Shown piece after piece: positions 1 through 64,000 of a DNA stretch of 64,000 nucleotides; position 1 is the stretch's first letter, and each line of letters starts with the position of its first letter. The translations under genes and the position numbers were made by a program. The notes beneath the pieces were generated by a model. The model did no database searches. It was given only the letters and a program-made list of their open reading frames with translations, and had not been told where the DNA came from. The stretch is from Desulfurellales bacterium (GTDB lineage: Bacteria; Campylobacterota_A; Desulfurellia; Desulfurellales; Hippeaceae), in contig JALVUQ010000008.1 of assembly GCA_027035575.1 (NCBI GenBank), positions 1-64,000 on the forward strand, written 5' to 3'.

Positions 1-1145
1 TTTTTATAAGGTGCGACTTTAACGTGCCTATGGACGATAACTCCAATATTACCGATGACAACAGAATAAAGCAGGCGTTATATACGATAAAATACGCAAT
101 AGACAACAAAGCAAAGGTTGTTTTAAGTAGTCATTTGGGAAGACCAAAAGGAGTAAGAAAACCGGAGTATTCTCTTCTTCCGGTGGCAAAAAGGTTATCC
201 ACGCTTTTGGACAGGAAAGTCGATTTTGTAGAGGATTGCATAGGCGATAGGGTTAAGACAAAAATAAATTCTATGAAACCGGGTGATGTTTTACTCCTTG
301 AAAACCTTAGGTTCTATGAAGGCGAGGAGAAAAATTCCGAGGATTTTGCAGAAAAACTCTTGCAGCTTTTCGATGTCTATGTAAATAATGCTTTCGGTGT
401 TTGCCACAGAAAGCACGCATCTGTCTATGCTCTGCCGAAAATAGCAAAAACTGCCGTCGGCGGTTTCTTGCTTAAAAAAGAGATTGAATACTTTAATAAA
501 ATACTCAATGCAAAAGACAGACCGTTTGTCGCCATTGTAGGCGGAGCAAAGGTCTCAGGCAAACTTGAATGTTTAAAAAATCTTATAAATAAAGCCGATA
601 AAATTATCATAGGCGGTGCTCAGGCTTTCACCTTTTTGAAGGCTGTGGGTTATGAAGTCGGGCAAAGCCTCGTTGAGGACGAATTGATTCCGGCTGCTTC
701 GGAGATTCTCAAAACGGCGAAGGATAAAAATGTAAAGTTCTATCTGCCTGTCGATTTTGTATGTTCCAAAGATATTAAGGATACGTTGAACTACATAACG
801 GTCGGATATCAGGAAATTCCTAAGGATATGATGGGTTTGGATATAGGTGAGGCTTCCATTAAGCTGTTTCAAGAGGTTATAGAAGACGCCAAGGTTATCG
901 TATGGAACGGACCAATGGGCGTTTTTGAGGTTGATGCATTTGCCAACGGAACAAAAAAAATAGCCAAAATAATAGGCGAGAGCAAGGCTTTGAGTGTAGT
1001 TGGCGGCGGTGATACGGCTGAAGCGGTTGAAATTGCCGGGGAAAGTAATAATATGAGCTACATATCAACAGGTGGCGGTGCATCTCTTGAGATACTCGAA
1101 GGCAAAAAGCTCCCCGCTATAGAGATTTTGGAGGAAAAGGTGTGA
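1..1145 (+). CDS. pgk: Phosphoglycerate kinase, 5' end cut by window edge
   Basis: Interconverts 1,3-bisphosphoglycerate + ADP and 3-phosphoglycerate + ATP in the cytosol; in an acetate user it would run mainly towards gluconeogenesis. The reading frame is open from base 3, and the first visible residues FIRCDFNVPMDD are the conserved N-terminal substrate-binding segment, so about 15-20 residues lie off the left edge. Also visible are SSHLGRPKG, LENLRFYEGE, GGAKVSGK and, near the end, the nucleotide-binding VGGGDTAEA and STGGGASLE. The usual NDAFG reads NNAFG here, a mild variation. The stop overlaps the tpiA start by 4 bp, so the two are translationally coupled. Confidence 0.97.
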   Translation, partial: FIRCDFNVPMDDNSNITDDNRIKQALYTIKYAIDNKAKVVLSSHLGRPKGVRKPEYSLLPVAKRLSTLLDRKVDFVEDCIGDRVKTKINSMKPGDVLLLENLRFYEGEEKNSEDFAEKLLQLFDVYVNNAFGVCHRKHASVYALPKIAKTAVGGFLLKKEIEYFNKILNAKDRPFVAIVGGAKVSGKLECLKNLINKADKIIIGGAQAFTFLKAVGYEVGQSLVEDELIPAASEILKTAKDKNVKFYLPVDFVCSKDIKDTLNYITVGYQEIPKDMMGLDIGEASIKLFQEVIEDAKVIVWNGPMGVFEVDAFANGTKKIAKIIGESKALSVVGGGDTAEAVEIAGESNNMSYISTGGGASLEILEGKKLPAIEILEEKV

Positions 1146-1870
1146 AAAATATTGTTGCAGCAAATTGGAAGATGAATTTTGACATAGAAAAAGCCCAAAA
1201 CGTTGCAAAAAAAATGGCTGAAACTATCGATACAAAAGCCATTGATGTTGTTGTGTGTCCGCCCTTTACACACCTTGACAGGCTTGAGGAGGTTTTTTCA
1301 TCAAGCGTTATAAAGCTCGGTGCTCAAAATATGTACTTTGAGGAAAAAGGGGCATTTACCGGAGAAATATCGCCTGCAATGCTTCAATCGATAGGCTGTG
1401 AATATGTCATTTTAGGACACTCCGAGCGCAGACACATATTTTATGAGGATGACGAGCTTATAAATAAAAAAGTCAAAAGCGCAAAAAAGTACGGTTTCAA
1501 CGTTATCTTGTGTGTCGGAGAAACGCTTGAAGAAAGAGAAAACGGCAGGGCGTTTGATGTTGTTAAAACTCAACTGCAAAAAGGGCTTGACGGCGTTGAC
1601 AGGCAAAATGTTATAGTTGCTTATGAGCCCGTTTGGGCGATTGGCACGGGTGTTTCGGCAGATAGAGACACAATAGAAGAGATTCATAAATTTATTCGAC
1701 AAGCAGAAAGCGACGTGCCTATTCTATACGGCGGAAGCGTTAAAGCAAAAAATGCCGCGGAGATTGCCGCAATAGGTGATGTGAACGGTTTTTTGGTGGG
1801 CTCGGCTTCCCTTGATGCCGATGAGTTTAAAAAAATAATAGATGAATTTATAAAAACAAAAGGAGTTTGA
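1142..1870 (+). CDS. tpiA: Triosephosphate isomerase
   Basis: Interconverts dihydroxyacetone phosphate and glyceraldehyde 3-phosphate. The 242-residue TIM barrel has the normal family length. It carries NWKMN with catalytic Lys10, the electrophilic histidine His93 in GHSERR, the catalytic base Glu162 in YEPVWAIGTG, and the phosphate-binding YGGSVKAKNA near the end. It starts with GTG inside the end of pgk (4 bp overlap). secG follows 3 bp after the stop. The pgk-tpiA-secG order is common in bacteria, and here the three look like one transcript. Confidence 0.97.
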   Translation: MKNIVAANWKMNFDIEKAQNVAKKMAETIDTKAIDVVVCPPFTHLDRLEEVFSSSVIKLGAQNMYFEEKGAFTGEISPAMLQSIGCEYVILGHSERRHIFYEDDELINKKVKSAKKYGFNVILCVGETLEERENGRAFDVVKTQLQKGLDGVDRQNVIVAYEPVWAIGTGVSADRDTIEEIHKFIRQAESDVPILYGGSVKAKNAAEIAAIGDVNGFLVGSASLDADEFKKIIDEFIKTKGV

Positions 1871-1873
1871 AGT

Positions 1874-2224
1874 ATGCTTACTATTTTGATAATAGCTCAA
1901 ATTATACTGGCTTTTATACTGGTAACGATTATTTTGCTGCAGAAAGGAAAGGGTGCGGAGATGGGTGTCTCCTTCGGGGCGGGAGCTTCAGATACCCTTT
2001 TTGGCTCCTCCGGTCCTATGTCTTTTATGGCAAAGCTGACCTGGGGTTTATCTTTCCTGTTTATGCTCAATTCGGCCGGCATCTCTTATATGATTTACAA
2101 CTCAAACACAGCCTCAATGATTAAAAATGTACCAGCGGCAACCAAAAAGCAGAATGCCGTAGAGGTGAAGATACCGACTAAAGCCAAGCCGAAAAATACA
2201 AATGGTGCGCCGATTACTAAATAG
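1874..2224 (+). CDS. secG: Protein translocase subunit SecG
   Basis: Small auxiliary subunit of the SecYEG channel in the inner membrane. The protein has 116 residues: a first hydrophobic helix at about 2-21, the conserved cytoplasmic loop LLQKGKGAEMGVSFGAG, a second helix at about 52-73, and a charged lysine-rich tail. AGGAG lies 8 bp before the ATG. It follows tpiA directly, as in many genomes. Its last 23 bases overlap the start of the binding-protein gene downstream in another frame. Confidence 0.93.
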   Translation: MLTILIIAQIILAFILVTIILLQKGKGAEMGVSFGAGASDTLFGSSGPMSFMAKLTWGLSFLFMLNSAGISYMIYNSNTASMIKNVPAATKKQNAVEVKIPTKAKPKNTNGAPITK

Positions 2225-3764
2225 CCACATTTCAATCGGGTTTATTTTAACCCTCTCTTTTATATTTTCGCCAGGCTCGATTTATGCAAAAAGCGTAATT
2301 AATTTTTCGTTGGGCGCTCAACCCAAAAGGCTTATACCGTTTCTTGCCGCAGACTCTGCGAGCGGCGAGATTTCTTCCTATATTTTCAACGGACTGCTAA
2401 AGTTTGATAAAAATATGAATATCGTCGGAGATTTGGCAAAAAGCTATGAAATAAAAAATTCGGGTAAAACCATAGTTTTCCATTTGAGAAAGAATGTGTT
2501 ATGGCAAGACGGTGTTCCTTTCACCGCCGACGATGTCATATTTACCTACAAAACGATTGTAAATAAAAACACGCCTACACCCTATGCGGGCCAATATAAA
2601 ATTATCAAATCAATTAAAAAAGTTAATAACTACACGGTTGAGGTCAACTATCTCTACCCTTTTGCTCCGGCTTTGTACTCTTGGATGATGGGTATTGTGC
2701 CGAAACACCTGCTTAAAAACGTTAAAAATATTGCCACCTGCAAGTTTAACAGAAAACCTATAGGAACCGGACCCTATATTTTAAAAAAGTGGAAAACATC
2801 GCAGTATCTCATACTTGATGCAAACAAAAGATATTTTTTGCACAAACCGTATATAGATGAAATTTTCGACAGAATAATACCCGATAAAACCACAAACCTT
2901 TTGGAGTTGAAAAGGGGCTCCATAGACTTAATGAACCTTTCGCCTCTTGAGTATAAATTTGAGATGAATAACTTTATCAAAAAACACTACAGGGTATATT
3001 TTGAGCCCTCGTCCTCCTACACATATCTCGGTTTTAATTTGAGAGAGAAGCTCTTTAGTAATTTAATGGTAAGAAAAGCCATATGTATGGCAATCAATCG
3101 TCGTCAGATAAATAAAACAATACTTCTTGGCTACGGAGTGGTTGCAGACTCCATATACCCGAAAAACTCTCCCTTCTTTGTTAAAAAAACCATCTGCGGC
3201 TACAACCCGAAAGAAGCATTGAAAATATTGGGAAAACTGGGGTGGCATAGGAAAAAAGACGGAATTTTATACAAAGGCTCAACACCGTTTGAGTTTACAA
3301 TATACACAAACGAGGGGAATTCTCAAAGAAAGTATGCTGCAATTATGGTGCAGGAGTATTTAAGAAGAATAGGAATAAGAGCAAAATTAAGGATACTCGA
3401 ATGGCAGGCTTTTTTAAATATGGTGAACGAAAGGCACTTTGATGCGGTTATACTGGGCTGGCAGCTCGGCGCAAACCCAGACCAATACTCAATATGGGAT
3501 TCAAAGAGCGATTTTAAAGGCGGATTTAACTTTGTAGGCTACCGTAACAAAGAGGTGGACAGACTGATAGAACTCGGCAGAAGGACATTTAATAAAAAAG
3601 AGAGAAGAAAGATATATTTAAAAATAAACAGACTCATAGTTTCTGATTTTCCCTACATTTTTCTATACTATCCGACGAGCATCACTGTTGTTAATAAAAA
3701 GTTCAAAGGCATACATCCGGCAAAAGCAGGAATAATGTATAACTTTATAGAGTGGAGAGAATAG
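2202..3764 (+). CDS. ABC transporter oligopeptide-type substrate-binding protein (SBP_bac_5)
   Basis: A 520-residue periplasmic binding protein of the DppA/OppA class. A signal peptide spans about residues 8-29 and ends in SIYAKS. The body has the family pattern LAKSYEIKNSGKTIVFHLR, WQDGVPFTADDVIFTY and GTGPYILKKW. The substrate is unknown; peptides, nickel chelates or sugars are all possible in this family. No permease or ATPase gene is adjacent, so it must work with components encoded elsewhere. The start overlaps the end of secG by 23 bp; an in-frame GTG one codon later is also possible. No strong ribosome-binding site is visible, consistent with coupling to secG. The gene ends next to a converging gene. 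Confidence 0.88.
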   Translation: MVRRLLNSHISIGFILTLSFIFSPGSIYAKSVINFSLGAQPKRLIPFLAADSASGEISSYIFNGLLKFDKNMNIVGDLAKSYEIKNSGKTIVFHLRKNVLWQDGVPFTADDVIFTYKTIVNKNTPTPYAGQYKIIKSIKKVNNYTVEVNYLYPFAPALYSWMMGIVPKHLLKNVKNIATCKFNRKPIGTGPYILKKWKTSQYLILDANKRYFLHKPYIDEIFDRIIPDKTTNLLELKRGSIDLMNLSPLEYKFEMNNFIKKHYRVYFEPSSSYTYLGFNLREKLFSNLMVRKAICMAINRRQINKTILLGYGVVADSIYPKNSPFFVKKTICGYNPKEALKILGKLGWHRKKDGILYKGSTPFEFTIYTNEGNSQRKYAAIMVQEYLRRIGIRAKLRILEWQAFLNMVNERHFDAVILGWQLGANPDQYSIWDSKSDFKGGFNFVGYRNKEVDRLIELGRRTFNKKERRKIYLKINRLIVSDFPYIFLYYPTSITVVNKKFKGIHPAKAGIMYNFIEWRE

Positions 3765-3765
3765 G

Positions 3766-4539
3766 CTATTTACATTTTTCGCCTATCGTGCAAAAGTCCT
3801 TTTTATCCTTAAAAACCGAGTTATAGAGATTGTTGCTCGGTATGTTTTTCTTATTTAAAAAGTATTGAAGAATATTCCGCTCGCCAACTATAATCTTTTT
3901 TTCATTTTTTTTATTTATTATCAAAAGCGGAACTTCTTTAATATTCAGGCTTTTTAACAAACTTGCACAGCTGTCGGCTTCAATCGTACAAATATTGATT
4001 TTATGTTTTTTTGCCTGTGTTATAACCTCTTCACAATGCGGGCAGCTTTGTTTGTATATCAAAACAAGAGGTTTGTTTAATGGCGGTATATTAGGAGTCT
4101 GAGGCTTCAAAATATAAAACAAAAACAGTATCACACCAAAAGACACAAAGCCCCATATTACATAAAAGCCCTTCTTGCTTAAACGTATAAGAGCCAATAT
4201 AACAAAAATGGAAAAAATCGATATGCAAAACAGACATATATGCTTCATTCTGAAGAATTGATAACCGACAAATACCCCTTCGGCACTCAACGATACGGAT
4301 AGAAGTTGGTCTAAAATAAGAGAGGAATTACGTATTTTGCCAATATTTAAAATAAGGATTGCAGCAAAAACTATCAGCCCGCCAATAACTATGATGTTAT
4401 CCGTATAACGAACGCTTTGAGAAATCAGTATGCATCCTTGAGTGGAGCACAGTCGTGAGTTAAACAGCTTTAATACGAGTTCAAGCAGGGTTAAAATGAT
4501 ACCGAGAGCACCAAAAAATGTGACAAACCTATCCTTCAT
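3766..4539 (-). CDS. VKOR-like membrane protein fused to a thioredoxin-fold domain
   Basis: A 257-residue membrane protein, probably a disulfide-bond-forming oxidase that hands electrons to quinone. About the first 145 residues hold four to five transmembrane helices with the cysteine pattern of vitamin K epoxide reductase homologues: Cys31/Cys36 in a loop and Cys102/Cys105 in a CLFC motif ahead of a helix. After a proline-rich linker (about 146-155), residues 157-230 look like a thioredoxin fold with CPHC at 166-169 and the cis-Pro loop EVPLL. A further cysteine pair, Cys250/Cys256, ends the protein. VKOR-Trx fusions are known from bacteria; the assignment here is by motif. The predicted transcription start falls almost on the ATG, and no ribosome-binding site is visible. 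Confidence 0.8.
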   Translation of the reverse strand: MKDRFVTFFGALGIILTLLELVLKLFNSRLCSTQGCILISQSVRYTDNIIVIGGLIVFAAILILNIGKIRNSSLILDQLLSVSLSAEGVFVGYQFFRMKHICLFCISIFSIFVILALIRLSKKGFYVIWGFVSFGVILFLFYILKPQTPNIPPLNKPLVLIYKQSCPHCEEVITQAKKHKINICTIEADSCASLLKSLNIKEVPLLIINKKNEKKIIVGERNILQYFLNKKNIPSNNLYNSVFKDKKDFCTIGEKCK

Positions 4540-4547
4540 AGGAAGAA

Positions 4548-4576
4548 ATTGTAATTTAAAAATACCGGATTGTCAA
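4548..4576 (-). promoter_or_regulatory. Sigma-70 promoter for the VKOR-like gene
   Basis: On the minus strand TTGACA (4576-4571), 17 bp, then TACAAT (4553-4548). Transcription would start about seven bases further on, near 4541, two bases before the ATG at 4539. The -35 box sits in the left half of a palindrome shared with the acs promoter. Confidence 0.65.
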
Positions 4577-4587
4577 AAATTTGACAA
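4570..4587. repeat. Perfect inverted repeat holding two divergent -35 boxes
   Basis: TTGTCAAA-AA-TTTGACAA, 8 bp arms with a 2 bp spacer. Each arm contains the TTGACA hexamer of one of the two divergent promoters (VKOR-like gene and acs). It may be only the geometric result of two back-to-back -35 boxes, or also a binding site for a dimeric regulator. Confidence 0.75.
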
Positions 4588-4609
4588 ATTTATGCTTTTT
4601 TGATATAAA
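4581..4609 (+). promoter_or_regulatory. Sigma-70 promoter for acs
   Basis: TTGACA (4581-4586), 17 bp, TATAAA (4604-4609). This is close to consensus, which fits a highly expressed acetate-activation gene. The leader to the chosen acs start would be about 55 bases. Confidence 0.7.
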
Positions 4610-4669
4610 TAGTTATATTTACATACTTTTCACAAAGAGCTACAAATCCATATGGGGGGGGTAAGTCAT

Positions 4670-6670
4670 ATGAGTTTAGACAAGTCTATTGATAGGGGCA
4701 TAATCATCACTCCTAATCCCGAATTTGTCAAAAAGGCGAATTTAGGGCCGAAAGAGTATGAGAGATTGACCAAATGGGCAGAGGATGATTTCGAGGGGTT
4801 TTGGGATTACTTTGCTAAAAACGAGATAACCTGGTTTGAACCGTACAAGAGTGTTTTAAACGATTCCAACGCGCCTTTCTTTAAGTTTTTTGAAGGAGGC
4901 AGGCTCAATATGTGCTACAACTGCGTGGACAGGCACGTAACAACAAGAAAAAAGAACAGGGCTGCCATTATTTGGGAAAACGAAAGGGGCGACAGCAGAA
5001 TTCTAACCTACCGAGAACTCCAATTCCAGGTAAATAAATTTGCAAACGTTCTCAAAACGCTCGGCACGAAAAAGGGTGATGTGGTTATAATCTATATGCC
5101 TATGATACCGGAGCTACCGATTGCTATGCTCGCTTGTGCAAAAATAGGGGCAATACACTCGGTTGTATTTGCCGGGCTGTCCGCTAACGCTTTAAAGGAA
5201 AGAATTGTTGATGCCGAAGCAAAAATAGTTATAACTGCCGACGGCGGATACAGGGGCGGAAAAACCATACCCTTAAAGGTTCATGTTGATGATGCCGTAA
5301 GAGAATTAAAACAGGTCAAATATGTTGTTGTGGCAAGGCATATACACAGCGATGTTCCTATGAAAACATTGAGAGACTTCTGGTGGCAGGATTTGATGAG
5401 CGATTCAGACTACGCAAATCCTCACTGCGAAGCCGAAGCTATGGATTCGGAAGACCCGCTGTTTATAATGTACACATCAGGCTCAACCGGAAAGCCAAAG
5501 GGCGTCGTCCACTCCACAGCCGGTTACTTGATTTGGAGGATATTGACGGCACGGTGGGTTTTTGATTTAAAAGAGGAAGATACCTTCTGGTCAACGGCAA
5601 ACATAGGATGGATTTCCGGGCATTCATATACGCTCTACGGACCTCTTTCCATAGGCTCGACAACATTTCTGTTTGAAGGAATACCAACATACCCTTCACC
5701 CGACCAGTGGTGGTATCTTGTTGAGAAGTACAGAATAAACGTTATGTACACGGCTCCGACAGCCATAAGGGCTTTAATGAGATACGGGGAAAGCTATACA
5801 AAAAACTACGATTTGTCTTCTTTGAGGCTTTTGACAACGGGCGGTGAAAGGTTAAATGAGGCTGCCTGGTTGTGGTATTACGAAAATGTAGGCTCTAAAA
5901 AATGCCCGATAATCGATGCGTACGGGCAGACAGAGACAGCCGGGCATATGATATCTTCTCTACCTGTTGTTAAACAAAAACCCGGTTCGGTAGGCATACC
6001 CGTTCCCGGCATTTTCCCGGATATTGTTGATGATAAAGGAGAAATCATTAAAGAACCCAACAAAAGGGGTTTTCTTGTACTCAAAAAACCTTGGCCCTCT
6101 ATGGTTAGAACGTTATGGAAAAACGACGAGGACTATGTGAAGTTTTATTGGGAAAAGTTCAACAACAAATACTACTATACAAGCGATATGGCATACAAGG
6201 ATGAAGACGGATATTTCTGGATGGAGGGCCGCTCTGACGATGTCATAAACGTTTCGGCGCACAGGATAGGCTGCTCTGAGGTTGAAAGCGCACTAACATC
6301 TTGCTCCATGGTAACGGAAGCGGCTGTTGTAGGAAAGCCGAACGAGATAACAGGAGAAGAGGTTTTCGCCTTCGTTGTGCTTAAAAAAGATGTTGACAAA
6401 ACAAAGCACGACGAGATAGTAAGAAAGCTCAGGGATTATGTCAGAGACCAGGTTTCACCGATAGCAAAACCTTCCGAAATAGTATTTGTTGACTCGCTGC
6501 CCAAAACACGCTCGGGCAAGGTTATGAGAAGGGTTTTAAAAGATATAGCCGCCGGCAAAGAGATACATCAGGATTTATCGACACTTGAGGATAAAACCGT
6601 TCTTGATAAACTCAAAGATGCCGTTGAAAATAGGGAATTGGATATTTTAAGGGGAAAAATCAAAAAATAA
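4670..6670 (+). CDS. acs: Acetyl-CoA synthetase, AMP-forming
   Basis: Activates acetate with ATP and CoA to acetyl-CoA, AMP and pyrophosphate; probably the entry point for acetate here. At 666 residues it has the family's full length. Diagnostic motifs are the P-loop-like [15 protein letters not shown], the adenylate-binding [11 protein letters not shown], the hinge region [16 protein letters not shown] and the C-terminal SGKVMRRVL, whose lysine is the usual regulatory acetylation site. I chose the ATG at 4670 because a run of eight G (4654-4661) lies 8 bp before it as a ribosome-binding site. An in-frame ATG at 4652 would place that run inside the gene and add MGGVSH. It has its own strong promoter and a terminator shared with the converging liv operon. 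Confidence 0.96.
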
Positions 6671-6697
6671 AAGCCGCTTGGTTAAGCGGCTTTTTTG
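6671..6697. terminator. Bidirectional intrinsic terminator between acs and livF
   Basis: A perfect 7 bp stem GCCGCTT/AAGCGGC with a 4-base loop, followed by T6 on the plus strand. An A-rich stretch on the other side gives a T tract on the minus strand. It serves both acs (+) and the liv operon (-). Confidence 0.9.
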
Positions 6698-6710
6698 CTG
6701 GGAGTTGAAT

Positions 6711-7433
6711 TTATTTTTTCTTACCGAGATATGCTTCTTGAATATCGGGAGATTCAAGAAGCTCTTTAGAGGTTCCCTGTGCCACAATCTTGCCGACCTC
6801 CAAAACATAGCCTCTGTCCGCCAGCTTCAGCGCCGCTTTTGCATTTTGCTCAACCAACAGCACGGTCACCCCTGAGTGCTTTATCTGCTTTATTGTTTCA
6901 AATATGGTTTTGACAAGAACAGGTGCAAGACCGAGGCTCGGTTCGTCCAACAGCAGCATTTCCGGCTCACTCATCAAAGCTCTGCCTATAGCCAACATCT
7001 GCTGTTCTCCGCCCGAAAGCGTTCCCGCAAGCTGCTTCTTTCTTTCTTTTAACCTCGGAAAAAGTTCGTAAATCCAGGAAAGCGTCGCCATATTAATCGT
7101 TTTTTTACTGTATGCTCCGAGTTTCAAATTTTCCTCAACCGTCAACGTTCCAAAGACCCTCCTGCCTTCAGGTGCCTGACTTATCCCCAAACCGACTATG
7201 TCGTGTGCCGGGATTGATGTTAGTTCAAGCTCTTTATACCTGATACTGCCGGATTTTGCCTTCAAAAGACCGCTGATTGTCCTAAGAGTGGTGGTTTTAC
7301 CGGCTCCGTTTGCTCCCAAAATCGTAACCACCTCGCCTTTATAAACATCAAAGGATATTCCTTTTACAGCTTCGATGCTGCCGTATGAAACCTGCAAATC
7401 CTCAACTATCATCAATTTTTCTTTTTCACTCAT
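6711..7433 (-). CDS. livF: Branched-chain amino-acid type ABC transporter ATPase LivF
   Basis: One of two cytoplasmic ATPases of a Liv-type importer. It has Walker A GANGAGKTT, the LivF-typical Q-loop region SQAPEGRRVF, signature LSGGEQQMLAIGRAL, Walker B LLLDEPSLGLAP and a switch histidine region replaced by LLVEQNA, as is normal for LivF. I place the start at the ATG at 7433 because GAGG lies just upstream at a proper distance; the ATG at 7439 would abut that GAGG. It overlaps the end of livG. It is the last gene of livK-livH-livM-livG-livF. Confidence 0.92.
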   Translation of the reverse strand: MSEKEKLMIVEDLQVSYGSIEAVKGISFDVYKGEVVTILGANGAGKTTTLRTISGLLKAKSGSIRYKELELTSIPAHDIVGLGISQAPEGRRVFGTLTVEENLKLGAYSKKTINMATLSWIYELFPRLKERKKQLAGTLSGGEQQMLAIGRALMSEPEMLLLDEPSLGLAPVLVKTIFETIKQIKHSGVTVLLVEQNAKAALKLADRGYVLEVGKIVAQGTSKELLESPDIQEAYLGKKK

Positions 7434-8196
7434 CTTCATCCTCGCGGCCCAAATATGCCTCTATAACCTTTGGGTTGTTTTGAATTTCCTCAGGAAGTCC
7501 TTCGGCAATCTTTTTACCGAAGTTTAAGACGCTTATATACTCCGTAAGATTCATCACCAAGTCCATATTGTGCTCTATAAGAAGAACCGTAATGCCCATA
7601 TCTCTTATTTTCTTGATGATGTTTACAAGCTCCATTCTTTCTTTATCGTTCAGTCCTGCGGCAGGCTCATCGAGTATCAAAAGTTCCGGCTCGGTTGCCA
7701 AAGCCCTTGCCATCTCTATTTTTCGCTGAATACCGTACGGTTGGCTTGATGCCGGCAGCTCCGCATAAGGCATAAGGTCGAATAACTCCATATAGTTTTT
7801 CACCTTCAACCAATTTTCTTTCTCGTCCTTTGCAAAAAACGGAGTATGTATAATGCCGTGCCACCAGTGCTGTTTACTTCTGAAGTGCCTGCCTGATATT
7901 ATGTTTTCCGCAACACTCATCTGCCCGAACAGCCTTATGGTTTGAAATGTCCTGACTATTCCGAGATTTGCTATAATATGCGAAGATAAACCCGTTATAT
8001 CCCTATCCTTAAATATTATTTTTCCGTGTTCCGGTTTGTAAACACCTGTTATACAGTTAAAAACAGTTGTTTTTCCGGCTCCGTTCGGACCTATTATGCC
8101 GTAGATTTGACCTTTTTGTATGGTGATACTTAAAGCATCAACGGCAACAAGCCCTCCGAAAATTTTTGTTACCTCTTTTAATTCAAGTAGAGCCAT
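7426..8196 (-). CDS. livG: Branched-chain amino-acid type ABC transporter ATPase LivG
   Basis: The second ATPase of the importer. It has Walker A GPNGAGKTT, the LivG hallmark RTFQTIRLFGQMSVAENI, and Walker B LLILDEPAAGLN. The signature segment reads PYGIQRKIEMARAL in place of the usual LSYGQQR form; this is a mild departure. LLIEHNMDLVM supplies the switch histidine. The ATG at 8196 (MALLELKEV) is preceded by AAGGA with a 9-base spacing. The ATG at 8202, which overlaps the livM stop, would have only 3 bases, so the later start is preferred. Confidence 0.92.
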   Translation of the reverse strand: MALLELKEVTKIFGGLVAVDALSITIQKGQIYGIIGPNGAGKTTVFNCITGVYKPEHGKIIFKDRDITGLSSHIIANLGIVRTFQTIRLFGQMSVAENIISGRHFRSKQHWWHGIIHTPFFAKDEKENWLKVKNYMELFDLMPYAELPASSQPYGIQRKIEMARALATEPELLILDEPAAGLNDKERMELVNIIKKIRDMGITVLLIEHNMDLVMNLTEYISVLNFGKKIAEGLPEEIQNNPKVIEAYLGREDEDE

Positions 8197-8201
8197 ACCC
8201 A

Positions 8202-9149
8202 TCAATCCTTAAAGAAATATTTTGGTATTCTTCCGAACTTTGCAGGCCAAATACCCCTTGGTCTCCAAATCATTATCAGTATCATTGCTATACCGAAAAC
8301 AAGATACCTCGCCTCTGCAAACTGCCTGAACATCTCCGGCAAAACAAACATAAAAAACGTTCCCAACAAGACACCCTCTATTGATGAAGGTCCGCCCACA
8401 AGCACAATCGTGAAGAACAAAACGGACTGCATAAAGTTAAACGCTTCGGGGCTAACCGCTGAAAACTGCACGGCAAAAACAACCCCGGCCAGTCCTGCGA
8501 TTGCAGCGCTTAAACCGAAAGAGTAAAGCCTGTAAAATCTCGTGTTTATTCCAACACATTCGCTTGCCAGAGAATCTTCGTTTATGTAGTGAAGCGCCCT
8601 TCCTATCTTGCTTGTTTCGAGATTTCTTATAATAAAAAGGGTAAGAAGCAAAAGGAAGAAAGCCATAAAATAGATTGCCGTTTGAGAGGATAAACTATAG
8701 CCGAACAAAGAAGGAGCGGCTATGCCAAATATACCGTTGGGACCGCCGGTTAAGCCAAAAACATTGTTTTTTAAAGCCTGGGTAAAAACTATGTTAAAGC
8801 CTATTGTTGTAACAAGCAGATAATCACCCCTTAAATGAACTATGGGTGCTGCAAGCACTATTCCAAACACAAGCGGCAGAATAATTGCAACCGGTATGGT
8901 AAGTAAAATAGGAACGCCGTAAACCGTATTTAAAATAGCCGTTGAGTATGCTCCCAACCCGAAAAATATGGCGTGCCCCATATCAAACATACCGGCTCTG
9001 CCCAACACTATGTCCTGAGAGAGTGCAACAGCCGAATAGATTAAAAAGGTAGTAGCAACGGATTCCCATCTTGAATTCAGAACAAACGGCAGAACTAACA
9101 AAGTAAGAAAAAATGCACCGTATAGTATTTTTTGTTTGTTATTCATCAT
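8202..9149 (-). CDS. livM: Branched-chain amino-acid type ABC transporter permease LivM
   Basis: A 315-residue inner-membrane permease with about nine hydrophobic helices. It has the family motif around GRAGMFDMGHAIFFGLGAY and the coupling-helix segment RALHYINEDSLASECVGIN near residues 190-215, which contacts the ATPases. The frame is open further upstream, but that extension would run inside livH. An ATG at 9149 overlaps the livH stop as ATGA, giving a protein beginning MMNNKQKIL that matches the family. It forms the channel with LivH. Confidence 0.93.
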   Translation of the reverse strand: MMNNKQKILYGAFFLTLLVLPFVLNSRWESVATTFLIYSAVALSQDIVLGRAGMFDMGHAIFFGLGAYSTAILNTVYGVPILLTIPVAIILPLVFGIVLAAPIVHLRGDYLLVTTIGFNIVFTQALKNNVFGLTGGPNGIFGIAAPSLFGYSLSSQTAIYFMAFFLLLLTLFIIRNLETSKIGRALHYINEDSLASECVGINTRFYRLYSFGLSAAIAGLAGVVFAVQFSAVSPEAFNFMQSVLFFTIVLVGGPSSIEGVLLGTFFMFVLPEMFRQFAEARYLVFGIAMILIMIWRPRGIWPAKFGRIPKYFFKD

Positions 9150-10048
9150 ACCTTCTCCGCAACCCGTTCTCCGAGAATACCGGTCGGCCTGAATATCATT
9201 ATGACAATCAAAAGGACATACGTTAATGCCAACGCCCAACTGCTTGACAAATACCCCGATATGAAAGCATTAAACACTCCAAGCAGCATACCGCCGAGCA
9301 TAGCTCCGGGTATGTTGCCTATACCGCCTATAATTGCCGCAACAAATGCGTTGAGTCCGTATATCCATCCCATATTGAAGTAGATGCCTCTGTAGTACAT
9401 ACCGATAAACAGTCCGCCAACAGAACCTAAAGATGAACCTATAATAAATGTAGTCATTATTATCTTATCAACGTTTATACCCATCAGCCTTGCGGCATCC
9501 TGGTCTATTGCGCTTGCTCTCATTGCAGCACCGAGCTTTGTTTGATTGACAAAAAAGTAGAGAACAATCATTAAAATGAGAGATATAACCAAAACAAGAA
9601 GCTGCATCAAACTTATATAAACACCGCCCACATTCCAATTTATGTTAGGAACTATACTTGCCGGAAAAATTTTAGGCATCGGTCCCCAAATAAGCATAAT
9701 TCCGTTTTCGATTAAAAGGGATGCACCAAGTGCGGATACTACAGCGCTTAATCGCGGCGCTTTTCTTAGGGGCCTGTACGCCATTCTCTCCAATAAAACA
9801 CCGAATATTGATATAATAATTGCCGTAAAGATAAATACGGCAACGATAATCACGGCTTTTGAAGAAACAACCCCTATAAGCTGCATCATAATCACAAGCC
9901 CTATGTAAGCCGACAGTGCAACCAAATCGCCGTGTGCGAAGTTTATGAGCTTTAATACCCCATAAACCATCGTATAACCAAGGGCGACGAGAGCATAAAT
10001 GCTCCCGATCGTCAGCCCGTTTACTAACTGTTGAAGAAAAATATCCAT
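9146..10048 (-). CDS. livH: Branched-chain amino-acid type ABC transporter permease LivH
   Basis: A 300-residue permease beginning with the family-typical FLQQLVNGLTIGSIYALVALG, followed by YGVLKLINFAHGDLVALSAY. The coupling-helix region LGAAMRASAIDQDAARLMGIN is close to the standard sequence. GAGG stands 7 bp before the ATG. It lies 15 bp after livK and overlaps livM by 4 bp, so livKHMGF is one operon. Confidence 0.94.
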   Translation of the reverse strand: MDIFLQQLVNGLTIGSIYALVALGYTMVYGVLKLINFAHGDLVALSAYIGLVIMMQLIGVVSSKAVIIVAVFIFTAIIISIFGVLLERMAYRPLRKAPRLSAVVSALGASLLIENGIMLIWGPMPKIFPASIVPNINWNVGGVYISLMQLLVLVISLILMIVLYFFVNQTKLGAAMRASAIDQDAARLMGINVDKIIMTTFIIGSSLGSVGGLFIGMYYRGIYFNMGWIYGLNAFVAAIIGGIGNIPGAMLGGMLLGVFNAFISGYLSSSWALALTYVLLIVIMIFRPTGILGERVAEKV

Positions 10049-10063
10049 AAGATGCCTCTTGTA

Positions 10064-11197
10064 TTAATGTCTGTAAACTATGTGATATTTCAAATCGTTA
10101 CCGATTCTGTATGCCATATATGCACTTCCGACTCTTTCTCCGTTTTTGTTCCACTCAACAGGACCTGTTATGCCCGGGAAATTTTTCAGTTTATTGTGCA
10201 TATAGTATGCAATTTTCTTGGTATTTGTGGATTTTGTCTGCTCTATGGAGTAGAGTATTGCCCTTAACCCGTCAACGTTGAAGAGTGTCCAAATGCTTGC
10301 GGGCATCTCGTTGTATGCGGCTTTATAGGCTTTTAAGAACTTCTTTGCCGTATCGTAAGGAAGCATTTGAGGAAGCGGAACGTTTATCAGATATGCTCCG
10401 ACTGCTGCTTTTCCTGCCAATTTTATGAATTCGGGGTTGTCGTTAGAGTCGCCGCCTACGAAATCGGCTTTAATTCCGAGCTGTTCCATTTGAGCCCTAA
10501 TTAATCCGCCGTCTGTGTAGTATCCGCCAAAGTAGATTACATCAGGGTTGAACGATTTAATTTTTGTTAAAATAGGTGTGAAGTTTTGGGCTCCGGATGT
10601 AATTTTACCCTTATAAACAATGTTTCCTCCGAGTTTTTTGATGTCTTTTACAACTGCATTTGTCAAGTCTGTTGAGAATGTTGAATAGTCCGATATAGCT
10701 GCAATTCTTTTATAGTGTTGTTTTTTAATGAAGAACTCGGCGGTAAAGGCTGCCTCGGCAGAGTTCGGAGATGAATTTCTGAAAAATGTCCAATATCCGT
10801 GTTTAACCAAAGTGTCACTTGTTCCGTCTGATGTTTGCAGCACACCTGCTCTGTAGTATATAGGTTCTGCTGCTTCAGCGCAGGTTGACGTGTATGAACC
10901 TATAACTGCAATTACTCCGTCGTCAACAAGCTGTCTTGCACAAACCGCGGCTTTTTGAGCCTGCCCTTCGTCGTCACAGGTGTAAACTTTAATTTTTTTG
11001 CCTAAAATGCCGCCCTTTTCGTTGTACTGTTTGACAATAAGTCTAACGGCTTTATCGATAGACTGTCCTTCAGATGCAAACTTTCCGGTAATCGGAGCCT
11101 GGACACCTATCTTAATAACTCCGCCGGCCATAGCCTGAGTGCCGAACATAAGGGTAACAATTAAGGCTAAAGCTCCCAACAATCCCTTGCGCAACAT
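10064..11197 (-). CDS. livK: Liv-type periplasmic substrate-binding protein
   Basis: A 377-residue periplasmic binding protein of the type I (LivJ/LivK) fold. The signal peptide MLRKGLLGALALIVTLMFGT ends in AMA before GGVIKIGVQ. Family features include GVQAPITGKFASEG, DDEGQAQKAAVCARQLVDDG and AVIGSYTSTCAEAAEPIY. This class binds branched-chain amino acids but also urea, amides or aromatic acids, so the substrate cannot be named. A strong AGGAGG precedes the ATG. It is first in the operon, as expected for the most abundant component, with a promoter at 11240-11267. Confidence 0.9.
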   Translation of the reverse strand: MLRKGLLGALALIVTLMFGTQAMAGGVIKIGVQAPITGKFASEGQSIDKAVRLIVKQYNEKGGILGKKIKVYTCDDEGQAQKAAVCARQLVDDGVIAVIGSYTSTCAEAAEPIYYRAGVLQTSDGTSDTLVKHGYWTFFRNSSPNSAEAAFTAEFFIKKQHYKRIAAISDYSTFSTDLTNAVVKDIKKLGGNIVYKGKITSGAQNFTPILTKIKSFNPDVIYFGGYYTDGGLIRAQMEQLGIKADFVGGDSNDNPEFIKLAGKAAVGAYLINVPLPQMLPYDTAKKFLKAYKAAYNEMPASIWTLFNVDGLRAILYSIEQTKSTNTKKIAYYMHNKLKNFPGITGPVEWNKNGERVGSAYMAYRIGNDLKYHIVYRH

Positions 11198-11239
11198 AAC
11201 GCACCTCCTACAATAAAGTTTTATATATGCTTATCTTGC

Positions 11240-11267
11240 ATTATATAAAAAATTTTTTATAAATCAA
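11240..11267 (-). promoter_or_regulatory. Promoter of the livKHMGF operon
   Basis: On the minus strand TTGATT (11267-11262), 16 bp, TATAAT (11245-11240), with a leader of about 35 bases carrying AGGAGGT before livK. Confidence 0.6.
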
Positions 11268-11510
11268 ATAAATTTTAATATATTGAAATCGTTTACTCTT
11301 TAATGAAATCAAATACTTTCCAACACAAATCTCCGGGTATAAAATATAAAAATAGTAGTTTTGTGTGATATGAAAAAGCCTTTACAAAAAAACCTGACAG
11401 GTAAATACAGATATATTAAGGGTTTATGTTATTTTACTTAAAAAAACAAACTCTTTTGACGTAAAAAAACCTGTGATTTTAAGTTTATTGGAAAGATGTA
11501 TAAATAGGTA
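11268..11510. other. AT-rich non-coding spacer between divergent livK and gltA
   Basis: With the promoters on either side this makes a 435 bp gap between livK and gltA. I see no open frame of note, tRNA or long repeat. A short palindrome CCTGACAGG lies near 11393-11401. The length suggests regulatory DNA for gltA, but no operator can be assigned. Confidence 0.5.
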
Positions 11511-11539
11511 TTGACAAAAAACCGTTTAAGTGCTAAAAG
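11511..11539 (+). promoter_or_regulatory. Possible gltA promoter
   Basis: TTGACA (11511-11516), 17 bp, TAAAAG (11534-11539; four of six consensus bases). The leader would be about 85 bases and carries AAGGAGG just before the gene. The -10 is weak, so the true start may differ. Confidence 0.4.
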
Positions 11540-11632
11540 ATTTATGTATCATTGTTACAGATTTAAAGGAGCTTAAGTTTGTTTAAAAGAAAGTAACTTC
11601 GGTAATTAAAATATTTTTAAGGAGGTTTAGTT

Positions 11633-12937
11633 ATGGGACTAAAGGAAAAGCTTTTCGAGAAGATTGATGCGCACAGACCAAGGGTTGTCAACTTAATCAA
11701 AAATTACGGTGACAAACCTGTGCAGGAGATTACTGCCTCTCAAGTTATTAGCGGAATGAAAGGTATTAAATGTTTAATTACGGACATTTCATACTTAGAC
11801 CCTATGGAGGGTATTAGATTCAGAGGATACACAATTCCCGAAGTTTTAGCAAAACTTCCAAAACCGGAAGGCAAAGAACAGCCTTACGTAGAGGGTCATT
11901 TCTATCTGTTGCTAACAGGTGATTTGCCAACGGAAGAGGATGTCGCTGATGTTGCAGCTATTTGGAAATCAAAAAGAGATTTACCTGAATATGTTAAAGA
12001 TGTTTTGAAAGCCCTTCCGAGAGATACTCATCCTATGGTTATGTTCTCGGCAGGTATCTTGGCAATGCAGAGGGAATCGAAATTTGCTGCATGGTATAAT
12101 GCCGGCAAATTCAATAAAATGGATGCTTGGGATTATATGTATGAAGATGTTATGGAACTACTCCCGAAACTACCTACCTTGGGTGCTTACATTTACAGAA
12201 TGAAATATAAGGGTGACGTTCACATTCCTGCAGACCCGAATCTTGATTTCGGCGGAAACTTTGCTCATATGATGGGCATTCCTGAGCCTTACGACGATGT
12301 TGCAAGACTGTACTTCATTCTTCACTCAGACCACGAATCAGGAAACGTTTCGGCTCATGCAACTCACCTTGTAGCCTCAGCTTTGTCTGATATTTTCTAT
12401 TCATATTCAGCCGGTATGGACGGACTTGCAGGTCCTCTGCACGGTTTGGCAAATCAGGAAGTTTTGAAGTGGATCCAGGAAACAATGCAGAAATTAGGCG
12501 GAAAAGTACCCACAAAAGAAGAGCTTGAAAAATTCTTGTGGGATACACTGAATTCAGGACAGGTTATACCCGGATACGGTCACGCAGTTTTGAGAAAAAC
12601 AGACCCGAGATATATGGCTCAAAGAGAGTTTGCTTTGAAACATCTGCCTGATGACCCGATTTTCCAAGTTGTATCTATGCTTTATGAGGTTGTTCCACCA
12701 ATCCTGCAGAAACATGGAAAAGCAAAGAATCCGTGGCCAAACGTTGATGCACATTCAGGCTGCATACAGTGGCACTACGGAGTTAAAGAGTATGATTTCT
12801 ATACGGTACTGTTTGGAATCGGCAGAGCCCTCGGCGTTACAGCTAATGTTATTTGGGACAGAGGACTCGGATACAATATTGAAAGACCTAAATCCATCAC
12901 TACGGATATGCTTGAAGAAATCGTTGGCGCAAAATAA
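11633..12937 (+). CDS. gltA: Citrate synthase, mitochondrial-like type I
   Basis: Condenses acetyl-CoA and oxaloacetate to citrate in the citric-acid cycle. The 434-residue protein resembles mitochondrial citrate synthase far more than the short bacterial type: SYLDPMEGIRFRGY, HSDHESGNVSAHATH, GLAGPLHGLANQEVL, PGYGHAVLRKTDPRY and NPWPNVDAHSG all match that class. The catalytic triad corresponds to His270, His317 and Asp372. Related Desulfurella/Hippea bacteria are known to run this enzyme backwards, cleaving citrate during CO2 fixation; whether this one does so cannot be read from sequence. A near-perfect AAGGAGG precedes the ATG, consistent with high expression. Monocistronic: terminator at 12962. 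Confidence 0.96.
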   Translation: MGLKEKLFEKIDAHRPRVVNLIKNYGDKPVQEITASQVISGMKGIKCLITDISYLDPMEGIRFRGYTIPEVLAKLPKPEGKEQPYVEGHFYLLLTGDLPTEEDVADVAAIWKSKRDLPEYVKDVLKALPRDTHPMVMFSAGILAMQRESKFAAWYNAGKFNKMDAWDYMYEDVMELLPKLPTLGAYIYRMKYKGDVHIPADPNLDFGGNFAHMMGIPEPYDDVARLYFILHSDHESGNVSAHATHLVASALSDIFYSYSAGMDGLAGPLHGLANQEVLKWIQETMQKLGGKVPTKEELEKFLWDTLNSGQVIPGYGHAVLRKTDPRYMAQREFALKHLPDDPIFQVVSMLYEVVPPILQKHGKAKNPWPNVDAHSGCIQWHYGVKEYDFYTVLFGIGRALGVTANVIWDRGLGYNIERPKSITTDMLEEIVGAK

Positions 12938-12961
12938 GATAATCTTTATTAAAAAACACAA

Positions 12962-12996
12962 GGGAGAGCCTGTCAAAACGGGTTCTCCCTTTTTTT
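12962..12996 (+). terminator. Intrinsic terminator after gltA
   Basis: Stem GGGAGAGCC/GGTTCTCCC (9 bp with one G-T pair), a 10-base loop and T7. It lies 25 bp after the gltA stop and only about 10 bp before the next gene. Confidence 0.9.
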
Positions 12997-13005
12997 ATTT
13001 AAGCT

Positions 13006-13875
13006 ATGATAAAAGATATTAAAGAATTGGTTTTTCCAAAATGCAGACTTTGCCCGAGGCAATGCGGTGTTGAGAGGAGCTTACATAAAGGATTATGTAA
13101 AACAAACAACGAATTGGAGATAGCAAGTTACAACCTGCATTTCGGTGAAGAGCCACCTATAAGCGGAATAAACGGAAGCGGAACAATATTTTTTGCCGGG
13201 TGCAGTTTATCGTGCGTATATTGCCAAAACTATCCCATCAGTCAGCTAAAAAGTGCCTACAAAAAAGTTTCAACGGATGAGCTTGCTGAGATTATGATAA
13301 AACTGCAAAAACGCGGAGCACACAATATCAACCTGGTCACACCCTCTCACTTTGTTCACCTGATTTGTGAATCCATAGATGAAGCAAAGAAGTTGGGTTT
13401 AAAAATACCTATTGTTTACAACACATCCTCCTATGACAGGGACGATGTTGTGTTGTACCTTGAAAAATATGTGGATATCTATCTTGCCGATTTAAAATAT
13501 ACGAACAGCAGCTTGTCGAAATCATTATCCGGGGTCAGTGACTATTTTGAAATTGCGATAAAAGCTCTGTTGGCTATGTATAAAACAAAAGGCGCATTGA
13601 AAGTTATAAACGGGATTGCAACAAGCGGGCTTATGGTAAGACATCTTATCCTGCCGGGGCATCCGGATAATACAATAAAAGTTCTTAAATGGATAGAGGA
13701 TAATCTGCCTGATGTCCCAATATCCCTTATGAGTCAATATTTTCCTGCATACAAAGCTTTTGAGTTTAAGGATATAAATAGAAAGTTAAAAGAGATTGAA
13801 TACAACGAGATAGTGTCATACTTGAATAAAACACAAATTGATGGATTCATTCAAGATTATTGCAATAACAGTTGA
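13006..13875 (+). CDS. PflX-like radical SAM protein
   Basis: A 289-residue radical S-adenosylmethionine enzyme of the uncharacterised PflA-related group (COG1313/PflX). The N-terminus has a second cysteine set, Cys13, Cys16 and Cys20 in CRLCPRQC, typical of this group. The radical cluster motif CX3CX2C is Cys66, Cys70 and Cys73 in CSLSCVYCQN. The family is thought to activate or modify proteins, but no partner is adjacent and the substrate is unknown. It starts right after the gltA terminator with no clear ribosome-binding site, so its promoter is not obvious. Confidence 0.85.
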   Translation: MIKDIKELVFPKCRLCPRQCGVERSLHKGLCKTNNELEIASYNLHFGEEPPISGINGSGTIFFAGCSLSCVYCQNYPISQLKSAYKKVSTDELAEIMIKLQKRGAHNINLVTPSHFVHLICESIDEAKKLGLKIPIVYNTSSYDRDDVVLYLEKYVDIYLADLKYTNSSLSKSLSGVSDYFEIAIKALLAMYKTKGALKVINGIATSGLMVRHLILPGHPDNTIKVLKWIEDNLPDVPISLMSQYFPAYKAFEFKDINRKLKEIEYNEIVSYLNKTQIDGFIQDYCNNS

Positions 13876-13926
13876 GTTTCTGTATAATTAAACGGCTTTA
13901 AAAATGTTAAAAGAGGTGGAATATAT

Positions 13927-14115
13927 ATGCTTCATACCTACAAGGTTCTTGCGTTGGTGATTTACAGAGACGAAAGAAAGTTGGTTACAACAAATATGGT
14001 TAGGGCAAAAGATAAGAAAGAGGCAAAAAGGCAGGTAGAAAAAAAGTATATGAAACTGCCGGATACATCCGAGGTGATAATTAACGAAGAGGTTGATATT
14101 ATAAAATTGGTATAA
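13927..14115 (+). CDS. Small protein of unknown function
   Basis: A 62-residue protein that I do not recognise. It is basic in the middle (a KDKKEAKRQVEKKY stretch that could be one amphipathic helix) and otherwise predicted beta. There is no signal peptide, cysteine or metal motif. AGAGGTGG stands well placed before the ATG, and it sits between the radical SAM gene and the recombinase-like gene 11 bp downstream, so it is likely real and co-transcribed with the latter. Confidence 0.6.
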   Translation: MLHTYKVLALVIYRDERKLVTTNMVRAKDKKEAKRQVEKKYMKLPDTSEVIINEEVDIIKLV

Positions 14116-14126
14116 ATGGAGGAATT

Positions 14127-14453
14127 ATGGGAAGGGTTATTGGCTACATCCAGTTTGAAAAGGAGATGGACAAGGTGCTGCAGAAAGCCGCAATAGAGAA
14201 GTTTGTAAGGGATAAATTTAAAAGAGAAGATATAGAGTACGTTTATGAAGAGGTAAAAAGCTTTGTAAGCTGGAAGAACAGAAAGCTCGGTAAAGAGTTA
14301 TTGCCTGCATTACAAGAAGGAGATATACTTATAGTATCCGAGTCAAAGAGACTCGGAAATTCATCACCCGAAATAGATGTGTTTTTAATGTATGCCACAG
14401 ATAAAGGAGCGGAAGTTTACGAAGCAAGGTTAAACACAAAGATATCCGGCTGA
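14127..14453 (+). CDS. Serine-recombinase-like catalytic-domain protein lacking the nucleophile
   Basis: A 108-residue protein that aligns with the N-terminal domain of resolvase/invertase serine recombinases: IGYIQF for GYARVS, NRKLGKELL for the DRKGLDLL region, LQEGDILIV for VEEGDVILV, and SKRLGNS for LDRLGRD. The nucleophile serine (Ser10 in gamma-delta resolvase) is Glu11 here. The catalytic arginines equivalent to Arg8 and Arg71 are Gln9 and Asn, while the Arg45 and Arg68 equivalents remain. The helix-turn-helix DNA-binding domain is absent. The protein therefore should not cut DNA; it may have kept only a dimerisation role. A good GGAGG precedes the ATG. A remnant of a lost element is possible, but the frame is intact and the spacing operon-like. 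Confidence 0.7.
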   Translation: MGRVIGYIQFEKEMDKVLQKAAIEKFVRDKFKREDIEYVYEEVKSFVSWKNRKLGKELLPALQEGDILIVSESKRLGNSSPEIDVFLMYATDKGAEVYEARLNTKISG

Positions 14454-14472
14454 TAAAAAATACAAAACTTAG

Positions 14473-14507
14473 AAGGCAAGCCTTAAAATATTAGGCTTGC
14501 CTTTTTT
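14473..14507. terminator. Bidirectional intrinsic terminator between 14453 and dctM
   Basis: Stem AAGGCAAGCCT/AGGCTTGCCTT with a short A/T loop, then T6 on the plus strand and A-rich flanks that give a T tract on the minus strand. It closes both the recombinase-like transcript and the dctPQM transcript. Confidence 0.9.
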
Positions 14508-14510
14508 ATT

Positions 14511-15785
14511 TTACAGTATTTTGAAGATAACCGTGGATAGCGTTGGGATGTATGTTGCAAGCATCAAACCTATAAAGTAAACAATAAACCAGGGGATGCT
14601 CACCTTGCTTACGTGCTCAATACTCTTTCCTGTTATCCCCATTGCAACGAACAGGTTTAACCCCACAGGCGGCGTAATTTCACCCAAACCCATATTTATT
14701 GTGTATATTATTCCAAGTTGTATAGGGTTAACACCAAGATGAACAGCTACCGGGAAAAACAGAGGAGCCGTTACCATAACGATACTTGATGGCTCCATAA
14801 ATGCACCGAATATAATTAACAGTATATTAATTCCGGCAAGGAAGAGAATTTTGCTTACATGAGCCTGTATAATCATATCCGACAGTTGTTGAGGAATTTG
14901 TTCCATAGTTAGAAAATATGCAAACAGCATTGCATTGGCTATGATAAACAAAATCATAGCACTTGTCGCGGCAGCTTTGAGAATAATCGGTGGAACATCT
15001 TTCCATTTAATATCTCTATAGATAAATTTTGCAACTACGAAAGCATAGACAGCCGAAACTGCGGCAGCCTCGGTCGGTGTAAACATACCGGAATATATTC
15101 CGCCTATAATTATGACTATGAGCATCAACGCCCAAAAACTGTCTATAAAAGATTTGAATTTTTCTTTGGCGGGTGCGGGTGTTGCTCTTTTAAATCCGGC
15201 TCTTCTTGCCATAACATAGGTTAAAATCATAAGCATACTTGTTATGACAATGCCCGGTATAACGCCAGCCATAAACAAATCGCCTATGGATTGGTCAACC
15301 GTAACGCCGTAAACAATCAAAACGATTGAAGGGGGAATGAGAATACCCAAAGAGCCCGCCGTTGTAATTGAGCCTATGGCGAAAACGTCAGAATAGCCCG
15401 CTTCCCTAATTGCAGGAATCATAATGGAGCCGATAGCCGCAACCGTAGCTGGACCTGAACCTGAAACGGCGGCAAATATGGCGCAAGCCAAAACAGATGT
15501 CATTGTTAAACCGCCCGGCATATGCCCGACCATTGAGTGTGCAAATTTTATTATTCTTTTTGCTGTCCCGCCTTCGGATAAAAAAGCACCGGCTAAAACG
15601 AAAAACGGAATTGCCATAAGGGCGAACTTATCCAAAGCGGTAAAAAGTTTTTGGGCTATCGATAGAGCCGGTAGTCCCAAAAATGTAAAAATCGCTATTG
15701 TTGCTGTCATTCCCAAAGCCACGGCGATAGGAACGTCAATAGCTATAAGAAAAAACAAAACTCCGGCTGTAACTAACGTCATCAT
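14511..15785 (-). CDS. dctM: TRAP transporter large permease DctM
   Basis: A 424-residue inner-membrane protein with about 12 hydrophobic helices, the sodium-coupled translocation subunit of a TRAP importer. Family landmarks include LFTALDKFALMAIPFFVLAG, ASGSGPATVAAIG-type sequence (AAVSGSGPATVAAIGSIMIP), GILIPPSIVLIVYG and GEITPPVGLNLFVA. The start ATG overlaps the dctQ stop by 4 bp. With DctP and DctQ it most likely takes up a C4-dicarboxylate or another organic acid. Confidence 0.93.
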   Translation of the reverse strand: MMTLVTAGVLFFLIAIDVPIAVALGMTATIAIFTFLGLPALSIAQKLFTALDKFALMAIPFFVLAGAFLSEGGTAKRIIKFAHSMVGHMPGGLTMTSVLACAIFAAVSGSGPATVAAIGSIMIPAIREAGYSDVFAIGSITTAGSLGILIPPSIVLIVYGVTVDQSIGDLFMAGVIPGIVITSMLMILTYVMARRAGFKRATPAPAKEKFKSFIDSFWALMLIVIIIGGIYSGMFTPTEAAAVSAVYAFVVAKFIYRDIKWKDVPPIILKAAATSAMILFIIANAMLFAYFLTMEQIPQQLSDMIIQAHVSKILFLAGINILLIIFGAFMEPSSIVMVTAPLFFPVAVHLGVNPIQLGIIYTINMGLGEITPPVGLNLFVAMGITGKSIEHVSKVSIPWFIVYFIGLMLATYIPTLSTVIFKIL

Positions 15786-16327
15786 TCTAACAAGCCCTCC
15801 TTTTCTGCTTCTTCCATACCTTCTCCTGCTCTAATCTTCAATTGTGCCGCAGGAGTTTGTATAGCTTCAAGCAGTTTTAGGAAGACTCTCCACGTAGCCG
15901 TAGCCATTGTTATGGGAACGACAAGGTATATAATCCAAAACGGTATCTGCAAATCAATTGAAACCTGCTGTGTCATATAATCAAACCTAACCAGATTGAC
16001 GCCCCAAACTGTCAATAGCCCAAGATAAACTATAACTATTAATAAAGAGAAAATAGTAACTGCCTTGCACAGTTTCTCTGGAAGAGCCTTTACTATGGCA
16101 TCAAATGACATATGCATACCTATTTCAAAACCGTAGCTTGCACCAAACAGCGTCATCCATATAAACAGGTATGTTGTCAACTCACCTGCCCAAACCAAAC
16201 TTGTGCCGAATGTGTATCTCGCTACAACATTGACAAAGGCAAGAATTGTGGCTGACGACGCCAAGATAACCATAAGAGATTTGTCTATTTTCCCCAATAT
16301 TCTGTCTATTTTGTACAGTGTCTCCAT
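15782..16327 (-). CDS. dctQ: TRAP transporter small permease DctQ
   Basis: A 181-residue protein with four predicted helices. The family pattern includes VVARYTFGTSLVWAGELTTY and a second helix pair ending in PFWIIYLVVPITMA. It links the binding protein to DctM. It is separated from dctP by 67 bp containing a terminator-like hairpin, so it is probably transcribed at a lower level than dctP. It overlaps dctM by 4 bp. Confidence 0.9.
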   Translation of the reverse strand: METLYKIDRILGKIDKSLMVILASSATILAFVNVVARYTFGTSLVWAGELTTYLFIWMTLFGASYGFEIGMHMSFDAIVKALPEKLCKAVTIFSLLIVIVYLGLLTVWGVNLVRFDYMTQQVSIDLQIPFWIIYLVVPITMATATWRVFLKLLEAIQTPAAQLKIRAGEGMEEAEKEGLLE

Positions 16328-16350
16328 AAATTCTCCTGTAAAAACAAAAC

Positions 16351-16382
16351 AAAAAAATAGGGGCAGCTGTCAGCCACCCCTA
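16351..16382 (-). terminator. Terminator-like hairpin between dctP and dctQ
   Basis: On the minus strand TAGGGG...CCCCTA with an inner GCT/AGC pairing, followed by T7 (plus-strand A run 16351-16357). Placed between two co-directional genes of one transporter, it would let much more binding-protein mRNA accumulate than permease mRNA. Confidence 0.75.
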
Positions 16383-16394
16383 ACTTTTGTCTTT

Positions 16395-17399
16395 TTATAA
16401 GCCTTTGCCTTCTGCTATGGCTTCGTCAATGAGTTTTTTACCTATTGCTTTGTAGAATTCAGGATAAATCTTAACGAGTTTCTTTCTCCAAACATCTCTT
16501 TGTGCTGGAGTCAATTCAACAAATTTAACCTTAGGATTTTTGATAACAAGAGCTCTTTGTTTCTTTGTGAGTTTCTGAGCCATTTTTCTTTCATAAGCCG
16601 TTGCGTCTTTTACGCATCCTGCCAATATCTTCTGTAAATCCTTAGGAAGACTGTCCCAAAACTGTGCATTTGTTATAAGAACATATCCGAGATAACCGTG
16701 GTATGTCTCTGTCGTGTAAGGAGCAACCTCATAAAATTTCTTTGTGTAGAGGTTAGACCAAGGATTCTCACATCCGTCCACAACGCCCTGTTCAAGTGCC
16801 GAATAAACTTCTGAGAAAGGAAGAACCTGTGGGCTTGCACCAAGAGCTTTAAACTGAGCTTCCAAAACCTTTGATGACATAATTCTGAATTTCAAGCCTT
16901 TGCAGTCTTTCGGAAGAACGATAGGATGTTTATTGTTTGAGAGAACCTTGAATCCGTTATCCCAATAAGCCAAACCCAACATACCTTTTCTTCTGAACAG
17001 GTTTAGAATCTTTTTGCCTACCGGTCCGTCCATTACAGCGTGCAAATGCTTGTAATCTTTGAACAAGAAAGGTAAATCAAACAACTGCAATTCCGGTAGC
17101 CATCCCGTAAATTTAGCCGTAGCCGGGCAAGCCATCTGGATTGCACCCATCTGTAAAGCTTCAACAGCAGCTCTGTCTCCGTAGAGCATAGCATTAGGAT
17201 AAACCTTAACAATTACCCTTCCGTTTGTCCTCTCCTTAACTATCTTTGCAAAATAGTTGGCAGCAGCACCCTTTGGTGTATCGACCGCAACAACATGGCT
17301 GAATTTAATCACTATCGGCTTCGCAAAAGAAGCAACGGATAGGACAGCTACAACAAGAAGAGCAACAAAGAATGAAAAAACACCTTTCCTAAAACCCAT
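16395..17399 (-). CDS. dctP: TRAP transporter periplasmic binding protein DctP
   Basis: A 334-residue secreted protein. The signal peptide spans about 1-26 and ends ASFA before KPIVIKFSHVV. Family motifs are SHVVAVDTPKGAAANYF, GDRAAVEALQMGAIQM and the ligand-binding core LKFRIMSSKVLEAQFKALGA then VYSALEQGVVDGCENPW, whose arginine normally binds the substrate carboxylate. A C4-dicarboxylate substrate is inferred from the family and from the malic-enzyme gene 29 bp upstream. AGGAGGTG precedes the ATG. Confidence 0.92.
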   Translation of the reverse strand: MGFRKGVFSFFVALLVVAVLSVASFAKPIVIKFSHVVAVDTPKGAAANYFAKIVKERTNGRVIVKVYPNAMLYGDRAAVEALQMGAIQMACPATAKFTGWLPELQLFDLPFLFKDYKHLHAVMDGPVGKKILNLFRRKGMLGLAYWDNGFKVLSNNKHPIVLPKDCKGLKFRIMSSKVLEAQFKALGASPQVLPFSEVYSALEQGVVDGCENPWSNLYTKKFYEVAPYTTETYHGYLGYVLITNAQFWDSLPKDLQKILAGCVKDATAYERKMAQKLTKKQRALVIKNPKVKFVELTPAQRDVWRKKLVKIYPEFYKAIGKKLIDEAIAEGKGL

Positions 17400-17428
17400 A
17401 ACAACACCTCCTAAAAAAATATAAAAAC

Positions 17429-19723
17429 TTATTGTCCTTTCTGCTTTCTCTGGGCATCAAATACGGCTAATGCAATCATATCCTTTATCATATTCGAGCT
17501 TGAACCCATCTCAAGAACGTGAGCCGACTGCTTCAGTCCGACAAGAATAGGTCCGATTGGATAGGCACCACCCATCTTGTAGAGAAGTTTATATGCTATA
17601 TTACCGGAGTTTAGATCCGGGAAGATGATTACATTTGTGTCTTTACCGGCAAGCTCGTTGAATGGATAAAACTTATCCCTCAACTCCCTGTCAACCGCAA
17701 TGTTAGCCTGCATCTCACCGTCAACCGTCAAATCGGGATACTTTTCTTTGATGATTCGTACGGTATCTCTTATTTTCTTTGCCTCAGCCTGGTTGTTGCT
17801 TCCGAAGTTGGAGAATGACAATACGGATACTACAGGCTCTTTGTCTGTCAAATCCTGATAAAAATGAGCCGCCTCTTTAGCTATAACTGCCAACTGCTCG
17901 CTTGACGGATTTACATTTATTGTAGTATCACCGAATACGTATATCTTGTTATTTATAATCATAACATAGAGGCCTGCGACAACGCTCTCTTTGTCAGCCT
18001 TGTCCGCAACCTGCAAAACAGGTCTGACAACAGCCGGGTAGTTGTATGTTTCACCAACTATCATTGAGTCCGCATCACCTTTTTTAACAAGCATAGCAGC
18101 AAAGAAGTTAGGCCTGTGCCTCATAAGATAGTCTGCTTCCTTTCTTGTCAAGCCCTTCCTTGCCCTCTCTCTAAAGATTTCCTCCGCATACTCATCCGTT
18201 TTGTCAAAATATATCGGGTCGATAAATTCAATCTGCTCAAGCATAGACTCTTTTAGCCCGATTTCTTTTATCCTCTGCAATACATCCTCTTTTGTATAGC
18301 TTCTTGCACCGACAAATACAGGTTTTACTATTCCCTCCTCGATAGAGTCCTGAACTGCTCTTAATATGTTGGGGTCTGTGGTTTCCGTAAAAACAACCCT
18401 CTTCGGGTCGCTTTTCGCCTTGTTGTATATGTAGTGTGTGACGGCTTTTGTTTTATCCAATCTTTCAAGCAGCTGCTCTTTGTATCTATCCACATCAAAA
18501 CTGTCTATCTGCGCAACACCCGAGTCTATTGCAGCCTGTGCAACCGCAGGCGCAACATACACAAGAGCTCTCGGGTCAAAAGGTTTCGGTAAGATGTATT
18601 CTCTTCCGAACTTCAGGTTTTCAACGCCGTATGCCTTTAAAACGCTCTCAGGCACATCTTCTTTTGCAAGCTGTGCCAATGCTCTTGCCGCAGCCATCAT
18701 CATTTCATCGTTAATCTGCGTTGCTCTTGTATCCAAAGCTCCTCTAAACAAAAACGGAAAAGCCAAAACGTTGTTTATCTGGTTCGGATAGTCGCTTCTG
18801 CCCGTTCCCATTATAACGTTTGGATTTGCGTGAACAGCCTTATCGTATGTAATTTCGGGATTGGGGTTCGCCATTGCAAATATAATGGGGTTGTCGTTCA
18901 TAGACTTGACCATATCCTCTGTTAAAATATCGGCTTTTGAAACACCGAGGAATATATCCGCACCCTTAATCACATCCTCAAGCGTTCTTGCATCCGTTTC
19001 GTTTGCAAAAAATTCTTTATATTTGTTCATCCTCTCCGTTCTGCCTTTGTATATGACACCTTTGGAGTCAATCATATAGACATTCTCTTTTTTTATGCCA
19101 AGAGTAACAAAAAACTTTGCACAAGCTATACCGGCAGCGCCGGCGCCGTTTACGACAAGTTTGCATTTTGATATGTCCTTACCGGTTATCTCCAAGGCAT
19201 TGAGCAGAGCTGCACCGCTGATAACGGCTGTGCCGTGCTGGTCGTCGTGGAATATGGGGATATTGCATCTCTTTCTTAATTCTTCTTCAATATAGAAGCA
19301 CTCGGGCGCCTTTATGTCTTCCAAATTTACCGCTCCGAATGTCGGCTCAAGAGCTCTGACTATATCGATTATCTTATCCGGGTCGGTTTCGTCTATCTCT
19401 ATATCAAAGACATCAACATCAGCAAAGTTCTTAAATAGGTTGCCTTTCCCCTCCATAACCGGCTTTGAAGCCAAAGCGCCTATGTTACCCAGTCCCAAAA
19501 CAGCAGTTCCGTTTGAAATAACGGCAACGAGATTGCCTTTTGCCGTATATTTATATGCATCCTGAGGGTTTTTTTCCACCTCAAGGCATACATCCGCCAC
19601 TCCGGGTGTATATGCCAAAGACAAATCTTCTTGTGTGTTAAACGGTTTTGTGACTCTTACCTCAACTTTGCCGGGTCTGCCCATTGAGTGATATTTTAAA
19701 GCTTTTTCTTTGAGATTTTCCAT
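17429..19723 (-). CDS. maeB: Malic enzyme with C-terminal phosphotransacetylase-like domain (MaeB type)
   Basis: Oxidatively decarboxylates malate to pyruvate and CO2, or runs the reverse carboxylation, using NAD(P). At 764 residues it is the two-domain MaeB form. The catalytic part (about 1-420) shows [51 protein letters not shown] and the dinucleotide loop [13 protein letters not shown]. The C-terminal part (about 430-760) is phosphotransacetylase-like; in studied MaeB enzymes it senses acetyl-CoA rather than catalysing. It has a near-consensus promoter and GGAGGA before the ATG, and leads into dctP, tying C4-acid transport to malate/pyruvate exchange. Confidence 0.95.
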
Positions 19724-19755
19724 CTACAATCCTCCTAAAAAATTTTCACTAATTA

Positions 19756-19784
19756 ATTTTAAAATTTTTTTTAGCATCTGTCAA
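19756..19784 (-). promoter_or_regulatory. Promoter of maeB-dctPQM
   Basis: On the minus strand TTGACA (19784-19779), 17 bp, TAAAAT (19761-19756). The transcript would start about 25 bases before the maeB ATG, leaving room for the GGAGGA site. Confidence 0.65.
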
Positions 19785-19808
19785 TGAGAATAAATTTATT
19801 AAATTCAT

Positions 19809-20576
19809 TTAAGTAATTAATTGAATATTTTTGTTGATAACACTTTTTCCTACCATTCTCAGTATCAGAAAGTTTGAAATTGTTACGGATGCTGCAATGG
19901 CAATAACTATGGTTACCTGATAGTTGACCGATTCTATGGGATTTATGCCCGAAAGTATCTGACCCGTCATCATACCCGGCAAAAATACGATACCCATACC
20001 GCTTGCAGAGGAAAGCGTAGGCAGAAGTGAAGAGTAGAAAGCATCTTTTCTGATAACGGATAAAGCCTCCTGCTTATTTGCGCCGAGGCATAAGAAGCTC
20101 TCAATCAACTCTTTGTTGTCTTTGGTTTTTGAGAAAAAACGTTCTATGCCTATTGCCGTGGAGTTCATAGAATTGCCTATAATCATTCCCGCAAGAGGAA
20201 TTACATATCTTGCATCCATATGGCTTAAACGAATAATACCCAAAAGCATAAAAGATAAAATTGTGCTGCTTGATATAAGAATGGAAACAAAGATGTACAG
20301 ACTCAGGTTCTCGGCTTTAACCTTTGCCCTGCTGACTACGATTCTCGTTGCAAAGAATATCATTGATACGAATATAGCCGTAGTGAGAAATATGTTGTTT
20401 ATCTTAAACACATAAAGAAGAGCAAAGCCTGCAAGAAACAGCTGAATGCTCATCCTAAAAAAAGATATAAGTATGTCTTTTGTGATTTTAAGTTTTTCGA
20501 TATGTGTTAAAAGTATGATGAGTATGAGCATCAGATACGATACTGTCAAGCCTTCAAGCGATATCTGTTTAAACAT
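19809..20576 (-). CDS. fetB: FetB/YbbM-like ABC transporter permease (UPF0014)
   Basis: A 255-residue protein with about seven hydrophobic helices. Characteristic UPF0014 segments are IPLAGMIIGNSMNSTAIGIERF, LCLGANKQEALSVIRKD and LPGMMTGQILSGINPIES. In Escherichia coli the FetAB pair has been linked to iron export and oxidative-stress resistance; a similar role is inferred, not shown. It overlaps the ATPase gene by 8 bp. No terminator is visible after it; the maeB promoter follows within 70 bp. Confidence 0.85.
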   Translation of the reverse strand: MFKQISLEGLTVSYLMLILIILLTHIEKLKITKDILISFFRMSIQLFLAGFALLYVFKINNIFLTTAIFVSMIFFATRIVVSRAKVKAENLSLYIFVSILISSSTILSFMLLGIIRLSHMDARYVIPLAGMIIGNSMNSTAIGIERFFSKTKDNKELIESFLCLGANKQEALSVIRKDAFYSSLLPTLSSASGMGIVFLPGMMTGQILSGINPIESVNYQVTIVIAIAASVTISNFLILRMVGKSVINKNIQLIT

Positions 20577-21210
20577 TTTTCAGTTTCCCTTCCTCTATTG
20601 AAAAGATAAAATCCGCATATTTTTTGGCGTCTTTTGAGTGAGATGCAACAATACAGATATGTTTTTTTGACAGCTCCTTTAAATATGAAAATACATTTTC
20701 CTGTGTACTGTAATCAAGTGCGCTGGTCGGTTCGTCAAACAGAAAAATCTCCGGCTTTAGCAGTATGCTTCTTATCAGTGCTATCCTTTGAGCCTCTCCG
20801 CCCGAGAGTTTTTTTATGTTTTTGTCGAGTATGTCTTTTGTCAGGTTAAATCTATAAAGCAAACTTTCAAGGAGGTTGTTGTCTGTCGTTTTTGATTTAT
20901 GCACCTTGAATGAAAACGGCAGAAGTATATTTTCCATAACGCTGCCCTCTGCAAAAATCGTTGTTTGGTTGGTTAATATGCAATTACTGCGCCAGCGGGC
21001 AGTATCGAAGGATTGAATATCTTTTTTCTTGTAAAAAATAGAACCCCTATTTGGAGAAATCAAAAGATTTATAAGTTTAAGCAAGGATGTCTTACCGCTT
21101 CCCGAGCTTCCGTAAATCAGATTCAGACCTTTTGAAAATACCGTATTTACATCAGTTAATATGATTTTGTCCAAGCGAAGCAGTTCTATATTTTTAAACT
21201 CGATACACAT
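20569..21210 (-). CDS. fetA: FetA/YbbL-like ABC transporter ATPase
   Basis: A 213-residue ATP-binding subunit: Walker A GSSGSGKTS, Q-loop near LTNQTTIFAEGSVMENI, signature LSGGEAQRIALIRSIL, Walker B IFLFDEPTSALD and the switch histidine in VASHSKDAKKYAD. It pairs with the downstream FetB-like permease. GAGG lies upstream of the ATG at a slightly long spacing. Its promoter overlaps that of the divergent radical SAM gene. Confidence 0.87.
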   Translation of the reverse strand: MCIEFKNIELLRLDKIILTDVNTVFSKGLNLIYGSSGSGKTSLLKLINLLISPNRGSIFYKKKDIQSFDTARWRSNCILTNQTTIFAEGSVMENILLPFSFKVHKSKTTDNNLLESLLYRFNLTKDILDKNIKKLSGGEAQRIALIRSILLKPEIFLFDEPTSALDYSTQENVFSYLKELSKKHICIVASHSKDAKKYADFIFSIEEGKLKNV

Positions 21211-21212
21211 AA

Positions 21213-21241
21213 TTGCAAATTCCTCGAAACTATTATATTAT
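21213..21241 (+). promoter_or_regulatory. Promoter of the KamA-like gene
   Basis: TTGCAA (21213-21218), 17 bp, TATTAT (21236-21241). The expected transcription start, about 21248, coincides with the only suitable GTG start codon. Confidence 0.5.
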
Positions 21242-21260
21242 TTAATTGTGAAATATACAA
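21232..21260 (-). promoter_or_regulatory. Promoter of fetAB
   Basis: On the minus strand TTGTAT (21260-21255), 17 bp, TATAAT (21237-21232). It overlaps the divergent promoter of the KamA-like gene, so the two polymerases would compete. Confidence 0.5.
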
Positions 21261-22177
21261 AAAGGTTTTTTTCAAGCAGCTCTTATCTGTTGTCGATACT
21301 TCACAAAGATGGTATCAAAAAACAATTTGTCAGCCCGTTTGATGAGATAAAAAAGCAAAAATTCAACGACCCTTTAAACGAAGCCTCTTTTTCAAAGGCA
21401 AAAGGCTTAATTCACAGATATCCCGACAGGGTTGTTTTAACCGTTACAAACAGATGTTTCGGATATTGTAAATTCTGTTTCAGAAAAAAGAACTGGTTTG
21501 ATTTTGAGGGTTTTGATTTGGACGGCGCTATTGACTATTTAAAGAGGCATACCCGAATAAGAGAGGTTTTGATATCGGGGGGTGACCCGTTTTTTTTAAA
21601 TAATGCGGAACTTGAAAAGATACTTTCCGAAATCAGAAGCATAGAACATATTGAGGTGATAAGGATAGGAACAAGGGCTTTAAGCACAAATCCTATGCGT
21701 ATGGATAAAAAAACATTGAGCCTGTTAACAAAATATAAACCTATTTGGATTGCAATCCACATCAACCACCCTGACGAATTAACTCTTGAGTTTGAAAAAA
21801 TCGTAAAAGATACGGTTGATTCAGGAATTCCGATTGTATCACAAACCGTGCTGCTTAAAGGTATAAACGACGATTCTAAAATTCTTAAAAAGCTCTTTTG
21901 CAGGCTTGTCTACCTTGGGATTAAACCGTACTATCTTTTTGGCTGCGATGCTGCCACAGGGAATGAGAAGTTCAGGGTTTCAATAGAAAAAGCCCTATCC
22001 GTTATGGACAGCTTGAGAGGCAACGTAAGCGGGTTGTGCGTGCCGACATTTGCTTTCGATTTGCCGAATGGCGGAGGGAAAATTGTTCTTGAGCCTCAAA
22101 AACTCATAAAAAGGGATAACAACAGATACAAATTTGTTAATTTTGAACATACGGAGTACGATTATGAAGACATTTGA
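21248..22177 (+). CDS. Short KamA/EpmB-like radical SAM aminomutase family protein
   Basis: A 309-residue relative of lysine 2,3-aminomutase and EpmB, which lysylates elongation factor P. The lead-in LIHRYPDRVVLTVTNRC matches the family, the cluster ligands are Cys70, Cys74 and Cys77 (CFGYCKFC), and the C-terminal LPNGGGKIVLEP supplies the PLP lysine (Lys278). It is shorter than typical KamA (over 400 residues), closer to EpmB. No efp or epmA gene lies nearby, so the substrate is open. The frame extends back into fetA, but the GTG at 21248 is preferred because it lies outside fetA and at the predicted transcript start. No ribosome-binding site precedes it. It overlaps the MoaE-like gene. Confidence 0.8.
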   Translation: MKYTKRFFSSSSYLLSILHKDGIKKQFVSPFDEIKKQKFNDPLNEASFSKAKGLIHRYPDRVVLTVTNRCFGYCKFCFRKKNWFDFEGFDLDGAIDYLKRHTRIREVLISGGDPFFLNNAELEKILSEIRSIEHIEVIRIGTRALSTNPMRMDKKTLSLLTKYKPIWIAIHINHPDELTLEFEKIVKDTVDSGIPIVSQTVLLKGINDDSKILKKLFCRLVYLGIKPYYLFGCDAATGNEKFRVSIEKALSVMDSLRGNVSGLCVPTFAFDLPNGGGKIVLEPQKLIKRDNNRYKFVNFEHTEYDYEDI

Positions 22178-22538
22178 TTTAAATGCCGAATTGAAAAAAA
22201 TCAAACAAAACACAAACAAAGACGAACTCGGAATGATACTGGTGCATAACGGCATCGTGCGGGGTACATCGAGAGTCGGAAACAAAAGCGTGTCGATTAT
22301 GGAGATGAGCTTTGATAAAGAAAAACTGTCTGCGGCTATCAAAAAGGCTAAAGAAAACAAGGGTGTAAAGAGCGTTGTCGTATGGATAAACGAGGGAGAA
22401 CTGTCTGTGGGCGACGATATTATGTATGTGATACTGTCGGGGGACAGGAGGATAAATATACTCAAACCCTTCGAGGAATTGATAGAAAATATTAAAAGTA
22501 ACGTGGTTACGGAAAAAGAAATAATAGGGCACAAATAA
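22164..22538 (+). CDS. MoaE-like (molybdopterin synthase large-subunit family) protein
   Basis: A 124-residue protein that follows the MoaE pattern: GMILVHNGIVRGTSRVG for the conserved GIVR segment, VVVWINEGELSVGDD for the usual HR.G.L..GD stretch, and SGDRRINILKPFEELIENIK for the AHR...lid.lK region. The HR of the first motif is lost, the second keeps the Arg but not the His, and the usual C-terminal KKE reads TEKE. It may be a divergent molybdopterin synthase subunit or have a new role; no moaD or other moa gene is adjacent. The ATG at 22164 has GGAG 8 bp upstream and overlaps the radical SAM gene by 14 bp. Confidence 0.65.
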   Translation: MKTFDLNAELKKIKQNTNKDELGMILVHNGIVRGTSRVGNKSVSIMEMSFDKEKLSAAIKKAKENKGVKSVVVWINEGELSVGDDIMYVILSGDRRINILKPFEELIENIKSNVVTEKEIIGHK

Positions 22539-22546
22539 CAAAACAC

Positions 22547-22573
22547 TTTACAAACAGCCTTATATTATATAAC
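22547..22573 (+). promoter_or_regulatory. Possible rpsO promoter
   Basis: TTTACA (22547-22552), 15 bp, TATAAC (22568-22573). The spacing is short and the boxes are imperfect. AAGGAG follows just before rpsO. Confidence 0.35.
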
Positions 22574-22610
22574 ATTATAACCGAAAAAAATTGAGGTTAA
22601 GGAGTGTAAG

Positions 22611-22880
22611 ATGTCTTTAGTTAAAGAGCAAAAAGAAGAAATAATCCAGAAATTCGGAACACACGAGGGTGATACCGGTTCAACGAGTGTCCAGATAGCC
22701 CTTTTGACCGAAAGAATCAAGTATTTAACGGAACATTTCAAGGAGCATCCGAAAGACTTCCATTCAAGAAGAGGTCTTTTGAAGCTTGTCGGCAGAAGGA
22801 GAAAACTGCTTAAATATTTGAAGAACTACAAATTTGACGAATACAAGAAGGTAGTCAAAGAACTCGGCTTAAAGGGTTAG
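22611..22880 (+). CDS. rpsO: Ribosomal protein S15
   Basis: The 89-residue small-subunit protein that binds 16S rRNA and bridges to the large subunit. The whole family signature is present: [37 protein letters not shown] and [19 protein letters not shown] precedes the ATG. It sits 6 bp before pnp, the classic rpsO-pnp pair whose mRNA is subject to control by PNPase in other bacteria. Confidence 0.97.
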
Positions 22881-22886
22881 TCTCCG

Positions 22887-25007
22887 ATGCATTACTATAT
22901 AGAAAAAAATATAGACGGAATTCCCCTAAGAATAGAAACGGGGAGGTATGCAAAGCAGGCTGACGGTGCCTGTATTGTAAGGCTGGGGGATACGATGGTT
23001 TTGGCTACAGCCGTATCAAAAAAAGAGCCCCCGGAGGAGTTCCTTGATTTTTTCCCTTTAACGGTGAACTATCAGGAAAAGTTTTATGCTGCCGGGAAAA
23101 TACCCGGCGGATTCGTTAAAAGAGAAGGCAGGCCAACCATTCACGAGACGCTTATTTCCCGCCTTATAGACAGAACTATAAGACCGCTGTTTCCAAAAGA
23201 CTACAAACAGGAAACCCAGGTTATCATCACGACCATAAGCGCAGACCAGGACAATGACCCGGCTATAATAAGCATAATGGCAGCATCACTTGCTTTGGCT
23301 TTGTCGGATATACCTTTTTTGGGACCTGTTGCCGGCGTTAGGGTATCCAAGTCTGACGGAAGGCTTACCACGTTTTTGCCGGTTGAAAAAACAAAGGAAT
23401 CCCCTGTCAATCTTGTTATCTCCGGCACAAAAGATGCAATAAATATGATAGAAGCCGGTGCCGATGAGCTGAGCGAGGAGGAGATGGTCGAAGCCATTAT
23501 GTTCGGCAAAAATAAAATAGACAAGTTGATAGATATAGAGGAAGAGCTTATTTCTCAAGCTGCGAAGCCCAAAAGGGAGTATCAGCCGGTTGATGTTAAG
23601 CCTGAAATTGTAAATAAGATGGAGAGCTTGGTAGAAGAAGAGTTAGAAAAAGCCGTTGAGATAAAGGAAAAGAAAAAAAGAAACGAAGAAATCGACTCCA
23701 TTTTCGATAAAGCCTACGAAGAGATTAAGAAAGAGTTTGATGAAGAGGAACATCTTGACGCTCAATGTAAATCTGCTTTTGAAGATATAGTCAGAAATCT
23801 GGTCAGGGCAAAGATAGTTTCCACGGGAATCAGAATCGACGGAAGAGAGTTGGACGAAATCAGACCTATAACCTGTGAAGTGGGCGTTTTGCCGAGGGCT
23901 CACGGTTCGGCTGTTTTCACAAGAGGAGAAACCCAAGCTATGGTTGCCGTGACGCTCGGAACAAAAGAAGATGCCCAAATCATAGACGACATATCAGAAG
24001 AAAGCTACGAGCGTTTTATGCTGCACTACAACTTCCCTCCGTTTTCAACGGGAGAGGTAAAACGATTGGGACCTCCCGGCAGAAGAGAAATCGGACACGG
24101 ACATCTTGCAAAAAGGGCAATAGAGCCTATTATACCGAAAGAGGAAGAATTTCCTTATGCAATAAGGGTTGTTTCTGATATTTTAGAGTCCAACGGGTCC
24201 AGCTCAATGGCGACCGTATGCGGCTCTACGTTGTCTTTAATGGATGCCGGCGTGCCTGTTAAAAAACCGGTCAGCGGTATTGCGATGGGACTTATAAGCT
24301 ACAACGATACGAATACCATACTAACCGATATTCTCGGCGAAGAAGACCATTACGGCGATATGGATTTTAAGGTTGCAGGAACCAAAGACGGAATAACGGC
24401 GCTGCAGATGGATATTAAGATAAGCGGCGTTGATGCGGATATGTTGAAGGTTGCACTGGAGAAAGCCAAAAAAGCCAGACTGTTTATACTAAACAAGATG
24501 CTTGAGGCGATAGATAAACCGAGGGCTGCTCTATCCAAATATGCACCAAAGATAAAGATGCTGACGGTCGATACGGATAAAATAAAGGATTTGATTGGTC
24601 CAAACGGAAAAACCATCAAGTCGATAATCGAGCAGACGAATGTCAAAATAGACATATCTCAAGACGGCTCGGTCAATATATACGGCGGAATAGATTCCAA
24701 GCTTGACGAGGCTGTGGCAAAAATCAAAGAACTGACAACCGTTGTTAAAGAGGGAGATATTTTTGAGGGTGTTGTTGCCCGCATAGAGAGCTACGGTGCG
24801 TTTGTTAAGATTTTACCGAACAAAGACGGACTGCTCCATATCTCTCAAATATCCGCTCAAAGAATAGAGAGAGTATCAGATAAACTGAAGGTAGGAGACA
24901 AGATAAAGGTTAAGGTTACTGGCATAGATAAGTTCGGAAGAATTTCTTTAAGCCACAAGGCACTGCTGAGTGACGGTTCCCTCAATGAAAATAAAGAAGC
25001 TCAATAG
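22887..25007 (+). CDS. pnp: Polyribonucleotide nucleotidyltransferase (PNPase)
   Basis: Phosphorolytic 3'-5' exoribonuclease of 706 residues. Domain order: first RNase PH domain (RLGDTMVLATAVSKK, FFPLTVNYQEKFYAAGKIPG, FVKREGRPT), a helical linker of about 60 residues, second RNase PH domain (AHGSAVFTRGETQA, FMLHYNFPPFSTGEV, GRREIGHGHLAKRA, MDFKVAGTKDGITALQMDIK), a KH domain with DLIGPNGKTIKSII, and a C-terminal S1 domain (EGVVARIESYGAFVKILPNK). Catalytic acidic residues of the second core are in place. The M16 peptidase gene overlaps its 3' end, an arrangement also seen in firmicutes. Confidence 0.97.
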   Translation: MHYYIEKNIDGIPLRIETGRYAKQADGACIVRLGDTMVLATAVSKKEPPEEFLDFFPLTVNYQEKFYAAGKIPGGFVKREGRPTIHETLISRLIDRTIRPLFPKDYKQETQVIITTISADQDNDPAIISIMAASLALALSDIPFLGPVAGVRVSKSDGRLTTFLPVEKTKESPVNLVISGTKDAINMIEAGADELSEEEMVEAIMFGKNKIDKLIDIEEELISQAAKPKREYQPVDVKPEIVNKMESLVEEELEKAVEIKEKKKRNEEIDSIFDKAYEEIKKEFDEEEHLDAQCKSAFEDIVRNLVRAKIVSTGIRIDGRELDEIRPITCEVGVLPRAHGSAVFTRGETQAMVAVTLGTKEDAQIIDDISEESYERFMLHYNFPPFSTGEVKRLGPPGRREIGHGHLAKRAIEPIIPKEEEFPYAIRVVSDILESNGSSSMATVCGSTLSLMDAGVPVKKPVSGIAMGLISYNDTNTILTDILGEEDHYGDMDFKVAGTKDGITALQMDIKISGVDADMLKVALEKAKKARLFILNKMLEAIDKPRAALSKYAPKIKMLTVDTDKIKDLIGPNGKTIKSIIEQTNVKIDISQDGSVNIYGGIDSKLDEAVAKIKELTTVVKEGDIFEGVVARIESYGAFVKILPNKDGLLHISQISAQRIERVSDKLKVGDKIKVKVTGIDKFGRISLSHKALLSDGSLNENKEAQ

Positions 25008-26178
25008 AGATATAAAAAGCATTTCCGTGGGGATTTTTATTTCCGCCGGAAGTGCTTATGAAAATGAGAACGAGAGAGGACTCGCCCATTTCATAGAGCA
25101 TATGCTCTTCAAAGGAACAAAAAACAGAACATACAAGCAGATAGCCGAGGATATAGACAGACTCGGCGGCACTATCAATGCCTTTACCTCAAAAGAATAT
25201 ACCTGTTTCTATGTCAGAATACTCAAAGATTTCATACACGAAGGATTCGACGTGTTGAAGGATATGCTTTTAAATTCGACTATCGATAAAAAGGAGCTTG
25301 AGAAAGAAAAAGGCGTAATAATAGAAGAAATCAATATGACTCAGGACAATCCCGAAGAAGCCGTATTTGACGCTTTTATGGAAAATGCCGTTTCGGGGAG
25401 TTTCGGAAAACCCATTCTGGGCACTAAAGAGCATATAGAAGGCTATAAGCGTGAGGATTTACTTAAATTTATGGGCAAACACTACAACCAGGAAAATATG
25501 ATTATTTCTGCTGTCGGAAAAACGGAGGATATTGATTTTTCTTTGAACGGCGATTTCTTCTTTAGTGAATATGCAAATCAGGCAGAAGACGACAAGCTCA
25601 TATTTTCATTTAAAAGCGGCGTTGATTTGGTAAAAAGGGATATACAGCAGTCAAATGTGGTTATGGGCTGCGAGCTGTTTGATGTTTACGATGAAAGAAA
25701 GTATGCGGCATATCTTTTAAACGACGTATTCGGCGGGACAATGAGTTCCAGGCTGTTTCAGAGCATACGAGAAGAGCAGTCTTTATGCTACCATATCTCT
25801 TCATCCGCAAAATTGTTTCAAAAAGGCGGCATTTTCAATATATTTGCAGGAACCTACAAAGACAACACTCAAAAACTATTGGATAGCATAAAAAAAGAGA
25901 TAGAAAAACTGAAAAAACACTACTTAACACAAGAGGAACTCGACAAGGCAAAAACATACTTTAAGGGTTCGTATATGCTCTCTTTGGAATCCTCATACGC
26001 ATCGATGGTTAAGCAGGGAATAGACAACATTTTGTACGGAGAGTATGTTGACGAAGAAAAGATAATAGAAAAAACCGACAGTGTTACAATGGACGACATA
26101 GTCGAAATTGTGGATATGATTGAGCCTGAGAGATTTCATATCACGGTTTTGGGAGATATAGACAAAGTTGATTGGTAA
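24985..26178 (+). CDS. M16 family zinc metallopeptidase
   Basis: A 397-residue inverzincin peptidase related to mitochondrial processing peptidase beta. The zinc motif HXXEH is His35-Phe-Ile-Glu-His39 in RGLAHFIEHMLFKGT, with the distal glutamate in KGVIIEEINMTQDNPEE. The C-terminal half has the family pattern FGGTMSSRLFQSIREEQSLCY. No signal peptide is seen, so it is probably cytosolic. The start is uncertain: GTG at 24970 or ATG at 24985, both inside pnp and without a clear ribosome-binding site. The ATG gives the better N-terminus. The substrate is unknown. Confidence 0.9.
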   Translation: MKIKKLNRDIKSISVGIFISAGSAYENENERGLAHFIEHMLFKGTKNRTYKQIAEDIDRLGGTINAFTSKEYTCFYVRILKDFIHEGFDVLKDMLLNSTIDKKELEKEKGVIIEEINMTQDNPEEAVFDAFMENAVSGSFGKPILGTKEHIEGYKREDLLKFMGKHYNQENMIISAVGKTEDIDFSLNGDFFFSEYANQAEDDKLIFSFKSGVDLVKRDIQQSNVVMGCELFDVYDERKYAAYLLNDVFGGTMSSRLFQSIREEQSLCYHISSSAKLFQKGGIFNIFAGTYKDNTQKLLDSIKKEIEKLKKHYLTQEELDKAKTYFKGSYMLSLESSYASMVKQGIDNILYGEYVDEEKIIEKTDSVTMDDIVEIVDMIEPERFHITVLGDIDKVDW

Positions 26179-26189
26179 CGGAGTAAGAA

Positions 26190-27306
26190 ATGATTAAAAG
26201 ATATTTGATGACACCGGGACCGACACCCGTGCCTGAGGATATTATGCTTCTTATGGCAAAACCCATCATTCATCACAGAACCGAAGAGTTTAAGACGGTT
26301 TTTAAAGAGACAAGGGAACTTGCAAAAAAGGTGTTTCAAACAAAAAACGATATGGCAATTTTTGCATCAAGCGGAACCGGGGCTATGGAGGCTTCGGTAT
26401 CCAACATCCTTTCTGAAAATGATACCGCTTTAAGCGTTGCTGCCGGTAAGTTCGGCGAACGATGGGGACAAATTATTAGAGCGTTCGGGGCACACCCCGT
26501 TGAACTTTCCTACGAATACGGCGATTTTGCAAAGGTAGAGGATATACAAAAAGCCTTAGAGAATAATCCTAAAATAAAAGCCGTTTTTATGCAGGCTTCC
26601 GAAACATCAACCGGGGTCTTCCATCCGATTGATGAGATAGGTTTGATGTTAAAAGAAAAATTCCCTGAGATTATTTTTGTTGTTGACGGCATTACGGCTA
26701 TCGGTGCGATAGATGTCAAAACGGATTTATGGAATGTGGATATTATGATAACAGGTTCTCAAAAAGCCCTGATGCTGCCGCCCGGCTTGTCAATAACAAG
26801 CGTCAGTGAAAAAGCCAAAAATACGATTGCAAAGACAAAAAACAGGCACTACTACTTCGATATATTGAAAGAACTGGCATCGGACGGTGGAAGTTATACA
26901 CCTGCCGTTACACTCATTTACGGACTGAATATGGCATTGAAAAAACTGCTTGATGAGGGATTGGAAAATGTATTCAAAAGGCATTCGCTTTTGGCTGAAG
27001 CTACAAGGGCAGCCGTTAATGCGCTCGGGCTTGAATTGTTGGCAAAAAGACCTGCTAACTCTTTAACAGCCATAAAAACACCTGTTGATTCAACGAAGGT
27101 TATAGAGTGTATGAAATCGTTTGGCGTTGATGTTTCAAACGGTCAGGGCAGCTTGAAAGGTAAAATAGTAAGAATCGCACACCTCGGATATTTCGACAAA
27201 CCAGATATCTTAACGGCAGTTTCGAGCTTGGAGATGGCTTTGAAATTATCAGGCGTTGATTTTAATTTCGGTGCGGGGATAAAAAAGGCTATGGAGATTT
27301 TTATCA

Positions 27307-27317
<11 letters not shown>
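26190..27317 (+). CDS. Class V PLP aminotransferase (alanine-glyoxylate/serine-pyruvate type)
   Basis: A 375-residue pyridoxal-phosphate enzyme. The start LMTPGPTPVPEDI and the motifs FASSGTGAMEASVSNIL, VVDGITAIGAIDV (cofactor-binding Asp166) and TGSQKALMLPPGL (Schiff-base Lys192) are those of the alanine-glyoxylate/serine-glyoxylate/phosphonate group. In anaerobes such enzymes may also serve serine or glycine formation; the exact amino donor is not clear from sequence. GGAG stands before the ATG. It overlaps hisZ by 11 bp and so belongs to the pnp-to-aroQ gene string. Confidence 0.9.
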
Positions 27318-29522
<2,205 letters not shown>

Positions 29523-29531
29523 GAGGGGGCT

Positions 29532-29867
29532 ATGTGTGTTTTTTGCGATATAGTAGCCGATAAAATACCGGCTCAAAAGGTATATGAGGATGAAAATTAC
29601 TTGGCATTTAAAGACATCAACCCGAAAGCACCGGTTCATATATTGATAATTCCGAAAAAGCATATAGAATACCTGTCGGATATTGATGATTCTAATAAAG
29701 ATATGGTAGCGGATATGGCTGTCATTGCAAATAAAATAGCAAAAGAGCTCAACATAGACAAAAGCGGCTACAGAATAGTTATAAATAACGGACCCGATTC
29801 AGGGCAGGAGGTTTTTCATCTTCATATGCACCTGCTGGGCGGCAAAAGAATGAGCTTTACAACTTGA
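29532..29867 (+). CDS. HIT family nucleotide hydrolase (HinT-like)
   Basis: A 111-residue histidine-triad protein. It starts with the zinc-like MCVFCDIVADKIPAQKVYEDE and ends with the catalytic triad HLHMHLLGGKRM. HinT-type enzymes hydrolyse adenosine 5'-phosphoramidates and related adducts; the physiological substrate is unknown. It is co-oriented with purA 9 bp upstream and has a GGAGGGGG ribosome-binding site. Confidence 0.93.
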   Translation: MCVFCDIVADKIPAQKVYEDENYLAFKDINPKAPVHILIIPKKHIEYLSDIDDSNKDMVADMAVIANKIAKELNIDKSGYRIVINNGPDSGQEVFHLHMHLLGGKRMSFTT

Positions 29868-29879
29868 AAAAGGGGTTGT

Positions 29880-30134
29880 ATGGAAACTTTAATGCTGGTT
29901 GAAAAGGCTGCAAAAGCCTTGGATGAAAAGGGCAGAATACCCTTTAGCGAAGAAGACATTAGAAATTACATAGAAGAAACTTTCAAACGGAGGCTCTCCT
30001 TGGATGAGGTAAAAGACGCTATAGATACATTGCTTATATCAAGCCAAAAGGAGGCTCCTATGAGAAAGTGTATCTATAAAGAAAAAAAGGGCGGATATTC
30101 GTATCTTTATGCCTGTTCTTTCGGTGCAAGATGA
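29880..30134 (+). CDS. Small protein of unknown function
   Basis: An 84-residue protein that I do not recognise. The first 50 residues look like a helical domain (MLVEKAAKALDEKGRIPFSE, then DIRNYIEETFKRRLSLDEVKD); the C-terminal part holds KKGGYSYLYACSFGAR. It could be a small winged-helix-like or regulatory protein. It has AGGGG before the ATG and overlaps aroQ by 4 bp, so it is very likely a real, co-translated gene. Confidence 0.6.
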   Translation: METLMLVEKAAKALDEKGRIPFSEEDIRNYIEETFKRRLSLDEVKDAIDTLLISSQKEAPMRKCIYKEKKGGYSYLYACSFGAR

Positions 30135-30577
30135 AAATATCAATAATTAACGGTCCCAATCTTAATATGTTGGGCACAAGAGAGCCTTCTTTATACGGAA
30201 ATCTAACCGTCTCTGATATAAATAGACAGATAGAGATTAAAGCCGATGAACTCGGTGTTGAGATAGACCTGTTTCAATCGAATATTGAGGGTGAAATAGT
30301 AGAAAAAATCCACAGCCTATACAACAATTTCGACGGCTTTATAATAAATGCGGCAGCTTATACACATACGAGCATAGCAATCAGAGACGCAGCTTTGTCT
30401 GTTTCTCTGCCCTTTATAGAGGTTCATCTGTCGAATGTATATAAAAGAGAACCCTTTAGGCACAAATCCTATCTTGCCGATATAGCTTTGGGTGTAATAT
30501 CCGGTTTCGGATACCTAAGCTACACTCTTGCACTGGAGGCTTTGGTTAAACACATCAAGGCTCAAGCACAAGCCTGA
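30131..30577 (+). CDS. aroQ: 3-Dehydroquinate dehydratase, type II
   Basis: Third step of the shikimate pathway. The 148-residue protein has the type II signature INGPNLNMLGTREPSLYG with the catalytic tyrosine, DLFQSNIEGEIVEKIH, GFIINAAAYTHTSIAIRDA, the catalytic histidine region IEVHLSNVYKREPFRHKS, and GFGYLSYTLAL. It overlaps the small gene upstream as ATGA. Its last 23 bp overlap the converging FGE-domain gene, so no terminator separates them. Confidence 0.95.
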   Translation: MKISIINGPNLNMLGTREPSLYGNLTVSDINRQIEIKADELGVEIDLFQSNIEGEIVEKIHSLYNNFDGFIINAAAYTHTSIAIRDAALSVSLPFIEVHLSNVYKREPFRHKSYLADIALGVISGFGYLSYTLALEALVKHIKAQAQA

Positions 30578-31646
30578 ATCCTATAAAATCGCTTATAAGA
30601 CCGGGCATATAGTTGCTTCTTGCAGAAAGCCTTGCATCCTCTTTTGTGCTGTACCAACTTCCGCCTCTTACCGATTTTGCCAAAGAGACATAAGGATTTA
30701 AATATACGGGATTATCCGTTTTACTAATCGAATAAGCTTTTGAATAGTATGTATCGTAGCACCATTCGGCGGCATTACCTATCATATCGTACAGTCCGTA
30801 TCTGTTTGGTAAAAATGAGCCTACGGGTGCGGTTGCTACATACCCGTCTTTACAGGGAAACGGTTTTTGGAGATAGCTTTTTATCTTATTATGAGCCGTA
30901 ATGTCATAGATATTCGCATACTTGCAGGCTGATTTGGCGTTATGCCAATAGGTATCCCTTTTTATTCCGGCTCTTGCGGCATATTCCCACTCCGCCTCCG
31001 TCGGCAGTCTGTATATCTCTTTTGTGTTTGCGTATAACCACTTTAAATACTGTTGTATCTGGTCCCACGAGACATTAACGACAGGTTGGTTGTCCTTGTT
31101 TAGGTTGTACAGTTTGCTCTGTCCGCTGTTGTGAGCGGCATCGAACATCTTAAACTGTTTGTTTGTGACTTCGTACTGACCCATAAAAAAACCGTTTACA
31201 CACACCTTGTGCGGCGGTTTTTCATCTTTTCTTGCCAAAGAATCGTCTTTGTTTGCACCCATAATATAACACCCGCCTGGTATGTATATAAACTTCATTC
31301 CGAGGGCATTTGTATAGTGTCGAGGACGTACAAGCAAGCTCCAGGTTGCACCATTCGGCAAACCGTTTGGAAAATCCTTAAATACATCCCAATATATTTT
31401 TTTATTCAATCCTGCACTGACAAGCCCGACATCGCCTTCAAGATGCAGGTTTCTGGTTGAATAAATATGACCTTTGGTTCTGATTTGTAATCCTACGACA
31501 AACTGTTTCGTACTATTGCCCGGTATGTCGTAATAAAACACCATATAATTGCCTTCAACTCTTGCCGATGCGTTTTTATAGTTTGCGGCTTTGACATTTA
31601 TTGAAAAAACGATAATAACAAACAGCAGCGATAAATATTTAAGCAT
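30555..31646 (-). CDS. Secreted FGE-sulfatase/SUMF1-domain protein, non-catalytic type
   Basis: A 363-residue exported protein. The signal peptide MLKYLSLLFVIIVFSINVKA is followed by a beta-rich domain of about 90 residues and then an FGE-like domain (about 110-363): MKFIYIPGGCYIMGANKDD, FFMGQYEVTNKQFKMFD, RLPTEAEWEYAARAG, YDMIGNAAEWCYD, SVRGGSWYSTKEDARLSARS and IGFRLV. The cysteine pair of true formylglycine-generating enzymes is missing from the GGSW...R.AARS segment, so it is not expected to oxidise sulfatases. Family relatives act as cell-surface lipoproteins, gliding factors or binding domains; the role here is unknown. Confidence 0.82.
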   Translation of the reverse strand: MLKYLSLLFVIIVFSINVKAANYKNASARVEGNYMVFYYDIPGNSTKQFVVGLQIRTKGHIYSTRNLHLEGDVGLVSAGLNKKIYWDVFKDFPNGLPNGATWSLLVRPRHYTNALGMKFIYIPGGCYIMGANKDDSLARKDEKPPHKVCVNGFFMGQYEVTNKQFKMFDAAHNSGQSKLYNLNKDNQPVVNVSWDQIQQYLKWLYANTKEIYRLPTEAEWEYAARAGIKRDTYWHNAKSACKYANIYDITAHNKIKSYLQKPFPCKDGYVATAPVGSFLPNRYGLYDMIGNAAEWCYDTYYSKAYSISKTDNPVYLNPYVSLAKSVRGGSWYSTKEDARLSARSNYMPGLISDFIGFRLVLEP

Positions 31647-31704
31647 TTTAACACCTCACTTTTAAAAATAGTACCTATATATTAATCGGATTTCAAGGCA
31701 AAAA

Positions 31705-31779
31705 TGGTAGCCCCAAGGGGAGTCGAACCCCTGTTTTCGGCGTGAGAGGCCGACGTCCTAACCACTAGACGATAGGGCC
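31705..31779 (-). tRNA. tRNA-Glu (anticodon CUC)
   Basis: The minus strand folds into a cloverleaf. The acceptor stem is GGCCCTA/TGGGGCT with two wobble pairs, the D arm contains TAGTGGTTAGG, the anticodon loop is CTCTCAC on a TCGGC/GCCGA stem, and the T arm is AGGGG-TTCGACT-CCCCT. CCA is encoded. It lies 10 bp downstream of tRNA-Gln and is probably on the same transcript. Confidence 0.93.
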
Positions 31780-31789
31780 ACAAAATAAA

Positions 31790-31863
31790 TGGCTGGGATG
31801 CAGGGATTCGAACCCCGACCAGCGGATCCAGAGTCCGCTGTCCTACCATTAGACGACATCCCA
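31790..31863 (-). tRNA. tRNA-Gln (anticodon CUG)
   Basis: The minus-strand cloverleaf has acceptor stem TGGGATG/CATCCCA, D arm with TAATGGTAGG, anticodon loop CTCTGGA on a GCGGA/TCCGC stem, T arm with GGTTCGAATCC, and encoded GCCA end. The unpaired or weak first base U is typical of glutamine tRNAs. Confidence 0.93.
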
Positions 31864-31875
31864 ATGCGAGTGAAA

Positions 31876-31903
31876 ATTTTATAAGTTTATGCCTAAAAGT
31901 CAA
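31876..31903 (-). promoter_or_regulatory. Promoter of the tRNA-Gln/tRNA-Glu pair
   Basis: On the minus strand TTGACT (31903-31898), 16 bp, TAAAAT (31881-31876). It lies directly upstream of tRNA-Gln, leaving only a few leader bases. Confidence 0.5.
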
Positions 31904-32023
31904 GAAAATTATATCCGTTTGCCTATAAAAAGCACAAACCTGCGGTTTAGACAGGTTGGTTTTGAGCGCTTTTTACGGTGTTTGAATTAAAACTTAAAAA
32001 AAGTTAAGGTTAAATTTTTTTGT

Positions 32024-32051
32024 TTGACTAAACCGACGTTGTGTTTACAAT
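32024..32051 (+). promoter_or_regulatory. Promoter of the Sel1-repeat gene
   Basis: TTGACT (32024-32029), 16 bp, TACAAT (32046-32051). The predicted start, about 32058, is three bases before the ATG. Confidence 0.5.
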
Positions 32052-32060
32052 AAACTTGTT

Positions 32061-32507
32061 ATGCTTAGAAAATCGGCATTTGTAATAATCATACTTCTAT
32101 TGACCTTGCAGGTTGCCAAATCTCAATCAATAGAACAGCTCTTTAAAAATAACAGCAAAAACAGCTTTGAAACAATTTTGTCGTTAGCAAAAAAAGGTAA
32201 TGTAGAGGCTATGTATTATGTCGGTCTTTCTTATGAAATAGGTCAGGGCACAAGATTAAATTACAAAAAAGCCTTTATCTGGTATAAGAAGGCTGCCAAT
32301 ACCGGCTGGAGCAGGGCTCAATACAATCTGGCTTTTTTATATAAGTACGGCTACGGAACAAAAAAGAATATGATTCAATCATACAAGTGGTTTTATATAT
32401 CCGGTCATATCTATGAGTGCGATTTGGATGCTCAACAGATGAGTGAAAAAGAGGTAGAAAAAGCCGTAGCCGAGGCTCTGGAGTGGGAGCAAAATCATAA
32501 TGGGTAA
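32061..32507 (+). CDS. Secreted Sel1-like repeat protein
   Basis: A 148-residue exported protein. The signal peptide MLRKSAFVIIILLLTLQVAK ends near SQS, followed by two Sel1-type helical repeats: GNVEAMYYVGLSYEIGQGTR then YKKAFIWYKKAANTGWSRAQ and YNLAFLYKYGYGTKKNMIQS. Such repeats bind other proteins, often in the envelope; no partner can be named. No ribosome-binding site is visible upstream, and the promoter suggests a leaderless mRNA. It is 36 bp from the first MutS-like gene and may be co-transcribed with the pair. Confidence 0.82.
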   Translation: MLRKSAFVIIILLLTLQVAKSQSIEQLFKNNSKNSFETILSLAKKGNVEAMYYVGLSYEIGQGTRLNYKKAFIWYKKAANTGWSRAQYNLAFLYKYGYGTKKNMIQSYKWFYISGHIYECDLDAQQMSEKEVEKAVAEALEWEQNHNG

Positions 32508-32543
32508 TGTAAGAGAATATTTATACCCTGCACAGATGAAGAT

Positions 32544-34076
32544 ATGACATTCAAAAGCATCCTATTCAAAAAAGAGGAGGAGTTTGACCCCTCCCAACAA
32601 GAGCCGAAGTTTTTTGCAGATTTAAACCTAAACCTGATAGTTGACGAGATAACAAAAACAAAAGAAGCCTACGATTTAAAGCCGTTTTTTTATCACAGTC
32701 TTAAAAGTGTGGACAACATAACGTACCGCCAGAAGATTTTAAAGGATATAGAACAAGAGGACGTGTTCGGCGCTTTAAAAGAGTTTGAGTCAGCGATGAA
32801 TGCGGTAAAAAGCGGATTGGAAAAGGTTGAAAAACTTTCCTGCAAATATCAAAAGGAGCGTTGGTTTCTCGATTCGGTGGATTTGTACTGCTACGGGGTT
32901 GTAAAGCTGCATTCATCTCTGTCTTCGCTAACGGTTAATTCCGAAGGACTTTTGTCTTTTTCCTCTTATCTTGAATCGTATATTGCATCGGATAAATTTA
33001 AAGAGATGCTTGAACACACAAAAATACTGAAACAAGGTTTGGATGAGGTTAAATATACACTCTTTATAAAAGAAAACAAAATAAGAGTGGAAAATTATAA
33101 AAACGAAGAGGATTACGGGAAAACAATTCTCGAGGTGTTCGAACGTTTCAGGCAGTTTGATGTTGAGGATTTTAAAGCTGAATTTCACAAATCAGAATAT
33201 GCAAACCACATAGAAATAGAAATTTTGAAGTGCGTGGCTAAATTAAACCGGGCTCTCTTTGATGATTTGGAAGGGTACTGTTTGACATACGAAAACTTTA
33301 TCGATGAATATATTAAAAAGTTCAACAAAGAAGTGCAGTTTTACATCTCTTATCTGGAGTATATCAAACCTTTGGAGGATTTGCAGCTTAGGTTTTGCTA
33401 CCCTCAAACGGTTCAATCCAAAAACGACATACAAAACCAAGAGGGCTTCGATATGGCTTTGGGGCATAAACTTGCAAAAGAAGACAGAGCAGTTGTCAGC
33501 AACGATTTTTATTTAAAAGGCAAAGAGCGCATTATTATAGTAACAGGACCCAATCAAGGAGGAAAAACGACATTTGCAAGGGCATTCGGTCAGATACATT
33601 TTTTGGCCTCTTTGGGATTAAAGGTTCCGGGCTCAAAAGCCAAACTTCTGTTGTTCGATAATATCTTTACCCATTTTGAGAAGGAAGAGTCAATTCAAAC
33701 CTTAATAGGCAAACTGGAAAACGACCTTGTGAGGATAAAGGATATTTTAGAAAAAGCCACAGACAGAAGTATAGTTATTATGAATGAAATATTCTCATCA
33801 ACCAGCCTTCACGATGCACTGTTTTTGGCTCAACAGGTGTTAAAAGAAATAATTGAAGCCGATTCCTTATGTGTTTTTGTGACATTTCTCGATGCGCTTA
33901 CCGAATTAAGCGATAAAATTGTGAGTATGACAAGCACCGTTAAAGATGACGATGTAAGCTTGAGAACGTATAAAATCATAAGAAGGCAGGCAGACGGCAT
34001 TGCCTATGCAATATCGATAGCAAAAAAACACAGCTTAACCTATGAATGTCTCATTGACAGGTTGAAGAGAAACTAA
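32544..34076 (+). CDS. MutS-family ATPase-domain protein A (first of tandem pair)
   Basis: A 510-residue protein whose last ~200 residues are a MutS-type ABC ATPase. Walker A is GPNQGGKTT at 335-343 (standard GPNMGGKST), Walker B ends SIVIMNEIFSST with Asn414-Glu415 where MutS has Asp-Glu, and the switch segment reads FVTFLDALTEL with Phe448 replacing the usual histidine of the ATH(Y/F).EL motif. The first ~325 residues are helical, comparable to the MutS core/lever region, with no mismatch-recognition or connector domain. The segment TYRQKILKD near residue 60 recurs in protein B. It is unlikely to do ordinary mismatch repair; function unknown. It is likely to pair with protein B, 3 bp downstream. 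Confidence 0.8.
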   Translation: MTFKSILFKKEEEFDPSQQEPKFFADLNLNLIVDEITKTKEAYDLKPFFYHSLKSVDNITYRQKILKDIEQEDVFGALKEFESAMNAVKSGLEKVEKLSCKYQKERWFLDSVDLYCYGVVKLHSSLSSLTVNSEGLLSFSSYLESYIASDKFKEMLEHTKILKQGLDEVKYTLFIKENKIRVENYKNEEDYGKTILEVFERFRQFDVEDFKAEFHKSEYANHIEIEILKCVAKLNRALFDDLEGYCLTYENFIDEYIKKFNKEVQFYISYLEYIKPLEDLQLRFCYPQTVQSKNDIQNQEGFDMALGHKLAKEDRAVVSNDFYLKGKERIIIVTGPNQGGKTTFARAFGQIHFLASLGLKVPGSKAKLLLFDNIFTHFEKEESIQTLIGKLENDLVRIKDILEKATDRSIVIMNEIFSSTSLHDALFLAQQVLKEIIEADSLCVFVTFLDALTELSDKIVSMTSTVKDDDVSLRTYKIIRRQADGIAYAISIAKKHSLTYECLIDRLKRN

Positions 34077-34079
34077 AAA

Positions 34080-35576
34080 ATGAAAGTGTTTTTGATGTAT
34101 AAGGATAGGGATTTCAACTTAAACTCTCCTTTGTGCGAACTGTCTGAAAATACGGCTTACGATTTGGAGTTGGATACGATTTTCAAGGCTATGGCAAAGG
34201 AAGACGAATTTTTCTATAAGGTTTCAAAGAAAGCCGTTTTGGAGAGCCTTGTTGATGTCGAGACCATACTCTACAGGCAGGAAGTTTTGAAGGATTGCAT
34301 TAAAAACGAGGATGCCGTAAAAAAGCTGTATGACATAGCCGTTCAATCAATAGAGTTTGAAAAGAAAGCCTACTTTCTGTTTTTTAACAAATACCCGGAA
34401 AGTGTGCTTCACAGCTCTGTCAGGCTTATGGAGATGTTCACCGAAACCCTAAACGATTTAAAAAATCTTGCCGTTGAAAATAGGGATAAATTTTCCTCCG
34501 AAGGGTTTAAACGTTTTTTTGAAATGGTTGAGAAAGAGCTTAGCGATGACTATTTTGCATTGATTAAAAAGCACCTGAAAAACCTGGAGTTTAGAGGCGG
34601 TATGTTAATTAGTGCCGAGTTGGGCAGCGGAAACAGAGGTAAAAATTTTATTTTGAGAGAACTTAAAGAGGAAAACAGAAGCTTTGTTGAGAGAATATTT
34701 TCAAAAAGGAAGGACTCATATTTAATCACTATACACGAACGAGACGAAGCAGGTGCAAAAGCACTTGGAGAATTAAGGAATAAAGGTATAAACTCCGTTG
34801 CGAATGCCGTCTTTAAATCAGCCAAACATATATTGAATTTTTTTGAAATCTTAAAAACAGAAGTGGCGTTTTATCTTGCCGCTGTAAATTTGTATAAGAA
34901 ACTTAAATCACTAAACGAGCAGATATGCTTCCCCGTTCCGCTTAAAAAAGAAACAAGAAAACTGGTTTTTAGTGGTTTATACGATGTATGCCTTGCTTTG
35001 ACCTTAAATAAAAAGGTTGTGGATAATACGCTTGACACTAAGGATAAAAACATCTCCCTGTTTATAATAACCGGAGCAAATCACGGCGGAAAGTCAACAT
35101 TTTTAAGGAGTGTGGGGTTGGCAAAACTGATGATGCAGTGCGGTATGTTTGTTGCCGCCGACTCTTTTTCGTCAAACATAAACAGCAATATATTTACGCA
35201 CTACAAAAGAAAAGAGGATGTAGAGATGGAAAGCGGTAAATTTGACGAAGAGATGAAAAGGATGAGCCTTATTGTTGACAAACTGAAAAAAGACTCCCTT
35301 GTTCTGTTTAACGAATCGTTTGCATCTACAAACGAGATAGAGGGCTCGGAGGTTTCAAAACAGATAGTTTCGGCTTTAATGGAGTATGGTACGGAGATGT
35401 TGTTTGTAACGCATATGTACAAATTTGCCGGCGATTTCTATGAAAAAGGTTTAAGCAGCGTAATGTTCTTGAGAGCAGAAAGAAAGGATGACGGCAGCAG
35501 AACATACAAAATAGAAGAGGGTAAACCCCTAAAAACAAGTCACGGCAAGGACATATACCGGAAGGTATTCGGATAG
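34080..35576 (+). CDS. MutS-family ATPase-domain protein B (second of tandem pair)
   Basis: A 498-residue paralogue of the gene just upstream. It has a helical region to about residue 325, containing LYRQEVLKD at about 64-72, then Walker A GANHGGKST at 332-340, Walker B SLVLFNESFASTNEIEG with Asn411-Glu412, and FVTHMYKFAG, which keeps the switch histidine (His445) lost in protein A. The Asn in Walker B is shared by both proteins. One subunit with and one without the switch histidine suggests a heterodimer with unequal ATP sites, as in eukaryotic MutS homologues. There is no DNA-clamp or mismatch domain by eye. It follows protein A after 3 bp; tRNA-Leu is 91 bp downstream. Confidence 0.8.
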   Translation: MKVFLMYKDRDFNLNSPLCELSENTAYDLELDTIFKAMAKEDEFFYKVSKKAVLESLVDVETILYRQEVLKDCIKNEDAVKKLYDIAVQSIEFEKKAYFLFFNKYPESVLHSSVRLMEMFTETLNDLKNLAVENRDKFSSEGFKRFFEMVEKELSDDYFALIKKHLKNLEFRGGMLISAELGSGNRGKNFILRELKEENRSFVERIFSKRKDSYLITIHERDEAGAKALGELRNKGINSVANAVFKSAKHILNFFEILKTEVAFYLAAVNLYKKLKSLNEQICFPVPLKKETRKLVFSGLYDVCLALTLNKKVVDNTLDTKDKNISLFIITGANHGGKSTFLRSVGLAKLMMQCGMFVAADSFSSNINSNIFTHYKRKEDVEMESGKFDEEMKRMSLIVDKLKKDSLVLFNESFASTNEIEGSEVSKQIVSALMEYGTEMLFVTHMYKFAGDFYEKGLSSVMFLRAERKDDGSRTYKIEEGKPLKTSHGKDIYRKVFG

Positions 35577-35624
35577 TTTATGCCGTTTAAGACAGCATTG
35601 CATTGCAAAATGTTTATAATTCCT

Positions 35625-35654
35625 TTGACAACTACACACCCGTTTTGCTATACA
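35625..35654 (+). promoter_or_regulatory. Promoter of tRNA-Leu
   Basis: TTGACA (35625-35630), 18 bp, TATACA (35649-35654). The predicted start is about 7 bases before the mature tRNA. Confidence 0.5.
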
Positions 35655-35667
35655 TAATGCACCGTTT

Positions 35668-35752
35668 GCGAGCGTGGCGGAACTGGTAGACGCGCTAGAC
35701 TTAGGATCTAGTGCCGGAAGGCGTGGGAGTTCGAGTCTCCCCGCTCGCACCA
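35668..35752 (+). tRNA. tRNA-Leu (anticodon UAG)
   Basis: An 85-base class II tRNA: acceptor stem GCGAGCG/CGCTCGC, D arm with AACTGGTAGACGC, anticodon loop CTTAGGA on a CTAGA/TCTAG stem, variable arm TGCCGGAAGGCGT, T arm GGGAG-TTCGAGT-CTCCC and encoded CCA. The long variable arm is typical of leucine. Confidence 0.95.
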
Positions 35753-35763
35753 TTTGTTCAACC

Positions 35764-36648
35764 CTAAACTATAATGTCTTTTTTATCATTTCTATTATAT
35801 TCACACTGAAAAGTTGTGTGTGATATGCCGAATTTTTTATTAAGCAGTTCTTCAAGTGTATCGATAACCCTATTTGACTCTGAAAGCGTGACATTTTTAT
35901 TAAAATCCAGGTGCGCCTCAAGGTTTATGTTGTGTTCGTCGAGTTTCCATATATGTAAGTGGTGTATGTTATCAATTTGAGGCAAACTTTCCACAACACT
36001 CACCAATTTCTCTATCTCCACCTCTTTCGGTGCAAACTGCATTAAAATGGCAGCTGTCTCTTTTATAAGTTTTAAGCTCGATACGATTAAGTATAAGGCA
36101 ATCAATAGAGAAATTATCGGGTCAACCCAAAACAACCCGAAGTAATACATCAAAATACCGCCTGCAACAACCGCAACCGATGTAACAACATCGCTTAAAA
36201 GATGAAGATAGACGGCTTTTATATTGAGGCTGTCGTGAGAATCGCCTTTAACAAATAAAACCGAGAGCGTGTTCAATGCTATGCTCAAAAGCCCCAAGCC
36301 AATTACCCAAATAGAGTTTATGTTTGCAGGATGCCGCAGTTTATTAAAAGCCTCGATAATTAAAAACAAGGCTACGCCGATAAGAATCGATGCGTTAAAC
36401 AATGCCGCCAGAATTTCCGCTCTTTTATAGCCGAATGTTTTCTCTTTTGTGTCGGGATATGTGGAGAGTCTGTTTGCAATATAGGCTATCAAAAGCGCCA
36501 AAACATCGCTGAAGTTATGCAGGGCATCACTTAAAAGCGCAAGCGAGCCGGATGCCAGCCCGCCTATTATTTGAGACAGAGTAATGATTATGTTCAAAAC
36601 CACAGTCATAAAAAGCTTTTTGCCCTGTACGTGATGGGTGTGAGGCAT
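35764..36648 (-). CDS. Cation diffusion facilitator (CzcD/ZitB-like) metal exporter
   Basis: A 294-residue inner-membrane antiporter that exports zinc or similar divalent metals. It has a histidine-containing N-terminus (MPHTHHVQGKK), six hydrophobic helices with paired metal-site motifs DALHNFSD in the second and HLLSDVVTS in the fifth, and a cytoplasmic C-terminal domain from about residue 205 with IHHLHIWKLDEHNINLEAHL. It lies 13 bp after the RND pump gene and so probably belongs to the TetR-controlled efflux operon, last of five genes. Confidence 0.9.
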   Translation of the reverse strand: MPHTHHVQGKKLFMTVVLNIIITLSQIIGGLASGSLALLSDALHNFSDVLALLIAYIANRLSTYPDTKEKTFGYKRAEILAALFNASILIGVALFLIIEAFNKLRHPANINSIWVIGLGLLSIALNTLSVLFVKGDSHDSLNIKAVYLHLLSDVVTSVAVVAGGILMYYFGLFWVDPIISLLIALYLIVSSLKLIKETAAILMQFAPKEVEIEKLVSVVESLPQIDNIHHLHIWKLDEHNINLEAHLDFNKNVTLSESNRVIDTLEELLNKKFGISHTTFQCEYNRNDKKDIIV

Positions 36649-36661
36649 AATCTCCCTTTTT

Positions 36662-39600
36662 TTAAGTTGTTTTTATAATTTCTTTGTCAGCCTTTTTATC
36701 TTTATCGAAAAGGTAGGCGAACATAGGCACATACACAAGCGTCAAAAATGTCCCGATAAGTAAACCTCCTACGGCAACATCAGCCAAAGGAGAAAGCCTT
36801 TCAAGCCCCACAGCGCTTTCAAGAGCTATCGGAATCATACCGGCAATCGTACCGAAAGCTGTCATCATAACAGGCCTAAACCTTATCCTGACGCTTTCCA
36901 AAGCGCTTTCAAAGGCGGATTCCTTTTTTCTGAAATGCTGATAGAAATCTATCAATAAGACCGAGTTTTTTATTATGATGCCGAAAAGCAGAATAATTCC
37001 CATCATACTCGGCATACAGGAGGGCTTGTGGAAAATAAGCATTGCCCAAGAAGCTCCAATCATTGAAAGAGGCAAGACAACAATCATAACAAGACCCATC
37101 TTTACAGACCTGTAAACGGCTATGAGCGTCATAGTCAAAAGAACAACGCCTATTAAGATTGCTTTAACCATTCTTTTGAAGCTGTCGTTTAACTGCACTA
37201 TGCTGCCTGCCTGAACTACCCTAAATCCGTCGGTTTTTAGATTTTTTAATATATTATTGCTGTCTGTCGTTAGCATATTTACAGGCTTTTTGTTTCTATA
37301 TCCGTTTACGTCTATACTGTACAGCAGTTGGTCTCTTTCTATCTTTGCGGCTGTAAAGTGCTTTTTGAATTTTGCAACGCTTTCAAGCGGTATGTAATAG
37401 CCAAACGCCGATTTAATCGGTAAAAGCCTTATGCTCTGCAGATTTTTGTTGAACTTGCCTTTAAGATAGACCCTGACAAATTGAGTGTTCATAGATGTAA
37501 AATCACCGTTTATTGATGCTACCCTGCCGTTTATCGGGATTTGTGCAATAATCATTGCCGGTGTCAGACCGTAGCTTAGAGCCTTATTTGTGTCAATATT
37601 AAGCTCAATTTCCTGGAAATCCTCACTCCAGCTCGTATCCACACTTGTCAACCCCTTGATTTTTGCAATAGCATTTTTAATGTATTGAGCTTCGTGTGAC
37701 AAACCGTAATAGGTGGGGCTTTCTATCCTTACATCAAGCGGTGCTTTTATGGTAGAAAGGGGCGTTGCCCCGAAATCATAAACATCTACGCTTTTAACGC
37801 CCTCAAGAGTATTGAGTTTGTTTCTAAAAATAGATTCAATCTGCCAAATCGTCAGTTTTCTGTGGAATCTGTCAACACAGTTAACCGTGATTGATGCCTC
37901 GCTCGGCAGATTGCCGCTTCCCAAAGACAGCACTCCAGCCTCAGAGCCAAACGCCACCGAGCTCATTTCAACATAGGGCTGTTTGTGAAGCCAATGCAGG
38001 AATTTCTCCATCTTAACTATCGATGCACTTGTCGTGCTGTTTGGAGAAAAACGCACCTTTGCCATAATAATTCCCGTATCCATAGGAGGCATAATATCCC
38101 TGCCCAAAATAGGCATAATATTTTTAACGCTCAAAGCAAAAACTATCATTACCCCGACAATCAAAACCGCGCGCCTCAAAAAAGCTCTTTTGCTGTTTGA
38201 AAAGCGCAAGATTCCCACATAAACATCCACAAATCTGCCGATTGTCTTAAAATAAAACTGCTCAAACAGCTTTTCTATTTTTGTTTTTTTCGTTCCGTTT
38301 TTATAAAGATAAACGGAAAGTTTCGGAACAAACGTAACGGATAAAAAATATGACGCTATTAACGATATAATTAACGTGGAGATTAAAGGCTGAAAAATCT
38401 TTTGTGGGTAGTCTCCCACAAACATCATAGGAAACAAGATAACTATGGTCGAAAGTGTCCCTGCAAAAACAGGTCCTAAAACCTCCTTAGTGCCGTTGTA
38501 TATCGCCGTGTTTAGGTCTTCTTTCAGCTCGTTTAAGTGCCGCTCGATGTTTTCCAAAACAACAACGGCGTCGTCTGTCAGCATACCCAAAGAGAGGATT
38601 ATTGCCGTATAAACGACAATATTCAACTCACCCCCCGTTAACCAAATAATGGCAATTGTAGAGAAAAATACCATAGGTATGGAAAGACCGGCTGCTATAA
38701 TTGCTCTGAAATTTCCCAAAAACAGCAGCAGAACAATAAGCGTATAAATTATGGCATCCCGCAGCGCTTCAAGCATATTACTGTTTGAGGTTAAAATAAG
38801 ATTTCTTTGAGTGTCGGATATTTCAAACTTTATGTTCGGATATTGGGCTTTTAGGTATTTTATGGCTTTTCTTGCCGCATTGGAAACATCCAAAACACTG
38901 CCGCCGGGCGCCCTTTGTATTGAAAGGGCAATAGCGGGATGTCCGTCTCCCACATATCCGCTGAACAGCTTTTCGTGACCCCATTTTACTGAGGCAACAC
39001 TATCAAGCGGAACGTTAGGGGCAACTTGAAGCTGCTTCAACTTTTCAATTTCATCCTTTTCGCCGTAGTATGTCAGAGTCAAAAAGTTGTTTTTACTTTT
39101 CATAAAGCCAATCGGCATATCCCTATCCAGAGAAGACAAAGCCTTTATCACAACATCCGCCGAAAGACCGTACTTTGCAAGTTTATACGGGTCTATATTG
39201 ACAGTAATCGCACTTTTGTATCCGCCGAACACCTCGACATTGCCGATTGCAGGAATCCCAAGCAGATACGGTTTTATGAAGCTGTCGGCAATTTTTCTTA
39301 TATCGGTTAGGCTCAATGAGCCGTTTTTTGGCGATAGAGAAATCACATCAACAGGCAGTGTAAAACTGCCTACCGTATAAATGGAAGGGTTGGCATTTGC
39401 AGGCAGTTTGGATTTTACTATTGAAAGGGCGTTTGAAACGTCCACGGCTGCGTTTTCCAATCCTTTTTTATAATTAAATACCACCTTAACAATGGAGAAG
39501 TTAGCAACATTAACGCTGCTTATATCTCTTACATAGCTGAGCCTTGACACTTCCTCTTCGATAGGTTTTGAAACGCTGCTTGCGGCAACCTGAGCCGTGA

Positions 39601-39754
39601 CCCCGGGTATCTTTGTTATGACTACAACCTGCGGTCTGTCGGCATCGGGGAAAAGATTTTTAGGCAAATCTTGCAGTCCTATAACACCCAGTATAAAAAA
39701 CAGAGCTATTATACTAAAAAGCGTGTATGGTCTTTTGTAGAAATAATCAAACAT
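36662..39754 (-). CDS. RND efflux pump inner-membrane transporter (AcrB/HAE1 type)
   Basis: A 1030-residue proton-driven exporter that forms a tripartite pump with the adjacent fusion protein and TolC-like channel. It has the 12-helix RND layout: a first helix after MFDYFYKRPYTLF, the porter domains, helix 4 with the proton-relay aspartates in GMLTDDAVVVLENIERH, and the duplicated half with FGIIIKNSVLLIDFY and IRFRPVMMTAFGTIAGMIP. The paired DD in helix 4 fits the HAE1 (drug/hydrophobe) branch. The exported substrate is unknown. It is the fourth gene in tetR-tolC-mfp-rnd-cdf. Confidence 0.93.
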   Translation of the reverse strand: MFDYFYKRPYTLFSIIALFFILGVIGLQDLPKNLFPDADRPQVVVITKIPGVTAQVAASSVSKPIEEEVSRLSYVRDISSVNVANFSIVKVVFNYKKGLENAAVDVSNALSIVKSKLPANANPSIYTVGSFTLPVDVISLSPKNGSLSLTDIRKIADSFIKPYLLGIPAIGNVEVFGGYKSAITVNIDPYKLAKYGLSADVVIKALSSLDRDMPIGFMKSKNNFLTLTYYGEKDEIEKLKQLQVAPNVPLDSVASVKWGHEKLFSGYVGDGHPAIALSIQRAPGGSVLDVSNAARKAIKYLKAQYPNIKFEISDTQRNLILTSNSNMLEALRDAIIYTLIVLLLFLGNFRAIIAAGLSIPMVFFSTIAIIWLTGGELNIVVYTAIILSLGMLTDDAVVVLENIERHLNELKEDLNTAIYNGTKEVLGPVFAGTLSTIVILFPMMFVGDYPQKIFQPLISTLIISLIASYFLSVTFVPKLSVYLYKNGTKKTKIEKLFEQFYFKTIGRFVDVYVGILRFSNSKRAFLRRAVLIVGVMIVFALSVKNIMPILGRDIMPPMDTGIIMAKVRFSPNSTTSASIVKMEKFLHWLHKQPYVEMSSVAFGSEAGVLSLGSGNLPSEASITVNCVDRFHRKLTIWQIESIFRNKLNTLEGVKSVDVYDFGATPLSTIKAPLDVRIESPTYYGLSHEAQYIKNAIAKIKGLTSVDTSWSEDFQEIELNIDTNKALSYGLTPAMIIAQIPINGRVASINGDFTSMNTQFVRVYLKGKFNKNLQSIRLLPIKSAFGYYIPLESVAKFKKHFTAAKIERDQLLYSIDVNGYRNKKPVNMLTTDSNNILKNLKTDGFRVVQAGSIVQLNDSFKRMVKAILIGVVLLTMTLIAVYRSVKMGLVMIVVLPLSMIGASWAMLIFHKPSCMPSMMGIILLFGIIIKNSVLLIDFYQHFRKKESAFESALESVRIRFRPVMMTAFGTIAGMIPIALESAVGLERLSPLADVAVGGLLIGTFLTLVYVPMFAYLFDKDKKADKEIIKTT

Positions 39755-39758
39755 ACGC

Positions 39759-40838
39759 TTACTCCTTCACTATCCTGACACCGCCAAGCAGCTTTATGAA
39801 AATATCCGGTTTTGTAACTACAATCTGTTTACCGAGAATGTTTTTATCATTAACGGCTAATCCCTGCTCTCCCGATGCTATAATTTTTATTTTTTCAGGT
39901 ATCGCCCTATTCTTATCGGCTACAAAAACATAGTTTTTTCCGTTGTCGTTTAAAACCGCATCAAATGGCAGTTTTACGGCTTTTCCTTTAAAAATTACAA
40001 TGCCGACCTTTACGCGCGCATTCGTATTTAGAGTCGTATTGACATCCGCTTTATATTCGTTTAATCCGTTAAAAGTGCTGTTGAGCGCAACAACATTTAA
40101 GAATTTCCCTTTGAAAATGACTCCTTTGGGTTTTATGTCATCCGGCAGTCTCAAAAGTATATACTTACCGCCCTTTGAACTTATGGAGCATATGGGCTTA
40201 CCGGGCATCGCAACATCGCCGACATTTGAGTATTTTTTGCTTATAATTCCTTCAACTGGGGATTTGATAACGGTATAAGAAAGCAGTGTTTTTAGGCTTG
40301 TTATATCGCTTTTTGTGCTTTTAATCTGTGATTTAACCGCATCGACGGATGATTTTAAAGACGAAATTATATCCTCTTCCTTTTGATACTGCTCAATTGA
40401 AGCGCCCTTAACCTTTAAAAGGGCTTTTGTTCTTCTGTGCGTCAATATCATATTTTTCAAAGACAGTTTAACCGAACTTAATTTTGAGTACAGAGATTTT
40501 AGAGAGGACTGCGCCGATGCAATCTTTGCCTTTGTTGAGGACGAATCAAGCCTTACTACCACCTCACCTTTTTTAACCCTGCTGCCTATCGGTTTTAAGT
40601 ATAAAACACGTGCCGCAAGTTTGGTCGTTACATTGAAATCCACCGAGCTTTCGATTAAACCCAAACCCGACATAGAAAGATAAAAATCGCTTACGGTCGG
40701 CTTCATCGTTTTAACAACAACCGGATAGGTTTTGGGCGGTTTAAGCTGCGCCAATTCTTTCTTTCTAACTTTTATTAACACAATTAAACTGATGGCAATA
40801 ACCAGGACCAATACGAATAAAATAAATTTCTTTATCAT
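39759..40838 (-). CDS. RND periplasmic membrane fusion protein
   Basis: A 359-residue adaptor linking the RND pump to the outer-membrane channel. An N-terminal membrane anchor (about 4-24) is followed by a split biotinyl-lipoyl domain (KLAARVLYLKPIGSRVKKGE ... SPVEGIISKKYSNVGDVAMPG), an alpha-hairpin of about 100 residues between the halves, and beta-barrel and membrane-proximal domains. It overlaps the tolC-like gene by 4 bp. Confidence 0.9.
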   Translation of the reverse strand: MIKKFILFVLVLVIAISLIVLIKVRKKELAQLKPPKTYPVVVKTMKPTVSDFYLSMSGLGLIESSVDFNVTTKLAARVLYLKPIGSRVKKGEVVVRLDSSSTKAKIASAQSSLKSLYSKLSSVKLSLKNMILTHRRTKALLKVKGASIEQYQKEEDIISSLKSSVDAVKSQIKSTKSDITSLKTLLSYTVIKSPVEGIISKKYSNVGDVAMPGKPICSISSKGGKYILLRLPDDIKPKGVIFKGKFLNVVALNSTFNGLNEYKADVNTTLNTNARVKVGIVIFKGKAVKLPFDAVLNDNGKNYVFVADKNRAIPEKIKIIASGEQGLAVNDKNILGKQIVVTKPDIFIKLLGGVRIVKE

Positions 40839-42115
40839 TTTACAATCTCCTCCAAATCATTTCCGTAAATAACGGCAAGCTTCGATACTATTTCCCATCT
40901 TTTTGTTTTCAAAGAAAGCAGGTTTGCCTGAGCGCTCAACAGTTCGTCTTCGTATCTCAAATACTCCTCTTCTGTCATTCTTTGCGTATCAAACGCCACT
41001 TTCGCATACTTCAACAGCTGTTTTTGGTTTTTTACGCTTTTTTGCGCCATTACTATCGAGTTTTTTAGAATTTGAAGCTGACTGTTCAGGCTTTCCGAGT
41101 CTGATTTGAGTTCTATGTTTAATTGACTGAGTTCAAACTTGCTTTTTAAATAGTCGGATTTTGTTTTTTGTATATCGGTATAGATGGTTTTGTTGAATAT
41201 TGGAATCTGCATATACAAGCCGATATTGGCGTAATTTCTAATAACCGAATCGTCTGTATTGTAGCTTGTGCCGAATTTTCTAAAAGCAAAACCTTTAAGA
41301 TAAAACGACGGATAAAGCCTCGCTTTTTGCGCATCCACAGCATATTTTTTTGCTTTAATAACGTATTGTAGGGGCTTTGTTGAAAAAAACTCTCCCTCTT
41401 TTAAATTTTGAGCCTGATGCATAGGTATCGAATGTGTGATATTGATTGATGTCAGCGTTTTTATGCCTGCTATGACACTGTTTTTCGATGTTTCTATATT
41501 GTTTATCTCTATGTCGATTTGATTTATCGTATTTTCTATCTTCAAAGCCGCAATTTCGGGAGTTCTGCCTGTTTTAACACCTATTTTTATGCTCTCAAGC
41601 TGGGTTTGAAGCGATTTTTTTCTTTGAATCATAGCTTTTTTAAGTTTTTCCAAATATTGCAGTTTGGCATTTAGGGACACCAAAACGGCTTCGTTTCTTA
41701 AAATATTCAGTTTTAATTTTTCTTCGGCGCTCTTTCTCATAGCCTGAGCTTTCTTTGCAAGGCTAAAAAGAGGATAGACAAAAACAGGCATATCAACCTC
41801 TACCCCGAGCTGACTTATGGTCTTACTGAAAGGAAACGCCCCGTTTGTTTTTGTTATGTGAGCGCTTTCTGTCGGTGTAACCGGTCTCAGCGACGTCGGT
41901 GAGTTGAACTGTTCATACGAACTTAAGCCGTAAATCTTAGGATAGAATTGGGAAACAGCCCCTTTTTGGGCATATATAGACTCTTTTAAAACCAGCTTGT
42001 CAACTGTGGTCACAGGTTGTTTTTTAAGAGCCTTAAATAAGTCCCGCATACTTAAAGCGTTGGCGTTTAAGCCTATTGCCAAAACCAAAAGAATAATTGA
42101 AAATACTCTAACCAT
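40835..42115 (-). CDS. TolC-family outer-membrane efflux protein
   Basis: A 426-residue exported protein with signal peptide MVRVFSIILLVLAIGLNANA. Two long helical repeats (about 120-215 and 320-410) and two short beta strand regions (QKGAVSQFYPKIYGLSSYEQ; KARLYPSFYLKGFAFRKFG) match the TolC pattern; it would trimerise into the outer channel. It overlaps tetR by 8 bp and the fusion-protein gene by 4 bp, showing tight coupling. Confidence 0.88.
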   Translation of the reverse strand: MVRVFSIILLVLAIGLNANALSMRDLFKALKKQPVTTVDKLVLKESIYAQKGAVSQFYPKIYGLSSYEQFNSPTSLRPVTPTESAHITKTNGAFPFSKTISQLGVEVDMPVFVYPLFSLAKKAQAMRKSAEEKLKLNILRNEAVLVSLNAKLQYLEKLKKAMIQRKKSLQTQLESIKIGVKTGRTPEIAALKIENTINQIDIEINNIETSKNSVIAGIKTLTSINITHSIPMHQAQNLKEGEFFSTKPLQYVIKAKKYAVDAQKARLYPSFYLKGFAFRKFGTSYNTDDSVIRNYANIGLYMQIPIFNKTIYTDIQKTKSDYLKSKFELSQLNIELKSDSESLNSQLQILKNSIVMAQKSVKNQKQLLKYAKVAFDTQRMTEEEYLRYEDELLSAQANLLSLKTKRWEIVSKLAVIYGNDLEEIVK

Positions 42116-42713
42116 AACTCTTCAATCCTTTCAAAATAATCTCATAAAGTTCAAGAGGCACATTCTCCACATCCTTCAAAAGAAACTCATTTTGGGGAAA
42201 TTTTTTTGATAACCTTTTCCTCAATAAACAACTCGATAGATAGTAGCTTATTGCGCCTATAACGATAAAATGAACCATTTTTGCATCCCTTTCAACAAAT
42301 ACACCCTCGTTTACCCCCTGTTTAATAATGTTATCAAGTATTTTTAGAACGCATAAAAACCTTTCCATTATCTCATCAGACATATGAATGCCGTCAGAGG
42401 CAATCTCCCTCATCAAAATTCTTATAAAGGTCTCATCCTTCTTTGCTTGAACAAAAAACGCCTCGATATAAATCTTTAGTGCCTCTTTAGGGTTGTCGGA
42501 CTCATCCCTTTTGTTTATGAGATAATCGTATATGGCATTTACGGAGTCTTTTAAAATACAGGAATATAAATTTTCCTTGCTTTTAAAATGATAGTAAATC
42601 AAAGCCTTGTTTGCATTCGATTGTGAGGCTATCTCATCCATAGTCGTACCGTCGTAACCGTTTTTAGCAAAAAGCCTCTTTGCCTGCTTTAGAATAACTT
42701 TCTTTTTTTCCAC
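42108..42713 (-). CDS. TetR-family transcriptional regulator of the efflux operon
   Basis: A 201-residue repressor-type protein. The N-terminal helix-turn-helix has the family form AKRLFAKNGYDGTTMDEIAS then SNANKALIYYHFKSKENLY; the C-terminal ligand domain is variable. It starts with GTG 5 bp after AGGAG. It is the first gene of the operon it is presumed to control: a 14-bp palindrome overlaps the -10 box of the only promoter upstream. Ligands bound to the C-terminal half would release it and induce the pump. Confidence 0.9.
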   Translation of the reverse strand: MEKKKVILKQAKRLFAKNGYDGTTMDEIASQSNANKALIYYHFKSKENLYSCILKDSVNAIYDYLINKRDESDNPKEALKIYIEAFFVQAKKDETFIRILMREIASDGIHMSDEIMERFLCVLKILDNIIKQGVNEGVFVERDAKMVHFIVIGAISYYLSSCLLRKRLSKKFPQNEFLLKDVENVPLELYEIILKGLKSYG

Positions 42714-42726
42714 TTCAACTCCTTTA

Positions 42727-42740
42727 ACTAACCGGTTAGT
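42727..42740. promoter_or_regulatory. Probable TetR operator
   Basis: A perfect 14 bp palindrome ACTAACCGGTTAGT. Its right end overlaps the -10 box of the efflux-operon promoter by three bases, and it lies between that promoter and the tetR start. Palindromes of this kind and position are typical operators for autoregulating TetR proteins. Confidence 0.75.
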
Positions 42741-42765
42741 ATAAAAATAAAAAACGAAATGTCAA
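42738..42765 (-). promoter_or_regulatory. Promoter of the tetR-tolC-mfp-rnd-cdf operon
   Basis: On the minus strand TTGACA (42765-42760), 16 bp, TATACT (42743-42738). Near-consensus, and overlapped by the palindromic operator, so repression would block polymerase directly. Confidence 0.65.
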
Positions 42766-42850
42766 GACGAAAATTTCTAACTTTTAATCAAACCTATATT
42801 TGTATCAAAGCCGATACAAAAGACTGTCAGTTAAAAAGTCGCCGCATCAA

Positions 42851-43819
42851 TCAAAAAGCATATATGAATTTTAGCCAAGCCGTGTTGCCCTTGGTGTGGT
42901 TTTGAGCCGATAAATCAAACTGCATCCTTGCGGAAAAGAACATATTTTTATAGTTATACCAAACCCCGGGACCTACGGAATACTCCTCGGACTTTTTGCT
43001 TTCGTCAGCTTTTAAAAGAGCCCTGACAACTGCCGGAGTGCCGCTTTTGGAGTAATATTTATCGTTTGTAACCTGTTTATAAAAAAAGCCGTTTACACCG
43101 ATTCTAAAGTACCTGCTGAATCCGTAAGACACGCTGTAGTCAAAGTGAAACTCCTGCCCCGGTCTTCTGTCGGGGTTAAAACCGTAAACCGTAGGTGCAT
43201 CGTTTTGTTTTGTACTGAAATCGTACATAAGTTTTATGGAAAAACCGAATCGTCCCGGCAGATATGTTGCAGCCAAAACAGGTTCAAACGTAAAAAAGTT
43301 GTGGCTTACGTTTGCCAGATTGTAGTCGTCCTGTCCGTATGTAGGTATATAGATATCCGCCAAAGATGTGACGATGTGCAGCTTGCCCTGAAACAGGTGG
43401 TATGCAAGAATGAAAGGGCTGTATATGATATAGGGAACGCCGCTGTCTGAAAAATCTTTCTTGTGCGCCTTTCCGACGGGAGCATTAAAATCCAGATTAA
43501 CATGCAAAAAAGGAATAAAAAGGTGCTGTCCGTAACTTCCACCGAGAATTTTAAATTTGCTTATCCATATAAATCTCAGCACATCGGCATCGACATTGAG
43601 CTTATTGAATACGCCTATATCGTTTCTTGCGTTGTCTTTCAGTGCGTTTGCGTGATAGTTGGATGCGTAATTTTCAAAATAAAACCCCGGAGGCGGCGCA
43701 ATTCCCGCTAAAAAAGCCTCCGCTCCGTTCGGATAGGAGCCGCTTCCGCCGGCAAAAACGTCTTTAGAACCAAAAACAAAAAAAAAGACCGAAAATAAAA
43801 CCAACAAACACTTTTTCAT
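42851..43819 (-). CDS. Outer-membrane beta-barrel protein (MetA-pathway/phenol-degradation type)
   Basis: A 322-residue exported protein with signal peptide MKKCLLVLFSVFFFVFGS (ending near VFAGG). It has the amphipathic alternation of a beta-barrel and ends in phenylalanine (FIYAF), as needed for outer-membrane insertion. Segments such as GVNGFFYKQVTNDKYY and EYSVGPGVWYNYKNMFFSAR fit the MetA-pathway phenol-degradation family (PF13557), often implicated in uptake of hydrophobic organics. I chose the ATG at 43819, preceded by GGGGGA; an upstream start at 43864 would place a polar segment before the signal peptide. Confidence 0.75.
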   Translation of the reverse strand: MKKCLLVLFSVFFFVFGSKDVFAGGSGSYPNGAEAFLAGIAPPPGFYFENYASNYHANALKDNARNDIGVFNKLNVDADVLRFIWISKFKILGGSYGQHLFIPFLHVNLDFNAPVGKAHKKDFSDSGVPYIIYSPFILAYHLFQGKLHIVTSLADIYIPTYGQDDYNLANVSHNFFTFEPVLAATYLPGRFGFSIKLMYDFSTKQNDAPTVYGFNPDRRPGQEFHFDYSVSYGFSRYFRIGVNGFFYKQVTNDKYYSKSGTPAVVRALLKADESKKSEEYSVGPGVWYNYKNMFFSARMQFDLSAQNHTKGNTAWLKFIYAF

Positions 43820-44018
43820 AACAAATCCCCCAAAATTTATTTTTTTATGCCCGTATCGTATCATTTATGAATTATTTATGTTGTTAACTTTTATCTTTAG
43901 AAATTCAGCCCCCCAATTCAAATTGTAAAACCATTATGCAGAATTTTTATTTTGTTTACAACTTTTTGATTGAAACCGACTTTTTTAAGTAAAAGATGGT
44001 TATTAATCAAAATTTAAC

Positions 44019-44047
44019 TTGACATATAATTTATTAATTCTTATTTT
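44019..44047 (+). promoter_or_regulatory. Promoter of the TAXI-TRAP operon
   Basis: TTGACA (44019-44024), 17 bp, TATTTT (44042-44047), followed by an AGGAGGT ribosome-binding site before the binding-protein gene. Confidence 0.55.
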
Positions 44048-44092
44048 GTTATCAGATTAGATAGAAAAAATTTTTTAGGAGGTGAATTAATT

Positions 44093-45094
44093 ATGCGCAA
44101 AAGATTGGTTATTTTGTTGAGTGCTTTGATGCTTGTTACAACCTTTGGTGTTTCAAAGTCGTTTGCCGTAAAAAATTACATCATAGCAACGGCAACGCCA
44201 GGCGGAACGTACTATCCGGTTGGTGTGGCAATTGCCACTCTAATCAATATGAAGTTGGCGAAAAAGGGTATAACGGCAACGGCTATAACATCGGCAGGCA
44301 GCGGTGAAAATGTCAGGTTGCTGAAGGACAAAGAGGCTGATTTTGCTATTTTGCAAGGTCTTTTCGGTTCTATGGCATACAACGGTAAAGGTGTTTATAA
44401 AAAACCGCAACGATTTTTCTACTCGGTAACCGCCCTTTGGCAAAACGTCGAGCATTTCTCGCTTTTGAGCAAGTATGTAAAAACGGGCAATATAATGGAC
44501 TTAAAAGGACTGCATAAAAGATTTTCCATAGGAAAAAGGGGCAGCGGAACCGAAGGAAGCGGAAAAGTCATACTTTCTGCTTTGGGCATAAAAATAGGTA
44601 AAGATTTGGAGCCTGTCTATCTCGGTTACAACCAGAGCATCGATGCTATGATTGACGGAAGAATAGCCGGAGCAAATACGCCTGCAGGTCCGCCGGTTGC
44701 TGCAATTACAAGACTTTTTGCAAGATTGGGTCCGAAAAAAGCAAGAATTTTGAATTTTACGGATGCACAGTTGAAAAAGATTGACAGCAACTATGATGTC
44801 TGGTTCAGGTATGTTATAAAGCCCGGTACTTATCCCGGACAGAAAAAACCTATCTACACAATAGCGCAACCGAACTTCCTTGCCGTAAGAAAAGGCATTC
44901 CTGCAAAAGACGTATATTTGATAGTTAAAACCATTTATGAGAATTTACCGTTTTTGCATAATATTCACAAGGCAACCTATGCAATTAAACTCGAAAATGC
45001 AATCAAAGGACTGCCTGTTCCTCTGGATGCGGGTGCTGCGAAATTCTACAAAGAACAAGGCTTGAAGATTCCGACTAAACTTATAGCAAAATAA
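44093..45094 (+). CDS. TRAP transporter binding protein, TAXI family
   Basis: A 333-residue periplasmic protein. A signal peptide (about 1-25, ending SFA) is followed by the TAXI hallmark IIATATPGGTYYPVGVAIAT, then TSAGSGENVRLLKDKEADFA, SIGKRGSGTEGSGKVIL and GRIAGANTPAGPPVAAITRL. TAXI proteins feed TRAP importers with fused permeases, as the next gene is. Proposed ligands include glutamate or other dicarboxylates; the true ligand is unknown. AGGAGGTG precedes the ATG. Confidence 0.92.
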   Translation: MRKRLVILLSALMLVTTFGVSKSFAVKNYIIATATPGGTYYPVGVAIATLINMKLAKKGITATAITSAGSGENVRLLKDKEADFAILQGLFGSMAYNGKGVYKKPQRFFYSVTALWQNVEHFSLLSKYVKTGNIMDLKGLHKRFSIGKRGSGTEGSGKVILSALGIKIGKDLEPVYLGYNQSIDAMIDGRIAGANTPAGPPVAAITRLFARLGPKKARILNFTDAQLKKIDSNYDVWFRYVIKPGTYPGQKKPIYTIAQPNFLAVRKGIPAKDVYLIVKTIYENLPFLHNIHKATYAIKLENAIKGLPVPLDAGAAKFYKEQGLKIPTKLIAK

Positions 45095-45100
45095 GAGACT

Positions 45101-47023
45101 ATGACAGAAGATAAACAGCTGCTTGAAGAGGAAGAAGCCGGTTCAAAAATACTTGTCAGAAATATAGACAAACTGGGCAATGTAGGAAAGACCGTCAAGA
45201 TTGCAAGTGTCATCTTGACGGTTTTCTCCTTATGGTTTAACAGCTTCGGGGTTATGTCAACCCTTCATCAAAACGCTATTTTCTTCTCTTTTATAGTTTT
45301 CACGGGTTTCATTCTATACCCAACGTCAAAAAAACATCCCAAAAAAACGCTTACCGTAGATGTTATTTTAGGGACTCTCGGTTTTTTAAGCGGACTTTAT
45401 ATCGTTTTTTTTGAAAATACCATTCACGCAAGAAACGAAGTTTTAATTTTACGTGATATGATAGTTGCAGGTATTGCCGTTTTGCTTATTATTGAGCTGT
45501 CAAGAAGGGTGGCAGGCATTGTAATACCTTTTTTGGCTGTTTTGTTTAGTTCATATGCCCTGTTTTTGGGAAGATATATGCCTGCGGGTATGTTCAATTT
45601 TAGGGGTATTCACCTGTCAACATACCTGTATCGAATGTACTTTACAACAGACGGCATTTTCGGTTACATAACCACGATAGCTTCGACCTATGTATTTTTG
45701 TTTATACTGTTTGCGGCATTTTTTCTAAAAAGCGGTGCCGGTGATTTCATTATTGACTTTTCAAAGGCAACGCTCGGTAAAACGGTCGGAGGACCTGCCA
45801 AAGTTGCCGTTATTGCAAGCGGTATTATGGGCTCCATTACCGGAAGCTCAGTTGCAAACGTTGTGGGAACGGGCTCTATCACAATTCCTTTAATGAAAAA
45901 AATAGGCTTTGCGCCGGAGTTTGCCGGCGGTGTCGAAACATCCGCCTCCGTAGGCGGTCAAATGATGCCCCCTATTATGGGAGCAGGTGCATTTGTGATG
46001 TCACAATGGACACAGATACCATACACGACAATAATAGGTGTGGCTTTTATACCTGCCGTTATATACTATCTCGGTGTTTTGCTGAACGTTCACATAAGGG
46101 CAAAAAAATCGGATATCAAACCGCTTGACGATAAGGATATTCCAGACCTGAAAACGGTTATGAAAAACGGATGGCACTTTATGATTCCGCTTCTGGTTTT
46201 AATCGCTCTTCTTGCATACGGCTTTACACCAACCTATGCAGCCATTTTGAGCATCATATCGGTTGTAGCGGCAAGCTGGCTTAAAAAAGACTCGAGGATG
46301 GGCTTTAAAAAGATATACGAAGCCTGTGTATTCGGTGTAAGAAATATGGTTGCAACGGGGGTTTTGTTAATAGCTGCCGGCATAATAGTCGGTGTTATCA
46401 CCCTCACCGGGCTTGGAATAGCCTTTTCCGTCATTGTTACTTCAATTACGTCAAACAGCATTTTTTGGCTGTATGTTCTAACAGCTTTGGCGGCACTGTT
46501 TTTGGGAATGGGTTTGCCTGTTACGGCATCATACATTGTTTTGGCTGTGCTGATAGCACCCGCATTTAAAATGCTCGGGGTGAGTCTGTTGGCTGCCAAT
46601 ATGACCGTGTTTTGGTTGGCAGAAACGGCGAACGTGACGCCTCCCATAGCCTTGGCTGCATTTGCGGCAAGCGGTATAGCCGGTTCAAGACCGCTTCCTA
46701 CAGCCATAGAGGCTTTTAAATTGGCAAAAGGGCTTCTTCTAATACCGATATTCTTTTTATACACAAAGCTATTAAGCGGGTTAACACTTACAAGTATAGA
46801 ACCCGCGGTATTCTTGATTGTCGGACTGTTCAGCTTCACAATAGCCATCGAGGGGTTTTTCCTAAAGCACATTTCATATATCGAAAGGGCGCTGTTTCTA
46901 TCTGTCGGTTTTTTAATGTTCTACCCAAAAACCGATACAAATATGGCAGGGCTTGTCATAGCAGCTTTGTTGATGGCTTATTACTTTTTGTTCCATAAAA
47001 CCATACGTCGAACAAATGATTAA
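45101..47023 (+). CDS. Fused 4TM/12TM TRAP permease
   Basis: A 640-residue inner-membrane protein combining the small (DctQ-like, helices before about residue 150) and large (DctM-like) subunits. The large part has GSITGSSVANVVGTGSITIP, ETSASVGGQMMPPIMGAGAF and LGMGLPVTASYIVLAVLIAP, typical of TAXI-linked permeases. It begins 6 bp after the binding-protein gene, with no strong ribosome-binding site. It imports the substrate delivered by the TAXI protein, driven by sodium or protons. Confidence 0.93.
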   Translation: MTEDKQLLEEEEAGSKILVRNIDKLGNVGKTVKIASVILTVFSLWFNSFGVMSTLHQNAIFFSFIVFTGFILYPTSKKHPKKTLTVDVILGTLGFLSGLYIVFFENTIHARNEVLILRDMIVAGIAVLLIIELSRRVAGIVIPFLAVLFSSYALFLGRYMPAGMFNFRGIHLSTYLYRMYFTTDGIFGYITTIASTYVFLFILFAAFFLKSGAGDFIIDFSKATLGKTVGGPAKVAVIASGIMGSITGSSVANVVGTGSITIPLMKKIGFAPEFAGGVETSASVGGQMMPPIMGAGAFVMSQWTQIPYTTIIGVAFIPAVIYYLGVLLNVHIRAKKSDIKPLDDKDIPDLKTVMKNGWHFMIPLLVLIALLAYGFTPTYAAILSIISVVAASWLKKDSRMGFKKIYEACVFGVRNMVATGVLLIAAGIIVGVITLTGLGIAFSVIVTSITSNSIFWLYVLTALAALFLGMGLPVTASYIVLAVLIAPAFKMLGVSLLAANMTVFWLAETANVTPPIALAAFAASGIAGSRPLPTAIEAFKLAKGLLLIPIFFLYTKLLSGLTLTSIEPAVFLIVGLFSFTIAIEGFFLKHISYIERALFLSVGFLMFYPKTDTNMAGLVIAALLMAYYFLFHKTIRRTND

Positions 47024-47292
47024 GTGAAGATAGTGATTACTTTATAAGCAGAACAGCATAACGGACACATATTTCAATAATTTAAAATGGAAGCTCGGTT
47101 TTATTTGTCGCGAGATAGGACTAAGGCAAAAAATATATCACATAATCTTTTTACTTTATGAAACGATATGGGCTGCTTGACGTTACACGTTTTTTAATTC
47201 TGCATAAGCGTTTAAAAATTTTTTCTTGAATATAGAGTGAATTCATATTATAACCTAATACGTACATATAAAAAAATAAACGGGAGGATTTT
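47024..47292 (+). other. Non-coding gap before the aldolase gene
   Basis: 269 bp with no frame of note. A weak TTGAAT lies at 47226-47231 and AT-rich sequence follows, but no -10 at a normal distance is clear. No terminator for the TRAP operon can be seen. GGGAGG stands before the aldolase ATG. Confidence 0.4.
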
Positions 47293-48279
47293 ATGGTTTA
47301 TTATTCCGAATTGGGTTTTGTAAATACCAAGGAGATGTTTAGGGATGCATTTGAGAAAGGTTATGCCGTTCCGGCTTATAACTTTAACAATATGGAGCAG
47401 CTTCAGGCAATCATAACGGCGTGCACAATGACCCAATCACCCGTTATATTGCAGGTATCAAAGGGTGCGAGAAATTACGCAAATCAAACGCTGCTTCGAT
47501 GGATGGGGCAAGGCGCCGTTGAATTGATGAAAGAGATAGCGTCTCAAAACAATTTGAAAGAAATACCCATAGCCCTCCATCTTGACCACGGTGACAGCTT
47601 TGAGCTTTGTAAAAGCTGTGTGGATATGGGGTTTTCTTCGGTTATGATTGACGGAAGTCATCTTCCTTACGATGAAAACGTGGCTGTAACAAGACAGGTT
47701 GTTGAATATGCCCATAAATACGATGTAACCGTTGAGGGTGAGCTCGGCGTTCTGGCAGGCATAGAAGACGATGTTAAAGCCGAACACCACACCTACACAA
47801 ATCCTGATGACGTAGAGGATTTCGTCAATAAAACAGGCGTGGATTCTCTTGCCATTGCAATAGGAACTTCTCACGGTGCTTATAAGTTTAAGGTAAAAGA
47901 GGGAGAAGAGCCCCCTCCTTTAAGGTTCGACATACTGCAGGAGGTGGAAAAAAGAATTCCCGGCTTTCCGATAGTGCTTCACGGGGCGTCCAGCGTGCTT
48001 CAGGAGTACGTTAAAATAATAAACAAATACGGCGGCAATCTTGAGGGAGCTGTCGGAGTGCCGGAATCTCAGTTGAGAAAAGCAGCCAAAAGCTCGGTTT
48101 GCAAAATAAACATAGATTCTGACGGCAGATTGGTTATGACTGCAAAGGTTAGAGAGGTTCTCTGGAACAAGCCCAAAGAGTTCGACCCGAGAAAGTATCT
48201 TGGTCCTGCAAGAGACGAGTTGATAAAAATGTACGAAAGAAAGAATAAAGAGGTGTTGGGTTCGGCTTTCAGAGTTTAA
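47293..48279 (+). CDS. fba: Class II fructose-bisphosphate aldolase
   Basis: Zinc-dependent aldolase joining glyceraldehyde 3-phosphate and dihydroxyacetone phosphate; here probably gluconeogenic. The 328-residue protein carries YAVPAYNFNNMEQLQAI, the zinc/catalytic segment IALHLDHGDSFELCKSC, VEGELGVLAGIEDD, AIAIGTSHGAYKF, IVLHGASSV and the phosphate-binding VCKINIDSDGRL. All zinc-ligand histidines are present. It continues into a chemoreceptor and phosphoglucose isomerase gene on the same strand. Confidence 0.95.
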   Translation: MVYYSELGFVNTKEMFRDAFEKGYAVPAYNFNNMEQLQAIITACTMTQSPVILQVSKGARNYANQTLLRWMGQGAVELMKEIASQNNLKEIPIALHLDHGDSFELCKSCVDMGFSSVMIDGSHLPYDENVAVTRQVVEYAHKYDVTVEGELGVLAGIEDDVKAEHHTYTNPDDVEDFVNKTGVDSLAIAIGTSHGAYKFKVKEGEEPPPLRFDILQEVEKRIPGFPIVLHGASSVLQEYVKIINKYGGNLEGAVGVPESQLRKAAKSSVCKINIDSDGRLVMTAKVREVLWNKPKEFDPRKYLGPARDELIKMYERKNKEVLGSAFRV

Positions 48280-48319
48280 ATACCAAAACACAGAAAAATA
48301 ATTTTAAAGGAACAGTTTT

Positions 48320-49507
48320 ATGAAAAGTTTTACAAGGGTTTTGTTTTTCTCTATGTTTTCATTCGGCTTGGTGATGGGTCTTATATTCCCGCCCTTTGCC
48401 TCTTTGTTTGTTAAGGTTATTCCGAAATATGACATTGTATTTAAGGCATCCTGCATAGTTGCAGGCATAGTTGTCGGTTTAAGCAGTTTCTGGATAGTGA
48501 AAGCAACTATTCTCAAGCAACTGCACAAAATGGCTAAAATAGTGGCAAAAATAGAGCAAAAAGATATATCCTGCATTATTGAAGATGAAAAAATGCTGTC
48601 ATCGAAAGACGAAATAGGACTTTTATCCAATACATTCAACCTATCCGTTCGCTCTTTACAGGGAATTATCGAGCAGATATCAAGCCTTATAGTGACATTG
48701 AGCGAACTGTCTCAAAACATAGCCAACGACATACAAAACGTTAAAAACAAGGCTAACGATACCTCAAATGCCCTTGATGAAATCCAAAAAGCCATCGAAT
48801 ATGCTTCAAATACATACGAAGAGTTTATGGAAAATTTGGAAACTATTAAATCTCAATTGGATGAGACAGGGCATATATTCAACAAAAATGTGGATATAAT
48901 AGAAAACAGCATAGGGTCTATGGACGCTTTATCCGAAAAAATTATCAATATGTCTTCAAAAATAGAAAAATTTAAAGACATAACGGGGAATATGGGTAAA
49001 TTGATTGCTACTGTTGATGAGATTGCCCAACAGACAAATCTGCTTGCCCTAAATGCCGCAATAGAGGCTGCAAGAGCGGGAGAAGCCGGCAGAGGCTTTG
49101 CGGTTGTGGCGGATGAGGTTAGAAAGTTGGCTGAAAAAACCCAGGATGCTACAAAGAATATATCGTCTATGATTGATAATTTAAACGTTCAATCGGAATT
49201 TTTCATAGAAGCCATAGAGGACGCATCAAAGCAATCTTTAACTAGCAAAGACGAGGTGCAGGAATTAAAGAGGGCAATAGATGAAATCCAGCGTGAAACG
49301 GAAAACACAAACTCAAAATTGAACGATTTCTTCAGCGGTCTTGAGACGCTGTCTTCTTCCATTTCCGAAATAGAGTCTCAAGCAAAAGAGATAGGGGTTT
49401 TCTCCGAAGATAACAAAAACTCAACCGAAAACGTATCGCGCGAAATGGTCAGACTGGCAAAAGAGATAGAAAACCTAAATTCCAAGATACGTGCCTTCAA
49501 GCTATAA
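48320..49507 (+). CDS. Methyl-accepting chemotaxis-type protein with almost no periplasmic domain
   Basis: A 395-residue signalling protein. Two transmembrane helices (about 6-26 and 38-62) are separated by only about ten residues, so no periplasmic ligand domain exists. A HAMP-like linker (about 63-115) leads to a long coiled-coil signalling domain whose conserved hairpin is [34 protein letters not shown]-type sequence (from about residue 236). No C-terminal receptor-modification pentapeptide is seen. It may sense membrane or cytosolic state. AAAGGA precedes the ATG. No other chemotaxis gene is nearby. Confidence 0.88.
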
Positions 49508-49519
49508 AAGGATTTTCGT

Positions 49520-50728
49520 ATGAGAAAAATGCCTGAGGTAATAAAATCGGAAAAACTCATACACTATGAATTTGACGGTTCATACGATTTCGGTTTGGAT
49601 TACAAAACAAACTACGGTTTTATAAGAAGTCTGTGTATGAAAAACGTTGTCGAAGAAGTTCAAGACTGCATAGACAGCTGTTTTCAATATGAAAACATTG
49701 TACAGGTCGGCATAGGAGGGAGCGCTTTGGGGGCTGCGGCATCTTTGGAGTTTTTGAAAGGAGCGCAAACAATTCCCCAAAACGACAGAAGGTATTTTAG
49801 TCTCGACAACATAGACCCGCAAAGACTAAAGCTTGTGTTCTCTTTGGATTTGAAAAAAACGCTGTTTCACGTAGTTTCAAAAAGTGGTTCTACGATAGAA
49901 ACACTATCCCAGTTTTTCGTTATATATGAAAAAATGAAAAAACTCTTTGCCGAAGAGGCTGACAAACATTTTGTTTTTACAACCTCACAAAGCGGTTTTT
50001 TGTATGAATTTGGGAAAAAACACGACATAAAAACATTTTTCATACCCGATGAGGTTGGCGGACGATACAGCGTTTTTACTCCCGTCGGCTTGATAGCTTT
50101 GACATTTTTAGGTTATGATATCAAACAATTTATCGAAGGTGCAAAAACAGCCGTAAGAGCATATAGAAACGGTTGGGCTTTTGCAAACGAATTTGCATCT
50201 TTTGTAATCGGAGAATATAAAAACCGTAAAAATATCCTGGTTTTATTTGCCTATAAAGATAGATTAAAGGGCATTGCAGAGTGGTTTCGGCAACTGTGGG
50301 CAGAAAGCCTCGGTAAAGACGGAGAAGGGCAGACGCCCGTTGTCTCCGTCGGCACAACAGACCAACACTCTCAACTTCAACTATATCAAGACGGACCGAA
50401 AGATAAAGCCTTTGTCTTTCTGGATGTAAAACAGGATACGGATTTTACCGTTAAAAACGATTTCGGCTTTGGCTATCTTAAAAACAAAAGCCTAAACGAG
50501 ATTATGGATATTGAAAAAAATTCAACCAAAAAAGCACTTCAACAAAACCAAATAAAGTGCGGGGATATTTTTATTGAAAAAAACGACGAATTTACCTTAG
50601 GGGCTCTATACATATCTTTTATGCTTGCAACGGCAAAAGCAGGAAAAATATTAAACATAGACCCGTTTAACCAACCGGGAGTGGAACTTTCAAAATCCTT
50701 CACCAAACAAACACTTAAAACAGTTTAA
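49520..50728 (+). CDS. pgi: Glucose-6-phosphate isomerase (short bacterial form)
   Basis: Interconverts glucose 6-phosphate and fructose 6-phosphate. At 402 residues it is shorter than the enteric enzyme (about 550) but typical of compact bacterial forms. Key segments are VGIGGSALGAAASLEFL, VSKSGSTIETLSQF, VGGRYSVFTPVGLIAL, EGQTPVVSVGTTDQHSQLQL and FNQPGVELSK. AAAGGA stands 7 bp before the ATG at 49520. It follows the chemoreceptor by 12 bp; with fba upstream it supplies the upper gluconeogenic steps. Confidence 0.93.
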   Translation: MRKMPEVIKSEKLIHYEFDGSYDFGLDYKTNYGFIRSLCMKNVVEEVQDCIDSCFQYENIVQVGIGGSALGAAASLEFLKGAQTIPQNDRRYFSLDNIDPQRLKLVFSLDLKKTLFHVVSKSGSTIETLSQFFVIYEKMKKLFAEEADKHFVFTTSQSGFLYEFGKKHDIKTFFIPDEVGGRYSVFTPVGLIALTFLGYDIKQFIEGAKTAVRAYRNGWAFANEFASFVIGEYKNRKNILVLFAYKDRLKGIAEWFRQLWAESLGKDGEGQTPVVSVGTTDQHSQLQLYQDGPKDKAFVFLDVKQDTDFTVKNDFGFGYLKNKSLNEIMDIEKNSTKKALQQNQIKCGDIFIEKNDEFTLGALYISFMLATAKAGKILNIDPFNQPGVELSKSFTKQTLKTV

Positions 50729-50739
50729 CGAAGCAGCTT

Positions 50740-51747
50740 TCAAAACAAGCTGTAAGATTGTTCTAACAAACAACACAATACTTCATAAAACACAACAAAA
50801 AGAACAGCGGAAAAGGTAAGAAGGGCTTGAGAACGTTTTATATGCTCTTTTTCGGGAAATTCATACATTCCACCTATAAAAGGCTTTTCTACCTTTGAGT
50901 GAGGGTATGTTACTGTTCCGCCGAGTTTGATTTTCATTGCACCCGCAACCGCACTTTCTGCGTGGGCTGAGTTTGGAGACGGGTGTTTAAGCCTGTCTTT
51001 CTTAGCCGTTTTAAAACAGGACAATCCGTCTTTACCAACAAAATAAGAGCCAAAGCATATAAAAAATACGGAAATTCTTGCCGGTATGAAGTTTACAGCA
51101 TCGTCAAGTTTGGCTGCAAATCTGCCGAATCTTATGTACTTGGCGTTTTTATAACCCATCATAGAATCCAACGTATTGACAGTCCTATAAAGCAGTGCGA
51201 ATAAAACACCTATAGCTGCGGGTTCAAATTTTATTATGCAGCCTGCAAGTATCCCTGTAAAATACCAGAACACAACGGATGCAAATCCATCGACAAAATT
51301 TTCGGACATACTCTCTACGGCAGCCATAACAATTCCCGTTTCATCAAGCCTTTGAGTATCCCTTCCCACAATCATACCGAGATATCTTTTCGCTTTTTTC
51401 AAATCGCCTGACTTTAAAGCCGAATGGATTCTATTTGTATGGTTGAACATATCCCTTAAAGCCAAAGAGCTGTAGAGCACAAACACATAAAAAACAGTCT
51501 CAAATCCCCTGCCTAAAAAAGAGATGGCATAAACCGCTGCAAAATAGAGACAAAAAACGGCTGTAAGAACCGCAATTGTAAGCACCACGCCGTATCTTTC
51601 GTTAAACAATCCTCTGTTTTCCATAGGTTTTTGGAAAAATAATATTAATCTGCCTATCAATCGAGTCGGGTGCAGACCGTAGTGCGGGTCTCCGATAACA
51701 AAATCGGTTAAAAAAGCCATTAGCAGAACAGCGCAGCAGCTATACAT
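50740..51747 (-). CDS. cbiB: Adenosylcobinamide-phosphate synthase (CbiB/CobD)
   Basis: A 335-residue integral-membrane enzyme that attaches aminopropanol phosphate to adenosylcobyric acid during cobalamin assembly. The family start region FVIGDPHYGLHPTRLIG, the helix-rich body and the segment HPSPNSAHAESAVAGAMKIKLGG are diagnostic. It overlaps the PLP enzyme gene by 8 bp and is last in the cob operon. Confidence 0.92.
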   Translation of the reverse strand: MYSCCAVLLMAFLTDFVIGDPHYGLHPTRLIGRLILFFQKPMENRGLFNERYGVVLTIAVLTAVFCLYFAAVYAISFLGRGFETVFYVFVLYSSLALRDMFNHTNRIHSALKSGDLKKAKRYLGMIVGRDTQRLDETGIVMAAVESMSENFVDGFASVVFWYFTGILAGCIIKFEPAAIGVLFALLYRTVNTLDSMMGYKNAKYIRFGRFAAKLDDAVNFIPARISVFFICFGSYFVGKDGLSCFKTAKKDRLKHPSPNSAHAESAVAGAMKIKLGGTVTYPHSKVEKPFIGGMYEFPEKEHIKRSQALLTFSAVLFVVFYEVLCCLLEQSYSLF

Positions 51748-52804
51748 AATTCACAATAAGCCGTATTAGTCTATCGTTATCTTTGCTGTTTAAAACGGCA
51801 AATCTGAAAAAATTACCCTCCAAGCCTTCAAAGTTGCGGCAATCCCTTACAAAAACACCGTTTTCAAGCAGATATTTCAAAAAATCATCGAGGCTTACAT
51901 CATTAACCCATTTTGCAAGGAAAAAATTGGAGTCACTATCAAAAATCTTCAATCCTTTTTGACTGTAGAGAGCTTCTTTAACCCTAACTTTTTCCGTTTT
52001 CACAAAACTCCTTGAAGCCTTTTCGAATTCCGCACACCGAACAAGCATAGAGGCAGCCTGCTCTGCAACGGCATTGACGCTCCACGGCTGTTTAACAAAG
52101 CGAAATTTTTCAGTCGTTTCTTTGGAAGAGATAACCGCCCCCACCCTCAACCCGGGCAGGGCGTAAAATTTTGTTAGTGAGTGAAAAACAACGATGTTTT
52201 CAGTACTGCAATTTATTAAAGTTTCGTTCTCGAAATTGTCCGTAAACTGTATAAAAGCCTCATCAACCAAAAACCATTTATCGCTGTGTTTTTCTGCAAG
52301 ATTTATAATTTTGTTTTTATCGATTAAATTACCCGTCGGGTTGTTCGGTCTTGTCAAAAAAACGGCATCGCAGCTCAGCAGAGCCTGTTCAAAGGTTTCA
52401 TCAAATACAAATTCGAAGCCGTTTTGTTCTTTTAGAGCAATGGTATCTGTTTTGCAGCCTTGGATTTTAAACGCCCTTTTATGGTCATAAAAAGAGGGCT
52501 CAAAAATAACGACACTTTTTATATCCAAAGCCTTTGGTGTAAGATATATTAATTCCAAAGAACCGTTTCCAGCAACTATATTATCCGAATCAATCCCAAA
52601 ACGCTCCGCATAAAACTCCAAAACACCTTCTGCATTTTGGGAGGGGTATTTATCTACATAATCTATAAGTTTATGCCAATTCAGCTTCAGAATAGGCGGC
52701 ACACCGAAAGGATTCACATTGACGCTAAAATCCGTTATTTCTTTTTGCTTAATATTGAACTTTTTTAAGTAAAACTTGTAATCGCCTCCGTGTATATGGT
52801 TCAT
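51740..52804 (-). CDS. cobC: Threonine-phosphate decarboxylase-like PLP enzyme (CobC/CobD)
   Basis: A 354-residue class I/II aminotransferase-fold enzyme that should make (R)-1-aminopropan-2-yl phosphate from L-threonine phosphate for the cobalamin nucleotide loop. It resembles HisC, with FSVNVNPFGVPP at the start (the Hisc-like N...P.G.P motif), NGSLELIYL, TRPNNPTGNLID, FLVDEAFIQF and the Schiff-base lysine in HSLTKFYALPGLRVGAV. Its place among cob genes argues for the cobalamin role over histidinol-phosphate aminotransferase. Overlaps cobQ by 4 bp. Confidence 0.88.
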   Translation of the reverse strand: MNHIHGGDYKFYLKKFNIKQKEITDFSVNVNPFGVPPILKLNWHKLIDYVDKYPSQNAEGVLEFYAERFGIDSDNIVAGNGSLELIYLTPKALDIKSVVIFEPSFYDHKRAFKIQGCKTDTIALKEQNGFEFVFDETFEQALLSCDAVFLTRPNNPTGNLIDKNKIINLAEKHSDKWFLVDEAFIQFTDNFENETLINCSTENIVVFHSLTKFYALPGLRVGAVISSKETTEKFRFVKQPWSVNAVAEQAASMLVRCAEFEKASRSFVKTEKVRVKEALYSQKGLKIFDSDSNFFLAKWVNDVSLDDFLKYLLENGVFVRDCRNFEGLEGNFFRFAVLNSKDNDRLIRLIVNYV

Positions 52805-54285
52805 TTTAATTTTCCGATTATTTGCATAATTTTATCCATATCAACGTAGGTCTTAAATCGCTCAGCCAAAAGTTCATACTGCGTCTGTCTGAACTCATCG
52901 TAATCCGTCGGGTTCGGTTTTGTGAACTTATTCTTTGCAGTCATCGAAAGAAAATAGTGTCTGAACTCTTTTTTGTCGAAAATACCGTGCAGATAACAGC
53001 CTGCGACTTTTCCTTTTATCGCCCCGCCGTAGGCTTTATGGCCGTCTTTATTTATTTTCAAAGCCGGTTTTTCGTTTGAGCGTACGGTTTTACCCATATG
53101 TATTTCGTATCCTTCAACATCTACGTTCCCGTCAATCCATACCGCTTTTGTCTTTGTAACCGTTTTCTTTTTCTCAAGCCTCGTAACAATATCCAGCAGT
53201 CCGAGCCCCGTCGTATTTTTGCTGTCCGATTCAACAAAAAAGGGGTCGAGGATTTCTTTTGTTAATATCTGGTATCCCCCGCAAATACCGAAGATAAAAC
53301 CACCCGATTTCTCATAGTTTTTTATATATTCATCCCAACTTAAACTCTTCATCCACTGCAAATCGTAAACAACGTTTTTTGAGCCCGGTATAATCAGAGC
53401 GTCATACTCAAGCAGGTCTCTTGGTTTTGACAGATAGTGAATCCTTACCCGTTCCTCAAGATTGAAAGGCAAAAAATCCGTAAAGTTGGATATGTGCGGC
53501 AGTTTCAAAACGGCAATATTTATCATATTTTTATCAACACACATTTCACTTTTTATAATATCCGAAGGCAGCCCGTCTTCATACTCTATCTCAATATCGT
53601 AAAAATAGGGAATAACACCCAAAACGGGTATCCCCGTTCTTTTTTGTATATAATCAACCCCGTCTTTAAAAAGCTCTCTGTCTCCTCTGAATTTGTTTAT
53701 TATAAAGCCTTTTATCATTTGGCGCTCTTGTTTGTTCAAGCACTCAAGCGTTCCTATAATCTGAGCAAATACGCCGCCTCTATCTATATCCGCTATTAAA
53801 ATAACATCGGCGTCGGCAGCTTTTGCCGTCTTAAAATTTACAAAATCCTGTTTGCTCAGATTCACCTCGGCACAGGAGCCTGCTCCTTCTATTACAATCA
53901 GCTCAAACTCATTTTTGATTTTTTGTAAGCTTTTTAGAGACTCTTGAAACATAAAATCGGTGTCTTTGAAATAGTTGTTTGCCTCAAAATTACCTATGGC
54001 TTTGCCGTGAAGTATAACCTGAGCCGTCTTATCGGCTAAAGGCTTTAAAAGCACTGGGTTCATATCATTCGTGGGTGTTGTATTGCAGGCAAAAGCCTGT
54101 ACTGCCTGCGCTCTGCCGATTTCCCCGAAACTGTTTGTTACAAACGAATTGTTGGACATATTTTGCGCTTTGAAGGGCGCGGTTTTTATTCCCATATTGC
54201 TGAATATTCTGCACAGAGCCGTAGCAACAACACTTTTCCCAACATCGGAAGCAGTGCCGAAAACTGCCAATGCTTTTGCACTCAC
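52801..54285 (-). CDS. cobQ: Cobyric acid synthase (CobQ/CbiP)
   Basis: Amidates adenosylcobyrinic acid a,c-diamide using glutamine and ATP. The 494-residue enzyme has the N-terminal P-loop-like ALAVFGTASDVGKSVVATAL, KAQNMSNNSFVT and RAQAVQAFA, then a glutamine-amidotransferase domain with GFIFGICGGYQILTKEI (catalytic cysteine) and CYLHGIFDKKEFR (histidine). It overlaps cobS and cobC by 4 bp each. Confidence 0.95.
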   Translation of the reverse strand: MSAKALAVFGTASDVGKSVVATALCRIFSNMGIKTAPFKAQNMSNNSFVTNSFGEIGRAQAVQAFACNTTPTNDMNPVLLKPLADKTAQVILHGKAIGNFEANNYFKDTDFMFQESLKSLQKIKNEFELIVIEGAGSCAEVNLSKQDFVNFKTAKAADADVILIADIDRGGVFAQIIGTLECLNKQERQMIKGFIINKFRGDRELFKDGVDYIQKRTGIPVLGVIPYFYDIEIEYEDGLPSDIIKSEMCVDKNMINIAVLKLPHISNFTDFLPFNLEERVRIHYLSKPRDLLEYDALIIPGSKNVVYDLQWMKSLSWDEYIKNYEKSGGFIFGICGGYQILTKEILDPFFVESDSKNTTGLGLLDIVTRLEKKKTVTKTKAVWIDGNVDVEGYEIHMGKTVRSNEKPALKINKDGHKAYGGAIKGKVAGCYLHGIFDKKEFRHYFLSMTAKNKFTKPNPTDYDEFRQTQYELLAERFKTYVDMDKIMQIIGKLK

Positions 54286-55040
54286 AATAAAAATCCTTTT
54301 AAATGGGCATTAAAATAAACGGCACAAACAAGCAAAACGGACTCTGTTATCTCAGAAGCAGCCCCAAGCATATCGCCGGTAATGCCTCCAACCTTCTTTA
54401 TATAGAACAGTTTCAGTAAAAGCGTGATAGAAAACCCTACAAAAAGCAGAGCTATTCCCACACCTCTATCCGTTACTGCGCTTAAAGCCAAAGATATTAA
54501 AAAGGCAACAGCTGCATCTTTTTTGCCTGCATTTTTTACAAAGGGCTGCGCCGTTCCGCCCTCTTTGCGTGCATACGGGGATGTCGATGCAAGATAGCTC
54601 ATAGCAAACCTCGATGTCACATAAACAGGGAAAAGCAGCAATAAATCGTTATTGTGAATAATCTTTAAAATTGCAATCCATTTAATCAGCACGACAAATA
54701 TCAGAGCAAGGCTTCCGAACGTGCCAACGCTCGAATCTTTCATTATGCTTAAAATCCTTGCTTTGTCGTATCCTCCGCCGAAAGCATCCGCCGAATCAGC
54801 CAATCCGTCCAAATGTATGCCTCTTGTTAAAAACGCTACAAAAAATACGCTAAAAAACGCTATAAGTTGATACCAGTTTGTTAAGTACAAACCTGCCTTG
54901 ATTAAAGCTGCAAGGATACCCGCAATCAGAAAGCCTACAAGAGGAAACCAGATAACGGCATCGGATAAATCATCGGCGTCTTTGCCCAAAACAGGTATTA
55001 AGGTTAAGGTTCTTATGGCACTAACAAAACCTCTTATCAT
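54282..55040 (-). CDS. cobS: Cobalamin synthase (CobS/CobV)
   Basis: A 252-residue inner-membrane enzyme that joins alpha-ribazole (phosphate) to adenosylcobinamide-GDP. Motifs are IRTLTLIPV near the start, RGIHLDGLADSADAFGGGYD with the catalytic acidic residues, MKDSSVGTFGSLALIF and GGITGDMLGAASEITE. It overlaps cobT and cobQ by 4 bp each. Confidence 0.94.
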   Translation of the reverse strand: MIRGFVSAIRTLTLIPVLGKDADDLSDAVIWFPLVGFLIAGILAALIKAGLYLTNWYQLIAFFSVFFVAFLTRGIHLDGLADSADAFGGGYDKARILSIMKDSSVGTFGSLALIFVVLIKWIAILKIIHNNDLLLLFPVYVTSRFAMSYLASTSPYARKEGGTAQPFVKNAGKKDAAVAFLISLALSAVTDRGVGIALLFVGFSITLLLKLFYIKKVGGITGDMLGAASEITESVLLVCAVYFNAHLKGFLL

Positions 55041-56092
55041 TCCTTGTTGGAAACCCCGGCAGACTCAAATGTAGCCATTTCATTGTATATTTTTACACTT
55101 GCCTCTATTACATTAAAAGCCAACGCCGCACCCGTTCCCTCTCCGAGCCTCATATCCAAATCTAGTATCGGTCTTGCGCCAATCCACTCGAGAAACTTTT
55201 TATGTCCTTTTTCTTTGGATTGATGGCTGAAAAACATATAGTCCTTTGTTTTCGGGCAAATCTTGTAGGCAACCAAAGCCGCTGCCGAAGATATGAAACC
55301 GTCAATAACAACGGGTGTGTTCCTCGATGCCGCACCTATTATGGTTCCGCAAATGCCGGCTATCTCCAAGCCTCCGACGGCAGCCAAAGCCTCAACGGGG
55401 TCTTGCAGATGTTCTTTATTTACCTCCAAAGCCCTTTTAATCACATCTGTTTTGTGCTTCAATCTTTCATTGTCAATGCCTGTTCCAAGACCCGTAACCT
55501 CTTCGACATCAACACCCATCAAAGCGGCAAATAAAGCCGAGGACGGCGTTGTATTTGCAATACCCATTTCGCCTGTTCCTATCAAAGTAGCTCCCTCATC
55601 TATAGCTTCATGCGCCAAAGATATACCGATGTCTATAGCCTGGTGAGCCTTTTCAACGCTCATAGCCATACCCTTGGTGATATTATCCGTTCCGTAAAGC
55701 AGTTTTCTGTCAATGAGCCCTCCGGCATTGTCGAAGTTATAGTCAACACCTATGTCAACGACATTTACAAACGCTCCGACGTATCGAGCCAGTACATTTA
55801 CAGCCGCGCTATTGTAGAGCATATTTAAAACCATCTGAGCCGTCACCTCTTTCGGATAAGCACTGACACCCTCTTCGGCAACCCCGTGGTCTGCTGCAAA
55901 TGTAAATATAACCTTCTCTTTCATCTTGGGTTTTGTGGTGTTGGTGATAAGACAGTACCTTTTGGCAATCTCCTCAAGATAACCCAAACTTCCTTGCGGC
56001 TTTGTCAGGCTGTCAAGATGTTTTTGAATCTCAGGCTCCAAAGCCGTATTAACCGGTTTAATATAGGTCTGAGTTGTTTCAAGCAGTCCCAT
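55037..56092 (-). CDS. cobT: Nicotinate-nucleotide-dimethylbenzimidazole phosphoribosyltransferase
   Basis: Activates the lower-ligand base of cobalamin as its alpha-ribotide. The 351-residue protein shows the family segments LDSLTKPQGSLGYLEEIA, FTFAADHGVAEEGVSAYP, GATLIGTGEMGIANTTPS and MRLGEGTGAALAFNVIEA, with the catalytic glutamate in the last. Which base it prefers (dimethylbenzimidazole or another) is not readable. It overlaps cobU by 14 bp. Confidence 0.95.
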   Translation of the reverse strand: MGLLETTQTYIKPVNTALEPEIQKHLDSLTKPQGSLGYLEEIAKRYCLITNTTKPKMKEKVIFTFAADHGVAEEGVSAYPKEVTAQMVLNMLYNSAAVNVLARYVGAFVNVVDIGVDYNFDNAGGLIDRKLLYGTDNITKGMAMSVEKAHQAIDIGISLAHEAIDEGATLIGTGEMGIANTTPSSALFAALMGVDVEEVTGLGTGIDNERLKHKTDVIKRALEVNKEHLQDPVEALAAVGGLEIAGICGTIIGAASRNTPVVIDGFISSAAALVAYKICPKTKDYMFFSHQSKEKGHKKFLEWIGARPILDLDMRLGEGTGAALAFNVIEASVKIYNEMATFESAGVSNKE

Positions 56093-56600
56093 TTTCTCTA
56101 CCCCCCTTTATATTTAACGCTATTGAGCTTATCATTAAAAAAACCTTACTCGCCGATTCGGCAATCGCTTTATTCAGCTCACCAAGCAGATCGGCATATC
56201 TTCTTGCCGTCTCATTATTCGGCATTATTCCCATACCCACCTCGTTTGAGACAACTATCAAATCGCATACGGGCTGTTTTATTGCCTTTTTAAAATTATC
56301 AATCTCATTAAGTTTATCGTAGTGCATAAGGTTGTTAAGCCAAACGGTCACGCAGTCAACAACACAAACATCGGCATTTGATATGCCGTTTATGGCATCG
56401 GCAAGATAAACGGGTACCTCTTTTGTTTCAAAGCTACTGCCTCTTTCTTTTTTGTGTTTTTCAATGCGTTTTTTCATCTCATCGTCAAAAGCCTCTGCCG
56501 TAGCCAAAAACAGGCGTTTATCATACTTCATTGCAAGCTCAACCGCATAGGCGCTTTTTCCGCTTCTAACCCCACCCGTTATAAATATCAAATCACCCAT
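56079..56600 (-). CDS. cobU: Adenosylcobinamide kinase/guanylyltransferase
   Basis: A 173-residue bifunctional enzyme that phosphorylates adenosylcobinamide and transfers GMP to it. It has P-loop GGVRSGKSAYAVELA, RIEKHKKERGSSF (with the guanylylated histidine region) and VSNEVGMGIMP. It is the first gene of cobU-cobT-cobS-cobQ-cobC-cbiB, all overlapping, with a clear sigma-70 promoter and no B12 riboswitch upstream. Confidence 0.94.
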   Translation of the reverse strand: MGDLIFITGGVRSGKSAYAVELAMKYDKRLFLATAEAFDDEMKKRIEKHKKERGSSFETKEVPVYLADAINGISNADVCVVDCVTVWLNNLMHYDKLNEIDNFKKAIKQPVCDLIVVSNEVGMGIMPNNETARRYADLLGELNKAIAESASKVFLMISSIALNIKGGRENGTA

Positions 56601-56648
56601 CCTAGTCCCCTTTTATCTATGTAATACACAAAAGTGAACTGTTTTTAA

Positions 56649-56677
56649 ATTATATGTCCTTAGGGTTTTGAAATCAA
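56649..56677 (-). promoter_or_regulatory. Promoter of the cob operon
   Basis: On the minus strand TTGATT (56677-56672), 17 bp, TATAAT (56654-56649). Confidence 0.6.
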
Positions 56678-56722
56678 CATAAACAATAATTAAACAAAAA
56701 AACCGAAGTATGAAATTTTTAC

Positions 56723-56750
56723 TTGCGTCAAAAATGTATTAAGGTATATT
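56723..56750 (+). promoter_or_regulatory. Possible pyrG promoter
   Basis: TTGCGT (56723-56728), 16 bp, TATATT (56745-56750), with AAAGGAG shortly before the ATG. The predicted leader is about 25 bases. Confidence 0.4.
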
Positions 56751-56768
56751 TATACAAGCAAATATTAA

Positions 56769-59322
<2,554 letters not shown>

Positions 59323-59338
59323 ATACAGTCTTGTTTTT

Positions 59339-59575
59339 TTATTTTTTATTATCCTCTTGACTTAAAAGCATTTTGGCATCTTTTTCAAATTCGACAGGTA
59401 CCTTTATTTCCACCTTTCCCAAACCGTTTAGTGTCAGCCCGAACGTTATTCCGACACTCTCATATTTAAGCAAAACCGGTATGCCGTAGCTCTCCAGTTT
59501 ACTTTTTAAGATATTGGCAATGTTTATACCGTAAACGGTATCGATTGTAACAAGACCGGAAAAATCCTTTTTCAT
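59339..59575 (-). CDS. DUF2007-type small protein
   Basis: A 78-residue cytosolic protein with the DUF2007 pattern (putative signal-transducing protein): VTIDTVYGINIANILKSKLE, SYGIPVLLKYES and VEIKVPVEFEKDAKMLL. Function is unknown. No ribosome-binding site precedes the ATG, and the weak promoter predicted at 59582-59610 would start transcription on or beside it. A terminator upstream separates it from thi4. Confidence 0.65.
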   Translation of the reverse strand: MKKDFSGLVTIDTVYGINIANILKSKLESYGIPVLLKYESVGITFGLTLNGLGKVEIKVPVEFEKDAKMLLSQEDNKK

Positions 59576-59581
59576 ATTTAA

Positions 59582-59610
59582 ACTATGAACTTAACAGATT
59601 GAAAAGTCAA
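59582..59610 (-). promoter_or_regulatory. Weak promoter for the DUF2007 gene
   Basis: On the minus strand TTGACT (59610-59605), 17 bp, CATAGT (59587-59582). The predicted start is at the ATG (59575). Confidence 0.35.
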
Positions 59611-59670
59611 TCACAAATACCGTATGCTGTGGTCAAGACGGATTCGATTTAGTTAAAGCTATTCTTGTTA

Positions 59671-59705
59671 AAAAACCCTCTCAAATAAAAGAGAGGGTTT
59701 TTATT
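59671..59705 (-). terminator. Intrinsic terminator after thi4
   Basis: A perfect 12 bp stem AAAAACCCTCTC/GAGAGGGTTTTT with an 8-base loop, about 50 bp after the thi4 stop. On the minus strand it ends in a T-rich run. It closes the leuS-lptE-arnT-like-thi4 transcript and insulates the DUF2007 gene. Confidence 0.88.
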
Positions 59706-59751
59706 TTTTAAACCGATTGTTCTAACCAAATCGGATAAGCCAATTGCTCCG

Positions 59752-60546
59752 CTATTTTTTCAGACCTTCCATAATGAGATTTGCCGCTTTTTTGCCGGAT
59801 TGGAGCATTCCTCCGAATACAGGACCCATCCTGTGGGCACCGTTTACGGCAACCGCCGCCATTCCCGCCACAATAAGTCCGGGATAAACCTCTTTAGTAT
59901 ATTCAACGGTTGACTGCTCTCCTACCTGTGCCCACATAGGCTTTTCTCCGACAACGCCTCCGGTGGGAGAATCTATCCTAACCGAGCCTTTTTTGGTTAA
60001 AACACTCGTTACATCGGCATCGTGTCCGGTTGCATCAACCACATATCTGCTTGTTACAACAAGAGGGTCAACTGGAAGATGCGCCATATTAACGGTCGTC
60101 CAGCCCACAACCAAACCTCTGACTCTGTAATCTCCGTCTATTTTTTTTAAAACAACATCCTCTATTTCAACTGCATTAAAGACTTTGGCTCCTGCTTTCG
60201 TTGCCAAAGAGGTAAGTGTGGATACAGACTCAACAGCATCAGCCGTATAGTATCCATCGACATACTTTTCATACCTTATCCCGAATTCATCAAGTATTTC
60301 TCTTCCCATCTCCTGAACAACTATTTCGTTAAACAGCATAGCTCCGCCCCACATACCGCCGCCTATGGTCAGCCTTTTATCGAACAGGGCAACCTTAACG
60401 CCTTTTTTTGCCAGATAGTAAGCACATACCAATCCTGCAGGTCCTCCTCCGACTATACTGACATCATTCTCCAGATAGTCGGTCAACTTGTTCATATATC
60501 TTTCCACAATCGCTTTGGATATAATCTTTTCATCCAACTCAAACAT
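59752..60546 (-). CDS. thi4: Thiazole synthase, Thi4 family (non-suicidal type)
   Basis: Makes the adenylated thiazole precursor of thiamine from NAD+, glycine and a sulfur source. The 264-residue protein has the dinucleotide loop IVGGGPAGLVCAYYLAKKG, GGGMWGGAMLFNEIVVQE, VVDATGHDADVTSVL and HRMGPVFGGMLQSGKKAA. Yeast Thi4 donates sulfur from an active-site cysteine shortly after TGHD; here that segment has none, and the only cysteine in the protein is in the dinucleotide loop. This matches catalytic, sulfide-using Thi4 enzymes of archaea and anaerobic bacteria. The ATG at 60546 has GGAGG 10 bp upstream; a TTG one codon earlier is less likely. Confidence 0.88.
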   Translation of the reverse strand: MFELDEKIISKAIVERYMNKLTDYLENDVSIVGGGPAGLVCAYYLAKKGVKVALFDKRLTIGGGMWGGAMLFNEIVVQEMGREILDEFGIRYEKYVDGYYTADAVESVSTLTSLATKAGAKVFNAVEIEDVVLKKIDGDYRVRGLVVGWTTVNMAHLPVDPLVVTSRYVVDATGHDADVTSVLTKKGSVRIDSPTGGVVGEKPMWAQVGEQSTVEYTKEVYPGLIVAGMAAVAVNGAHRMGPVFGGMLQSGKKAANLIMEGLKK

Positions 60547-60549
60547 CAA

Positions 60550-62118
60550 TCAAGCACCTCCGTTTTTTATACCGATATAATAAATACCTTTGGGCGTATT
60601 AACCTCTTCTTTTACAACGCCTACCCTGTTTCCGTGTTTGCTTACAACAATGCCCTTCCGCTCGCTTTTTATTGTGTGAATAGGCATTTTTAAATCTCTT
60701 TCAACATAAAAAAACAGCCGTAAATCTCTCGCATCACTCATAACATATTCGGGGTTGTTTTTCAAAATAATTCTTGCAATACGATTTCCGTAGCTCCTGT
60801 AGTTTGTGTAGTAGGTAAAGAGATAGGAAAAATATGTGGAAATATAGAGGATTTTTACCAATACGGCAAACCCGGTAAACGAGATAAATATCAAATTTTG
60901 TCTGTGCACCTCCTTTTTTAGGGCATAAACAAAAAGAAGGCTCACAAAACCCGTCAGGATGCAGACTATATAATCTTTGGTTGCGGTGAACTCATAAACG
61001 AAAACAGAAGAGACAAACGAAACAACAGTAACAACCATAAAAGCGATAACACTCCATCGTTTTGTATTGAAATCGAGTTTCACATACTCAAGCTCGTAAT
61101 ACAAAACCCCTATAAGAAAAGCAAAAAATCCAAATAAAACAAGTGTATATCTGACTCTGCCGTCGGGTATCAAATCATAAACCATAAAGTTAGGCAAAAA
61201 GGCAAACAGTGAAAATTTAAGCAATCTTTCTATCTTTTTATTGCTTTTCAACAAAATAAAAAATTCGTCCCTAAAGTGTTTGTTGCAAAATGCAAAAACC
61301 AATACCGAAAACGGCAGAAAGTGGTACCAAAATTTTATGGGAAAGGTTACGGCGTGAACAAGAGCTTTGAAGATATGCTCTATGCTCAATACCCGTGAGC
61401 CCGATTCGCTTAATAAAAAGCCCAAAGCATAGTCTATTTTATGAATGTTGCCGTGTGAAAAGGAGAAAATCCACAGCCCGAAAAGACCGAAAATAATGAA
61501 AGAACCAATAACAGAGTGAATAATAAATTTAGAATCCTTAATTTTCCTTTCGAGCAGTCCGTATGCCAAAAGCGTAAAATAGAAATAGTGCAAAGCCGGA
61601 AATCCTTTGGTCAACAAAGCCAAAGCGGCAAAAAGCGAACCTATTAAAATACCGTATCTTTTAAATGCAATCAGGCTAATCATAGAACAAAAAACCAAAA
61701 ACGAAAAAAACATATCGGTTTCAGCCAAAATTCCGTAGGAAAAATATGTGACAAAAGAAGTTAAAAAAGAAAAAGAGGCAAAAACAGAGGCTTCAATACC
61801 CACAATATCCTTTAAAACAAGGAAAATAACTCCTGCAAAAGACAAAAGAGAAAGAACGCTAACCAACCTTGCGGCAAACTCGTTTTCTTTAAATATCTTA
61901 AAAAACATGGCGATAACGATATTGTGCAGGGGCGGTTTTTTAAAATATGCTTTTCCGAGAACCGTAGGCTGGACATAGTTACCGCTGTAGTTCATCTCCA
62001 AAGCTATTATGGCTCGTCTCGGTTCTTCGTGCTGAAAGTACATCCGTCCCAAATGAAAGAAAAGACCGAAAAGATACAGAGCAAATATTATAATCAAAAC
62101 CCTTTTGGAGATAAGCAT
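60550..62118 (-). CDS. ArnT-like membrane glycosyltransferase (GT39/PMT superfamily)
   Basis: A 522-residue inner-membrane protein with about 11-12 hydrophobic helices. The first periplasmic loop carries the acidic motif YFQHEEPRRAIIALEM, matching the ArnT/PMT-type catalytic loop, followed by KAYFKKPPLHN, which resembles ArnT's substrate loop. Relatives move a lipid-linked sugar onto lipid A or proteins; the target here is not known. It lies 63 bp after lptE, consistent with an envelope role. Confidence 0.82.
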   Translation of the reverse strand: MLISKRVLIIIFALYLFGLFFHLGRMYFQHEEPRRAIIALEMNYSGNYVQPTVLGKAYFKKPPLHNIVIAMFFKIFKENEFAARLVSVLSLLSFAGVIFLVLKDIVGIEASVFASFSFLTSFVTYFSYGILAETDMFFSFLVFCSMISLIAFKRYGILIGSLFAALALLTKGFPALHYFYFTLLAYGLLERKIKDSKFIIHSVIGSFIIFGLFGLWIFSFSHGNIHKIDYALGFLLSESGSRVLSIEHIFKALVHAVTFPIKFWYHFLPFSVLVFAFCNKHFRDEFFILLKSNKKIERLLKFSLFAFLPNFMVYDLIPDGRVRYTLVLFGFFAFLIGVLYYELEYVKLDFNTKRWSVIAFMVVTVVSFVSSVFVYEFTATKDYIVCILTGFVSLLFVYALKKEVHRQNLIFISFTGFAVLVKILYISTYFSYLFTYYTNYRSYGNRIARIILKNNPEYVMSDARDLRLFFYVERDLKMPIHTIKSERKGIVVSKHGNRVGVVKEEVNTPKGIYYIGIKNGGA

Positions 62119-62181
62119 ATCTACAGCACAAGCCGTGTAAGTGTTTGAGCGGCTACTTTTTCCAGCTTGAATTCCTTATTG

Positions 62182-62688
62182 TTAAAAGTTCACAAACAGT
62201 TCGTTGTCAATTTTTAAAGCCAAATCTTTTAAAACCTGTTTTGCAATGGACAACCTTGCTTCTTCGGTTGCCGAAACGGCATCTTGAGCATTGTAATCTC
62301 GATACGCAGAAAGAGATTTATCTTTAATCAAATATCCCTTTTCGCCTTTTAAAGAAACAGAAACAACTATTGTGCATCTGTACATAGATGTTAAACCGCT
62401 GGCTGAAAAAGACGAAGGTGAAATATCGTATGAGGTGATTTTAACGCTCAAAATTCCGTCTGCATTCTGTTTTTTTACTACGCTTACCCTTGAATCCAAA
62501 TTCAGCTCGTTTATCAAATAGCCCTTCAGATATGTCTGTAAATTCGGCTCGTTTGTCAGGTTTTTAACCTCTGATATATAAATTTTTGATACGCCGCCTA
62601 CCAACCCGGAGTAGCTTCCTACAAAATTATACGAACAAGACGACAAAATAAAGGCAAAAAACACAAACAAAACGCCTTTTTTTAACAT
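62182..62688 (-). CDS. lptE: LPS-assembly lipoprotein LptE-like
   Basis: A 168-residue lipoprotein. The signal sequence MLKKGVLFVFFAFILSS ends in lipobox LSSC. The mature part has YISEVKNLTNEPNLQTYLKG, ELNLDSRVSVVKKQNADGIL and a C-terminal helix with SIAKQVLKDLALKI, the pattern of LptE, which plugs the LptD outer-membrane LPS channel. Sequence conservation is low in this family. It starts 1 bp after the leuS stop, so translation is coupled; leuS-lptE adjacency (with holA in some genomes) is common and supports the call. Confidence 0.8.
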   Translation of the reverse strand: MLKKGVLFVFFAFILSSCSYNFVGSYSGLVGGVSKIYISEVKNLTNEPNLQTYLKGYLINELNLDSRVSVVKKQNADGILSVKITSYDISPSSFSASGLTSMYRCTIVVSVSLKGEKGYLIKDKSLSAYRDYNAQDAVSATEEARLSIAKQVLKDLALKIDNELFVNF

Positions 62689-62689
62689 A

Positions 62690-64000
62690 CTACACCGCCA
62701 CTATGTTTATCAGCTTATTCTTAACGAATATGACCTTTTTAATATTTTTACCCTCTATGTGTCTTTTTACCTTACTGCTCTGCTTTGCCTGTTCAAAAAC
62801 ACTCTCTTTTGTCGCATCAACTTCAACTTCTATGGTATCTCTGAGTTTGCCGTTCACCGTTACTGCAACGGTAACAAAATCTTTTTGCAGTGCTTTTTCA
62901 TCATATTCAGGCCATTTTTGCTCTTCAACAATATCCTTATGACCCGTCATCTCCCACAACTCATTTGCTATATGGGGAGCTATCGGGCTTATCAATATTA
63001 TTAACTTTTCAAGTGAGTATGCAAACAACGTCTTCTCTTTTTCATCATTTGGATTAAAATTCTGCATAAAGTTCACAAGCTCCATACAGGCAGCTATAGC
63101 CGTGTTGAAGTGATAATCCTCAAAGTCTTTGCTTACTCTTTTTATCGTGTTGTTAATCATAAACGAAAGTTCTTTTAATCTTGGAGTGTCGGCTTCAACT
63201 ATTTTTGCAGTTAAATCCTTATAAGAGGCAACAAGCCTCCAAAGCCTGTTTAAAAACCTGTATGAACCCTCAACCCCCTCATCAGACCACTCCAAGTCTT
63301 TCTGAGGCGGTGCAGCAAACAGTATGAAAAGTCTTGCCGTATCGGCTCCGTAGTTATTTATTATATCGTCAGGGTCAACCACGTTTCCTTTGGATTTGCT
63401 CATCTTTGCACCGTCTTTAATCACCATCCCTTGAGTTAAAAGTCTCTTAAACGGTTCGTCAGAATCAACATAGCCCAAATCTCTCAAGACTTTTGTGAAG
63501 TATCTCGCATAAAGAAGGTGCATAACCGCATGTTCTATTCCGCCTACGTACTGGTCAACATCCATCCAGTAGTCGGCAATCTTTTTTTCAAAGATATCCT
63601 TATCGTACTTAGGTGAGCAGTATCTCAAAAAATACCAGGATGACTCAACAAAGGTATCGAATGTGTCCGTTTCTCTTTCTGCTTTTTCGCCGCAAACGGG
63701 GCATCTTGTTTCCACAAATTCTTTAACCCTTGCCAGCGGAGAACCGCCTTCTCCGGTTATCTCAACGTTTTCCGGTAATTTTACGGGAAGATTGTCAATT
63801 TTCTCCGGCACAATTCCGCATTTTTCGCAGTAAACAACAGGAATCGGCGCACCCCAATATCTCTGGCGGGATACGTTCCAATCCCTTAATTTATATTGAT
63901 AGGTCTGTTTTGCAAGCCCCTTTTTTGCAAGCCATTCAACTATCTCCCACTTGGCTTTTTCGTTTTCCATTTTGTCAAATTGAGCCGAGTTTACCAAAAC
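62690..64000 (-). CDS. leuS: Leucyl-tRNA synthetase, 3' part; 5' end beyond right edge
   Basis: About 437 C-terminal residues are in view; the N-terminal catalytic start lies off the right edge. The frame is open to the last base, and VLVNSAQFDKM at the start is the LeuRS editing-to-catalytic junction. Further on are KLRDWNVSRQRYWGAPIPVV, a zinc-like pair CEKCG and CPVCG, ESSWYFLRYCSP, the KMSKS loop in AKMSKSKGNVVDPDDII, and the anticodon and C-terminal domains ending TVNGKLRDTIEV and KKVIFVKNKLINIVAV. It charges tRNA-Leu such as the one at 35668. Confidence 0.97.
   Translation of the reverse strand, partial: VLVNSAQFDKMENEKAKWEIVEWLAKKGLAKQTYQYKLRDWNVSRQRYWGAPIPVVYCEKCGIVPEKIDNLPVKLPENVEITGEGGSPLARVKEFVETRCPVCGEKAERETDTFDTFVESSWYFLRYCSPKYDKDIFEKKIADYWMDVDQYVGGIEHAVMHLLYARYFTKVLRDLGYVDSDEPFKRLLTQGMVIKDGAKMSKSKGNVVDPDDIINNYGADTARLFILFAAPPQKDLEWSDEGVEGSYRFLNRLWRLVASYKDLTAKIVEADTPRLKELSFMINNTIKRVSKDFEDYHFNTAIAACMELVNFMQNFNPNDEKEKTLFAYSLEKLIILISPIAPHIANELWEMTGHKDIVEEQKWPEYDEKALQKDFVTVAVTVNGKLRDTIEVEVDATKESVFEQAKQSSKVKRHIEGKNIKKVIFVKNKLINIVAV

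Follow-up and report, generated by a model that had tools for sequence, protein, structure and literature searches.

Two adjacent genes on the forward strand of the window (the whole stretch of 64,000 nucleotides from a Desulfurellales genome that was analysed) encode MutS-like ATPase subunits, hereafter termed A and B. Both open reading frames and the 3-bp gap between them were confirmed, and the residues named in the first-pass annotation of this DNA (N414-E415 and F448 in A, N411-E412 and H445 in B) were exact when read from the DNA. The features of the locus are listed below.

32061..32507, + strand: Sel1-repeat gene with signal peptide, 36 bp 5' of A
32544..34076, + strand: gene of protein A, 510 aa, MutS-like ATPase subunit with switch Phe; Pfam MutS_V only (85 bits); AlphaFold pLDDT 88
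33546..33569, + strand: Walker A of A, GPNQGGKT, conserved among A proteins
33708..33713, + strand: G389-K390 of A in place of the MutS signature S-T
33783..33788, + strand: N414-E415 of A, Walker B Asp replaced by Asn (86/86 A proteins)
33885..33887, + strand: Phe448 of A at the switch-histidine position (86/86 A proteins)
34080..35576, + strand: gene of protein B, 498 aa, MutS-like ATPase subunit with switch His; Pfam MutS_V only (84 bits); AlphaFold pLDDT 87
35073..35096, + strand: Walker A of B, GANHGGKS
35235..35240, + strand: G386-K387 of B in place of the MutS signature S-T (97/97 B proteins)
35310..35315, + strand: N411-E412 of B, Walker B Asp replaced by Asn (96/97 B proteins)
35412..35414, + strand: switch His445 of B (97/97 B proteins)

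Gene surroundings, domains and fold of A and B

The tRNA genes and the Sel1 gene lie at the positions given in the first-pass annotation, which regarded them, together with the pair, as an isolated module of unknown purpose. This view is not supported, because across phyla the pair belongs to operons with fluoride riboswitches. Sel1 and tRNA neighbours recur only in the closest relative, the sister genome G002, so that conservation of this arrangement ends at the genus. The Sel1 gene is not a conserved partner of the pair, and it may be co-transcribed with A in the window's genus. A scan for promoters and terminators at the locus yielded no interpretable signal, its promoter matches being no more frequent than expected by chance. 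Further upstream, positions 30555-31646 encode a protein resembling the formylglycine-generating enzyme, which has a signal-like stretch at its N-terminus and a GldK/PorK-like match, and this gene is found at the same place in the sister genome. Three MutS_V proteins were detected in the window's genome, namely A, B and a MutS2-like protein of 766 aa, and thus no canonical MutS1 was seen.

Each of the two proteins consists of a helical N-terminal core and a MutS ATPase, with MutS_V as the sole Pfam domain and MutS_I to MutS_IV absent. Their description as paralogues is borne out by an alignment of nearly full length (hhalign, 449 columns, E 6e-45), in which the common YRQ..LKD motif is present. 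The reported lack of mismatch, connector and clamp domains also agrees with the Pfam result and with the AlphaFold models, in which the mismatch and connector domains are missing and a full clamp domain is not seen; a predicted hairpin at residues 171-184 of A would be a clamp vestige at most. The models match the folds of MutS, MutS-beta and MutS2. By TM-score on the target, the best compact match of A is the MutS2 core (7vuf, TM 0.64), and 7qv3 (MutS2 on collided disomes) is among its top structural matches. In a profile comparison, A aligns with MutS2 across core and ATPase. The median pI is 5.8 for A and 6.3 for B, and no strongly conserved basic surface was found in A.

Known MutS families fit the two proteins poorly. 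A and B score 79-99 bits against MutS1 (PRK05399, cut-off 480) and 73-78 bits against MutS2 (TIGR01069, cut-off 400), and they end after the ATPase without an Smr match. KamC (NF052383), the reactivase of lysine 5,6-aminomutase, is a MutS-like ATPase of about 500 aa with, by its family name, a non-DNA job. An assignment to KamC was rejected on scores of 61 (A) and 82 bits (B) against a cut-off of 300, and the KamC model ranks ordinary MutS2 higher; its target enzyme (PF09043) had no match in the window's own genome, and the control genomes were likewise without a match. An anti-phage defence system was rejected as well, since PADLOC gave only weak generic ATPase matches (best 20 bits), as was a phage origin, the scan of close relatives having yielded no confirmed viral relative.

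Obligate pairing and altered ATP sites

A profile search across genomes, as suggested in the first-pass annotation, found A and B together and in A-B order wherever the neighbouring gene was readable. Within the window's class, A is present in 12 of 25 genomes and B adjoins it in all 12, with A first. A contig search yielded more than 540 stretches encoding relatives, which is a lower bound. Among the matches listed, the 79 loci retained from outside the genus of the window all have an A sequence directly upstream of B, the A frame being broken or cut by the contig end in some of them, and the two genes overlap by 4 bp at 60 of the 79. No orphan A or B of the pair family was seen in 386 genomes spread over Bacteria. 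Pair homologues also occur on 48 PLSDB plasmids, 18 of which are from Klebsiella. The distances within A and within B are correlated (r=0.96, 82 loci), as expected of partners and equally of shared descent.

The ATP sites of the two subunits deviate from those of other MutS proteins in three respects. In MutS, the Walker B aspartate positions Mg2+, and the signature loop carries S-T and reaches the nucleotide of the other subunit. The replacement of this aspartate by asparagine, noted before for the window's proteins, holds for 86/86 A and 96/97 B sequences, while Walker B reads DE in every MutS, MutS2 and KamC control examined. The split at the switch position is conserved too, with Phe in 86/86 A and His in 97/97 B, and lies far beyond chance. 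The third change, G-K in the signature loop, is found in 97/97 B and in most A sequences. Together, the NE Walker B, the GK signature and the single switch histidine mean that both composite sites are changed and that the histidine is kept in just one. Since the pairing is obligate and the switch split is conserved, it is likely that A and B form an obligate heterodimer, in which we infer one catalytic site (B) and one regulatory site (A).

Several features of this arrangement have counterparts elsewhere. The MutS2 core (Thermus MutS2, 7vuf) likewise combines a helical core with a MutS ATPase and has no mismatch domain, but A-B lacks KOW and Smr domains, has two different subunits, and carries NE rather than DE, GK rather than the signature ST, and one switch Phe. 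KamC, too, has DE. Two unequal ATP sites in a dimer of the MutS fold are known from MSH2-MSH3 (MutS-beta), which is among the top fold matches, and from other eukaryotic heterodimers; in contrast, the predicted A-B dimer is bacterial, linked to fluoride, and without mismatch, connector and full clamp domains. The same exchange of the Walker B aspartate for asparagine is present in E. coli MutS D693N (PDB 3k0s), there as a laboratory mutation, whereas it is natural and fixed in A and B.

A distant single-gene relative was found in two of the 386 genomes (L188:4092-5822, also L144 and L145; genomes G119 and G257). It shares the NE Walker B with A and B, alone in this among the sequences read outside the pair, and keeps the switch histidine. 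Neither a B partner nor a fluoride riboswitch was found in these two genomes. Possibly, it represents a homodimeric ancestor or a sister family.

Fluoride riboswitches and neighbouring genes

The fluoride riboswitch (Rfam RF01734) was found at 11 of the first 11 loci tested, and a custom model was built from these. With this model, 45 of 71 usable loci proved to have a riboswitch within 450 nt 5' of A, and 57 of 71 have one on the same strand upstream of A; without the 11 training loci, the numbers are 36/60 and 46/60. Outside the class, RF01734 is present in 7/7 pair-bearing genomes versus 66/354 pair-free ones (Fisher p=1.1e-5). Recurrent neighbours across phyla include CrcB, enolase, phosphoglycerate mutase (PGAM), a Na+/H+ antiporter and DUF190, and furthermore a universal stress protein, a dynamin-like GTPase and formate-hydrogenlyase-type genes. 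Most of them belong to the known fluoride gene set (PMC2864571, PMC5533749, PMC11139923).

Individual loci illustrate this context. At L187, the order is riboswitch, Na/H antiporter, DUF190, CrcB, two further DUF190-type genes, A and B. A genome of the window's own order (G018, locus L044) has riboswitch, dynamin, A, B and enolase. On the E. coli plasmid p027_SK3a (L189), riboswitch, antiporter and universal stress protein precede A and B, and the pair is adjoined by crcB, gpmA, eno and a pyrophosphatase-type gene, a neighbour set which confers fluoride resistance in E. cloacae FRM according to knockout (PMC5533749). On a Burkholderia plasmid, the pair lies inside an annotated fluoride island with RF01734. 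From this gene context, we are confident that A-B constitutes a bacterial fluoride-response family. As riboswitch and fluoride-defence genes accompany the pair in most genomes examined, a role in fluoride survival rather than in mismatch repair is probable. As a separate observation, the fluoride island on p027_SK3a is large: three fluoride riboswitches accompany the A-B pair there, along with crcB, CLC, eno, gpmA and the pyrophosphatase-type gene.

A connection between mutS and this riboswitch was reported by Weinberg et al. in 2010, who listed mutS among the genes of the crcB-motif RNA (PMC2864571). Their gene very probably belongs to the same family, being represented by MutS-annotated genes directly 3' of RF01734 in many phyla. 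It was reported as a DNA-repair gene, whereas A-B is a two-gene, non-mismatch pair with unequal ATP sites; unlike the 2010 examples, the window's pair has no riboswitch. The link between 'mutS' and the crcB RNA is thus already known. Apparently new are the two-subunit architecture, the obligate pairing, the fixed active-site changes and the enolase enrichment described below, none of which was met in the literature searched (Baker 2012 being outside its scope). The control of a 'DNA repair' gene by a fluoride riboswitch has been unexplained since 2010, and the findings on A-B make this puzzle testable.

In order to separate neighbours of the pair from those of the regulon, 40 riboswitch loci from pair-free genomes were compared with 77 pair loci for 14 gene families; the two sets differ in taxa, which affects the enolase and PGAM comparisons. 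Enolase, chosen as a candidate ahead of the test, is found near 20/77 pair loci versus 2/40 control loci (p=0.006), an enrichment which fails correction for 14 families (0.0056 x 14 = 0.08). PGAM is near 10/77 versus 0/40 (p=0.015, uncorrected for 14 families). The enrichment of enolase near the pair is modest, and these enolase genes may simply be spare copies. The genes for dynamin, CrcB, DUF190 and MFS proteins are equally common at pair-free riboswitch loci and therefore mark the regulon, not the pair.

The window's copy is set apart by its lack of a riboswitch. Rfam detected none near the pair at the gathering threshold or at E<=5, the best match of the custom model reached 11 bits (E 1.1), and an overlooked riboswitch was rejected after three search variants without a match. 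Within the class, a riboswitch is nearby at only 1 of 12 pairs and absent near the other 11, and a search of the 25 class genomes gave no CrcB. The only RF01734 of the window's genome lies on contig 86 (L179:8467-8534), before an NADH-dehydrogenase-like (Hyf-type) operon. In a tree of B, members of the class branch at three or more separate positions. The window's pair shares 52-58% identity with the Thermoanaerobacter and Moorella pairs that are under riboswitch control, and is thereby nearer to them than to the majority of the other pairs in its own family; its identity to a four-genome group of that family is 38-46%. The simplest reading is that the pair was gained horizontally and later lost its riboswitch. 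The pair presumably lost, or never had, a riboswitch of its own and would have to be expressed otherwise. Because its own locus is without a riboswitch, we infer a fluoride function in the window's organism from the family. Re-use of the Desulfurellaceae pair for a non-fluoride job after riboswitch loss would suit the 11 riboswitch-free class pairs and the gene contexts, which vary between genomes, but appears quite unlikely given that every catalytic peculiarity is retained, that the riboswitch-controlled pairs named above are closer to the window's pair than most others of its family, and that many fluoride exporters are also without a riboswitch (review PMC11139923).

Candidate functions of the pair

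By analogy, A-B may tentatively be regarded as a heterodimeric, ATP-driven clamp which restores fluoride-trapped protein targets, a reading to which we give somewhat less than even weight. In such a machine, ATP binding would close two lever arms around the target and hydrolysis, at the catalytic B site under the regulatory A site, would reopen them. The target would be a protein and not a mismatch; this is favoured by the enrichment of enolase and PGAM, the absence of DNA-reading domains and the lack of a conserved basic surface. Most likely, it would be an enzyme locked in a Mg-F-phosphate complex, for which enolase is the leading candidate, although its role as the actual target, suggested by gene neighbourhood, is rather unlikely. 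The Walker B exchange may spare the machine itself from ADP-Mg-fluoride trapping, and a weak Mg ligand together with a trans lysine in the ATP sites would make it resistant. The full combination, in which A-B reactivates enolase (or a comparable Mg-phosphate enzyme) after inhibition by fluoride and has ATP sites altered against trapping, is about as doubtful as enolase itself. Against a reactivase speaks its basis in an analogy to KamC, whose profile scores ordinary MutS2 at about 220 bits versus about 60-80 for A and B. In addition, the window's own pair lacks a riboswitch, one being near only 1/12 class pairs.

The main rival is ribosome rescue, since MutS2, which has the same core, acts on ribosomes that have collided, and GTPases are trapped by metal fluorides. 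Fluoride would trap translation GTPases as GDP-metal-fluoride, and A-B would clamp, split or clear the stalled ribosomes. The structural matches of A to 7vuf and 7qv3 and the MutS2-like domain content, core and ATPase without a mismatch domain, are in line with this idea. It is nevertheless unlikely, as KOW and Smr domains are missing from both proteins, a conserved basic patch is not seen at median pI values below 7, and translation genes do not recur near the pair.

Less support than for a protein reactivase or ribosome rescue exists for DNA repair, in the form of a fluoride-induced repair or anti-recombination factor on non-mismatch DNA structures. The E. coli chromosome encodes a MutS, and the pair is found in this host on a plasmid, hence it does not stand in for a missing MutS. 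Membership in the MutS family and the suggestion of a crcB regulon that responds to DNA-damaging stress (Weinberg 2010, PMC2864571) point towards DNA, but the missing mismatch and connector domains, a clamp reduced to a short hairpin in A at most, and recurrent neighbours from transport and glycolysis instead of DNA repair make this improbable. A role in membrane or ion homeostasis under fluoride or proton stress, together with the dynamin-like GTPase which is near 19/77 pair loci and in the same operon as the pair in G018 and others, is very unlikely, because riboswitches without the pair have dynamin nearby just as often (10/40, p=1). Dynamin is hence a general fluoride gene, for which reason it was rejected as the pair's specific partner.

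If the proposed reactivase mechanism is true, cells would free fluoride-locked enzymes, beyond exporting fluoride and making more enzyme, and reactivation of enolase would be a function new to the MutS fold. The findings on A-B would also correct a common annotation, as the pair genes on Klebsiella, Citrobacter and E. coli plasmids are entered as 'DNA mismatch repair protein MutS'.

Apart from the pair, an MFS transporter recurs near fluoride riboswitches with or without A-B (L052, L058, L114, L121 and about 17 more loci) and may be an unrecognised fluoride-response transporter.
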